Shown one piece after another: positions 1 to 64,000 of a stretch of 64,000 nucleotides of DNA (positions are counted from its first letter, which is position 1; each line of letters starts with the position of its first letter). The position numbers and the translations under genes were made by a program. The stretch covers positions 66,362,536 through 66,426,535 of the forward strand of contig CM055094.1 in NCBI GenBank assembly GCA_029204225.1, read 5' to 3'. This DNA comes from Diphasiastrum complanatum. Lineage: Eukaryota; Streptophyta; Lycopodiopsida; Lycopodiales; Lycopodiaceae. Below the pieces are notes generated by a model. The model did no database searches. It was not told the DNA's origin and saw only the letters and a program-made list of their open reading frames with translations.

Positions 1-1076
1 GATGCTGAACCCTTCAAGCTGGCGTGAGATGCAATAAATGTGCAGAAACTGGTCATGATAGAGAAGACAGAAACGGTAATGGCTAGCGCAACAACTTTCT
101 TGATGGGCTTGTGCTAACAGGACAAAGTTTTAAAGCAAAAACCCTGAAAGAGAGGGCTAAAGTTATAGGGTGATGTAAGTGATAAAGATCCTGCTTATAA
201 GCATAGTTGCCCGTTCCATTCCGGAACTTGGCCAAAAGAAAAAAAATCGTAATTATTGAGCATGATTTTATTTAGTACCAAGTTCTGACCCAGTACGTTC
301 CAGAACATACTCTACGTTCCGAATGGTTTCAGCTGGAACAGGTTTCTAAGCATATAAGTAACATAAAGCCCAGAAATGATCTGTAAAATACATGACCCTG
401 GGCTAGAAAAGATAGAGAATGTCGAGGAAAAGACAAGTACGAATAAATGAAAAACTGCAAGCAAAATAACAGGTAAATTTTAGCCAAGCAGATGACACAC
501 TGGTAAAGCAAAGAGCAGCAAGCATTGTGCACTTTGACAGTTGTCTTATTTCAGCTCTCATGTGATCTTTAGATTCTGCAACTAAGCCCTAGTGGACTCG
601 GGCAAATATAAGTAGGAAATTGCTATGGTGTTCATGAAGGCTGAGCTTTTATATAGTGAGCAGATGAAATTACACATTTCAAGGGAGTCCTTTGCTAGTC
701 ATGAAGCTGCAAATTTCTGAAGCCATAAAATTCTGAGCACTAAGAACAGCAACTTGAACCATTTTTGAAGTATTCTCACACCTTTTATGACTGATTCAAG
801 GTTCTTCCTTTCTCACAATTCACCTAATTTAGATCACTGAGCCTTTTGAGTTTTCTTGGTTGGGCAGTAGTTACAACCCACTAACAGGCTGTAACGCACT
901 GGCTTGTGGAACCAACTTTTCAAGTTGACATGTAAAAGCAAAATGTGAAAGAAAAAGTCTTTGGCAATGAGGTGATTCACTCAATAAGTTAAAAATTACT
1001 GGTAGACAAAATACTTAATTTATTCAATTAACTTCTATGCTGAAAGACAATTCAGCACTTGCATATTGTTGTGCAG
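1..1076. other. no gene recognised; upstream flank or intron of the TBL exon
   Basis: I looked in both strands for the earlier conserved blocks of a TBL protein (GDS block, Trp-rich middle) and did not find them. The stretch is AT-rich and has no long ORF. Its end, at 1064-1076, looks like a pyrimidine-rich splice acceptor finishing in AG. It is probably intron of the TBL gene, whose other exons would lie before the window, or flank of a detached exon copy. Confidence 0.5.
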
Positions 1077-1340
1077 GTGGACAGATTTTTTAATGGACAA
1101 GGTTTTAATGGAGAAGTTCGCAACATTAATAAACACTTGATTCAAGCTGTTAAAGGGACAAGCTTTCACCTGCTGGACATTACCCCGATGAGTGAATTGA
1201 GGGCTGATGCACATCCTTCAATATCAGCAGGAAAGCTGCATGAGGACTGTATGCACTGGTGCTTGCCTGGTGTAACTGATTTTTGGAATGACATGTTCTT
1301 TGCACTCTTTTTGGATCTTGATAATTATTCAACTGCATAG
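1077..1340 (+). CDS. C-terminal exon of a trichome birefringence-like (PC-esterase/DUF231) protein, partial
   Basis: The exon opens after an acceptor (TTGTGCAG at 1069-1076) in phase 0 and runs 87 codons to a TAG stop at 1338-1340. It contains LLDITPMSELRADAHPS followed by DCMHWCLPGVTDFWN, the C-terminal signature of TBL proteins. In that family the Asp and His of the DxxH motif complete a Ser-His-Asp triad with an N-terminal GDS serine. TBL enzymes O-acetylate cell-wall polysaccharides such as xylan, mannan or pectin in the Golgi. Both catalytic residues of this half are intact and there is no in-frame stop. The N-terminal GDS half is not visible, so this is either the last exon of a gene starting outside the window or an exon relic. 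Substrate cannot be told. Family call strong, integrity of the gene unknown. Confidence 0.8.
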   Translation: MDRFFNGQGFNGEVRNINKHLIQAVKGTSFHLLDITPMSELRADAHPSISAGKLHEDCMHWCLPGVTDFWNDMFFALFLDLDNYSTA

Positions 1341-2703
1341 TTTGGCTCTCAGGTTTATAAGGCATCAAAACGTACATGTTTGGTGGCTTCACTTTCTAGT
1401 CTGAATGGATATAGCCATATACAGATGAGGCACAGTTGGAAATGAAACAAATGCACAACTTAACAAATCATTTTACATGAAAGAGTCACAAAGAAACAAG
1501 CTAGATCTAAAATTATGGACTCCTATATGAATACAATCAAAGGCTTCCTAATGCTTGATCACTGCGCAAGTACATGTAGGTTCCCCGCGCCCCAGTTCTA
1601 TCACATGAAACAGACCTTCCACGTAATTTCTGCTTCTACATAATGCTGTCCTTAAAACAAGATGAACAAGTAACGGTGCAGATCATAGAACAGTAGTGGT
1701 CTCCAGATAATCTGTACCACTGGACATATGAAGCAAAATATTTTAAATTGGGAGGAGGAAATGGAATCATTTGCGGAGCATCCGTTTTCTTGATAGGCTG
1801 CCAAATCTACAGCGCTTCTTCACATAGATAATCTGCTATCTTAGGCTAATATGCCTTGATCATGTTCTGCTGTCCGAGGAGCAGTTTCCCTGCAAAAGTT
1901 CGTTAGATTGAAAGTATGCTACAGCTAATAAAACATCTAAATCTTTTAAGTTATGATAAGCAATACTAAAAATACAATCATCTAATACAAACTGAAGGTC
2001 ACATACAAGTACCTGATGCTGATTGTTGTCCATAAGCTGAAGAAATTCGGAAGTTCGGTGCTGCACACCATAGGATTATTTTGAATGCCGTGTTCCCCAT
2101 GCAACTGGTGTTGGTATGTATCATAATTTGTAAGATAATGATAAATCAGGTACCATCAAAGCATGCACCATAGGAACTATATATGATTACATGATGATTC
2201 CGTCTCGTGAGTTGATCGATGATACCTAAATGATGCCTAATTGACATATGTCTAATTTTTAAGCATGGTGAGGATTTCCTTGTGCTATTGGTTGTATGTG
2301 AGGATTCTATATCCTTCATATTTCACCTTAGATGGTAAGAGAAAAACTTCAAGATTGAGTGATGTTCCAATCTTTCGTGGTCACATCAGATTTACGATGA
2401 TTGCATATATACTATTCAGGGTTGTAGCGGATCGCGATCTGCTACAACAGCTATCCGGATTGCCAGTGTTATAGGCCTTGAATTGCGGGCCCAGAATGCC
2501 AATTTTTTTTTTTATTGCCTCGTTACAGATCCAAAGCTGTCGAATTGAATCCATTTTGCTAGCTTCAAACTGTAATCCTTGTTCCCATGGAGAAAAATTG
2601 ATGGTTGAAGAAGAGTTTGATAAAGCACCATATTGCTTATTGTAAATCAAATTGCAATATTCCTTTTTGTCTGCTTCTTCGGCATCATGACAAATTGGAT
2701 GAT
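1341..2703. other. no gene recognised; 3' flank of the TBL exon
   Basis: AT-rich sequence with only short ORFs and no protein-like signal I can name. The first part would hold the 3' UTR of the TBL gene. Confidence 0.4.
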
Positions 2704-4834
2704 CTATCCAATTCCTTTAGGATCGTGTTTTGGCGTTGCATCCGGCTGTGCTGAGATGAAGATTTTGTCATGTTGTTTGGTAGTCACTTTGTTGTTCAAT
2801 CCAAATGCTTCAATGATAACCATAAGCCTTGCATCTGAATTGTGAAGATCTTGCATGAAGGAATTATTGGCATGATCAATCCCCAACTTAGGGACTAATA
2901 TGCTTTGACTGATCATCTCTGAAAATGATAAATGATATTCTGGATGGACAAGAACATCGAGTGAATGAGATGTTTGCAAAGAGTGAGGATATCTCTTTCA
3001 CTCAAAGTCTCTATGAAAAATCGTTCGTAGATTACGTCATCATGTTCGAAAATATTGATATCTCCAATATTTTGAACCACAAACTGGAAATTATGATATA
3101 ATGGATCTTTGATTGTTTGTCCTGTCTTATAGTTAGACAATTTCCAGCTTGTATAATACAAATTTCATCACATTTTGTTGTGCATTCTATATTGAATGTG
3201 AAACATTCATATAGATCAGTTGTATCCTTGTTTGTTAATCCCATTTCACAAGATGTTTCAGACCAGTTTTCTGGTTGAATGTGATGTGATAATTCTGGTG
3301 ATCTCAAGGAAGATAAGGTCCTTGAGTAATTTGCCTCATTGACAACTTCTTTGTCTGAATTGGCCCCTGTACTACTCAATTGAAGATCGATATTGAAAAC
3401 AAAAATATTGTTCTCATAATCCTCCGCATCATGTTTGTTGTCCTCACCTGATTTTCGATGTCCTTGCATTGATATTGTATTTGCAAGTGGAATTTTTTGG
3501 GTCGATTCAAATTGGGAATTACATTTATGTTGCCGATCTTGTGTACATTCCATAGCACTGCATAAATGTTGATTGTTCATTTCCCGTGAATTCAATGGAA
3601 AATCAAGAGCTGTTGATGAAGTTGGCTGATTTATCTGTTTTTGAATAGGCTTTTCCTTGTCAAATTGCACTTCTGGTTCATCCTCTGGTGATCTTGATGA
3701 AGAATCATCAGATTCACTTGAATTCGTTTCCTACATTGGATCGTCCATACCAGACATTTTCTCTTGATCACTTCCATTTTGATACCCAAGGCATGATTGT
3801 AGCAAGTTCCCAATGTTGACTGTTTCCTCGAAATCAATATCAATGTGATCTCCTTGATTTGAGTCTTGACTTCCATTATTAGATTGTTCATCATCCTCAA
3901 AATGTTGGATCCTTGAAACTTCACCTCTTTGTTGGACATTTTGATGAACATTCGTTGGCACACCTCTAGTTGCTATAGATCATTGTGCTCGTTGTTCCAA
4001 CGTTTCCTTGTTATTTCCAAGTCCAACCGGATATCCAGTATGACTTTGTAATACCTGTTTTTCCTTATCCATTTCAATTCTCCGGACATCTTGAGAAGAT
4101 GTTACATTTTGTGATAGAGACGGTAGTTGGAACGATGTACATGGCTCATTACCTCTTTGATCAGCTCCCGCAATTTTGTCTTGTCCACCAGATAGGCTAG
4201 CAAACAATCTTTCCCATTTCACCTCGTCAACTTGCCGATCTTGATTTAGTTTTCGCAACATTCCAACTATCAGATCTTGTGTGGCCTGCAGTTTACTTAA
4301 TATGTTTTCTTGTTGGTTCGAGACTTGCGGTTCTTCCATCACTTCTTCAGTAGGGCGTCCATTGAACAATAGTAATGATGAACCACAATGGGTATGAGGA
4401 GTGGCATTATTGATTGTGCTATTCTGTATGCAACGTTGCACAGGAGATGACGATTCTTCAAGTTGGCACGTAGAACTCATGTACCACAGTGCGTGCTCAT
4501 CACCTTGTGAATTGCGATGATGTTTTGATTGTCGTAAATATAGCTCATGATCACTGTCACTACTATAAAAACCACCATCAATATTAGATTGATTTGATTG
4601 GTGTAGCTCATGGTTTTTATTTTGGTCAGAATAGTTTTCATCATCACTCAAACAGTCTCCATATGAGTCGTGTTGCTCATATTAATCTGAATTATTGTCA
4701 TTGTGCTCCCCATACTGATAATATTGATCTGAAATACCATCATTTTGTTCCTCGTATTGATGATCACAATATGATTGGTCATCACATTCAGATTGATTAT
4801 CAAATTTCACCTCATAATCAGAATCAGAATCCAT
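2704..4834 (-). pseudogene. decayed acidic, Ser/Asn/Gln-rich ORF of unknown family
   Basis: Reading leftward from an ATG at 4832-4834, one frame stays open to about 3150 with only three stops (near 4680, 3978 and 3729). That is about 560 codons. The product would begin MDSDSDYEVKF and is rich in Asp, Glu, Ser, Asn and Gln. A short helical, possibly coiled-coil stretch (residues LSKLQATQDLIVGMLRKL) lies near the middle. Two frameshifts, near 3150 and 2975, then connect it to two more protein-like pieces (GDINIFEHDDVIYERFF and ARLMVIIEAFGLNNKV) that end near 2704. I do not recognise the family. The layout could suit a gag-like or DNA-binding protein of a mobile element, or a dead host gene. No function is proposed. 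Confidence 0.5.
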
Positions 4835-5421
4835 TTTGACAAACCAAGGGAGAATATGAGTCTGTAAATTTATAAGACCCTTATAGAAGAAATTGCAAAA
4901 ATAAGATCTTGATAGTTTTTCCACCCACTTAAAACTCCGAGTTCTACGATGAGTAAAACTGAGAATGGAAAAACCTTGAAGTTCATATGAAACTGAGGAC
5001 TTTTGCTTTTTACAGCATCGAATTCTAAGCTCAAACTGAAAAGATATGGAACTTCATACGTAAAATCTGACTTAAGAAAAGGGGTCTTAAAAGAAATTTG
5101 AAAAGTAATAATGACACAATTTTCATAACTTAGCTGTGTTAGGCTCATCTTTCTGATCACTTTTTGTTTTTATAGCACTGGGATCTGAGCTCAAACAAGG
5201 AAGTTATAGGGCGCTCAAAGAATGAGAAGGAAAAACGAGCATTCAACTTAGAAAAGGGAGTTGTAAAATTTTTACAAACTGGATTGTATAAACTTTGAGA
5301 TCCATGAATTGTTTTGGTGCATTTGGTGCTCGCGAAGGATTGTGGGCAACCCTAATTTTTTTTTGTTGAGAAAAACAATTTTTTTTTTTCTGATCAGGGA
5401 ATAGGTAGAGAGAAAAGAAAG
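4835..5421. other. no gene recognised; upstream flank of the acidic ORF
   Basis: AT-rich spacer between the minus-strand ORF and the tandem repeats. It may hold the promoter of the ORF, but I see no clear TATA box in a convincing position. Confidence 0.3.
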
Positions 5422-5534
5422 GTAACCGAAGGAGGGTAGAGAGAGAATAGGGGTAACCGAAGTAGGGTAGAGAGAGAAGAGGGGTAATAGAGAGAGAATA
5501 GGGGTAACCGAGGTAGGGTAGAGAGAGAATAAAC
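5422..5534. repeat. minisatellite of about 31 bp units
   Basis: Units built around GGTAACCGAAGTAGGGTAGA followed by GAGAGAATAG repeat from 5422. The first two are about 31 bp apart, then come a shortened unit and a further full one. Units differ at a few positions (GGAGGG versus GTAGGG). Confidence 0.75.
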
Positions 5535-5577
5535 TCGACCGGAGGAGAAGAATTGGATGAAATCTCGATCGGAGGAC

Positions 5578-5677
5578 GCGTGAACTCTCAACCGAAGGAA
5601 ATGCGTGAAATCTCAACCGAAGTAAACGCGTGAAGTCTCAACCGGAGGAAAGGCGTGAAATCTCAACCGGAGGGAGA
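5578..5677. repeat. four tandem 25-bp units
   Basis: Units start at exactly 5578, 5603, 5628 and 5653, each near GCGTGAAATCTCAACCGGAG plus five bases. Variation is limited to a few positions. A related partial unit (GAAATCTCGATCGGAGGA) precedes them near 5559. Confidence 0.85.
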
Positions 5678-5799
5678 AAGGAGATTCATCTGATTAATGG
5701 CGATTCATCGTTTCTTCCTCGCATCACGACTCTTTGAGAAATGAACTTGGAGTATCTGACTGTAGATGCACAACTGTAGGCGAAATTTATGGACAAGCT

Positions 5800-6540
5800 G
5801 CTTCCTTGTTGCAGGTTCTGGTCTTGAACGGATAATACAACAATTACTGGACATGGGTTGTGGGAGTTGGGACATCTGATCATGCCTTGCAAATGTACAA
5901 GGGTATGCTGAAAGCAGGATACCAGGCTGACATAGCTACTTACAATTCTCTGTTGGCAGCATTTGCAAGGGAGGAAAACTAGGGATTGGCCGAACAATTT
6001 GTACAACTGATGGAGAAGAATGGCTTGGCTCCAAACGACAATAGCTATGCCTCCTTGTTACATGCATAAGCGAATGGAGGCCAGCCTCAGCTCATGCGCA
6101 AGCTGGTAAATGACTTCAGAACTGGTGTCTCTGCGTGCTGCCTACAATAATCCAGAGCGAGCAGTAGAATATCTGTACAATGGTATTCCAGATCTGCCGA
6201 AGTTGCTGACGTACAGTCTGTGGATGATGTGTGTGATTTAGCGAGCTCAGTCTGGCACTGGCAGACCGCTACCTTCTGTTCAGGGATTCTGTGTTGGAGG
6301 AACAAGTCTTCGCAAGGAGTTGCGCCAGGAATTAGATGATCTGGCCAAGGCGGAAGGGTGGATCTTGCTGAGCGTGATCTCACAGATTATCTGATGGAAA
6401 TTCTGACAGAACATGGGTACTCATTTCAGTGGCTGCGAGCTGAAACTATCTCTGCTAGCTATACACCCTGTCGTGCATTGCCAATGATCGTGAACACTTG
6501 CCAATGCCAGCGATCAGAATCCACCGATTTATCTTAACAC
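5800..6540 (+). pseudogene. pentatricopeptide repeat (PPR) protein relic
   Basis: The clearest piece, 5881-6130, reads MYKGMLKAGYQADIATYNSL, then LLAAFARE, then EQFVQLMEKNGLAPNDNSYA and SLLHA. These are two consecutive PPR-type helical repeats of the kind that bind organellar RNA. Stops occur within it (TAG at 5980-5982, TAA at 6067-6069) and frameshifts precede and follow. A further piece near 6130-6360 (YLYNGIPDLPKLLTY) continues in another frame. PPR genes usually encode many repeats, so this is a truncated, mutated fragment. It lies just downstream of the 25-bp tandem repeats and just before telomere-like repeats. Confidence 0.7.
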
Positions 6541-6675
6541 TGTAATTCAAGCAGCAATTTCTAATGCACTGACTTTCTCATCTAACTTTTCATTGATCCT
6601 GAAACAGTTATGATCCTGAAACAATTGTGGAGCCAAACTGAACAGAGTTACAAGTAGCCGAGTCGCGACTGAGAA

Positions 6676-6788
6676 GGGGTTTAGGTTTAGGGTTAAATCA
6701 GGTTAGGGTTTAGGATTAGGGCCACTTCTAGGTCTAGGTTAGGGCTATATGTAGGTTAGGGCTGTAGGTAGGTAGGGTTAGGTTTTTT
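6676..6788 (+). repeat. degenerate telomere-type (TTTAGGG) repeat tract
   Basis: About fourteen variants of TTTAGGG, TTAGGG, CTAGGT and GTAGG follow one another, starting with GGTTTAGGTTTAGGGTTAAA. The plant telomere repeat is TTTAGGG. The tract is short and interstitial. Confidence 0.7.
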
Positions 6789-6944
6789 TTTCTTTTTTAT
6801 CAAACTTGAAATTGAAAAATGTGAAAATAATTTACAATAGAAACAAAACTTCAAGCCTGAAAACTTGAAGTGCTTCTCTCTCACTTAGAAAAATCCACAA
6901 AACAAAATTTCAAAATTTTGGCAATTTTGACCCATCTCCACAAA

Positions 6945-7400
6945 TTTGATCATAACTTACTCAATATTAATCCAAATCACACAAACTTAGTACCTCTGAA
7001 AAGCTAACAACAAGCTCTATCAGGGTATTATCAAATCAATGATTGAATGTGATTTGATAGGTCAAATTAGCAACATAACATGACTGAAAATTTTGAAGAA
7101 AGAAAACTAACAAAACTAGAGCTAGGAATCAAGATTTGTCATAACTTTTTGGATACTAATCCAAATGACCTGCCATATGGATCAGATCAAAGCTAAGACA
7201 ATGCTCTAAAATCCTATGGAAAGAAACTAGAAATAAAAACTCAGATCAAATCTGAAAAATTCAAATCAAGTGAAAGCAAAATCCTAGTCACCTATTTTGA
7301 CAGCCTTTGGGAAAAGTGCAATAACTTTTGCATCTCTTATCCAAATGCCTTGAAAATTGGTGCAAAGCTGAAACAAAGCTCTACAAAGGTATTGAATCAA
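6945..7400. repeat. three diverged copies of a roughly 185-bp unit in an LTR-element leader
   Basis: Near 6951, 7138 and 7319 the same pattern recurs: CATAACTT, then AATCCAAAT or ATCCAAAT, then AAAGCTAA or AAGCTGAA, then ACAA and GCTCTA. Spacing is about 185 bp. The tract sits on the inner side of a minus-strand LTR and would be its untranslated leader. Confidence 0.5.
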
Positions 7401-7554
7401 ATTAGAAATGAAAAACGAAATTGAATGCTAAAAATTCGTCTGAATATAACTGAGAAATTCAAAGTTAAAAAATAGCAAAAAGAAAGCTACAAAAACAATA
7501 AACTCATCAAATCTAATGGAATTCTCATAAAATCATCATGAATCAAGGATCTAT

Positions 7555-7566
7555 GCTTTGATACCA
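7555..7566 (-). promoter_or_regulatory. retroelement primer-binding site (tRNA-Met type)
   Basis: Read on the minus strand this is TGGTATCAAAGC, one base from the usual initiator-Met PBS, five bases inside the LTR boundary. Confidence 0.6.
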
Positions 7567-7571
7567 AGAAA

Positions 7572-8071
7572 TGTCATGTGCAAAATCTCAAGCAAATACC
7601 AATTACAAAAGACGTAAAGCTAATAGCAAGAAAAGTACATATCATTCAAGATAGCATATCATTCAAGATAGCATATCATTAGAAAGCTAGAAACATGGAG
7701 ATCACAATGGAATCACATTAGCAATGAAAGAAAGAGTACAATCAATGGAAATGGAACATTGATTCATGTGGATAGGGCACATGAGACCTAGCAATGGAGA
7801 TCCCTATGGCTCACATTCACAAGGAAGCTAGAAGCTCTCACTTGCAAATGAGCCAAAAGATTCACAAATTGATGTCTCTTGCCTAGTTATAGACAATGCT
7901 CTCACTTAACTAAACTTAACTATCTTGAGGGATAATTATCCCTTGTTAAGTACTATTTAGGCCTACATTGGGCCCTTGTTCTTAAGGCTAATAGCTCCTT
8001 TTGGGCCTACAAAGCTTACAATGGATATTATATTGCCTTGAAAAGCACTGATGTACTAAAAGTACATGACA
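7572..8071 (-). mobile_element. single LTR (500 bp) of a minus-strand LTR retroelement
   Basis: The segment begins TGTCATGT and ends ACATGACA, a perfect 8-bp terminal inverted repeat of the TG...CA type. A tRNA-Met-like primer-binding site lies just outside its left end on the minus strand, so this is the 5' LTR of an element running leftward. No second LTR and no coding domains are visible to the left, so the element is truncated or non-coding. Inside it, a 17-bp unit (CATATCATTCAAGATAG) is tandemly repeated from about 7637. Confidence 0.7.
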
Positions 8072-9459
8072 GAGGATGAAGAGTTAAAATAGCAATGATC
8101 GACTTATACAATACTTTCTAATTTCGATGGCACCACGTGTGCTCAGTTCTAGAATTATCAGGCCGTCTTTCTTTTGCGAGCCCTTTGAGTGCTCTTAAGC
8201 AACTTTATCCTTGTACTTGATTATTAGTGTGTGAATATACAGTTTGCGTGAGAGTTGTGCTGTAGTGATTGATTCGGTCGAGTTTTTAAACTATATTTTT
8301 AACTTGGTATCACAGCCCTTGGTGGCTACAATCACCAAACAAGAACGAAGAGCTGCAAATTCACGACGGTTTGTTGGCTAGGAAGCACAAAACCGAGTCT
8401 GTGGAGATTCGTGGAACAGCTCAAAACTAAAGGATTCAGAGACAGAAAATTGTCGGCTGAATCAGAACGCACGCAAAAACGGAAGCCTGAAATTTCGAAT
8501 AAAGGCTGCTTGGAGTTTGTAAATCCTTGATCGTTTAGGGCAACCTCAATCTGATTCAGAACTATTTAAAAATTCAGAGACAAGGGCTAAGAAAGTCTCA
8601 AGAAATGTGTATTCCTTGGAAGCCAGGGTTTGGAGGAATAGTAACTCAGATCTCTCTCAGCTCAAAACTTTTTTCACAACTGTAAAAGTGTGCAACTGGG
8701 CGCCCTGGTGTGGGAAGTGATCTGTCAACTGGCCGTGGATAGCCGCGCACAGATTGAAAAGCGTGGTCAGATTCTGAAGAGGAGCAAAAGGGAGTTTAAA
8801 TCCCTTTCACCATAGCTAAAACCAAACAGAGAAGCCGTGGAGGCTTGCGCACGTTAATTTGTAGTGAAGCCTTGATGTTTAGAAGGCACTAGTGCATGGA
8901 AGTGTGAGCTTGAGCGCACAAAAATCTTTTGGTGACGTAGGATCTGATCTTCAAAGAATCGACGAATAGGATTGTGAGCTCAAGGGAGCAACGTGGGCCA
9001 TTGGTTTATCAACGACCATTGGATATCCTTAAATCCATCCTAAACTTCAATTGCATGGGATTGAAGTAAACTTGGGCCTTCAACTTTTTAAAAAATTTTC
9101 AATTTGAAATAAGAGTTGGGTCTTGACTTTTGTGAAAAGTGAAGTCTTTTCAAGGTGAAAAGATAGTTCAAAAATTGAAAGTGCCTTTATTTCCACCTCC
9201 TTTAGTCTATTTTGGCCAAACGAAAGGGTATAGCTTCCAACAAAGGGCACCCTGACTGTACCTGCAAGTACGGTATGTCAAAACAGAGTGATTGCCTTGG
9301 AGAAAGTGTTTGGAGCGTGCCAAAAGTGATTTCACCATTCCATTGCGCACGTAGTCATAGTTGGTGACTAGAAGCATTTCGGTAGGCAACGCCAGTTTGG
9401 CTTTCAATTTGGCAGAAAGCGGTGGGTGGCTTGGTAACTGTGGCATTTAAAAATTAGAG
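8072..9459 (+). other. probable LTR remnant, primer-binding site and gag leader of the plus-strand Copia relic
   Basis: TGGTATCACAGC at 8305-8316 resembles a tRNA-Met primer-binding site on the plus strand, so the bases before it are probably the end of a 5' LTR. From 8330 to 9459 I find no intact gag reading frame, zinc knuckle or protease motif. The stretch would be the decayed leader and gag/protease part of the Copia element whose integrase starts near 9460. Confidence 0.45.
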
Positions 9460-11742
9460 TGACCTGTGCGGCCCAATGAAAACTATGTCGCTGGGGAAAG
9501 CCTATTATTTTATGACTTTCATAGATGATTACTCTAGGAGGACGGATTTATTTCTTGAAGAAGAAATCTGACGCTTTTGCTCGCTTGAAGGAGTCTAAGG
9601 CTTTAGTAGAGAACCAACTGGATGCACGCATCAAAGTGCTAAGATTAGATAGAGGGGGCGAATACAAATCTGTGATTTTTGCAAGGAACACGGCATCAAA
9701 AGACAATTCACACAATCACACACGTCGCATAGTAATGGTGTAGCTGAAAGGAAAAACAGGACTATTATGGAGAGTGCACACTCCATGATGAAGCAAATGG
9801 GCTTAACCGATTCACTTTGGTTGGAAGCGTGCAGTGCAGCAACATCATTGCAAAACAGGAGCCCTATAGTTGCGGTTCCAAATGTGACTCCCGAAGAAGC
9901 ATCCACAAGAATAAAGCCAAAGATCAACAAGTTTCATGTCATTGGATGTAGGGCCTATGTACATGTGCCAAAGGAGGAGCAAAAGAAACTTGCAAAGCAA
10001 TCAAGTGTATCTTTGTTGGTTATGATGAGAGGACAAAGGCGTATAGGTGTTTTGATTATGTAATGAACAAGATTCACATTAGCAAAGATGTGATCTTTGA
10101 TGAGACGCATAGGTATGAAGATGAAGACCATGCAAGTGATGAAAGCATCAAAAGACTTCCCACAATCTTGGAAGAAGAAGATGAAGAAGACGCTCCATAG
10201 GATGATGCACATGAAGACGAAGGTCGAGAGGGTGAGTATGAGAAGACACCACCTATTCAAGAGCCTAGGGGAAGGTACTTGCCAATAGGAGCAACAAAGG
10301 AGAAAATGGTTGGAAGTAAGAGACATTACTTGGACACTCCTTGGGACACATACTCTCCACGAAGTGTATCACCTTAGTCTAAAATACCAAAATGGTATGA
10401 AAAGATCATGAAGGACGCAAAACTAAATCAACCAGGATCAAGCACACAAGAAGAAGTGAGAAGATCAACGTAGGAAAGGAAGTCTCCCAATCGCTATCAT
10501 GTGAATTATGCCCTAATAAGTGACATTTTGAAGTGTCGAGAGCCATCAACCTTTGATGAGGCACAGGATAATAAAGAGTGGCAAAGGGCAATGGAAGAGG
10601 AGATGGATCCATCCACATGCATGATACATGGGAGTTAGTTGATCTACCACTTGGAAAGAAACCCATTGACAACAAATGGGTGATAGAACAAAGTTTCATG
10701 CGGATGGCACAATAGCAAAGCATAAGGCACGCCTAGTAGTGAAGGGCTATGAGAAAAATATAGGAATTGACTATGAAGAGACATTTGCTTAGTGGCTAAG
10801 TGGACTACGCTATGCCTTATCATCGCCTTAACATCTCATTTTGGGTGGAAGATCCATCAAATGGATGTGAAGTCCGCATTTTTGAATGGTGACTTAGAGG
10901 AAGAAGTTTACATGGTCCAACCACATGGTTTATGGCAAAAGGACAAGAACATAAGGTGTTCAAGCTACACAGAGCACTTTATGGCCTTAAGCAAGCGCCA
11001 CGCGCATGGTATGGACGCATTGACAATTACTTTCTTTCTCATGAGTTTGTAAGAACAAATTCAGATCCAAATCTTTATGTTCTTATAAACGAAGATAACA
11101 ATGCCTTGATTGTACTCCATGTTGATGATATTATTATCATGGACAATGATGAGAATCTCATTCATTCTATCAAAGCCAACTTATGCAAGCAATTTGAGAT
11201 GATAGATTTAGACCTTATGCACTATTGCTTGGGTGTCAAAATATGGCAAACTGGCAATGATATCAGGTTATGTCAAAACAAGTATGTATGCGAGATATTA
11301 GAGAGATTTCGCATGACAGAGTGCAAACCTTCCATCACCCCTTGCGAAGCTGGTAAGAAATTATCTCGTGCTGATGATAGTGCACATGTTGATGCTACGT
11401 CAGCTAGTTGGGAGTTTGACCTATCTTACGACTACACGTCCTGATATCTGCTATGTTGTAAGTCTGATTAGCCAATTCATGTCATCACCCACCATGGATC
11501 ATTGGAAAGCTGCGAAAAAGATTTTGAGGTATGTGAAAGGTACAACTAACCTTGGCTTGGTCTACAAAAGACAAAGTGTTTTACCTAAGTTGCAAGGTTA
11601 TGTTGACGCTGATTGGGCAGGAAATGTAGATGATAGAAAGTCAACAACAGGTTATGCCTTCAATTTTGGTAGCGGTTGTCTTTCGTGGTCTAGCAAGAAG
11701 CAAGACATCATGTCTCTTTCTTCTACAGAAGCTCAAAATATA
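9460..11742 (+). pseudogene. Ty1/Copia polyprotein relic: integrase, reverse transcriptase, RNase H
   Basis: Several frames together give Copia domains in order. Integrase: YYFMTFIDDYSR near 9510, LRLDRGGEYKS near 9640, GVAERKNRTIMESAHSMMKQ near 9740. Reverse transcriptase: KIHQMDVKSAFLNGDLEEEV near 10850, LYGLKQAPRAWYGRI near 10980, and LHVDDIIIMDND near 11118, where HVDD replaces the usual YVDD. RNase H: GYVDADWAGNVDDRKSTTGY near 11600 and SLSSTEAQ near 11720. Frameshifts and stops occur between the blocks, for instance near 9700, 10790, 10930 and 11400. It breaks off in the middle of RNase H, where a different Copia fragment begins. Confidence 0.85.
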
Positions 11743-11824
11743 TTCTGCTATAACTGTTGCGTTTCCATTCCTACATGCCATGCTCAATCCTCGAGCTTTT
11801 GCTGCCGCTCACGCCCACACACAA

Positions 11825-12245
11825 TTTTACGACACCATCATTATACATAAGATTTCATGATGGCAAGATCATTATTCTTGTATTTTATGTTGATGACATT
11901 ATTTTGAGTGGTAATGATCTAGATGGAATAAGAGATGTAAGAGTTGCATTATCCAAAGAGTTTAAAATGGTAGATCTCGGCCTATTGAGCTTCATTCTAG
12001 GAATAGAAGTCATAAGAGGATGTGATTTTAGCTTCATTTGTCAATCTAAGTAGGCTACATCCATCCTAGATAGATTTGGAATGAAGAATTGTAAAGGGAT
12101 TGAGACTCCAATGGAGCAACGTGTAAAAGCATCTATTGATGGTGATGAAGCATCCTATAGGACATCACTTTATATAGAAGGCTTATAGGCTCCTTGATAT
12201 ATTTAACTATAACTAGACCTGATCTTAGTTACAGTGTTGGAAAGT
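11825..12245 (+). pseudogene. second Copia relic, reverse transcriptase part
   Basis: Starting about 11825 the sequence returns to the reverse-transcriptase active site (FYVDDIILSGND near 11883), followed by FKMVDLGLLSFILGIEVIRG. A stop at 12051 and others near 12187 and 12198 interrupt it. It then reads TRPDLSYSVGKLSQFM and stops matching. The protein resembles the young Copia element at 38-44 kb more than the fragment before it, so a separate element was joined here. Confidence 0.8.
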
Positions 12246-12882
12246 TAAGCCAATTCATGTCCCTCATGTATGCAATGATCTCCACCAGGCCCGATCTTGC
12301 ATATATTGTCAACTCCTTGAGCCAATTCTGGCCAATCTTGAAATGATCCACTGGAAGGCTCTGCTTAGAGTCATCAAGTATGTTCGAGCTACAATGGACC
12401 TCTACATATGCTATGGAGAGACTGATCCATCTGATATCCATACACTACATGGATATACAGATGCGAATTGGGCAGGTGATGTCAACACAAGGATCTCCAC
12501 TTCTAAATTTGACTTCCTGCTCAACGGTGGTCCAATATTCTGGAATTTTCAAAAGCAAACCTCCATTGCAATGTCTTCGATAGAATCTAAATACATTGTA
12601 GCTTCACAAGCTTCCAAAGAGACAATCTGGTTGAGAAATTTATTGTTTGGCATTGGTCTTAGACAAAATGCTCTGACAATTATTCAGTGTGATAATCGAA
12701 ATGCTATTGCATTGTCGATCAATCCTAGAATTCTCAACAAGGAGATATGTCTGAAGTTTTGTAGAACATAGTATATGGCAGCTGACATATTTACAAAGGG
12801 ATTAAATCTGGAGGCACACAAGAACTTTTGTGCAATCTTGAATATGACAATCAAGGCATTCAAGGATCCATATTAAGGGGGG
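12246..12882 (+). pseudogene. third Copia relic, RT end, RNase H and polypurine tract
   Basis: At 12246-12330 the sequence repeats the block just read (ISTRPDLAYIVNSLSQFW after TRPDLSYSVGKLSQFM), so a third element was fused at a homologous point. It continues with the RNase H region (GYTDANWAGDVNTRISTSKF, IESKYIVASQASKETIWLRN, CDNRNAIALSINPRI) and ADIFTKGLN. The coding part ends before the purine tract TTAAGGGGGG at 12873-12882. TGTTGAATTT follows, as expected for the start of a 3' LTR. That LTR is broken at once by a long microsatellite. Confidence 0.8.
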
Positions 12883-12892
12883 TGTTGAATTT

Positions 12893-15278
<2,386 letters not shown>

Positions 15279-15332
<54 letters not shown>
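15279..15332. repeat. (TC)n microsatellite
   Basis: About 27 uninterrupted TC dinucleotides. Confidence 0.95.
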
Positions 15333-15335
<3 letters not shown>

Positions 15336-16148
15336 TAAATATCTCGACACTTTTATCTCCATAAGCCTTCATTCAACATAACCCTACTTGTAAAACTCAT
15401 AGCAACTTATTTGTGCTCCTAAAATCAGTTTTGATGTTTTTACAAAGGAAATGGACGCGCTCTTCATGCACAATTCTTATTTTTTTTGAGCATGTCCTCA
15501 GAAAAAATGATGGCAAAAAAAGATTCAAAAAAATAAAGAATATATGTGTTCATGTAGGGGAGGTCCAGCTCCTTGACCGCTTTGCAGTCAAAAGGGCCTT
15601 CTGCCTCAAGCTATGGCCCTAGGCCGAAGGCCCTTCTTTGGTAGAACCCCCTCGCCCCCCCCTCCTTCCAAAAGAAGAAGAAGAAGCTCTCTCTAACGTT
15701 CCACAATTCTGTCTAGAATGTTCTAAATAGATTTATGTACTACACATTTTCGAGTTTTCTAAGAAAGCAACTTGGTCTCACCAAGGTTAAGAAACTTCCA
15801 TTCTCTCCATCATTGGGTACATTCTCTCTCTAAATGTACAAGCCATAGTCACATTATTGGCATTAGATTTTTGTTGCTTTTGCGTGAATTGGTAAGTGCG
15901 TGTACATGTCTATCTATCGATGGATGTCATTGATAGTTTTGATCTGATTTGACATGGTGGAGTAAGATCTCAAATATCATGTCCTCCATTTGTAGATTTG
16001 AAAATTGCAACAAAAGTATACACTTTGTGCTTGAATATTTCAAAGAGTTACTACACTATTCTATTATGTGAAGAAAATGATAAGGGGAAGGAAATCAGCC
16101 AAAAGAATCCCAACTCTGATATATCTTTGAGAATAGAGTTCCGTGTAA

Positions 16149-16150
<2 letters not shown>
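15333..16150. other. no gene recognised
   Basis: AT-rich, short ORFs only. A short AAG run lies at 15672-15686. Confidence 0.4.

Positions 16151-16224
<74 letters not shown>
16151..16224. repeat. compound (GT)n(GA)n microsatellite
   Basis: GT repeats pass directly into GA repeats without an interruption. Confidence 0.95.
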
Positions 16225-16227
<3 letters not shown>

Positions 16228-17991
16228 TGCCAGCAATTCTGCTGATTTTTGTGTTCTTGCTACTGCTGTCGTTGGTGGTTTTCTCTTCACCCAGCTGCGA
16301 TCCCGAGTGCTATCTCCCAGCTCCCTCCTCCTACCGGTGCAGATCAGAAAGAGTGGATATTTTGTATATTTGGCGTGATCGACCCAGCTAAAATTCCCAG
16401 TACGGAGACGATTGTGTGCTTGATATGACGGCAATCATCCAGAAGCTGTGCTGCTCAGAAGGTGACCACTAATGTAACAGTTAGCACTGAGTTGGTTTAT
16501 AGTACGATTGATGCTGGCTCATGGTTTTTTCTTTTCATCACCCTTGAAGTTTCGATTGTCATAGAGGCGTGATGTACACGAGTATAACATTCTGGCGGAT
16601 ATAGATTTGCAATCTAAGCTGAAATTTGGGTTTATATGGTTGTGAGCTGCAGCTATGGAGAGCCATTTGGTGAGGTGTAAATATGCTGAGAGACAGCTGC
16701 CGCGAACAGGATCAGCCGCAAAGTGTATCTATTGGTTGACCTGTTGTACTTTTGTTCCTAATCAGTATATCAATAGTGGTCTAGCTACGAGACAGTTTCA
16801 TACTTCCAAATCTCAAACCAACAAGAGTTCGCCTGGTTTAGACACAAAGGGGACTAACTGCATTTCATAAAATGGACTTACTTCCCATATCGGTCTACCT
16901 ACTTCAATAGCAGCATAAGGCTGTTTTTTTTGTCGTAGCCACAGTAAGTGTATTATCGAGAATATGCACAATTATCTCTGTGTGATAGACAGCGAAAGAG
17001 ATAAAGGAATTAAAAGACAGCAGGATAGAGAACTAAAGATCAGAATTCCAACTCTATTGAACAATATGGGGCAGCATCAAACTATGTGAACTTAAAAGTG
17101 TACTGACAGGCCTAGATATGAAGCTAGCCCCCAATTTGTAAAGTTCACGTGAGAAAAAGTATCAATAAATGGGGCGTTTAAGCACTTGGAAAACATCATA
17201 GCAAGACTATAGCTTCTCATGAACTCAAAAGGAAAACTTTATTTCGAGCTTAGGAAAGACAACCAAGGACTCTTATCAAACACTTGTTGGTTCTTGTTAA
17301 TCCAAATCAAGAATAGCATGCAGATATCTCATAACATATCAAGGTAAGATGAACAGGTAATATATGATCAGCAAAGAAGACTCTTTCAAGAGATAGCTTA
17401 GGAGGTTTCCAGCATATACAATGCTCTTCCATAAATTCTCTCTACAAAGAAAAAAAAGATAATCAAAAGTCCAATTATCTAGCTTATACAATGGACACTT
17501 TTGCATATTTGACATATGATCATTTAGTTTTTAGTGACAAAGAGCCTATGATCAGGCCGTATGTAAAGGAATTAAAGTTGCCAATTGAGATTTTCCCAAT
17601 GTTGTGAAACCAATCCTTCCATTGTTCCATTGTTTATGGCAATCAAATATGCTCCACTTGTTCTGAAGCATTTAAAAAAAAATTCAGTTCTTGTGAAGAA
17701 TGTCCGTTTCAAGTGTAGTTGTGAAATTTCTAGTGTATTATGTGAATTCTTTACTTTGGTATATGATTTGTTTAAGAATCTCTTTTCCTTCTTAAATAAG
17801 CTTTTTTGAGGATTCACTTTGGGATAGAGATCTCGTAGGTCTGAGATTGGTATGAAACCTTTCATGGCTAGTGAGTGACTCACTTATGGGTGCTTTGTGT
17901 GAGTTGCTTTAGAGCAACATAAAATTACCTCTAGTAGTGATTGATCCCTTATAGAGGGGTATAGAGGTTGGGAAGGTAAAGATATTCCATG
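16225..17991. other. no gene recognised; may hold the 3' end of the LINE relic
   Basis: I see no convincing gene. A minus-strand stretch at 17572-17883 could be a decayed downstream part of the LINE ORF2, since it follows the thumb region in order, but its similarity is too weak to call. Confidence 0.35.
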
Positions 17992-18630
17992 TTAGGAAGC
18001 ATTATTTCCCATCCTAAAGGAAGATTTGAGGGTGGACACAACAAACATGTTGGCAAATGATTCTATTGTCGAGAATATTGACATAAGGCAAATCGAGACT
18101 GAATTGAGTATATGCTTGAACACAATAACACGAGCAAGAAAGGAGAGGAATCGGAAATCCCATTGCGATATTTCATTTTTGAGGAAATCTATGAACAAGA
18201 TGAATTCATGTGTAGGAGTTAGTCTATGAACCCCAAAGGAAAACTGGGAAACTAATCATAGAGCCATGAGAGATGATTTTGAGCCCTAATTCGATTCAAT
18301 TATCAATTACGTGGATCATTATTTTTGAGTAATAGTATATTCGATTTGGTTTTAAAAGTTTACAATAGAAGAGGGGGGCAACTATAGAATTTTGGGATGC
18401 TCGAAAGCAATGCATTAACTCTCAATCAACATATGGAGAGCTGAAATATCATCAGCAAAAATAAGATTGGTAGCCAAGGGGAGAGGAGATTCTCATTATC
18501 AATTTTTTTTTTGGTAAAAGCATTTTAAGTTGATAAACGAGGGTCTCAATGACAATGGAAAATAGGAGAGGGGAAAGATGACATCCTTGCCTTGTTCCGC
18601 ATTTAATCTTAAGGAGTTCCAGCATTGCAA
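17992..18630 (-). pseudogene. L1-type LINE reverse transcriptase relic
   Basis: On the minus strand 18560-18630 reads KCGTRQGCHLSPLLFSIVIE, the conserved LINE RT block normally written G.RQGCPLSP. NLIFADDISALH follows at 18440-18460, with FADD as the catalytic motif. Further down, 17992-18198 reads WDFRFLSFLARVIVFKHILN and SVSICLMSIF, matching the thumb region of plant L1 ORF2 (LS..GR..LIK.VL......MS.F). Frameshifts separate the pieces. Endonuclease and tail are not visible. Confidence 0.75.
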
Positions 18631-21579
18631 CATTTAAGAAATCCTAGGCGAACTTGAGTGGTACAATGCCCTAACTAGATTACTGAAGGATGGAAAAATT
18701 GAAAAACATTTGCAACATTTAAATGTATATTCTTAATCATTTTTTTCCAATGCTTTTACCAAACCAATGCAGAGGATTAGGGTCTCATATGAGTCATGAA
18801 TGTCCATTAGGTCATGTCTATATGTTCAATATCATAATGGTGTCCATGATGTTATGACTTTTATGAATCAAAATTGTTCACTGTAGATAATTGTTAAAGT
18901 AACTCGTGTTAGTGTGCCCCATAAGACTCCAAGGGATGACACTCCCAAAAGTCCCAAAGCAAGAGGAACTCAAGGACTATAAGACTCCAACCTATGGTGA
19001 GCCAGTCAAGTAGTTACAAGTCATGAGCTAGCTCTGGAGCTCGAGTCATGGCCTAGTCATCTCTTGGGACCCATGTCTAGGAGCTAAGCTGATTTGAGAC
19101 AACTTGCGGGATTCACATCCGGGAGCTAGACTGATTTTGCTTGGCTTGCCAGGCTTAATCGACAAAATCAAATCTAAGTCCAAAAAAGTGTGCTTTACCA
19201 AACATCGCTATATTCCATAACAAAGAGGGCGCATCGAATCACAACAAAACTATAAGGGGAGTTACGTAGACAGAAACTTGGGAAGGTCAACCAACGCTAG
19301 GAATCTAAATGCCAGGTCTCAGCTCCCTCTACTAGCATGAGCCAAGCCCCAAGACCAATTAGTCTATGTATGAATGCAACCTCTTCCAAATTTAATAAAG
19401 TTGATTTTTGAGTATGATTACCATATCAGTTTTGCCTACGAAACTGATCCAAGTGGAAGGACTCTTACTACAACCTTTTTGCGTCACTGGTTCTAAGGGT
19501 CCACGTCATCGACATGTGGCCTGCAGCTATGCCATTTGGTCAGTGTGGCAACCACTATGCCTTGGGATTTCATGAGTGACTTGTTACCTTTTGGAAACGG
19601 ATTCTGAGTTGGCTTTTGAGTTGGCTGGAATTTTCATTTTCCTAAATCTGAATGGTTAGGCTGGTTGCATTGGCTTTTTAAGTGAGTTCATGTTGGATGA
19701 ATGTTAGACTTAAGCGCGTCTTGGGGAAAATGCTCAAGTCCCGGCACCTCCCAATGCCCTTTGAGGTGCCGGCGCTACAATAACTCCAGACTCTGGGTAA
19801 GGCTCGACATCGAGTCAATGTTTGAGAATCTTGTAGCTTTTTTGGAAGTGGTGTTTGGGAACAATATTGATAAGGCCTTTTGTCATCTTATTTGAAAAAT
19901 GATATCCTTTGGTAGTTGTTTTTGTTGAACTCAAAAGCTAATTTTCCAATTTCACCCAAAATTCAATAAATATATAAGAGAGTATCCCATTTGGTCATGG
20001 TATTTTGCTATGATTAAGGGCTTATGTTCCCTTTTCTAGATCTTCTCTTGTGAATGATGCATCCAACATCTAATATTAGTATCTATTCTTGATTCAACTG
20101 CAACTTCACCTAAGGGGTGAGGTCAAAATTGCTAGTCACAACTCCACAATAATGATAAATAGATCTATTATGTTTCTTGTTGAGGTGATTGCTTTGTCAT
20201 TTTTGTGAATGATACAAAAGCTATTGGGTCCATGTCTCTTCTTTAAACCTTGAAATAACAAGATATAGCCATAAAATAACATGAACACCTTCTTCAATAA
20301 AGAATATCACTTCTTATGGCTAACCAACCTATTGATTCAAAAGGTCTTTTGTCTATCCCCACCTGTATAGGCTTCTACTCCTCTCTATATTGTGGTTTTA
20401 CTCCCCTAGGTGAATGATCCATTTGTAATAAACCTATATTTGAATTCAATCTTACATCTCTTACTGGAGTCTGAACTTTTCTCTTTTGACATACACTGTA
20501 CTGGTTGTGCTCATGTTTATATCACTTCCTCAACAACTACACCCTATTTGAGGCCTTCACAAAATTTTGGGTACCCCTTGGAAGAACATTGTGTTTTATT
20601 CAATGTCTTTTCTGTGAATATAGATGACATATTCTTCAAGACCTCGAAGCTACTTTCCCCTTGTATGCTAGGGTTGGAGTCCATGGCACCAAGTCCCTAA
20701 CCACGGAAAATCTTATTAAAAGTTTACTTTTGATACATTTTTTGCATCCACTCTCAATATTAGATTCAACAGCATTGTGAAATACTCTTGATGTCGCCCT
20801 TAAAATGTAAGATAGTCTTACATGCAAAGATTACTAAAAGTATAAATTCAATAATGTAAAAACAATCATTACACAAATCACACTACATGGAAAATAGGTC
20901 CTAAGTTACCACATTACATCAATCATTCATACATGCTTGGGGTATATGTTAGAAGAGTGTGCGTGCCTCAAGGTAGCCATATGATCCACATAATTGAAAA
21001 AATGTTATTTGCAGAGGGAATCAATACTATTTGGTGCGATTTTTTTTTTTTGAGTCAATGAATTTTTGAAATTGCATGTACGTATGCAAAAAAAATTGCT
21101 TAGTGAGACATAACCCCGAAAAGAACATTTTATAGCACTTCAAAGTACCATTTTCAAGTTGTGAAAATTGATGGATACTCGTGACAAATGGATGCACCAT
21201 TCACCCTAGGCAATCACCTTTAGCTTAAAAGGAAACAAAAGTGACTACGGTGTGGCCCACGGCATTATCAACATATTGTGCACACTAAATCTAATCTACT
21301 TATTATTTACGTCAGAATTTTTGATTCGGTCTTTGAGCATTCTAGAAAGCTGTTGGCTTTCACTGACCTGGTAGTAATGGTCCTCAGCTTTCCCCTCATG
21401 GTATTTCTAACTGCTTTTAGTGTGGTCACTTTCTGCTCTACTTCAACCTTCAGCATATTAGTTGCATAGGTTCTTGCCTTTGGCCTAGTGACGTAGCATC
21501 TCTAATATTTCCTTTACTTTGGCCCAATAGTGATGCAATATACAATGAACCACTAATTCATTATAGGCTACATAGCTAC
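18631..21579. other. no gene recognised
   Basis: Nearly 3 kb without a coding signal I can defend. It contains a perfect 10-bp hairpin at 19741-19772 (listed separately) and short low-complexity runs. Confidence 0.4.
19741..19772. repeat. perfect 10-bp stem hairpin
   Basis: CCGGCACCTC at 19741-19750 pairs exactly with GAGGTGCCGG at 19763-19772 across a 12-base loop, in otherwise AT-rich DNA. It could be an element end, but no CTRR follows at the distance expected for a Helitron. Confidence 0.6.
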
Positions 21580-22602
21580 CATAATTCCAAGTGCCGTTGT
21601 ACGGCACCCGTACAGGTGTCACGGAGAAAAAATTCACGGCACCCACGGCACTTTTCGTATAAATAAATATGTAAATAAATAAATAATTGAGTTTTTTCAC
21701 CAAAAAAACTCAAAAAAGGCATTTTGTGAAGTGTACTAGCAATGCTGTTACTGTTCTGTGATTGAAAAGAGCTGAGGTCAATTGCCGATTGATTGATCTG
21801 GTCCTGCTTAGAAGGATGTATTTGAAAGGTTCTGGAACCATGTTTCATTTGAAAATTTGACATTCCTAACAATTGAAACCATCAATAAGGTGACAATAAG
21901 TGGATTTACACTGATGGGGGTTGTGTTCCATGGAGAAGCGATGCAGCTCTCAATAAACTTTGGGGAGTTGCAACTTGCAAGATACATTCGGTGGGCTTCA
22001 GATTTGAGTGTCCCCCTCCGCTGCCATAATAGTTTTGTTGGATACGTAAAATAAAGTGAGGTTGAGATGTCAAATAAAAAACATGCACCTTCACACAGGT
22101 TGATCAGATTCCTATATTGGAACAAACAAACTCTGAAAGAAATTAGACTACAAGAGTCAATAAGCTTCCTGCTCTGAAGAACAGATAGGAGTTTAGGTGT
22201 ATCAATGCTCATCAAACAGTAGCAGGTTAGCAATGCTCAGAAATTTTACATTCCACAAAGTATTTGATTAATCATGGTAGACATGAAACAGGCAGCAGAT
22301 AGGCCCTGACTTGTAGTGATTAATTTATAGAATATTGATCTTAGTGTACTTCAGAAAAAGTTCAAGTCGTGAGAGCTTTAAAGATTTGGATTGAGAACTC
22401 TGAAATAATTGTAGAATAAAATACATATCAGTTCTTACAGCAAAGAAAATAAGTGGCAGCACAGAACAGCTAATAGATCAATACTCATTCGTTCTGTAAC
22501 AGAAAAAAAAGAAAACTTTAAAAGTACCGTGGCACGGCACTTGTGCCATACCACGGCACACGTGTCGTGCCGTCCCAGGGCACTGGTGCCGTGGGAACCA
22601 TG
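21580..22602. mobile_element. non-autonomous hAT-like element with GC-rich subterminal palindromes
   Basis: The left end is CATAATTCCAAGTGCCG and the right end, reverse-complemented, is CATGGTTCCCACGGCAC. Flanking 8-mers are ATAGCTAC (21572-21579) and GTAGCTAC (22603-22610), a 7/8 match. An 8-bp duplication with CA-starting inverted ends points to the hAT superfamily. Both ends carry clusters of GTGCCGTG/CACGGCAC words in direct and inverted order, as expected for transposase-binding repeats. The interior has no transposase. Its ORFs (21857-22054 on plus, 21808-22233 on minus) are not recognised and could be captured sequence. Confidence 0.7.
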
Positions 22603-23581
22603 GTAGCTACTAAAATCGATTGTTTAACATGTACTATATTTCACAGTGGCTACAAATTCCAAGTCTCTTCAAGAAACTTTATCTTACTGTATTCACGGTA
22701 GGAAAGCAGTAACTTTTACTTGTTTCTTCACATCTCGTCAGCATAAACATACTCTTATGTGTTGGGCATTCAAGCAAGCCATTTAATATTAACAATCTCG
22801 AGTATTATGCATGAAGGGCAGATCATTTATCCATATAAAGCACCACACTTAAGGGCTGGCAAAGTCCATGTCCCTGTTTATGGAACTCTCAAAATTGATT
22901 TTGCTTGCAGGCCTAGAGCCACAAGACGAAACATCAGATTCATAACTCTTAACAGTGAGTTGAATGCCTTTTATGTTGCTTTCATCAACTTACATGGGCA
23001 TGCAAAACTAGCTCACAACTTTCTTAGATTGGGCAGGCATGAAATGAGGGCAGCGAGATGCTATTTGCTTGAGCTCAAATTAAAAGGCCATATTTGTTCT
23101 TTTCCATTCAAATTGGACAAACACAGACATCTTAATTACACATTCCATGTATGATGTCACTAGTTTGTAAGGTTCAAATAGAGATGCCATACTAAAAACT
23201 ACAATAAATGCATTTCCTGCATTAGGAGGTTGTCTGCACCAAGTTTGAAACTTGAATTTAATACTCAGCCGTATGGATGGTTTAGAAACAGAGGTTTTGG
23301 TCTCATATAGTTAGCTAATCCAAAACTGAAGACTCGAACAAATGCTTTTGAACAACAAGGAACAAACTCCCTAAAAGGCTTCACATCTTGCTAAGTGACC
23401 TGATTGACAAGGTACAGTAGATCTAACTGCAGGAGCTTGTCTTCAAGAGATCTTTTGGCAAAACATTACTACCAGAAAGTGTCAAAATGGTTTCAAAATG
23501 CTGTGAATTGCCACTTGTAATCAGGTACTTGTATTTCAAATAGACATGACTAACAAAGCACAGGCTTTGAAGATCTAACAA
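22603..23581. other. 3' flank and probable 3' UTR of the AP endonuclease gene
   Basis: The last exon ends at 23582 on the minus strand, so its 3' UTR lies here. A plus-strand ORF at 22759-23154 (131 codons) has no recognisable family and no supporting context, so I do not call it. Confidence 0.45.
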
Positions 23582-26500
23582 TCACAGTTTCAAAATAAGC
23601 CCAATTGGGCAATGGTCGCTTCCACCCACATGCGGAGAGGTGTATGAATCATGAACCTGGTCTGCAATCGAGCTGGACACGAGGAAATAATCAAGGCGCC
23701 AACCTGCAAGAAAATATCAAGGCAGTAATTATCTGAAAGTAGCTTTACCTCAAGGGAGCCAGCACGGATAGTCAAGCTGAAACAGTTATAAAAGACATAA
23801 CCAGCCCTGCATGCTATGTGCGAGTGTTTTACCCTTGTTCCGAGGCCGAGCTCCCGAACGATATCCCCAGTAAGTATAAGCCACTGCATTGGGATGCTGC
23901 CTTCTAAAAGTATCTAATAAGCCTTGTTTTAAAAACTGAGATTCAAATGATAACCTTTCTCCATCTGTAAATCCAGCACTCCGGCGATTTCCCTGCAACA
24001 TAGATAACGTATAAAATATCAAAGACAACTCAAAGAAACTTCTTCAATGTTGATTTCCCATTGCAAACTTACGTAAATAAAAGCTAAAAACTATTTTTGC
24101 TCAACCTCTAAGCCAACCAACCACATTTAGAAAATCCTCCATATTAAGAATTTCAATAGAAGCTCAAGAAGCCTCTAGTAGAAAACTAAACACACCGCAA
24201 TCCAAGCTTTGGCACCAAGGATAAAGGTCTGGGTCATTGGCACTTAACATGCACTATGCAGTAGAAGATACTTACATTAGGATCATGGATATCTATCTCT
24301 TGATAGGCACAGTTCAAATCACCAGTCAGCACTACAGGCTTTCTTTTTTCCAGTTCCTGCCCAAAAAGACGAGCACATTTGTCAATATTCGGAAAAAAGT
24401 TGCCCTTTGCCATGTAATAAGTAGGACAGTTTTGCAACGCCTCAAATATCTGTCAGATAAAAATTGTATTGCTATGACTCTTTAGATGTAACATCATGTG
24501 AATGAGAAAGCCTTGCACTATGAAGTTAACCAATAGTCATATGAACAAACATGTAACATAGATGGTGTAAATGCTCTTTAGTCCCAGTAGACCGTGAGCT
24601 GAGTTCCACTCTTGGCCAAATTCAACGCTGGCCATTGCTCTTGTTGATAATAATGACTAAAGAAGCTCAACCACCATTAACAATAGAATTGGTAATCTAA
24701 AGCCTTGCAAGCACATGTAACATACAGACTTTAAAACCCTCTACTCAAAAAGAAATAAAGTATTTACATTTTATTCAGATGCAGCAGAAATGTGGGTATG
24801 TTCACGTGTTATGAATGCATATGTCCATCACCCAATAGAAAACAAAAGTTTCAGCAGCACAAACAGGTAATATGCACATCACTGTAAGCAAAATAAAGTA
24901 TTTGCAATGAGCTATTGAATATATTTAATAAGGTGTTGCACAGCTTACTTTCAAGTAAGAGCTGAAAGCAGGATCCCATTGTGTTGTTCTGTATACCTGC
25001 TTTGAAAATCAAAAACTAGCAGCATTAACCAAAATAGAATATCTGCCTTCAACTAAAAGACTTCGGTAAAGTTTACAGTTGAGAAACCCATCAAATGTTG
25101 AAAGCTAGCCAAAGAAGCTACTAACTACGCAACTATGTATATAATGGACAAAAGCGAGATGATGTGAAAAGTTATAATAGTCCCTCAAGGTTCCAGGTTA
25201 GATGGAAAATACATTTCAGCTAATATACAAAAATCCAAACATCCTGTTCACATTCTCAAGGCTCAAAATCTAAGCAGAACTGCTCCTCTATTTCAAAATG
25301 TAAGGAGACAGCACCTTTCACTTCATGCTGTTCACCCACAAAGACAATGCCCAAGCATAGGTGCAGGTCCATGAGCCAACATACCTCCACATTACACCTT
25401 TCATACAATTGTATAGCTGAACAAAGTGCTAATTTGCGTGCAATCCCTTGTCCAAAGGTGAGGGCAGCACTAAAGAACCCCTACAAAGTGCTAGTTTGCT
25501 TGCAATCCCTTGTCCAAGATGAAGGGCAGACCGAATCACAATGGGCCTTTTTCGGCGGGGGATTGGTCCAGCCAAAAAGTCCTCAAAGGGTCAAGGGGCC
25601 TCACCTTTGATGGTGGTTAGGCCTACGTGGATAGCAGAGGCATCACCACACTGCATGCTTGAATCCCACAGCAGAAACGTGCATCAATTCCTAAACTCGG
25701 AGTATCCGCGCATAAGCTCCGACAGTATACCGATCAGTTCGTCGCATACTCCTTTAGCATGGCAGTTCGAGATACATTGCCTTCATTGTGATTCATGAAA
25801 GAGTTTCAAATCGGTTGAGCTCTCCAGTGAGATTTACAAGTTCTTGAGTGATCCTCCAAGCTGGTATTGATGGGAGAGAATGAAAAAGGGAGAGTGTGAG
25901 AGTGTTGCATGCTAATAAGTGTCTTGCAAGGGAGAGTACACTTGATTGTGAGGAGTAGGTTGTATTGAGAGAGATGCATGTGATGAGTGTTGATAAGGTT
26001 GCTTGTCTCTTGTTATGGGATGGATATAGTTTACAGTGTGTGATCTTTATGAAGAGTTTGTTAGTGTGAGAGTGCCTGCTGATCCAGAACTGGATAGATA
26101 CTTCAAACACTGAGGTTCCTACGCCCTTGACTGATCGAATCCAGAGCCTTCGATCCACAGGCTTAAGACCTGCTAATCTCCAAGCTATGGAGCTGTAGCT
26201 CGCAATCATCTGGGAGCCCACTCATATCCAGACTACATAAATGTAGTGCCTGTCCACGCGACCCTGCTACGTGCCTGTAAGCATATCATCTACCTCAGGG
26301 GCAGTCGCTGATATATCCTCATGAAGAAGAGGTAAACCTCATCCATTGCCACAAGCAGATCCATGGATGAATACACCCCACCTGCACTGGTTCTGAGTAT
26401 TTGATCACTGACAGACGATCTGAACAAGGTTGCTATGTGTTGAGAGCTGTTACATACATATCTCTGTCTGTAATACTTCGTTTAGAGTTGGGAATATAGC

Positions 26501-29500
26501 TCTTACTGCTCAGGGTGGAGATAGCTTTACTAATCACGTGGTTAGAAACCGACGACTTGCAACGTGTCTGTTTTCTTACAAACTCCATATCTGCCAGCCC
26601 AATCTATCACGAGGAGCCGTTGAGAAGTAATGAGCAATTCAGTTTGGAAGGAATGTCCCGAAACACTCTGTTGGAGTCTATCGACCATCCCGGCCAATGG
26701 CATCTCACATGAGTAAAAAGTGATGCTAAGGATTCGTGACTTGGGGTATTCCTTAGCGGCATGCAAGTCTTCCTCCAATACACGAGGTATGCCTTTGTTG
26801 ATTGAAATCGGCTTTGGGAAAATTGTCAATGCATTTGCTAATCTTTGAGCTTGTACGTTGCAACATATGGTTGTGGATTTGCATTATGTATTATTGGGAA
26901 TGACATCGGTATTGTTAAACTAGTATGATGTTGTTTAACCTCGAGTGAATCTAAGTAGCGTGCTAGGTATGCATAGTCTTCACACAATAAAGGAGACCAT
27001 CAACCACAGCATTTTTAATAGCAATGCCATTATGCATGGAGCAGACCAAATGCTAAAACCTCCCTATCCACTTCGTCACAGCCCAAGAGTAGGAGCTGGT
27101 CACATACACAAACTAAGCCACATTAGCTTTCATGCATGTTGTACAATCAACCAAACATACTGTATTTCTCTCACTCTTCAGGCTAGCACTAAGGATCAAA
27201 TAAAAATTCTGTATCCCTTTATCTAAAACCTTGGCATAATTCTAGATTCAAACAATTGAAAATAATAGATAATAATCTATATACTAAAATTTATGATGAT
27301 AGAAATAAGATCGAAAAGACTCTTTTAGATGACAAAACAAAAGATTCATATATTTTATCAAAGAAGAAAAAAAATTGATTTTTAGACTGTTTGCTTTAGT
27401 GTCTCCATCAATTGCGGTTCGGTGCTTCGAACTAGCAAATCATACTGGGCTGGTTCAAACCGGTGGATGATTCAAAAAAAAAAAAAGAGCCTATACATCA
27501 GTAGTTATCAGTTTCAATATTTTATCGTGACTTGAATTTTAGGTAACGTAATTTGTGTTTGAAGTTCTATCATATATGGTCTGCTAATAATTGGGAGAGA
27601 CAGACAGACAGACGTCCATGTCTTGTATTGAGGATTTGGAATAATCCTTGATGTGGATATCCGGCACTCCAATGTTCGAAATTATTATTCATGTCTCGAC
27701 ATTCCAATTTAGGCCATAAATGCGAATAATAACCTTGTAAGGACCCAGGCACTCCAATTAGGACTTGTGAGCAGCGTTAAACACTTTTTGCTTTTTGCAA
27801 CTTTCTGCTAGTGTCACTTTGTTTTTTCTTCCTAGCAGTGGAATTGACATCCAAATAAGTGGTTTCTCAGGATCTTGGGGATTAATGTCATGGACTTTCT
27901 CCAAAGCCAAATTTATATTTCACTTGGAATTTTATGGTTTTTGGACTGGTATTGACAGTTTTAGCTTGGATTTTATAAAACGTACTATTTGTTAATAATT
28001 TTAAGATAAGTAGTTGCCAATTCGCTGTCATTAAATGATTTAAATATTTGCATGCCAATTATACCGTCGATATAGCATCTAGACTATGTTTCAAAGTCAA
28101 AACTAGTCAAAATTGATAATTTTTGGCTATAAAAGAGCAAAAAGAGTTGGTATTGAGCAAAATCAGAACTCTTTGATCTAAATGATGATTGTTTTGGCTG
28201 TAATTAAGGTTGAGTGTACTTGCATGAGGTTAAGATTCAAATTTTGGTCAAGAAACATGGTTTTTTGATGAAATTTTCATGTTTTCGATACGTAGACTCG
28301 ATTACTATGCCATAAACTTTGCATGTACACTCTCTAGGATACTTAGAAGCTGTTCAGTGACTATGGACAGTAGGTATGAGACGTAGAAGCTGAACGAAAG
28401 AAAAAAAGGTGTTTTTATGGTTATCTGGACCATAGTTGCCGTGGTCCAACCATTGAACCGTTAGGAAACGGTTCAACCGTTTTTTGGCCCCCCCCCAAAA
28501 AAAAAACAAAAAGAAACGGTTCGAACCGTTTCCCGATCGAACCCAGCTAGCCGGTTCGAATCAAGACAAATCGGCCGATTCAAATCGACATGTAACACTG
28601 ATCTAGATATTTGGTGCTTCAATATTCTGATCTCTTTGCAGGAGGAGCTTGAACGGGCCATTTTTTATGCATGTGTACCGCTGAAACAAGCTATCATCCA
28701 CTTGTTTTGATTGTTTGAGGCTTGTGCACCAAAGCAATGAAGTTGCATGCAGGGGCGACCTACAAGAAAGTGATTTTCGCTCACTCTAACCATATGCTAC
28801 AGATTTGAACCTGATTGAGGCCTTCTCTAATCCCTACTGAATGTTTAGAAGTTGTTGATGATAGCTCTTTGAGGCCATGCGAAGCAAACATATCATTTCC
28901 AAGATTCTGCCTCATGAATAATTTGATTCTAAATCAGCTCTCTGGCAATTCATTATCAAAACAAATGTAGGCGAAATGTGCTTCAAACTTTTGATGATGT
29001 CATACGAATCTCAAAAGCTTATAATTCCATGGCACTGGCGTCCAACGAGCCATTTCAAGCAAATTCATTAGCACCTGAAACTAAGAAGGGGAAAAAACGA
29101 ATTCGGGGTTGAACTCAATAAATATTTTGACGAGCTTGATCAGATGGCTTCGAAACCCAAGCAATAGAAACACTATCTTGAAATAAGGCTAAGAAGGCGA
29201 ATCTCTATTTTATTTGCAATAATAGGCCAAGACGTGTGATGAAATTCTGCCCAGAACAGAAAAAAGCCACTGCGACTCAGTTTATTGAGATGCCAAGTAA
29301 TCAAAATATGAAACTAGAAATTAACCTGATTGATTGTAAGTGTGAATGCTCCTCTACATCCATCTGAGATAATTTTAATGGCTAATGCAGTGGAAATTTT
29401 TGATGTTTCACCGTATGTTTGCAACATAGTTGCAGCGAATCTCGATTCGCTGGGTCTGCGATTCGCGGGTCGTGATTCTGCGAATCGCGATTTGCGACCC

Positions 29501-32500
29501 AGAATCGCAAAAAAAAAAAAAAAAAAAAAAAAAATTGGAAAAATAGCTTATTGCTGAAATTTTTTTAGGGGATCAATGGTCAAACCAGCATTTTGCCTCT
29601 CAGAAGTGCAGTAGATGAGGCACAAACAGATCTTATTTTCAGTAGCTATCCGGTTGTCATTTGCTCTGGTTTTCAGTAAATGTTAATGCTACAGTTTGGA
29701 CTATCAACTGTATGGATGATGATCACTTTTGCAATTGGTTCACTGGAGATGTGAGTGCAATGTACATACAGTTGGGGGCATAAATATTGGGCCCTTCTCG
29801 GCACGCATTTGGACCCCACTTTTATCTTAAGGGGGGCGGTGGCATTTTTATCTACAATGTCTATATAGCAAGAAGCTCTAGGGGGTTCGGGGGGCGGAAG
29901 CCCCCCGAGAAACGGGGGGTTCGGGGGGCGGTAGCCCCCTGGTGGGGGGTTTGGGGGGCAACGCCCCCCAACGGCGGGGTCCGGGGGCTGCCGGTAGACC
30001 CCGGCCCCGACGGTAAGGCCTCTTCATGATTTGGCCTTCCAACTCCCCGAGTGAAAACACACTTTTTGGTGTTTCGCACCCGAAACAGTCGGCAAACTGC
30101 ACAATCATAATCCCCTCGATCAGAGCTTTCATCTGATACCCATATTGCCTAAAAAAAATTCAAAAAAAAAATAAATCGATTCTACACGATTCTGGGTAAA
30201 TCCCGAATCGCGAATCGGAATCGCGATTCTGATCGCGATTCTGAATCGCGATTCGGGAATTGCGCTGCAATTATGGTTTGCAATGCCCATTTTGGATTTT
30301 CCTAAAATATATCTAAATAGATGTCAATCTTTTAAAATTCTTAACTCAGTAAATTTAGATCAAAAGCAAACTGAAAATGATTACCTCATGGTTTACCACC
30401 TTCTAGGTCAGTAGATCACATAATTGAGCTAAATCCAGGTAGTCATCCTATCTCTAGACAACCGCATCAATTTTCTCGAAAAGAAGAGGTAGAGATTACC
30501 AATCAACTTGAAAATTATCTTAAGATGGGACATATAAGACCTAGTAAATCACCATGGGATCCACTCCTATTCTTCTTAAAGCGAAAAAAGATGGAGGCTT
30601 CCGAATATGTGTATTATAAAAGGTAAAATAAAGTAACTATAAAAACCAAATATCCATTGTCCAAGATGAATGATCTGGTTGATCGTTTCGGTGGAGCTAA
30701 ATACTCAGTAACAATTATGTGCCCAACTGACTAGAATCATGCTCAGGGTTGACTTGGGATAATTGACTTGAGTCTAGCATAAGTTGGTTAATGTTGGACC
30801 TAGGGTTATGAAATACCCTTAGTGGTAAGGCTATGACGCTAGGTCTAGGGCTTGGGGCAAGACACAAAGCCAATAGAATGGACATGCATGGACAATTATT
30901 AATCTTATAAGGGCTCACGGGCACGTGGCTTGGGCTGTAGCAATATAAGAGTGGCTTTAGACATTCGTCGACATTTTTGTGATATCCAGATTCCCTATAA
31001 ATCTAAAAAAGACTAAGAAATTTAAAACCCTTCAAGACGTGACATAATCATATGGCATGATAAGATGGTACAGTTATCTATATGCATAGCAGATTTCGTG
31101 CTTGGTTTTTACAGTATGAACTGCTTGAGATTCAATTCTATGCCAGTTTATCTTCCATCCTCATGGACCGGCTCCTTATTAAAATTTTGACGTTTTTTTG
31201 TATCCCTAAAGGCCCCTGAAGGCATCCCTCTGAAAGCCCTAAATCCAAAAAAAGATTTCAAATTTTAAAATTTTGTTTTTAAAAAATAAAGACAATTTGC
31301 CTTGTTCCGTTCTGGAATGGGCAACTATGACATTATACAGGAACATTGTTACCACAAGTAGCCTACACAAATGGAAGATTTATGAAAATTCAGCTTTTTG
31401 TCACGAGCGTCAAGATGGTTGGCTAACTCCTAGAACTTACGATGCGTGATGGGCCCAATCCATATTAAAAGCCTGCAATCTGTGGCTAACTATTTTTCGT
31501 TCTAGAATTTGATACCCACTATAGACCAGGCAAATGTCATCGGATACACATTTACTTACTCTGAGACATAAAATACAATGTATAGAAAGGAAATTCACAG
31601 GATTTTCAAATGGACATTCCTTTTGCATTCTGGAACTCAATGTTCCAAAAAGGAACAAAAACTATGATATGTACCTTGTGCATAAATTGTGGTCCATAAA
31701 TTTCAAGTCCTAAAATTTGGTCAACTTGGCCAAATTTTGATGCATCAATCAACAGAGCAAGAAAAATCTTGTGACTCTACCAAATAGATATTTACTCAAG
31801 ACATGGGAATGTAATCTTTAGTAATACAAATTGCAAGAAGATTTACCAATCTTTCTAGCTTTGCACCAGAGTTGGGAACATATGCTGACACTAGGAAAAA
31901 GGACTCAAACTCGGCAGTGATGACTCGCCCTTCACCATCATGATCGGGTAATCCAAGACCATATGCTATTGACAAGGGTTTTTTCTGAACAATAACATTA
32001 GCAGCAATGAGATTGAAAGCAAGCCTCAACTCACTCAACATAATGACAAATTCAAACTCAATAGAATTCATGTTACAGAAAAATGGCGTTCTGAATAGAA
32101 CAATATCTTAAAAATATGTTGCAATAGACACAACATACAAGACATAACAGTATAAAAATCATTGAAGATTGCATATGTATCATGAGAACCAGATTCAACT
32201 CAAGCTTTTACCCGAGAGATAAGGGCAGATCCTGAGTAGCCCAGCTTTGTCGTGCTACAAATCCAGAAACTGCCTTCAAAATCATTAAGAAATGAACCCT
32301 TTATTTGCTCCACATCTTTTTCCTGTTTTGCAAGGACTAGGCATCTTCAATCCAAAGAATACTTTAAGTAATTAACAGCTGTAAGTGAACACTTTGCTTA
32401 TATGCGCTCCCAGCGGCATTGCTAATAGTGATTAGGATCCCATGAGCGAAAGCCATCACAATCAAGCCGCCTAGTTACAGATATTCAGCATGCAACCAAA

Positions 32501-35297
32501 ATAGCCAAAACAATTAACGCTTCTAAGCAACAGTTCATTTTTCTGTTTTTCCCAATGGCAATAATGAATCTAATCTTGATAAGAACCCAGAGACCAAAAG
32601 AAATTACAAGCAAGCTGCTTGCTTGTAAATTAATAAGCCATGCCTCTCAACTTTAAGCAAAGAATTGTCAAGCATATCAATCCTCAGCCTTGTCAAAGAT
32701 ACTCACCTGAAGCTTTGTCTCCTGCAAGCATAGTACATCAAAGTTCTCACTTTCTGCAAGTTGACTTATTAACGTAGCATCTGTCTGTTTCTCATCTCTT
32801 ACTTTCAGCAGAGCTCTTAGCCCATTGACATTCCATGACATCAATTTCAAAAGATTGGTTCCAACACAAGGTAGAACTGGTCTCATACAAGTGGGATCAT
32901 AACAAACCCATTCAGGCTGAGGATTTTTATGGACTAGCAATGACCACGGCTTCCGTCGGTTTAAAGCTTGATCTAAATCGTCTATATTTGTATTGACATC
33001 TAATTCAGCTGAAATTTCAACTATTTTTGTCTTGAGGCGCTTGCCTTTGGATTGGCTCTTTGAAGGCCTTTCAAAACTTTGATCTTCTGTGTGCTGCTTC
33101 AATTTCGGTTTTCTTTTTGAATTTGGGACTTGTGAAACCCTTCCAGTAACTTTTGCGTTATCCCAACCTTCAGGGTTGGATGGACTCAACTTATTCCCTT
33201 TCCCCGGTAAGCTGTTTCCATGCTCTACGCTAGTGTGTTTTCCTTCATCAAGCTTCATCTTGTCTGGCAACAAATCATTTCGTTTCCCTTTAACAATAGC
33301 ACTTTCTTTACTATGTAACAACCTTTCTTTGCTTGTGTGAATGTCAGCTTTGGAAGCTCCTATCCTTTCAACCTCCCCTGTATCAATGCAAAACGAAATT
33401 CCACTGAATTCCAATGTTTAAACACGGCAGTCTTAACAGACAGTACAGACTCGTAAAACATTTCACAACACCGCACAAGAAAAATTCATCAAGCCATGAG
33501 CAAATGAGCTAGCTACTTCACATTCTACTTGTTAGTTGCACGTTATGATATACCTGAAGGCATGGAAGCTTGATGGCGAGCGAGAAAGCTCTTGAGCTCC
33601 TGAATCAACTCCTGCTTCCGCCCAGTGGAATCTATATGTATCTGTCTGAACGAGCCAGACTTTATCAACGCGTGATTAAGAAACACGATAAGATCTCATT
33701 GTAGGCAAGATATTCTGGTATCCGAACCAGTTTGAACGAAACAATAGCGTGTATTTCTAAGAGCGACTGTCACCCATCTCAAGATTTATTTACTTTCAAT
33801 GCCGATGGGAGCCTGGACGTGTGACAGGCACAGACAAATAACTAAATACAAACCTTTACATGCTCTTCTGAAGGGGTGAGATATAACTTACAAATTTGCA
33901 ACCTCTTCACTGAGTAACTGATATGAAAGAAACAAACTTAAGACAAACCTGTATTTAAAATCACAGTTCACTACATGATTAAAGCTTCCGCTTTTATTTT
34001 TTTTGAATTGGAGGCAGACCGAGACCAATTTATGTAGGCATGAGCGGGTTGCTAGCTGCTATACTCACTTTAAAATCTTTCTGAGCTCCATTACAGACAA
34101 GGTGGCAAGCTTCTGCGCCTTCTCCAAAGTCAATACTTTCTCCAACGTACCATCCAAACCCTGCAATCGTAACGACTCACGTGCTATAATAAATTCAGTA
34201 GAATACGATCTTGGCGTTCAAGATAAGCATCTGTAAAATGGAAGACAGAAAACCTGTGCACTGATTAACAGATATATCACAGGCTTTTTACAGTCGTAAT
34301 TTTATTGTACTCCAAAAACCGATTATAAAGTGTTACACACTAAGCATGCAGCAAAGAGCAGTTGACCCTACAGTTATAGAACGGAAAAGAAGAAGGAAGA
34401 ACAAAATGGCTTGGTCTATGGCATACATCTTCTTGAGGTCCATCCTCTTTTGCATCAGCAGATTGAACTGATTCTACTGTTACAGTTACAGCTATTTCCC
34501 CAAAAGAAGTTTCCTGTCTGGCATGATCATTTTCCCCCTCCCCCTTCTTTGTGAACTTTGCGTATCTCCTAGTCCTTGTACGTCTTGGCACTTTTGCAGT
34601 TGTCATGTCAAAGAGCTCCCTGCCAGAGTGAAATGGTCTGGTTCTGAAAGCTTGTTGTCTCACCCCAAGTAGCTCAGGACGCTGGCTCAACCTGTATTCC
34701 CAACACAACTTCCGAATCATTGATCAGCCTAGAAAAAAACTAACAGAGCTGGAAATATCAGGAACAAAACATGTAATTCACACACAAGCGTTTCGGTGCA
34801 CCGCCATTTTTAGAGATAAGTGCCTAAATTGCAACTATCTTTCAGAAGAGCAATCAGAGTTTACATCCTGGAAAACGATGGCAGGCCTTTGACAGACAAC
34901 AGCATTTGAGCTGACTAGAATCAAACAACACGAAGTTTGTGACATTTTCAGCTTCATGTTGAGAAGTAATTTTCACATATTGCAGTCTGGGAAAAAGAGA
35001 GCTGCCGCCTTTCATAAACATGAAAAATTCTTACTCGGACAGAAGGGAAGAGACCGTAATCCGGTGCAGAGCAAGAGGAGCCGTTGAGATATTGCCAGAA
35101 GAACTGCAACGCAACGCAAAGGTGTGACTATGAGGAAGAAGCAAACAGAAATGACAAGGGCTGGATTTACAGCATGCTGGGGGAGGAGCAAATGGCGTAG
35201 CAGGAAATGTAGGAGGAGGAAATGGGGTTTGGATTTTGCAGCGCAGGCGCAAGGGGGAAGAAAAGAAGAAGAGAGGGCGAAACAGACGAAGAAGCAT
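23582..35297 (-). CDS. ARP: SAP-domain apurinic/apyrimidinic endonuclease (ARP/exonuclease III family), 11 exons
   Basis: Exons on the minus strand: 35297-35035, 34691-34427, 34160-34069, 33645-33554, 33377-32707, 32322-32212, 31984-31847, 24996-24949, 24356-24276, 23992-23833, 23703-23582. All junctions use GT/AG and the phases match, giving 680 residues plus TGA. Residues 1-90 are hydrophobic, Ser/Pro/Arg-rich and poor in acid, like an organelle transit peptide. A SAP DNA-binding motif lies at about 197-229 ([24 protein letters not shown]). A basic linker follows, then the endonuclease domain at about 415-680. Residues matching the APE1 active site are present: N420 (WNVNGLR), E457 (LQETKL), Y533 (AYVPN), D573 and N575 (TGDLNC), D645 (RLDYF), D670 and H671 (GSDHCP). 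The enzyme would cut DNA 5' to abasic sites in base excision repair; the Arabidopsis homologue ARP is a plastid enzyme. Intron 7 (24997-31846) is swollen by transposons. The ATG at 35295-35297 is the likely start. Confidence 0.92.
24997..29424. other. first part of the 6.9 kb intron 7 of the AP endonuclease gene
   Basis: No exon-like segment was needed here, because exons 7 and 8 join in phase 0. No transposon domains are recognised before 29425. A CATAGTTGCCGTGG word at 28431 resembles the end of the hAT-like element at 29425 and starts a patch rich in AACGGTT/AACCGTT palindromes (28440-28560). A matching right end with a target duplication was not found. Confidence 0.5.
29425..30275. mobile_element. 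non-autonomous hAT-like element inside intron 7
   Basis: The ends are CATAGTTGCAGCGAATC and, reverse-complemented from the right, CATAATTGCAGCGCAA. Perfect 8-bp target duplications GTTTGCAA flank it (29417-29424 and 30276-30283). Subterminal regions carry dense CGATTCGC/GCGAATCG words in both orientations. The centre (29880-30010) is a GC-rich block of GGGGG and CCCCC palindromes. A poly-A run sits at 29510-29534. No transposase is encoded, so it would depend on a hAT transposase supplied elsewhere. Confidence 0.85.
30380..30720 (+). pseudogene. Ty3/Gypsy reverse transcriptase relic in intron 7
   Basis: Translation gives [20 protein letters not shown], then [20 protein letters not shown] and [12 protein letters not shown], the start of a Ty3/Gypsy RT. 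Frameshifts follow within the next 100 bases. A close relative lies at 45050-45655. Confidence 0.75.
30721..31846. other. rest of intron 7, no gene recognised
   Basis: AT-rich intron sequence between the Gypsy relic and exon 7. Nothing further is recognised. Confidence 0.45.
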
Positions 35298-36118
35298 TTT
35301 GGATTTGCCTCCTCCTCATTCTCCATCTCCACTTCTTCTCATTTATTTTTGTAAAGAAAATGAATGAGAGAGAGAGAGATTGCATTGATTGTGTGCAATC
35401 AATATAGGAAGGATTTAGATTACGGTTTTAAGAGAGGGTTTAAGGATTTTGTTTGGAGGATTTAGATTAAGGGTTTAAGGGAGGGTTTAAGGATTTTGTT
35501 TGGAGGTTTAATGATTTTTAGTGAGGAAAAGCCCAAAAGTTCAAAACCAAGGAATGTTCCGCTTCGGAGTGCCCTTGCATTACTCAGAAAGAGAGCTGCT
35601 TAACAGTCACAAATGCAATAGATTAAGCCAGTGACTGAGGTGTCGAAGATCACCATGCACTGAGCAAAAGAATAGCATTCTTGCAATAAAAGAAAAGAAT
35701 GGCACAATAAAATATGTACATCAAATAATTGGATGGACAATACATTTGCACACAGCTGCAATGTCGTTGTGTGAATCATTGACATAGAAACGCCAACCGT
35801 TGTGAGTTACTACAAAGAATTGGGTGAATCCGTAGCAGTGTGCCACATTGTAGAATACTGCAAGACAATAAGTGATGGAAGGCGGAAACATCACCGCAGT
35901 AAAACTACATGAATCACTGACATAGAAATGTCAGCTGTTGTTGCCTACTTCAGGAAGAACGTGAACGCTGAGCAGGTTCGCCTCTCATTTCTTCAATCGC
36001 TCATTGATGTATATAGCAGTTGGAAGATCTTGTGCTATCTTAACTTTACAATTACAAGATCGTTAACAGCTGCTAAAATGATCAATAGATCAGTTCATTG
36101 TAATGAGTAAATCCACAG
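35298..36118. other. 5' flank of the AP endonuclease gene
   Basis: It holds the presumed 5' UTR and promoter, with a GA-rich run near 35368-35380 and a 47-bp tandem duplication (listed separately). No other gene is seen. Confidence 0.5.
35411..35504. repeat. 47-bp tandem duplication upstream of the AP endonuclease gene
   Basis: Two adjacent copies, 35411-35457 and 35458-35504, start with GGATTTAGATTA and end with TTTAAGGATTTTGTTTGGA. They differ at only a few positions. They lie 114 bp upstream of the presumed start codon. Confidence 0.85.
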
Positions 36119-36329
36119 ATGGACGATGCGACACTCCTTGGCTTTTGGCCTTTGTCTTTAGTTAAGGGCAACCTTCCGTATTTGGAGGACACCTTTGCAA
36201 CTTTGAAGGCAAGTGTCGCATTCTTTTCAACTGTCAGAGATTGCATGTAAAAAATGCAGAGTCGCATTTTACGCAAGTGTCGTCTGTCATAAAATGCATG
36301 CAAAAATGTAGTGTCGCATTTTTCGCCCA
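36119..36329. mobile_element. possible small MITE with ATGCGACACT-type ends
   Basis: The left edge reads GGACGATGCGACACT. The right edge, reverse-complemented, reads GGGCGAAAAATGCGACACT. Two internal copies of the word GTCGCATT occur near 36212 and 36263. The target duplication is not clear, so the boundaries are approximate. Confidence 0.4.
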
Positions 36330-36340
36330 ATAGCTCTATC

Positions 36341-36670
36341 TTTTACAGAATCAGAGTATATCGTAGCCTCACAAGCTACAAAGGAAACAATTTGGTTGAG
36401 AAATTTACTTTCAGATATCAGTCTGAATCAATATGCTCCGACATTATTATTTTGTGATAATCAAAGTGCCATTGCCTTATCAGCCAACCCTAGATTTCAT
36501 TCTAGGAGTAAGCACATTGAACAGAAATATCACTATGTCAGAAGCAAAGTTCTCGACAAAGAGGTCAGATTGCAGTACTGTCGAACACAAGATATGAAAG
36601 CAAATATTTTTACTAAAGCATTAGGCTTGGATATACACATAACTAAGTTAAAAAAAATAAGAAATGGATC
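36341..36670 (+). pseudogene. Copia RNase H fragment
   Basis: An open frame gives ESEYIVASQATKETIWLRNL, CDNQSAIALSANPRFHSRSK, HIEQKYHYVR and KANIFTKALG, the C-terminal RNase H region of a Copia polyprotein. It starts abruptly, just after the MITE-like segment. It stops where an unrelated minus-strand ORF begins. No LTR is seen beside it. Confidence 0.8.
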
Positions 36671-36960
36671 CTCCTAGATACAAAGGAGTGTTTGCCTCTT
36701 TGCGTACTGAAATTCCGTCCTCATCCATATCAAATTGTCTGTGTTTTTCATCTTCATTCGAAGATGTGTGCGTAGCATCATTGTTTGTTTCAAAATAAGA
36801 TTCAAATATATTCTGCATTGCATCATCTTGTTGTACCTCATCATCATTAGAATCCGAAGCGACACTTTTTTCTCCAATTGTATTTGCCTCTTCAATCCTT
36901 TTATTCGTTGTTTTCTCATGTGTATCAAAACTTGACGATGATTGTAACTTAACACGAATG
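36671..36960 (-). pseudogene. acidic ORF fragment, possibly the N-terminus of a CACTA-type (TNP2-like) transposase
   Basis: One minus-strand frame is open over the whole stretch. It gives an acidic, Ser/Asn-rich segment (NDDEVQQDDAMQNIFESYFE) that ends in KEANTPLYLG at the left edge. CACTA (En/Spm) TNP2-type transposases typically start with an acidic region leading to an A.TPLYPG-like motif, so this could be a piece of one. The catalytic domain is absent and the assignment rests on one short motif. Confidence 0.4.
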
Positions 36961-38048
36961 GATCAACTTTGTAGAATGGAATTTGATTTATTGCCTACAC
37001 ACATTAAACAAATTCAATAACAACGTATACAGATCTAAATGCAAAAAATTTCCTTGTGGTAAATTGCACGTATGCACAAGTATAAACACAAATAACATAA
37101 AATTAGTCGATTTAGAAAATTGTTGATTATTATGTTTTGATTTTTTAATAGTATGATTCTTATATGTAGATTATTATACATTCTGCGCATTTGTTTGCAT
37201 CTTGTTATAGATTATAGACGTGTTTCACTTTTTTTTGTTTAGTAAATGTATGAAACCCTAATTAAGTATGCAAAGTTTTGTAATTGATTTTCTTTCCTAC
37301 TTAATTTCAATATCCTAAACGTTAGACGTCAATGCATTGTTTTGTAATTGATAGAATTTTATAACTACATTCTTGGATTAGGGTTTTACGTTCATTGATT
37401 AGGGTTCATTGTAACTTATTGTATGTTATTAGTAAGCATATTATCATGTCGGATTCTGGCAGTGGTGGGAGTGGGGGTTGCATTTCGTACTTTTATACAT
37501 CACTGACTCCCGAACAAAACACACAACTACAAAACCTTGTCCTTAGTCAAGGCGAGGGACCTAGACCCTGATAAGATGCTCTATCCCTTCTCCCCCCCCC
37601 CAACACACACACACACACAATTATGGAGAATCATCTACTAATCCCTTCTATGACGAAGGTCCAAAAGGGAATATTATATCAAATTGTAAGTGGAGGGTTG
37701 TTATTGACAAATTATATTCATTATGTCAACATTATTTTGGAGATAAATTGTTTATAAAATGGGCTAAACAATCCATGAAACCTAAATCACGGGTTGTTAA
37801 TACTCTTCATTAAGATTTCTATAAGAATTATAATTCGACTTGAAATGATCAATAAATATATGAGCCTATGGATAAGACATTGTCATGATTCAGTACAAGA
37901 ATCTTATAGAGATGGAGCATCCAAATTCTGCTGGTGTTCGAGACATGATTGGAACGTAGTAAAAGTTGAGTCCAAAACACCCAAAAAATATAGGCTTTAA
38001 AAAGATGTTGTTGTAGTCAAGATGCAAGAAATATGCAATCCTAAACTG
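36961..38048. other. no gene recognised; left flank of the young Copia insertion
   Basis: Short protein-like stretches on the plus strand (MSDSGSGGSGGGCISYF near 37447; KWRVVIDKLYSLCQHYFGDK near 37690) suggest an older decayed ORF into which the Copia element inserted. I cannot name it. A C-run plus AC microsatellite lies at 37592-37619. Confidence 0.35.
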
Positions 38049-38730
38049 TGTAAAAATTACAGCAAATAAGGATCCTAAAACACTTGAAATGATGAGGAAA
38101 ACAATAGATTATGATTTCATAAGATTAGCACAAGTTGAACCATCAAAATCCATCAAAAATCTATGCTTGAACCTCACTAAATGGCCCAAATCCTTGAAGA
38201 AGGCTTCACACGTGTGAAAGTACGGCCTCCCACAGTCTGAGTACTGTACACCAGACCTACATTCAATCCTATAATCATTAGTAATCACAAGTACTCAAAC
38301 AATTATGAACATAGAGAGCAATTGCACCATTATGAGAGAAAAAACATGAAATTGCTTGATTGATTTTGGTGAGATATCATCACCTATATATACATGATCC
38401 ATCACGGTTTTGGGCAGGTATGAGTAGCCCTAAACCTATCCCTAATGCTAATTTTGGTGGATCTTTCATCCCTACCAAGTTAGGGTTGGAATCTTGGAGA
38501 TCCCTCAATAATGCAAAAATCACCAAAAATAGCTCCTATTTTTTCTCCCTTGTATCTAAGCATAATTTGGACTCATTCCAAAGGTTCTAACACTTAGGTC
38601 TACTTGAGAACATCCTTATGAATGGAAACCTATGCTATTTGGCACGTGTGACAAGCCACATCATGACCATCTAACTATTTACAAGTCATATGACCAAAAC
38701 TAGTCAAGCTAGAATTGTGAATTTTTAACA
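38049..38730 (-). repeat. 3' LTR of the young Copia element
   Basis: The 682-bp LTR carries an extra 10 bp near 38140-38160 relative to its partner (CATCAAAATCCATCAAAAATC versus a single copy). Confidence 0.95.
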
Positions 38731-38742
38731 CTCCTCCTCACT
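38731..38742 (-). promoter_or_regulatory. polypurine tract of the young Copia element
   Basis: Minus-strand reading AGTGAGGAGGAG directly abuts the 3' LTR and would prime plus-strand synthesis. Confidence 0.8.
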
Positions 38743-38744
38743 AT

Positions 38745-41700
38745 CTAGCTTGGTTCAATCATTGCTTTACTAATCACTCCAAGTGATGATCTGAACTTCA
38801 TAAAAGGTGTCTTTTGAAGTGGTTTAGTAAGTAGATCAGCTACACATTCATTGCTTGGAACATGCTCCAAAGCAATCTCCTTGGCTTGCACCATTTCTCT
38901 GACAAAGTGATGGCATATCTCAATGTGCTTAGATCTTGCATGGAAGATTGGGTTAGATGCAAGGTGTTGGGCTGATATATTGTCATTGTAGATGATTGGT
39001 GCCTCCTCTGAATCCATGATCTTTAGTTCCACCAATAATCTCTTGATCCAAAGTAACTCCTTTGTAGTGGTTGTCAAAGCTTTGTACTCGGCCTCGGTTG
39101 AAGATAGAGATATAGTTTCTTGCTTTTTTGAAAGCCATGAAACCACACCTTCTCCTATGAAAGTTGAATAGGCACTTGTTGATTTCCTATCCCTCTTGTC
39201 CCCTGCAAAATCTGAATCACTAAATGCATGAAGGTTAATCACATCTCCTCTATATAGAATCCCAAAATCCAATGTACCCGAGATGTATCTTAGAATACTC
39301 TTAGCCTTTTTCCAATGGATATTCAATGGCTTTTGCATGGATTGGCTCAACCTACATACACTAAAGCTAAGATCTGGTCTAGTTATAGTGATCCACATTA
39401 AGGAACTTATAAGTTGCCTAAACAAAGTGATGTCCATGAAGGATCTTTCATCATCTTCATTTGGCACTTTTACATCTTGCTCCATTGGTGTGTCAACACT
39501 TTTGCATACTTCCATCTTAAACTTCTTCAAAAGACTTTGAGCATAGTTTACTTGACTTATAAAGATAAAATCAGACCCTCTAAGTACTTCTATGCCTAAG
39601 ATGAAGTGAAGACACCCTAGATCTACCATCTTGAACTCTAAGGATAGATCTATCTTGATTTTTTCAATACCATCAACACTATTTCCACTAATGATGATGT
39701 CATCTACATAAATGAGTAAAAGTACAATACCAACATCATCAAACTTAATGTAAAGAGTAGGATCATATTCACTTTGAACAAAAGAAAGTGAAATAAGATA
39801 GCAATGTAGTCTTGAATTCCAAGATCTCGAGGCTTGCTTCAAGCCATAGATGCTTCTTTGGAGATGGCATACTTTGTTCTCCATTCCATGCTTGATGAAC
39901 CCTTGTGGCTGCTCCATATAGATATCCTCTTCCAAAAAACCATTCAAGAAAGCATTAGAGACATCCATTTGACATAGAATCCATCCAAAATGTGATGCAA
40001 GTGCAATGATTAGTCTTATTGTGACCATCTTGGCCACGGGTGCAAAAGTTTCCTCATAGTCTATCCCTCTCTCTTGAGCATAACCTTTTGCAACTAATCT
40101 TGCTTTATGTTTGTTAACACTCCCATTTGCATTCAACTTAAGCTTGAAGACCCACTTGCATCCTATTACATTCCTTTGAGGTCTCTCAACAAGCAACCAA
40201 GTTTCAATCTCAATCAAGGCATCATACTCATCCAACATAGCTTTATACCATTCTTTGGAGTTCAATGCATCTTCAACATTAGACGGTTCTTCAAAACTAG
40301 ATAAAGCATAAGAAGTGGATGAGATACCCTCAACTTGCTGTCCTTTGCCTTGATATGTGAGCCTTGATGGCTCCACTTTTGCCCTTGAAGATCTCCTTGG
40401 TGTGATAGGTGGGTTTGGTGCTTGCTCCTCCATGAGCTCCTCCTCAAAACCAAGATCTTGCTCCTCGGCCATCTTCTTCTTGATTGTTGGAGCACTTGAG
40501 CCTTCTTCAAGCATATGCATATGATGTTCATCAAAGATGACATCCCTTGAAACAACAAATTTGTTCAAGGATGGGAGATAGACTTTGTAGCCCTTGCTTG
40601 AGCTTGCATATCCAAGCATGATCCCTCTTGTGGAAGATGGATCCTCCTTGGTTCTTGTTTCCAATGGCACATGCACATAACATATACACCCAAAAACTTT
40701 CAAGTGATTAAGATTGGGTTTCTTTCCATACAACATCTCATAAGGAGTTTTGCCTTCAATTGCTTTGCAAGACACCCTATTCATCAAGTAGTTTGCACAT
40801 ACAAGAGACTCACCCCAAAAGGATTTGGGCAAACAAGCATCTAATCTTAAAGCCTTAGAACATTCACATAATGTTCTATTCCTTCTTTCAGCAACTCCAT
40901 TTTGTTGAGGAGTGTAAGGACAAGAAGTCTCTTTCTTGATCCCTTCCTCCTCACAAAAGGCCTTGAACTCATTGGAGATGAATTCTCCACCATTGTCACT
41001 TCTAAGAATCTTGATGCTATGATTATGATGATTTTCCACAAACAACTTGAACTTTACAAAAGTATCAAATACTTGAGACTTGAAGGAAAGTAATAACACC
41101 CAACAATATCTTGAGTAGTCATCAATGAAGGTTAAGAACATGGATGAACCTCCATTAGATTTGGTGCTAGCAATGTGCACATCCGAGTGTATGAGTTCAA
41201 GAGGATGAGATGACTTTGTGATGGAGTTAGGAAACACCTTCTTATGTGCCTTGGATAAGGCACAAGCTTCACAAACCTTGTCTTCCTTCCCAATAGACCT
41301 TGGTAGGCCTAAAGCATACTCCTCCTTGATCATAGCCTCCATGGAACCCGAGTTGACATGTCCAAGTCTTTTGTGCCATAAAGTAAAGATAGATATCTTG
41401 CTCTTCTCGGCCAACATGACAACATTAGTATCTACAAATGCATCCAGCTTATAAAGTTTGCCAAGTCTAGTGCCCTTAGCCACTATCTTACCCTTCTTCT
41501 TGATGAAACATTCATTTGAAGCAAAGTCAACATTGAAACCATTATCTACCATTTGGCCAACACTTAGTAGATTCTTTGTTATTGTAGGAATGTACAAAAC
41601 ACCTTCTATGTTGATCTTTTTGAAAGATCCTAAGCAAAGGGGAATGCTACCAACTCCTTCAATCTTACAAGCTTCATCATTTGCTGTATAGATAGACTTT

Positions 41701-42714
41701 ATAGGTCCATCATAAGATAAGAGAGAAGAGAAAAACTCCCTTTTACTAGTCATGTGTGAACTAGCACCCGAGTCAATCCACCAAGGATCTTCTCCTTTGA
41801 AGCTTGTTAAAGAAAATATGGACATCATGAGAGAGTCCTCATGTGAACTCTCCTCCTCCTCCTCTTTGCTCATGTTGGCTTGGCTTTGATCTTGCTTCCT
41901 CTTGAAGCATTCCGAGGCATAATGCCCCATCTTGCTACAGTAGTAGCACTTCACCTTTGATTTGTCCTTCTTGACTTTGGTGGTTGATGGAGATGCCTTT
42001 GAGGGTCCTTCTTGGTCCTCAAGCTTTGTAGACTTCTTGAATGTTGATACTTTGCCTTTGGACTTGCCTTTGCCTTTGGTGAAGAGAGCTTGGTCATCTC
42101 CACCTTGGATGGAAAGCCTATCCATCCTCTCTTGCATTTGGCTCCTTCTTGATTCCTCGGCCATGAGTGTGCCTTGAAGTTCTTCAAGTATGGGTAGCTT
42201 ACCCATAATTGCATATCCCTGAACCAAATTGTCAAATTCAAAGCTTAGTCCATTCAATATGAGTTGAACAAGCTCTTCATCCTTGATAGGATCACCTATA
42301 AAGGCTAGCTCTTTGTTCAATTCCTTTACTCTTAGGACAAAAGTATGTGCACTCTTTCCTTTCTTTTGATAGCTTCTATAGATTTGATTCTTCAAATCTA
42401 ACATTCTAGTTTGGTTCTTGGATTCATAGACCTTTTGCAAAGTCTCCCAAGCATCTTGAGCTGAAGTGCAATCTCCTACCTCTCTTAAGAGTTCATTTGC
42501 AACATTCATTTTTATGCAATGTAGTGCAACATTGCACCTCTTGATGTATTTGGTTTTTTTCTTGAGGATGAATAGGTTCACCCTCCTTACCATTTACAAT
42601 TTCCATCAGATCTTGCATGATCATGATGGATTCCATTCTAACTTTCCATATGGAATAGTTAGTTTTGTTGAGCCTTTCATTAGTATCCAAAAGATATGCA
42701 TTTATAGATGCCAT
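38745..42714 (-). CDS. Copia gag-pol polyprotein with one gag frameshift
   Basis: The main frame, 42593-38745, encodes 1282 residues. Order: gag; CCHC zinc knuckle at about 215-228 (CYYCSKMGHYASEC); protease (WWIDSGASSHM, about 271); integrase zinc region (LWHKRLGHVN, about 405); integrase core with [14 protein letters not shown] and NGVAERRN supplying D, D and E; reverse transcriptase at about 797-1040 with IYVDDIIISGN; RNase H to the end (SLSSTEAEYKA, SNPIFHARSKHIE). The natural gag start lies upstream at 42714 in another frame (MASINAYLLDTNERLNK). The two frames meet at a run of seven T near 42552-42558, so a one-base slip in that homopolymer is the likely lesion. Otherwise the reading frame is complete, which agrees with the near-identical LTRs. 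The element could still be copied in trans. Confidence 0.95.
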
Positions 42715-43512
42715 CTAGTCTCCTAATCAAGGACTTGACACAAATGAAGGTTACTTCTATTGATTTGATTGAAGGTCTACCTTATCCCACTTCTTAGGGA
42801 CCTGAAAAGATCAGTAATAGACTTCCTATAAAGATCTAAGAATGATCTCTAACAAAATCAAATCATAGAATACTAGAAACAATGCACTTGCTTGATTGAA
42901 GTAGACAATACTAGTAGAATTGCCCCTCTTTCTATAAAGAACATTAAAGCTTCCAAATGATCTGATCAAGAGTGAATTTTAGCAACCTAATATACTTCCA
43001 AAATCACTTGTAAAAGATCTAAATGGAACTTAATGAGGATGCAACATAATCTACTATCCAATCACAAGCAAAAAATGATCAAAATTGATGAAAAATTGAT
43101 CTAATTTGGTGCATAAGTCAAGCAATGGTTGGACTGAACCTAAATCACTTTAGGAGGTGCCTACTACACCTTAGAACAGCCTTGAAGAGTCCCCAAAACT
43201 CTGATCTTCCCTCTCCTTGAATGCTAGAAAGCCTCCTCTATGAAATCACCTCCAAAACTCGCTTAGAAATCAATGCTTGGAGCAAACAAAACTTGCTATC
43301 TTGGTAATGTGAATTGAATTCAACTTTGCCTCTGGTTTTAGACACCTAAACACCTGCAAATGAAGTCACACAACACCAATCTCCAATGTATTTGACTCAC
43401 TTTGAGTTCTAGAATCAATACTAGATGCTAAGATCCAATCTACACAAGATTTAGATCAAAAATTGTGATCAAATTGAATGAAAACCAAGGATTTAGCTCA
43501 TTTCAGCCTTTA

Positions 43513-43525
43513 GGCTCTGATACCA
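43513..43525 (-). promoter_or_regulatory. tRNA-iMet primer-binding site of the young Copia element
   Basis: Minus-strand reading TGGTATCAGAGCC lies immediately inside the 5' LTR. Confidence 0.95.
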
Positions 43526-44197
43526 TGTAAAAATTACAGCAAATAAGGATCCTAAAACACTTGAAATGATGAGGAAAACAATAGATTATGATTTCATAAG
43601 ATTAGCACAAGTTGAACCATCAAAAATCTATGCTTGAACCTCACTAAATGGCCCAAATCCTTGAAGAAGGCTTCACACGTGTGAAAGTACGGCCTCCCAC
43701 AGTCTGAGTACTGTACACCAGACCTACATTCAATCCCATAATCATTAGTAATCACAAGTACTCAAACAATTATGAACATAGAGAGCAATTGCACCATTAT
43801 GAGAGAAAAAACATGAAATTGCTTGATTGATTTTGGTGAGATATCATCACCTATATATACATGATCCATCACGGTTTTGGGCAGGTATGAGTAGCCCTAA
43901 ACCTATCCCTAATGCTAATTTTGGTGGATCTTTCATCCCTACCAAGTTAGGGTTGGAATCTTGGAGATCCCTCAACAATGCAAAAACTACCAAAAATAGC
44001 TCCTATTTTTTCTCCCTTGTATCTAAGCATAATTTGGACTCATTCCAAAGGTTCTAACACTTAGGTCTACTTGAGAACATCCTTATGAATGGAATCCTAT
44101 GCTATTTGGCACGTGTGACAAGCCACATCATGACCATCTAACTATTTACAAGTCATATGACCAAAACTAGTCAAGCTAGAATTGTGAATTTTTAACA
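43526..44197 (-). repeat. 5' LTR of the young Copia element
   Basis: The 672-bp LTR would hold the element's promoter. Its partner is at 38049-38730. Confidence 0.95.
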
Positions 44198-45049
44198 AAC
44201 TGGGATTGAAGCGGGAAGGGAGGCTTGCAAGCAAGCATGACAATTCAATCTAAAGTATAACAACTTGTTAAAAAATTGCGTCTTGATTTTCAAGGGGGGT
44301 TCCAACCCTAAATTATATGGATATATGGGAAAGTAAAAAGGAATGCTCTTGTCAAAGAGGAGTGCGCCTTTGCATTCAGGGAATCATATGATTGTATTAG
44401 TCGATGAATTTTTGACACATATAAACTTCTTGTTTGTCAGAAATATAAAAAATGTATTCACCCTTAATCCTAAACTTGATTATTGTCTTGCTAATTAATG
44501 TTCATGCAAAGTGGGCATCAAGACATAATGATCAATAAGAGTCAATTTAAATAACATCAAAACTTTTGGCACTTGCATGAGATCGAATTGAGGTAATCAG
44601 GGACTGATTGAACTTGCATGTGGGTGTGATCCATCAGTACATGTCAAAAAAGTCAAAAAATGGTCCAAAAACATGGTTTTTTTTATGTAATTTTCACTTT
44701 TTGGACATATTGAATTATTTTCTATATTGTAAAATTTGCATGCATATTCTTAGAAATGAATTGAAGCAATCTATTGGCTTTAATAAGGTTTAGTTGGTTG
44801 TAGGTAATGTAGGGAGTCATGAAAAATATAAATTAGTGTAATTTTGTTGTTTTTTCGGCAATTCTTTTTACATAACTTGAAGCGTGAAGGACAATATACA
44901 AGCTGAATGTTTAATGGAATCACCTCTAAGTCAAGTCATCATACATGTATTTTGGTTCATGGAGGCTTCAACAACAATTTATTGAACTTTTCTAGCTTGG
45001 TGTCCATAGATCACTCTTGGATCTGATAGAATCACCACCTTTTAGGCCA
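44198..45049. other. no gene recognised; right flank of the Copia insertion
   Basis: AT-rich. The part near 44600-44770 resembles 28220-28370 in word order (ACTTGCATG, AAACATGGTTTTTT, TTTGCATG). Each lies upstream of a Ty3/Gypsy RT relic, so both may be leader sequence of the same Gypsy family. Confidence 0.4.
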
Positions 45050-45655
45050 ATAGATTACAAAATTGAGCTATGTCTTCCCATCTCTTGAGAACCTTATCTA
45101 CTTTCTCAAAAGAAAGAGATAGAAATTACTAACTGAATTGATAATTATCTTAAGATGGAATATATAAAACCCAATAAATCACCTTGTGCTCTTGTTCAGC
45201 TAAAAGTAAAAAAAGATGGAGGCTTCCAAATGTGTTTGGATTACAAGGAATTAAACATAGTAACTATCAAAAATAAATATACACTGCCTAGGATGGATGA
45301 TCTAGTAGATCGATTGGGTGGAGCTTAGAATCATTTACCATCAAATTAGAATTCATCCAAGTGATGTACAAAAAGCTAGCTTTCGGACAAAGTTTGACAT
45401 TATGAGTTCTTAGTACTTCCATTTGGTTTAACGAATGCACCTATGACATTTCAATAGATGACCAATTCTTATTGTCCTTATCCATAGTAGAACTTTTAAG
45501 GAGCATGTAAAGCATAACAAAACTGTCTTGCGGATTTTTAGAAGAGAAAAACTTTATGCTAGATAATCCAAGTGTGAATTCTTTAAGCATGAACTAATAT
45601 ATCTTGGTCATACGGTCACCCCTAAAGGGTTGAAGATAAAATTATAGTAGTGGTT
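45050..45655 (+). pseudogene. Ty3/Gypsy reverse transcriptase relic
   Basis: The sequence reads [38 protein letters not shown], then decayed blocks, then KHELIYLGHTVTPKGLKI. These are the fingers/palm start and the late part of a Ty3/Gypsy RT. The catalytic YLDD region is lost, and several stops and frameshifts are present. It is closely related to the relic at 30380-30720. Confidence 0.8.
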
Positions 45656-45961
45656 GAGTGGTTGATATCAAAAATAGTTAGATAAGTTAAATATTTTCTT
45701 AGAATTGTAGTTTTCTTAACTCGTTCATTTAATGTTGAAGACATTAAAGATGGCCAGGTTCTTAATGTACTTCAGATACTTGGCATTCAAATGTAAAATA
45801 GAAAACATGATTGGTACCCTTTGATCTGGTTTTGAGCTACTACGCAGAATGAGTGGTTTTGCAAGTGATGCAGTCTGTGTCAAGAACACGAGAAAGATAT
45901 GCAGGATAACAAAAAGAAATTATAAATTTCAATGAGTAAATTGTGAGCTTAATTCCCAACA
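45656..45961 (-). other. probable 3' LTR remnant of the minus-strand Copia relic
   Basis: The right edge ends TTCCCAACA at 45961. On the minus strand the LTR would begin TGTTGGGAATTAAGC, directly after a polypurine tract (45962-45973, AAGGGGGAC-like). I cannot place its other end. Confidence 0.5.
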
Positions 45962-48030
45962 GTCCCCCTTAAGATCACGGTTGGTGCCTTGAGTATCTTT
46001 GTTAGGTTTAGCATGTTGGAAAATTTCTGATGCTTGATCCTGGTAAGAGCTTTAGTGAAGATGTCTGCTACCATTTCGGATGTGGAGCCATATTGAAGAG
46101 TCACTTGTCCTGAGAAAACCCTTTTTCAGAATGAAATGATGTTGGATTTCGATGTGCTTTGACTTGCCATGAATTTTGGGATTCATGGATAGTGAAATAC
46201 AACTCATGTTATCGCATAGAATGGTAGTAGCATTGAACTGAGTGCGATGTAGATCATGAAGTAATGATCTGACCCATATAGCTTCTTTGAAAGCTTGGCA
46301 TGCTGTGATTTATTCTGCTTCAGTTGAAGAAAGCACCACTGATTTCTGCGTTCTTGAATTCCATGAAACCGATCCCCCTACCAAAAAGAAACAAAACCCA
46401 ATAGTGGATTTTCTAGTTGAGACATTTCCTTTTCAATCTGAGTCGGAGTAGCCTCGAAGGACCATAGGGTCGATAATATTTCCATCATAGCATAAAATGT
46501 GATCTAAACTCCCTTGAATATATTTCATCACTCTCTTTAATGCTTTCCAATGTAAGATCTTAGGATTAGACATGAATTGACTCAATGTGCTAACAGTGTA
46601 TGCCAAATCTGGTCTAGTGCACAACATTGCATGCATTAAAGATCCTATAAGTGAATGATAAGGATACTTGGACAAGTCAAGTATCTCACTTTTGGTGCAC
46701 AAGAACGTTTAGTCAATACCATGGCTAGATCCATTGGTGTATCAATCAGTTTGCAATCAGACATGTGAAATTTTTCTGCTAGCTAAGATAGACTTTCTTA
46801 TGCAATCAATCTCTAGTGATGTGTATTCCTAATAATGATTGAACAGTGCCTAGATCAATCATGTCAAACTCTTTTGACAGATCACTCTTAGTAGTGTGCA
46901 ACAATGATGTGTTGTTAGACAAAATAAATGCATCATCTATATATAGAGCTATATGCACTGAATTGACACATATGAATTGTTTGCAAATCCTAATTGAATG
47001 AGATAAGTGTTGATTCTTTTGAACCAAGCTCTTGCGGCCTATTTCAAGTCGTAGATTGCTTTGTGTAGTTTGCACACTTTGTGCTCTTGGCCTTTGACTT
47101 CAAATCCTTCTGGTTGGAATATATATAGCTCCTCTTCGACATTGTCATTGAGAACGATTGTCTTGACATCCATTTGATGCATCTCGAGGTCTTCCACCAC
47201 TGCTCGTGCAATGAGAGTCCTGATTGACTACATTTTGACAATAGGACTGAAGATTTCTTGATAATTCACTCCTTGGACTTGAGTGAATCCTTTAGCCACT
47301 AGCCGTGCTTTCCATTTTCCAATGGAACCATTAGAGTTAATCTTCTTCTTGAAGATCCACTTCGTATCAATAATTCTCTTGTGAGTGGGGAAGTCGACCA
47401 GTATCCAAGTCTGGTAGGTCAAAAGTGAGTTATACTCGCTTTCCATATCTTCTTGCGACTTCACAGCATCCTTGGAGTTAGTTGCTTCGGTCAGGGTCTC
47501 TGGATCTTCTGATGAAGTCCAGAATGATTGAGGTGTATACCTCTCAGGAACTATTTGAGTTCTCAAGGATCTTCGAACATTCTGTTGATCAGATTGGAAT
47601 GGTGTCTCTGGTGTCTCTTCTTGAATGTGTCCAGATTTGCTCGAGCTAGCTTGGTCTGGTTTGGTGATAGGTGTTGTGTCAGTTAGTGACAGGTGACATG
47701 TGACAGGTGTTGTGTCGATTGCTCGGCTTCTGTTTGCAAAAGAGACATCACGAGTAAAAGATTTTATGTTGTGTAACATAGGATGAAATGATACAACATC
47801 ATTTGTAAACGGTTGTTTGAAGTCATAGAATGTATCTTCTTTGAAGATTACATCCCTTGAAACAAATGCTACATTGGTGGATGGATCATAAACTTTATAA
47901 GCTTTACGTTTATCAAGATAGCCAATGAAGATGCATTTATTTGACCTCTCGTCCAGTTTCTTCCTAAGTTGTTTAGGAACATGAACAAAACATATACAAC
48001 CAAAAAATTTCAGATGGTTGACACTAGGCT
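45962..48030 (-). pseudogene. Copia polyprotein relic (end of integrase through RNase H)
   Basis: From right to left the minus strand gives KPSVNHLKFFGCICFVHVPK near 48000 and a linker with SRDVIFKEDTFYDFK. RT blocks follow (KINSNGSIGKWKARLVAKGF near 47320, LYIDDAFILSNN near 46935, FDMIDLGTVQSLLGIHITRD near 46810), then TRPDLAYTVSTLSQFMSNPK near 46590 and a decayed RNase H. It ends at a polypurine tract at 45962-45973. Stops and frameshifts occur at about 47228, 46702-46806 and 46433. The right edge stops within integrase, where Helitron sequence begins about 50-100 bp later. Confidence 0.85.
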
Positions 48031-48137
48031 TGTGTCCGACTCCAGAGGCAGAGTCTAGATCAGCTAGAGCTAGACGATAGGGGCACAGATTTCAGGCGAA
48101 GAGAAGAGCTTTAGAAAGGGTTGGTAGGTTATTTGAG

Positions 48138-51100
48138 GTGGGCAGATCGCCCCTGACTCCATCCCATCATGATTTGGGATGGATGGAGTTTGCATGTGGT
48201 TGTTGTTCGGCCTTGCGATGGAAAGCAAAAAGGAATAGCCGTTTCTGTTGCATGAAAGGCAAGGTGCGTTTGCCTTTGATGCCATCACTGCCTTCTGAGC
48301 TATTTCGTTTGTACACGTCCTCTGATGACATGGGAGCTCATTTTAGGAAGAGCGTTCGGAGTTACAATAACTCATTGGCATTCGCATCTCTTGGGGTGAA
48401 TCTGGATAGATCCATCTCCAACTCCGTAGGCGGCACATACACGTTTCGAGTGTCTGGGTGGTTGTACCATCACACTGATGGTTTGTTGCCATCAGATAGG
48501 CCTTCCTTTTCGTAGATTTACTTCATGGATGGTGATGATTTGCAGATGGATTAGAGATTATCTCTGAACCTCGAGCTTAGGCGTGATGTTCTCTCTGTTT
48601 TGCAGAGCATGATGGTGGATGTGAGTCCATTTGCGCAACGTTTTAAGAATGTTGCGTAGATCATGCGGGAGAACGTCACAAAGGATATTCGTCTCCGCAT
48701 AGTATCGGGTTGTTCGCAGAGTAGAGTGAGCAGGCAATTCAATGCTCTCACGAGCAATGAGATTGCAGTGCTTATGCCTTTAGACGAGACCCCGAGCGAC
48801 GAAATGCGTGACATCATACTGCATTCCATTCAGGATGGTTTTCAGTTCATCACACAACATCATTCGTCATATGATGCATTGCATTTTGTACTGTTATTTC
48901 CATTTGGTACCGATGGGTGGTATCCGAAAATCCCACATGTGCATGTCAGAGATGACGCACGTGTCGATGATGGTGTCGATAACGGTGTACTTTCTGATGC
49001 CTTTGAAGAGCATTTGGAGGGTAGTCACAAAACTGTCATCGTTCGAGAGATTTACTGCTATCATTAACAGGTTCGTGCAGAGCATGTTTCACCGATCCAT
49101 CTGGGTGGAAGGCTGCTGCAAGAGTATACGTGTGACATGATGACAAAGATGGTGCAAAATAACATGAATTACTACTACAATAATCAGCATATTTTTTGTA
49201 GAGAAATTCGTAGTGGTATTGTTGATGTCGTGGGAGCTCATTCCTCTAGCGACATAGGAACGCGTGTAGTGCTTCCATCTTCATACATCGGTTCACCGCG
49301 TCATATGCATAAGCAATACCAAGATGCTATGGCCGTCGTTAGGGAGTTGGGTTCTCCCGATTTGTTTATCACGATGACGGCGAACCCAGATTGGTTGGAG
49401 GTGAGGAGAGAGTTGCGATTCCAACAGAAAGTTGCAGATAGGCCTGATTTGGTATCAAGGGTTTTTAGCATGAAGCTTCAACATTTGATCGACCTACTGA
49501 AGAACGATGGTATTTTTGGGCGCATTATAGGGAGGCTGCATGTCGTGGAATTCCAGAAGAGAAAATTGCCTCACGCCCACCTATTAATTATATTAGAGGA
49601 GCGGAACAAACCCATCACGGGAGGATTTAAAGTCCTCATTGAACCTAAGAACAGACTATGTCATATTAGTTGAGATTACGATCGTATTGTGTGTGCGAAG
49701 GTTCATGTGAAGGAGGAAGATCCGGAGTTGTACGAGATAGTGAGGACATGTATGATGCACGGCCCATGCGGAACAACTTTTCCAAATGCACCATGCATGA
49801 AGGATGGAAAGTGCTCGAAGAACTACCCAAGGAATTTCATTGATGAAACATTGGTGGTGAAAGGGTATGTTTCATATAGGCGGAGGGAGAACGAAGTGAC
49901 GGTGCGTTCACATGGAGTGGAGTTAGATAACAGGTGGGTTGTACCGTACAACAGGTGGTTGACACTACATTTTCAGTGCCACTTGGACGTGGAGGTATGT
50001 GTACATATACGTAGTGTGAAGTATTTGTACAAGTACGTGTACAAGGGACCTGATATGATTACGGCAGGGGCTGTAGAGGACGGTGGTCAGACATCAGGAC
50101 GAGTGGATGAGATAGGGCAATTTCTTAATGCTCAATACTTCTCAGCCAGTGAGTCGTGTTGGCGATTGTTGGGGCTTTCTATGGGTGCTCATAAGCCCGT
50201 GGTGACCCAGTTGGTAGTTCATCTCCTTGGACAAGAATTGGTGTACTTAAGAGAGGGAATGGATTTAGAGGAGGTCGTAGATGGGCGTTCAGGTATCACT
50301 TTGACGACATTCTTTGAGCTGAACAGAAGTGGTGATTCAGAGGCTGGAGAGTTGTTGTACTAGGACTTGCCGAGACACTATTGGTATAACAAGAGAACGC
50401 GTAGGTGGACCCGTCGAATCAACATGCAGACGAACCCTACCATTGGTCGCATGTATTTTGTACACCCATCCGAAGGGGAGAGGTTCTATATGCGAGTTGT
50501 TTTGGCTCATGTCAGAGGTGCAACCAGCTTTGAGGACTTGCGCACGGCTGATGGTGAGTTGTTTCAGTCATTCAGAGATGCTTGCAGACATAGACTTTTT
50601 ATAAATGACGCAAATGAGTGGAGTTGCTGCTTGCACGAGGCGGTGTCATGGGGCACTCCATTGTAGCTTCGTCTCATGTTCACTGTGCTTCTTTTGACAT
50701 GTGTCCCTTCCGACCCATTGGAGCTCTGGAGGAGCATAGAGCCACATTTAGTTGAGGATTATGCACACGAGTTAGGATAGCCAATAACGTGCGAGACCAT
50801 TTTTGTGAGTCAGGTTTTGGTAGACAGAGCTATTCTTGATGTGGAGTCGCACATGCAGGCAGCTGGAAAGTCGTTGGTGAATTTTGGGTTTAGGGTCCCC
50901 GATGCCGTTTTTGGTTCATCTACATTGTTTTGTGAGGAGATGTTTGTCGACGAGAACCCTTCAGAGGTTGAGGTTGACATCGAGAGATTGAACGTGGATC
51001 AGCGAAAGATTTTTGACCGTGTAGTACATGAGCATGTTGTTCGGAGAGTGGGTGGAGTGTTTTTTGTAGATGGTCTGGGTGGTACAGGCAAGACACACCT

Positions 51101-51720
51101 TTATAGTGTCATGTTGTCATACGTGCGTGCACAAGGGTGGATAGCATTGGCAGTTGCATCGAGTGGGATTGCTGCATTGTTGATGAAAGGTGGTAGGACC
51201 GCACACTCTCGGTTTAAAATTCCTCCGACGGAATTGAATGAGAGCTTGACATGCAACATTTCTAAGCAATTTGTATTAGGTACGCTTTTGATGGCGTGTC
51301 GACTGATCATTTGGGATGAGGATCCCATGGCGCATAAGTATGCTATAGAGTGCGTAGATCAATCTCCACGAGATATATTGAGTATCGACGTTCCATTTGG
51401 AGGAGTTCCAGTGTTTTCGAGGGTGATTTTTGACAGATTCTACTAGTGGTGCCACGTGGAAGTCGGGCGCAGATTGTCAATGCTTCGCTGAAGTGTTCGC
51501 TTTTGTGGAAACACATGGAGGTGCATAAATTGACAAAGAACATGCGCGTCATGGACGTGGAGGGTGGCAATAAGGATGAGCCATTGAGGTTTGCAGATTA
51601 TTTGTTGAGTGTGGGAGATGGTCGTGAGCCCACATTCGTGCATCATGATTTGGACCTGATTTCTCTGCCAGAGGGCATGCATAGTTTGCAATTGTTGAAT
51701 GCAGAGTTATCACAATGTTG
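48138..51720 (+). pseudogene. Helitron Rep-PIF1 helicase, inactivated by in-frame stops
   Basis: One frame runs from 48138 to 51446 with about eight stops but almost no frameshift; a single shift near 51440 connects to 51446-51720. Helitron_like_N region: GKVRLPLMPSLP, HFRKSVRSYNNSLAFASLGV. Rep: DLFITMTANPDW near 49360; the HUH motif as FQKRKLPHAHLLIIL near 49550; the two-tyrosine motif KYLYKYVYKG near 50022. PIF1-type helicase: GLGGTGKTHL near 51076 (Walker A) and LIIWDEDPMA near 51305 (Walker B, with Asp where Ala is usual). The C-terminal helicase motifs V and VI are absent. Rep nicks and joins DNA ends during rolling-circle transposition. Several stops are TAG where the family has Gln. 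Confidence 0.9.
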
Positions 51721-51730
51721 TTAAGATCAT

Positions 51731-52105
51731 GTGTTGTTGTATGTACATTTTTTTTTGACATTTTTGGTGTTGTTGCAGATGTCGAAGATCTACATAAATC
51801 ACAGGACTTTTGTGCGAGACCTGACAAAGTTATTTTGTTTTGGTGATGAGGTGTCTCGCAGCTCCATTTTGTGGTTGATAGAAGCTTATGCAGAGTTCTT
51901 ATTCCAACAACAAAGGAGAAGATGTTTTATGCCAAGAGAATATCGATTCCTATTAGATGTAGATATGTTATTTAGGAATGTGGCATATGTTTGGAGACAT
52001 GTTAGCGTTGTTAGACTTAGTGACTTTGAGCCAATGTTAGATAACCTGGTGTATGCCCAGGTATTGGTTTTTGAATTATCAGATGACATGATGTCTATTT
52101 CTTAA
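51731..52105 (+). pseudogene. extra ORF in the Helitron tail, possibly a captured TAF13-like histone-fold segment
   Basis: An open stretch of 124 codons follows the truncated helicase. TTTTTGGTGTTGTTGCAG at 51762-51779 looks like a splice acceptor just before ATGTCGAAG, so it may be a captured exon. The protein reads RTFVRDLTKLFCFGDEVSRS, then a helix LWLIEAYAEFLFQQQ, then DVDMLFRNVAYVWRHVSVVR. In general shape this resembles the histone fold of TAF13/Spt3, which has an F.(K/R)DL..(M/L)..FGD start and a later (E/D)D..FL.R block. The resemblance is weak. It could equally be a Helitron accessory ORF. Capture of host exons just before the 3' hairpin is common in plant Helitrons. Confidence 0.35.
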
Positions 52106-52217
52106 AAATATTGGAATATGAAATTGTTGCTGCTTCAATTTTTTATAGTAGTTTGGGTTTTTGTGATGATGGTTTTTTAAACACACACATTGAATACACG
52201 CACAGACACACAGACAC

Positions 52218-52220
<3 letters not shown>

Positions 52221-52275
<55 letters not shown>
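52221..52275. repeat. (TC)n microsatellite inside the Helitron tail
   Basis: About 27 TC units just upstream of the Helitron 3' hairpin. Confidence 0.95.
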
Positions 52276-52276
<1 letters not shown>

Positions 52277-52309
52277 AATCATCGGCCGCCACCTAGATCG
52301 GCCGCCATT

Positions 52310-53882
<1,573 letters not shown>

Positions 53883-54920
53883 ATGTCAAAAACAGATGCG
53901 GCTTCCGTTTATGTATCTACTGGTCCATTGATCGTTGGTTATGCATTGTGTTCTAGCCTGCTTGCCGTGATCAACAAGTATGCAGTGACTTATTTTCCTT
54001 ACCCTAGCCTCCTCACGGCCTTCCAGTATGCGACTAGTGCCGGTGGAGTATGGATGTTAGGTCGCACGGGCATTCTCGTCCACGATCCATTAGTTTATGA
54101 GACGGTCAAAAAATTCCTACCAGCAGCACTTGTTTTCTATCTTGCCATTTTCACTAACACTAATCTCCTGAAACACGCCAACGTAGATACTTTCATTGTT
54201 TTCAGATCCTCGACGCCATTGCTGGTGGCGATAGCAGACACCGTTTTCAGGAATCAGCAATGGCCATCCAGATCTACGTTCATATCTCTGTTGGTTATCT
54301 TGGGAGGGGCGGTAGGATACGTTGCTACGGATTCTGCATTTAACGTGACTGCATATTCCTGGGCCGTAGCTTACTTGGTGACGATCACAACCGAGATGGT
54401 GTACATCAAGCACATGGTGACAAATCTGGGGCTAAACACATGGGGCTTTGTTTTCTACAACAATCTTCTGTCTTTGATGATGGCTCCGTTTTTCTGGTTT
54501 TTGACAGGGGAATATGTAGAGGTTAGAAATGCCCCCTGGGCAAGCTTGCTGGAACCGCAAGCGGTTGTATCAGTCGGCATTTCGTGCTTGTTTGGCCTCG
54601 CAATCAGTTTCTTCGGCTTTGCAGCAAGAAAAGCGATTTCTGCAACAGCTTTCACAGTCACAGGAGTGGTGAACAAGCTACTTACAGTGATTATTAATGT
54701 GCTCATTTGGGACAAGCATGCAAGTAACACCGGAATTCTCTTTCTTGTCCTCACAATCGTGGGGGGCGTAATGTATCAACAGTCAACCTCTAAGAAGCCA
54801 GCACCTCAGGCTGACACAGTCTTACTCAAGGAAATCGATTCTGAGCACATTAAGGATGACTTAGGCTTGGATCCTGAAAATGATGAGGAGAGCGCTCTCA
54901 AATCCAAGTTCTCCAAGTAG
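53883..54920 (+). CDS. Golgi nucleotide-sugar transporter, GONST4/GFT1 type (probable GDP-fucose transporter)
   Basis: A single uninterrupted frame of 345 codons starts at an ATG in AAAATGTC context and ends in TAG. It is highly hydrophobic, with about ten membrane segments between residues 13 and 300, as expected of the drug/metabolite-transporter fold. Blocks typical of plant GONST4/GFT1 proteins are GYALCSSLLAVINKY (residues 19-33), FYLAIFTNTNLLKHANVDTF, FVVFRS-like FIVFRSSTPLLVAIAD, YLVTITTEMVYIKHMV and FTVTGVVNKLLTVIINVLIW. The GVVNK block corresponds to the GALNK nucleotide-binding motif of GDP-mannose transporters. The hydrophilic tail ends acidic, then SKFSK. In Arabidopsis the GONST4 locus (GFT1) imports GDP-fucose into the Golgi. 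Substrate here is inferred from that relation. No stop or frameshift is seen, so the gene appears functional. Confidence 0.92.
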   Translation: MSKTDAASVYVSTGPLIVGYALCSSLLAVINKYAVTYFPYPSLLTAFQYATSAGGVWMLGRTGILVHDPLVYETVKKFLPAALVFYLAIFTNTNLLKHANVDTFIVFRSSTPLLVAIADTVFRNQQWPSRSTFISLLVILGGAVGYVATDSAFNVTAYSWAVAYLVTITTEMVYIKHMVTNLGLNTWGFVFYNNLLSLMMAPFFWFLTGEYVEVRNAPWASLLEPQAVVSVGISCLFGLAISFFGFAARKAISATAFTVTGVVNKLLTVIINVLIWDKHASNTGILFLVLTIVGGVMYQQSTSKKPAPQADTVLLKEIDSEHIKDDLGLDPENDEESALKSKFSK

Positions 54921-55209
54921 TTTTGGCAAATGACATTGGTGAAGACTCGAGAAGTGATGACGGCCAGTTGTGAACAATCACTGATTGGTACAGATCCGAG
55001 AAAGCGGTGATGAATTAGGAGTCGATATGATCTTAGTTGGAGAATTTCTCAAAAGTAGATTTTGTTATTTTATTTTATTTCCTTGTCTACACAGCTGCAT
55101 TTTTCACTTTCCATTCATGGCATGCACGCCTCCAAGCTATGAAGTTAACCGGATTTTATAATGTCAAATAATGTCAAAGTTTACATGTACAAGTCTGTTT
55201 GCTGTGTGT

Positions 55210-55270
<61 letters not shown>

Positions 55271-56140
55271 CCAGGTGGTGCTTATCACACATCAAAGGTT
55301 TGACATTAAGGAAGACTGAAAGGAAGTATTGTAAAGTGTACCTATAACAAGAAAAATGGTAAAGTAGTCAAATTAGAATTCAGAAGTCGGAACAGAGAAA
55401 TATTGAGATGGCTGTCAGTTGCTGCTTGTCTGTACCGTTCACGGCAGATGTAGAGGACGAAGATTAAGCTGAAAATTGAGAAAAGGGAAACTAGGGGCAT
55501 TGTATGGATTTTGCCTGTTAAGAAGCTCAATTGCACCTTGAGGTTATGAGGCCTCTCTTTAAAAAGTAGAGGACAGAGGAGGAATGCATGCTGTCCAAAT
55601 CCTTAAAACATCGAAAGTAGATGGGAGGACGAATGTTAATTTGTGGATAGACTTAAAAATTTATCAGTTTGAGAATTTATGGTTTTGAAAGATTGGATCG
55701 CTAGGCATATGGTAGTGGTAATAGTGAGTGCTATGTTGATTTAATGAAGATGAGCCAACCGAGAATTTTACTGATGGTTAGCTATTCTATCTCTGGATTT
55801 TTGAAGATGAGATCTGTGAATGAAAGAGTGTGGTACGAAAAACGGTCTCTACTAACAAGAACGGTTCAAAATTTGATAAAATTTCAACCTATTGTTGGTC
55901 AGCTTGGAAGCTTTTGTATCACCTCAATCCTTGTGGTGCATGAGCTGTTTCTTTTGTCTCTTTGAGTTTTAAATGGTTTAGGTTTTATAAAACTGTAATG
56001 TAAATATGGATCATGACAATAGGTAATAGGTGGGACTTGGGAGTTACGACTCTCCAGTCGGGATTCAATTGTAACTTGCATTGACTAAACATTAAAAAAG
56101 CACTTGTTTTTGCCATAATAGAAGGCTAGAAATAAGATCC
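54921..56140. other. 3' flank of the transporter gene
   Basis: It holds the likely 3' UTR and a GT/GA microsatellite (listed separately). I see no other gene. Confidence 0.5.
55203..55268. repeat. compound (GT)n(GA)n microsatellite
   Basis: GT repeats with one GG interruption run into GA repeats, about 280 bp downstream of the transporter stop. Confidence 0.95.
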
Positions 56141-56653
56141 CCCCCCGTCGCTTATTGGCACGGGGACAACTTGGGGACAGCTTTGGCCCCGACCCAATAA
56201 GCGACTGACATGTGGAGTCAGGGCAGGGGACAAAACACCCCTTGACACGCGTGCGTCGGCAACACATTGGCGCCACGCGGGACCATGCTGACGTTGGCGC
56301 CGGGACCACACCCACACTGGCGCCACCCTCACGCGGGACCACAATGGCGCTGGCGCCACGCGTCGGGACCCTCTCGCGGGAGCATGCTGGGGGCGCTGGG
56401 AACCAGGCCTGTGCACAGGCACCTCCATGCTCATGCATGCAAGGGAAAAGATGGGCAGTTTTATTATATATGCAGGCAGATTCATTTCTCCCAGTTGATT
56501 ATGGGATAAATTGAGATCTGCCACGTGGAAAATAGGTCAGGCAGGTCGGGCAGACAGGCCGGGCAGCAACAGGCCGGCACCTGGGACGCGTGTCGGGAGC
56601 TGAAGAGGGTCGGGGCCAAACCCCGACGTGCTAATAAGATACGAGGCCCTCCC
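56141..56653. mobile_element. GC-rich MITE-like element with inverted ends and internal palindromes
   Basis: The left end reads CCCCCCGTCGCTTATTGGCA. The right end, reverse-complemented, reads CTCGTATCTTATTAGCACG, sharing the CTTATT(G/A)GCACG core. GTCGCTTATTGG (56147-56158) is also perfectly inverted at 56194-56205, and GTCGGGG-CCAAA-CCCCGAC forms a hairpin at 56609-56627. The interior repeats TGGCGCC and CGCGGGACCA several times. No transposase is present and the target duplication is unclear. Base composition is far above its AT-rich surroundings. Confidence 0.55.
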
Positions 56654-57094
56654 CCCCCCCCAAAAAAAAAAGGCCCTAAAATCGCTTCGCTGTTTCCTTC
56701 TCATTTCAAACAATCAACATATGTACTATGTAATATGGATCATGACAATAGGATTGGAAGGTTTGTAGCAGTTAAGAATTAGCTCCGTCTACTACCAATT
56801 AACTATAGCAGAACAAGCTGTTCACGAACCAAGGATAGCTAGTCCATAAATAGTGGAAAATACGAAGGTTAGGCCAAGGATTATCTTGAAATCCGCACAG
56901 TTGCAGCTACTTGTAGGTTCTCTTCCAAGTTCAATCAAACATTACTGGGAGTAGAATGTACAACAAACTAGAGGATACAGTTAGATTATGAACTTTTTTT
57001 CACATCCTCAAATTCTCGTTCTTCTCCATGCATGTGAGTTTTTCTCTCCCTCCATGACTAGCCAAACAAGGGCTAAATGTTAATGGTAGGAGCT
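56654..57094. other. no gene recognised
   Basis: AT-rich. Nothing identified. Confidence 0.4.
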
Positions 57095-57680
57095 AAAGAC
57101 TTTCAAGGATAGTTGGGTTTAGCTAAATACCCATGTGCTATGCAAAAATCTATGAACTTAGTTGAAGTGTATTCCCCTCCATTATCTGATCTTAAGCATT
57201 TGCTTTTCGTATTGAATTGGTTTTCCATTCATTCTTGAACTTGACAAATGCAACAAACACTTCATCTTTGCTTTTAAGAAGATAGACCCAAGTATACCTA
57301 CTAAAGTCATCAATGAAAGTTGCATACATCTTTGCCCCACCATTGCTTTTGAATATCAGAATGCACAAGTTGAAAAACTTCTTTAGATATAGAAGTAGAT
57401 CTAAAACAAACAAGTCTATGAGATTTGGACAAGGCACAATGCTCACAAACACTATTGTTTGCAACAAGAATTTTAGGGAGACCAAGAACATGCTCTTTCT
57501 TTGCCATTACCTCCAAAGATTTGAAGTTGGGATGGCCCAACCTCTTGGTTTGTCAATTGCTCCCTAGCCATACATTCTTCATAAATAGAGATCACACATG
57601 CATCAAGCTTGAAAAGTTTACCATGCCTCCTTCCTTGAGCAATCAAGGATCCACATTTACTTACATTAGGGGATAATAGA
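57095..57680 (-). pseudogene. Copia integrase fragment
   Basis: The minus strand gives [20 protein letters not shown] and [15 protein letters not shown] (pre-integrase zinc region, 57340-57540). [20 protein letters not shown] (57240-57330) and [11 protein letters not shown] near 57190 follow, the last two belonging to the integrase core. At least two frameshifts are needed. The fragment ends on both sides without LTRs. Confidence 0.8.
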
Positions 57681-58101
57681 ACTCAAAATGGGCCCTTTGT
57701 CAAGATGCTGTTTTTGACTTCGCATGCTTTCAACGCTTATGTGTCCCAATGAATGGTGTCCATCTATGATGAACTGTAATAGTGGTTGACAGACAGAAAT
57801 TGTATTTAACTTTCCCGGCCAAATTTTCGTGATTTTCAAATATCTCGCCGGGCAGAACAAACAATTGTGATTGGACCACAATTATTGCCCGAATACTCTT
57901 ATGTTGCTCGTCGAGGTTGATTTGACGTCAATAGTCATAAACTGTGGTTAACTAATCCTTGTAGTTAAGGAACTTCTTGTCATTAATAGGTATACCTCTC
58001 ATTTTCTTCATTCTATCTCTCATTTTCTTGTCATTCTTAGGTTTACCTCGCAATCTCTACATTCTCTCCGATCTCAGCTTGCGTACTCGTATTTTCGACT
58101 A
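57681..58101. other. no gene recognised
   Basis: Spacer before the 58-59 kb gene; a short repeated phrase (CTCATTTTCTT...CATTCT) occurs at 57998-58035. It would hold the promoter of that gene if it exists. Confidence 0.35.
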
Positions 58102-59349
58102 ATGGCTACACATAATTGGAGACCAAGAGGAACCATTGATGCAATCAATATTTGCAATGAAAAAAATGCAAAAGGTCAATGGATACCAAGAATATATCGA
58201 AAATATCAATGGATCTTGATGCATCCCTCTGCAAAAGGCTCATTCCGAAAAAGAAAAAGATCGGATAACATATATAGAAGCTCTTAGAAAGGCAGGATAA
58301 TGGATTTTAAAGTATCACCTGCCGGTCAAATGCAATTGTAAGTTTTCAGATTCAATTTCTTTAGATTTAGCATTTTCTTTAAATTATATTTTTCTTGAGA
58401 TGTTTTTGTTGGTTTTGTAGATTTGTATCCATCAAATTTCTTTGAATGGCAATCAGTTAAATCGATTGTAGAAATAATCGATGTCATACATTCGGATATC
58501 GGTATTTTACAATATAAAAGTTGTTCTTCAAAATCACTTTTAGAGTCAAGAGCTTTTTTTATGATCACACCTATTTTCTTGATAAAAATGGTTTAGTTGG
58601 TAGATTAGAGCCATATCCTCTACCAGATTTTTTAAGTGAGGAGTGGATTTCTCCTGATGCAGCAATTTCAGAAAGTTTTCGATCTAGGCTATATATTAAT
58701 ATTCAGAGTATATTAAAATGTAGCACTGGATCAAAGAATAATAGATTAAGTTGGTATCTACCTCTTACTATTTTTGTTAATTTTTTTTTTCCAAATGCAA
58801 TATTCGGAGAACGAAAACAATGTTTATTTGTAGGGACTTGAGTGCTGATATAATCGCCGAGTTGTTGGATGATGGTTGGGATACAAAACAAAATCAGCAA
58901 GTTGAGTGCAAAGTATGTTACTCATCCATGACATTTAGATATCACATCGAAAAACAAATGCTCACTTTGCTGCTGTATTATAGAAGATGGATTAAATGCA
59001 AAAATGTTTGGAAGCCACTTGATCAAGATTTTGGTATAAACCCTCAAGAGCAACTTCAGATAATAGTGAAAAGAAATGACAACATTCTTGCAATGGTTGA
59101 GGTCGAGGAAGATTGGTGTCTCAATCACATTCGATCAGAACTAGATATGTTGCAATTCGATCTACCTCAGTACTATCAATTTCGATTGATGTAAATGTAC
59201 GTTATGCCATATAAAAATATTCCTTTTTTTCTATTTCTAAGTGAATCAGTTTCATAAAATATTTAACTAAAATATTTTCTCGTGTGCAGGTAAGAGTAAG
59301 GCAAGAAGTGCATATAAAATGCAAAGACATTGGAACATCCATCGAAATT
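58102..59349 (+). pseudogene. broken plus-strand gene of unknown family (gene C of the 58-64 kb module)
   Basis: An ATG at 58102 starts MATHNWRPRGTIDAINICNE. The next piece, in another frame, ends LRKAG then WILKYHLPVKCN near 58335. After a probable intron, 58420-58840 gives SNFFEWQSVKSIVEIIDVIH, then (frame 58521) YFLDKNGLVGRLEPYPLPDF and LSEEWISPDAAISESFRSRL. One frameshift near 58830 leads to LSADIIAELLDDGWDTKQNQ. The last open piece reads LQIIVKRNDNILAMVEVEED and LPQYYQFRL. An AG acceptor near 59288 precedes VRVRQEVHIKCKDIGTSI and a TAG stop at 59347-59349. The last two segments together have the strand pattern of a beta-grasp (ubiquitin-like) domain, but I cannot match a family. It is inactive as written. 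Confidence 0.45.
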
Positions 59350-59457
59350 GAAGATTTATAGATTATGAACTATGGAATTTTGTATTATGTAATACAATTT
59401 TTTGTATACATCATTTTTGAAAATATATGAATCACTTTTTCTATGAGGCTCTTTCAT

Positions 59458-59605
59458 TTCTATGATCTCCATTTCCATGGTGCAAAACACAATATAATTG
59501 CAACTGGATAATATGAGTTTTCGATAGCAAGATTCATTGTCTCCTGTAGGAAATGCACTATCTCCATTGGGGAGATCTTCAGTCACTTGAACTCCAATGA
59601 TCACT
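59458..59605 (-). pseudogene. duplicated, fused copy of the last coding pieces of the H3/Ulp1 gene
   Basis: 59458-59590 repeats, with substitutions, the terminal exon of the gene at 60005-62082 (GAAGATCTCCCCAATGGAGA is shared, then CAGGAGAC, GAAAA, CATAT, CCAGTTGCA). At 59591-59605 it is preceded on the minus strand by AGTGATCATTGGAG, which is the start of that gene's third exon (DHW codons). A partial second copy therefore lies directly downstream, with an internal deletion. Confidence 0.7.
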
Positions 59606-60410
59606 ACAATCGACGCTTGCCCTTGTTGAAGTCTCCTTGGTCTATATTGTCCTTGTCTTGGCATATTTGGATATGTTCAGATGACGATCTGATCAAAGCT
59701 TTGCTGCAACAAATCTAAGTGAACTAATGTCGCATGTTTGGATTGGTTGTGGCAAAGGTTCGATCAGATCATCATTCTGAACTTATCCCAAAAAGACCAT
59801 GGTAAAGACAAGGCAGACCAAGGCAATGAAAAACAAACATGTCGAAAAACAGTAGAAATTGAAGATGAATGAATCATAACCTGAATTGATAAGAGGAAAA
59901 TTAGCAAGTGAGAACAACCATAGAAAAACTGTAAGTATATTTCTATTAAAATTTTCTGTACATGTGTCTCATCCACATCAAGTGAGACGACTATTTAAAC
60001 AAAATCAACTATCTATGATCTCTAAATCCATTTCTCCAGTTGGAAGTAGCTTGGGTGGAGAACACTCGGCCACTGCAACTGGATATGAATTTTCGATCAC
60101 AAACTTTATGGTCTCCTGTCTGAAGTGCATTATCTCCATTGGGGAGATCTTCGGGCATTTAAACTGAAAAAAAAACATAAACACAGTTAAATGTAATTAA
60201 ACAAAGATCAGTTATTAGGAGTTTGTATATGAAAAAAACAAAAACACAATTAAAAGTAATTAATCGAATATTACCTCTTCCAGATTTGGAAGTCCATCTT
60301 GTAATGCAAGCCAATTAAAAAAGTGTTTGGCATTGCATATGGTATACCAACCACAGCTGAGAGAATCAACCTACTGGAAGGACTGCAGAATTTAAATTTG
60401 GACATTATGA

Positions 60411-60480
60411 GATATCGATCAATGCGCAGGATGTAAGAATAAAATCTACAACGGAAACAAGCGCGCGTCGAACTGATATC
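60411..60480. repeat. inverted-repeat unit 1 (intron of gene A)
   Basis: GATATCGATCAATGCGCAGG on the left is answered by GCGCGCGTCGAACTGATATC on the right. Half-site centres are about 50 bp apart. Confidence 0.8.
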
Positions 60481-60496
60481 AAAATTTTTTGGTTGA

Positions 60497-60567
60497 ATAT
60501 CGGATCAGCGCGCACGTTGGAAAAATAAACCAATCAATAACTACAAGGGCACATCGAACCGATATTG
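60497..60567. repeat. inverted-repeat unit 2 (intron of gene A)
   Basis: ATATCGGATCAGCGCGCACG on the left, GGGCACATCGAACCGATATT on the right, inverted. Confidence 0.85.
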
Positions 60568-60667
60568 AAAAATTTATACCTCTGTATCAACCATTTTCAG
60601 CTTCGAGTTTGCTTTTGCATTTGGTACTGGAAAGAGTTCCAGTATTTTCTGTATATGGGTCCTGGCA

Positions 60668-60671
<4 letters not shown>

Positions 60672-60704
<33 letters not shown>
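60672..60704. repeat. (GT)n microsatellite in the intron of gene A
   Basis: About 16 GT units between exon 3 of gene A and the inverted-repeat units. Confidence 0.95.
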
Positions 60705-60708
<4 letters not shown>

Positions 60709-62305
60709 GAGTCATCTTCAAACATACTGGATTACACACACCCTCATCATTGACGTACAGAGACAACACATATAAGCTCCAATGATCACTGAAATCAGAA
60801 AACAAGAAATTTATGAGAATCAATGTGAAATCATCAAAATTCATATGAAAAATTCAATAAGATAAAATATGAAAAATAGACACTTACTTTGTTATGTATG
60901 GCAGCACAATAATTGGAGTCCCCAGTCTGACGTATTGGAACATATCATCGTGCAAACTTTTGAAATCAGGAAAATCAAATGCTGCCATGAATTATGCAAC
61001 ATCTATAAACAATGGGGTCTGGAAGAACTCCATCCAGTACTGAATTGCCCCACCTCCTACATTGTCCCCTAGCATTTTATCCCTACTTTCTAATTCACCA
61101 GTATCTAAACTAGAAAGGGGGAGACTAGCATTGGTCTTTGGCATTCTAAAACTGTATCGAGGACCTAAACCTTTAAGATACGTGTTTAACAATTGGTCAT
61201 ACTGTACATATTGAGAACTATTTACAAAGGCAAGTGCAGGGGGTGACAAAAGTAACACTGATAAACCACATAAAGAATTGTCATTCAAAATTGATTCTAC
61301 CTTTACACTAACAAAATCATCTAAATCGCTTCCAACAACAGGAGGAGGGGAAGTGATATTTACGGGTTTAGGAGGAGGAGGAGATTGAGGAGGTGGAGTT
61401 TGGTTAGGAGAGGAAGATTTAGCAGGAGAAGTTAAAGATGGAGTGGAAGGAGAAGAAGGAGACTTAGGAGGAGAATGCCTAGAAGAAAGAATAGTATTCA
61501 GAGGAGATGGCTTGGAAAAATCCCTCGCTTTAGATGGAGGGTCGAGAGACCTCCTCTTCTTTGAAACACTCCCGCTCTGTATACAAATAACAAGTAGGGT
61601 TGGTTGAGATTGCTTTCTTTTCTCCTCTCTGAATCTTGTTTTGGAGGAGAGGAAGGAACATGTCTAAAGTATTCAGCAAACTTGTCATATGTGTCTCGAA
61701 GCCTGAATACAATGTTGAAATCCTTGATGGTCACCCTCTTGGCATGGACAGCTGCAACAACAATATCAGAAAAAAATTTCACCTAAAAATCCTCATATGT
61801 TGTGTGCAGCGCCTCAATTGCCGTTATCGTCCATCTCACATCTGCAGATAGACTTCTTGTCACCTGCTTGATGGACCTCTGTATGTGAGATTTTGAAATC
61901 AGAAGATTATTTGTCTTCTGAAGCTTCCGAATATCCTTGAGCTAGGGTGGGTCTCTTCTTCAACCCCTTGGCCTAGGAGGAGGTGGTGGTGGACGAGGTG
62001 GTGGTTGTGGATTTCCCTGACCCGCATCTGAAATTGGTATTCCACCTGAATGTCCTCGTGCTGTCTGCTTGGTCCGCGCCATTACTGTGTAGTAGCAGAT
62101 CAGCGCACGATAATGTTGATTTCAGGATCAGACCTCAGGTCGGGCATGTCAAAGTGATACTTGAGCTAAACAATTTCGTTAGCTGGTAGCGGATGGGTGC
62201 GAGCGAGTAGGAACGGATTGAAGGAAGTTGTTTTCGAGTGCGCTAAATCTATATCGCATGGATATAAATAACTATAAGCAAAAAAATTTCAGCGTCGTTG
62301 ATCAG

Positions 62306-62313
62306 TATATATA
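62306..62313 (-). promoter_or_regulatory. possible TATA box of gene A
   Basis: TATATATA lies about 220 bp upstream of the gene A start on the minus strand. The motif is palindromic and common in AT-rich DNA. Confidence 0.3.
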
Positions 62314-62592
62314 GAGAAAATCAGAAATGATTGCAAACGTGGTGGCTCGTATTACGATGATGATTACTTAGAGGCTTGTCAATCAAATCAATCTAAATAT
62401 CCATCAGTCATCAAAATGATTAGTCCATATCGAATTAGCCAGAATTAATTTCAAATAAAGTATGGTCACATCTACAATTAATCACACTTCTACCATTTAA
62501 TACTGAAATTGACAACATTAAGCTTTAAATATAAGACCTTTTTTATATCCAATAATTATAATTTTGAAAAATTTCAAAGGCCAGATTTTCAC

Positions 62593-62667
62593 CCGATAGC
62601 TAATCAACGCGCATATAAAGCATTTGACAATCATAGTATGTATTCTCGTGCGCTCATCCGATATTGG
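62593..62667. repeat. inverted-repeat unit 3 (between genes A and B)
   Basis: CGATAGCTAATCAACGCGCA on the left, TCGTGCGCTCATCCGATATT on the right. Confidence 0.75.
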
Positions 62668-62809
62668 ACGCAATATGAATGATCAGAGCTTGATTCGATA
62701 GATTCTGCATAACTTTGGCCAGTATGAAGAGTCTTCCGAATCAAGCTTTGATCATGCATATAGGGTCCAATAGTTTCAAAAATTTTGATAATATTTTGGT
62801 CCTAGAATA

Positions 62810-62878
62810 GCGATTCGACGCGCGTAGTCCAAATGCAACAAATACATCGTCTGCCAGGCGCGCTGATCCGATATCCCA
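62810..62878. repeat. inverted-repeat unit 4 (between genes A and B)
   Basis: GCGATTCGACGCGCGT on the left, GGCGCGCTGATCCGATATCC on the right. Confidence 0.8.
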
Positions 62879-63263
62879 TACACAGAAAAATCATACTGGA
62901 ACGCATAATGAAAGACTTATGAAAATGTTCTGAATGAACATTATCTCAAAAGGAAAATTTTCGTCTTTATGGTGCTTAAATAGGGCGAGAGATTGTAATA
63001 ATTCTCCCCGTTCACGTTTTTCAATGATATCCACTAATCAATTGTTTATAGTTTTTTTAATGATTATTCTAGGAGGCTAGTGATTGTCTATTTAATGTAT
63101 TCCGGCGCAGGGCTAATGATGATTCGTTGAATCTAGTACTAGACTAGTTAATGTATTTTGGCGTAGGTACAAATTAGTCTCATTCTGATTGGTGGATAAA
63201 TATAGGCTGTAAATCACAATTCGTTATTTGACAAATGTATGGCTGTGATCAACAGGAATTGGC

Positions 63264-63271
63264 TATAAATA
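63264..63271 (+). promoter_or_regulatory. possible TATA box of gene B
   Basis: TATAAATA, about 280 bp upstream of the ATG at 63550, in GGCTATAAATATG context. Confidence 0.4.
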
Positions 63272-63347
63272 TGTGCACCACTTTCCATATTTCGATTCCG
63301 TAATCTTTTATTCTGAACTCTTTAGCCTTCTTGTTTTTCTTCATTCT

Positions 63348-63423
63348 CCCGATATCGAATCGACGTGCGCCATCCCTTGCTGTACATGCTCGTATTCATT
63401 CAGGCGCATTGAATCGATATCAG
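63348..63423. repeat. inverted-repeat unit 5 (upstream of gene B)
   Basis: CGATATCGAATCGACGTGCG on the left, GGCGCATTGAATCGATATCA on the right. Confidence 0.85.
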
Positions 63424-63470
63424 CCACTTCCGACCAGTGCTTTTTGAAAAATTTCATTCTCGGCCTTACT

Positions 63471-63542
63471 ATATCGGATCAGCGCGTGCACTTTGCTTTA
63501 GTCCTCTACCGATATTTATTTGAGGCGTTGAACCGATATCGG
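63471..63542. repeat. inverted-repeat unit 6 (upstream of gene B)
   Basis: ATATCGGATCAGCGCGTGCA on the left, AGGCGTTGAACCGATATCGG on the right. It ends eight bases before the gene B start codon, so it would lie in the 5' UTR. Confidence 0.85.
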
Positions 63543-63549
63543 ATTCAAT

Positions 63550-64000
63550 ATGGCTAGTTCCTCCATGGCCTCAAATGAAAAACTTATGGATTTTTTTTAA
63601 TACCAATGACATTCCATCTGACAAATTAGAGTATTTTGCTAGTATATTTTTTTGCTCCCTTTGATATCAATAAGCTAGTTTATGAGAATCGTTATAATTT
63701 AATTTTTTATCTTGATAATTTTTCTCAGATTATTAGTACTCCTATGTTGGATATAGATAATTTTTGTTTCGTTCATTTTCAGGATCTTGTACATTCCCAA
63801 CCATCCTCTAAGCATAAACACAATAGGAAGTACTCTAACCTGCATGACCATTTCAAAAGAAATATACTGTGATATCCACAAAAGATTATGTTGCCTTCTA
63901 ATCAAAGGAATGGCTTTTGTGTTCTACATATCTGCTGAAATTCCAAATGATGAGTCTGTTGAATCTTCAACTGTTCCATTGATTATCAAAAAACTCTCCC
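63550..64000 (+). pseudogene. 5' part of an unknown plus-strand gene (gene B), cut by the window end
   Basis: ATG at 63550 starts MASSSMASNEKLMDFF. Two frame changes at T runs (about 63590-63598 and 63644-63650) are needed to go on to DIPSDKLEYFASIF and FDINKLVYENRYNLIFYLDN, then FCFVHFQDLVHSQPSSKHKH. A third change near 63860 leads to IYCDIHKRLCCLLIKGMAFV and AEIPNDESVESSTVPL, still open at the window end. No family is recognised. It is divergent from gene A, with the inverted-repeat units in between. Errors in homopolymers could make it look more broken than it is. Confidence 0.45.

Follow-up and report, generated by a model that had tools for sequence, protein, structure and literature searches.

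A decayed gene of Diphasiastrum complanatum appears to combine a first half that is identified by its sequence as H3-like with a second half that is weakly assigned to the C48 (Ulp1-type) proteases. The DNA analyzed was a 64,000-nt window of contig CM055094.1, and all positions are given as window coordinates. The gene is accompanied by an array of paired 18-bp sites with fixed spacing, a feature that is new to this analysis and absent from the preliminary description of the locus. Our preferred reading, which is held tentatively, is that the locus represents a dead copy of a mobile-element-type gene and that intact relatives of it would make an H3-protease anti-silencing factor.

Structure and decay of the gene

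The features of the locus are collected in Table 1. The four peptides from which the gene was originally recognized are all encoded on the minus strand: MARTKQTARGHSGG from 62082, HAKRVTIKDFNIV with its His at codon 113, DHWSLYVL and VDSLSCGWYTI. As had been proposed, the last two lie behind introns, both of the GT-AG type; DHWSLYVL opens the exon at 60788-60580 and VDSLSCGWYTI is located within the exon at 60382-60275. The introns of the protease half measure 99, 197, and 111 nt, and all three are GT-AG in the splice model. The exons of the protease model and the 83-nt intron were picked by eye, and exons chosen in this way favor a match to the C48 profile.

Table 1. Features of the H3-protease locus and its paired-site modules (window coordinates).
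Feature	Position	Strand	Basis
Exon 1: H3-like tail (K4 the sole lysine), Pro-rich stretch, H3 core and helix, three in-frame stops	61660..62082	-	Pfam/PDB match, alignment, splice model
Candidate 83-nt GT-AG intron from H3 half to linker, in frame, weak donor	61577..61659	-	picked by eye
Exon 2: KKRR motif, Pro/Ser-rich linker, N-terminal part of C48-like domain, one in-frame stop	60888..61576	-	ORF list, splice model
Exon 3: NDHW (His motif), CA repeat with frame change	60580..60788	-	splice model
Intron between His and Cys exons, 197 nt, GT-AG, containing two paired-site modules	60383..60579	-	splice model
Exon 4: VDSLSCGWYTICN (Cys motif), in-frame stop	60275..60382	-	splice model, SENP8 alignment
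Exon 5: C-terminal end and final stop	60005..60163	-	ORF list, splice model
Module 1 (left site one base shorter, by eye)	60411..60480		motif search and pairing
Module 2	60496..60566		motif search and pairing
Module 3	62595..62665		motif search and pairing
Module 4	62806..62875		motif search and pairing
Module 5	63351..63421		motif search and pairing
Module 6	63470..63540		motif search and pairing

The copy at this locus is a pseudogene. In the H3 half, in-frame stops occur at the minus-strand codons starting at 61962, 61944, and 61785. In the protease half, a TAA at 60994-60992 ends the 223-codon frame and a TAG at 60373-60371 falls within the Cys exon. A CA repeat (60672-60704) inside the His exon is accompanied by a frame change. 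With five in-frame stops (three in the H3 half and two in the protease half) and one frame change in total, the window copy would be unable to make a full-length fusion. The earlier observation that MARTKQTARGHSGG and HAKRVTIKDFNIV share a frame is accurate as to the minus-strand frame, but this frame is not open, since the three stops cross it. Tiny introns that might remove the H3 stops were considered and rejected, because a 23-nt candidate (picked by eye) shifts the frame and the third stop is inside the ungapped core.

The preliminary description had left open whether the H3 part and the protease are one protein or two adjacent genes, given that the frame changes between them. The H3 frame, which lacks a stop after the fold, extends to 61498, beyond the point at which the protease frame opens (61663). 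The two frames therefore overlap, which leaves no intergenic space. The donor of the candidate GT-AG intron at 61659-61577 is weak and its acceptor T-rich; the intron would join the halves in frame, so the frame change between them does not force two genes. The join is a candidate only, yet on this arrangement the two halves plausibly form one continuous gene. The locus could instead hold two unrelated neighbors, namely a diverged and dead H3-variant pseudogene directly 5' of an Ulp1-carrying transposon gene fragment. Each half has known relatives by itself, the halves are in different frames, and the joining intron is a weak-donor one picked by eye. Against such neighbors stand the overlapping frames, the existence of an in-frame GT-AG join and a site array that spans both halves, and we regard this alternative as rather unlikely.

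The H3-like half

The minus-strand frame from 62082 starts with MARTKQTARGHSGG, which is followed by a Pro-rich stretch, a complete H3 core, and HAKRVTI. When read through with X at the stops, this half matched Pfam Histone with E=3.1e-15 and 56.9 bits (cut-off 26.4). A stop-free piece of 52 residues was above the cut-off by itself (32.7 vs 26.4 bits), and the 94-residue frame containing HAKRVTI gave no Pfam match by itself. The best solved structure by sequence in a PDB search was yeast H3 (E=2.9e-17, residues 1-129). The H3-like fold proposed earlier is thus borne out by sequence, far above chance. AlphaFold, run on the H3 part without an alignment, returned a mean pLDDT of 47.6. No second H3 part was found in the 64-kb window.

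The core aligns over 72 residues with zero gaps; 30 of the 72 are identical to yeast H3 and 29 to plant H3.3. Residues K56, R69, R83, H113, K115, R116, and T118 are kept, R49, R63, R72, and K79 are altered, and residues 87-90 read TAIE. CENH3 has a longer loop 1, and the gapless alignment argues that no such loop is present here. When neutral divergence was simulated 1000 times down to an equal identity, only 1% of the runs had core substitutions as conservative as these. This suggests that the H3-like gene diverged under constraint as a histone before dying. The stop count does not by itself point to past constraint: one stop lies in the core, and 20% of the neutral simulations had one stop or none.

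The N-terminal end of the tail is better preserved than the core. Residues 1-9 are kept without exception (9/9 vs 29/72 in the core; Fisher p=6e-4, with the boundary set after looking), as are 11 of the first 14 residues, and the part preceding the core has 47 residues compared to 48 in H3. The tail has one lysine, K4, whereas canonical H3 has eight, and position 9 is Gly. Among the modifiable lysines of the H3 tail (K4, K9, K14, K27, and K36), K4 alone is present. K9 and K27 are the usual silencing sites of H3. In the translated sequence both are missing and the K4 end is intact, so that the H3 mimic, with K4 as its sole tail lysine, is sharper than first described.

The protease half

The protease half begins in an open frame of 223 codons (61663-60992) that encodes the KKRR motif, the Pro/Ser-rich linker, and the domain start. 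For comparison, stop-free runs reached at most 218 codons among 40 random 64-kb sequences of similar composition. The Ulp1/C48 label had been based on the His and Cys motifs. These motifs stand, and the spliced model fits a small C48 profile in catalytic register, but it had no Pfam C48 match at E<=10. The H3 and C48 profile searches suggested in the preliminary description returned Histone (E=3.1e-15) but not Peptidase C48, which is absent from the Pfam matches at E<=10.

When the 189-residue protease model was compared to the PDB, SENP8 ranked first (E=1) with the Cys in register. Within the C48 catalytic set, the His and Cys are aligned, the Asp region is at the frame change, and the stop at 60373-60371 occupies the position of the catalytic Gln in the SENP8 alignment. 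A profile of four C48 proteins without SENP8 aligned the model from His to Cys with a single-test E=2.1e-4, and one of 2000 shuffles scored as high. With an SENP8 fragment added post hoc, the profile gave E=2.1e-5 and none of 2000 shuffles scored as high. When all 1514 single ORFs of the window were scored, the Cys exon came second with the SENP8-containing profile and was absent from the six ORFs listed for the profile lacking SENP8. The Cys half alone retrieved no C48 chain. Pairwise comparison with yeast Ulp1 fell short of significance, with 66 and 126 of 1000 shuffles scoring as high under two matrices, and the alignment was off register.

The last protease exon has a partial second copy at 59499-59593, which is 81% identical to 60074-60165. 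It adjoins a short match (59592-59611) to the first part of the His exon, as if the copy had been internally deleted.

An array of paired sites

With three mismatches or fewer allowed, the window contains 11 occurrences of the 18-bp motif GATATCGGWTCRRCGCGC, and all of these sites lie within 60463-63540. The expected number is 0.04, and none of 100 shuffles reached 11. A 12th site at 60411, one base shorter, was added by eye. The 12 sites make up six convergent (inverted) pairs with start offsets of 52, 53, 53, 52, 53, and 53 bp, and 20000 random placements of 12 sites produced at most two such pairs. Two modules of this array of fixed spacing are in the intron that separates the His exon from the Cys exon, four are upstream of the start codon, and none overlaps an exon. 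A blind search for inverted 18-mers at offsets of 45-60 gave 53 bp no special place: in 60001-64000 it accounted for 7 of 57 pairs, as many as 51, 55, and 57 did. The array is visible through its shared motif.

The arms show 77% identity across the six modules, a figure slightly favored by having oriented the modules with like arms first. The interiors are 28% identical vs 26% (sd 1.8) in shuffled interiors, and 39% vs 37% (sd 1.3) when the best of six registers is taken. The interiors are therefore at or slightly above chance likeness. A protein complex that contacts two sites would select just such a pattern, in which the ends are conserved, lie about five helical turns apart, and enclose a nearly unconstrained interior. 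An RNA hairpin was rejected as the cause of the modules, because arms within a module (61-82% alike, mean 0.73) resemble each other about as much as arms across modules (0.71). Two further candidates were left out. A seventh pair at 62185/62238 has the offset of 53 bp and scores of 10.5 and 11.9, compared to as much as 13.1 for chance matches elsewhere in the window. A lone site at 62091, next to the start codon, has a score of 14.6 vs the same chance maximum of 13.1 and was excluded from the pair counts.

The sites may belong to another protein, such as the transposase of the element or a host factor, in which case the H3 part would be a tail decoy only or non-functional. It is position alone that ties the sites to the H3-protease protein, and a transposase or transcription factor acting as a dimer would fit inverted pairs with a fixed spacing as well. 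The sites nevertheless do not occur in the remaining 60 kb of the window and, as for VANC targets, none is found in the exons of the gene. We consider this assignment of the sites unlikely.

Neighborhood of the locus

In the six reading frames of 56-64 kb, Pfam matches at E<=1 were limited to the histone, gag_pre-integrase of the Copia type (E=4.2e-9), a weak integrase (E=0.01), and a weak CENP-T (E=0.21). No transposase domain (MULE and VANA included) and neither DUF1985 nor DUF287 was detected at E<=1 in these frames. A 19-base inverted repeat (59934/63850) was rejected as the element ends, since no target-site duplication was seen in the flanks when these were compared by eye.

The locus could also be a host gene that is not mobile, i.e., a lineage-specific H3 variant with a protease domain that was duplicated and died, the sites being promoter and intron elements. 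Its introns, the upstream sites, and the partial last-exon copy nearby (59499-59593) would fit such a gene, and the mobile hallmark of a transposase domain was not found in 56-64 kb. In our opinion, however, a host promoter with six modules spread across 3 kb, an intron included, would be unusual. The neighborhood also contains Copia-type sequence, and we regard a host origin as distinctly improbable.

Several other features were observed in the window. Imperfect palindromes at 59635-59823 (72% over 195 aligned bases) and 62662-62772 (arms of 50 nt, 84% complementary) are perhaps foldback elements. A convergent 137-aa frame at 58781-59194 on the plus strand (DGWDTKQ...YQFRLM) might belong to the same element as a second gene; it had no confident Pfam or PDB match, and AlphaFold without an alignment gave a model of it with a mean pLDDT of 38.0, too low to be of use. 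An uninterrupted 350-aa frame of the sugar-phosphate-transporter type (53868-54920, plus strand; Pfam TPT E=5.7e-15) is likely a host gene. An uninterrupted 1282-aa Copia-type polyprotein frame (38745-42593, minus strand) and fragmented Helitron-like helicase frames (49068-51446, plus strand) were labeled by sight. An AP-endonuclease-like start is located at 32677-33417 on the minus strand (Exo_endo_phos 23.3 bits, just below the cut-off of 24.5). Rfam (gathering scores) and ARAGORN gave no match in the window.

Relation to known systems

The VANDAL elements, which are non-TIR MULEs, offer the closest analogy drawn here. VANC21 is described as located at introns, intergenic regions, and terminal non-coding regions of its element, where it binds a short, densely packed motif that keeps to one orientation (PMC5735166). 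VANC expression is described in the same source as stripping DNA methylation from VANDAL elements (PMC5735166). The KIU genes (Kaonashi) are VANC genes with a Ulp1 domain in some VANDAL elements, and the cited text states that the role of Ulp1 is unknown (PMC13317346). As far as these sources describe them, the shared feature is a gene with a Ulp1-type domain beside short motifs in introns and upstream DNA, the motifs here being absent elsewhere in the window (PMC5735166, PMC13317346). The array in introns and upstream DNA was found at this locus (11 sites vs 0.04 expected, none exonic), and it offers independent, transposon-like support in the VANDAL style. The locus differs in that an H3-like part stands in front and that neither DUF1985 or other VANC domains nor a MULE transposase was found within 56-64 kb. 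The geometry is also different: VANC targets are described as tandem and in the same orientation, whereas the motif here is longer, at 18 bp, and arranged in inverted pairs with an offset of 52-53 bp (PMC5735166). Because DUF1985, DUF287, and a transposase are absent from 56-64 kb and the pair geometry differs, membership of the locus in VANDAL is not claimed.

Compared to histone H3 and its variants, the gene shares MARTKQTAR, a full ungapped core, and HAKRVTI. It departs from them in its core identity to plant H3.3 (29/72), its single-lysine tail, a frame that is open past the fold, and its being a dead copy. Compared to Peptidase C48 (Ulp1, SENP8), it shares the HW and CG motifs in order, SENP8 as the first of the PDB matches (E=1), and the profile register; it differs in lacking a Pfam match at E<=10 and in having a stop at the Gln position. 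Virus-encoded histones likewise place a histone in a parasitic genome, and some are described as keeping host-like tails and chaperone-site residues (PMC9145170). Those histones belong to viral genomes, and no protease fusion is among the ones described in the cited portion of that source (PMC9145170).

Relatives of the fusion were sought in several collections. No H3-Ulp1 element appeared in the titles and abstracts of open-licence PMC literature, among the matches listed. Against 5.8 billion proteins, the H3-like read-through yielded none among 17 candidates, in a set that is weak for eukaryotes and also missed canonical H3. In the same number of proteins, residues 160-340 of the protease model yielded none among 194 candidates, and the yeast Ulp1 query itself brought just 4 of 32. 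No relative was found among 223 pattern matches in viral contigs.

A proposed role for intact relatives

In our preferred reading of the locus as a dead mobile-element-type gene, intact relatives would encode one nuclear protein in which an H3-like tail and fold are joined through a basic linker rich in Pro and Ser to an isopeptidase of the C48 (Ulp1) type. The task of the H3 part would be to enter chromatin or dock on it, either by pairing with H4 or via readers of the K4 end, while offering neither K9 nor K27 for silencing marks. The protease part would take SUMO or ubiquitin off nearby silencing proteins. Preference for its own copies may be provided by the paired 18-bp sites in the intron and upstream, much as VANC reads the motif arrays of VANDAL; by this analogy, we infer that the H3-protease protein is recruited to the paired sites. 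We likewise infer the mobility of the element, the binding of the sites by the protein, and anti-silencing.

In a bolder and improbable version, a mobile element would carry its own H3, and the H3-protease fusion, together with host H4, would assemble into a tetrasome-like particle on the two-fold 71-bp modules of the element's own DNA. About 70-80 bp are accommodated by two H3-H4 pairs, and it is module size and two-fold symmetry only that favor this version. Such a particle would replace the silenceable H3 at these modules by an H3 without K9 and K27 while the tethered Ulp1-type domain strips SUMO or ubiquitin, giving the transposon a private chromatin that is addressed by sequence.

The fixed spacing of the paired sites makes the DNA-recognition half of the proposal testable with short probes. 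If intact copies exist, they would represent a cellular mobile element with a histone of its own that is coupled to a SUMO/ubiquitin protease. Such copies would also provide a direct handle on how transposons escape from H3K9-based silencing.
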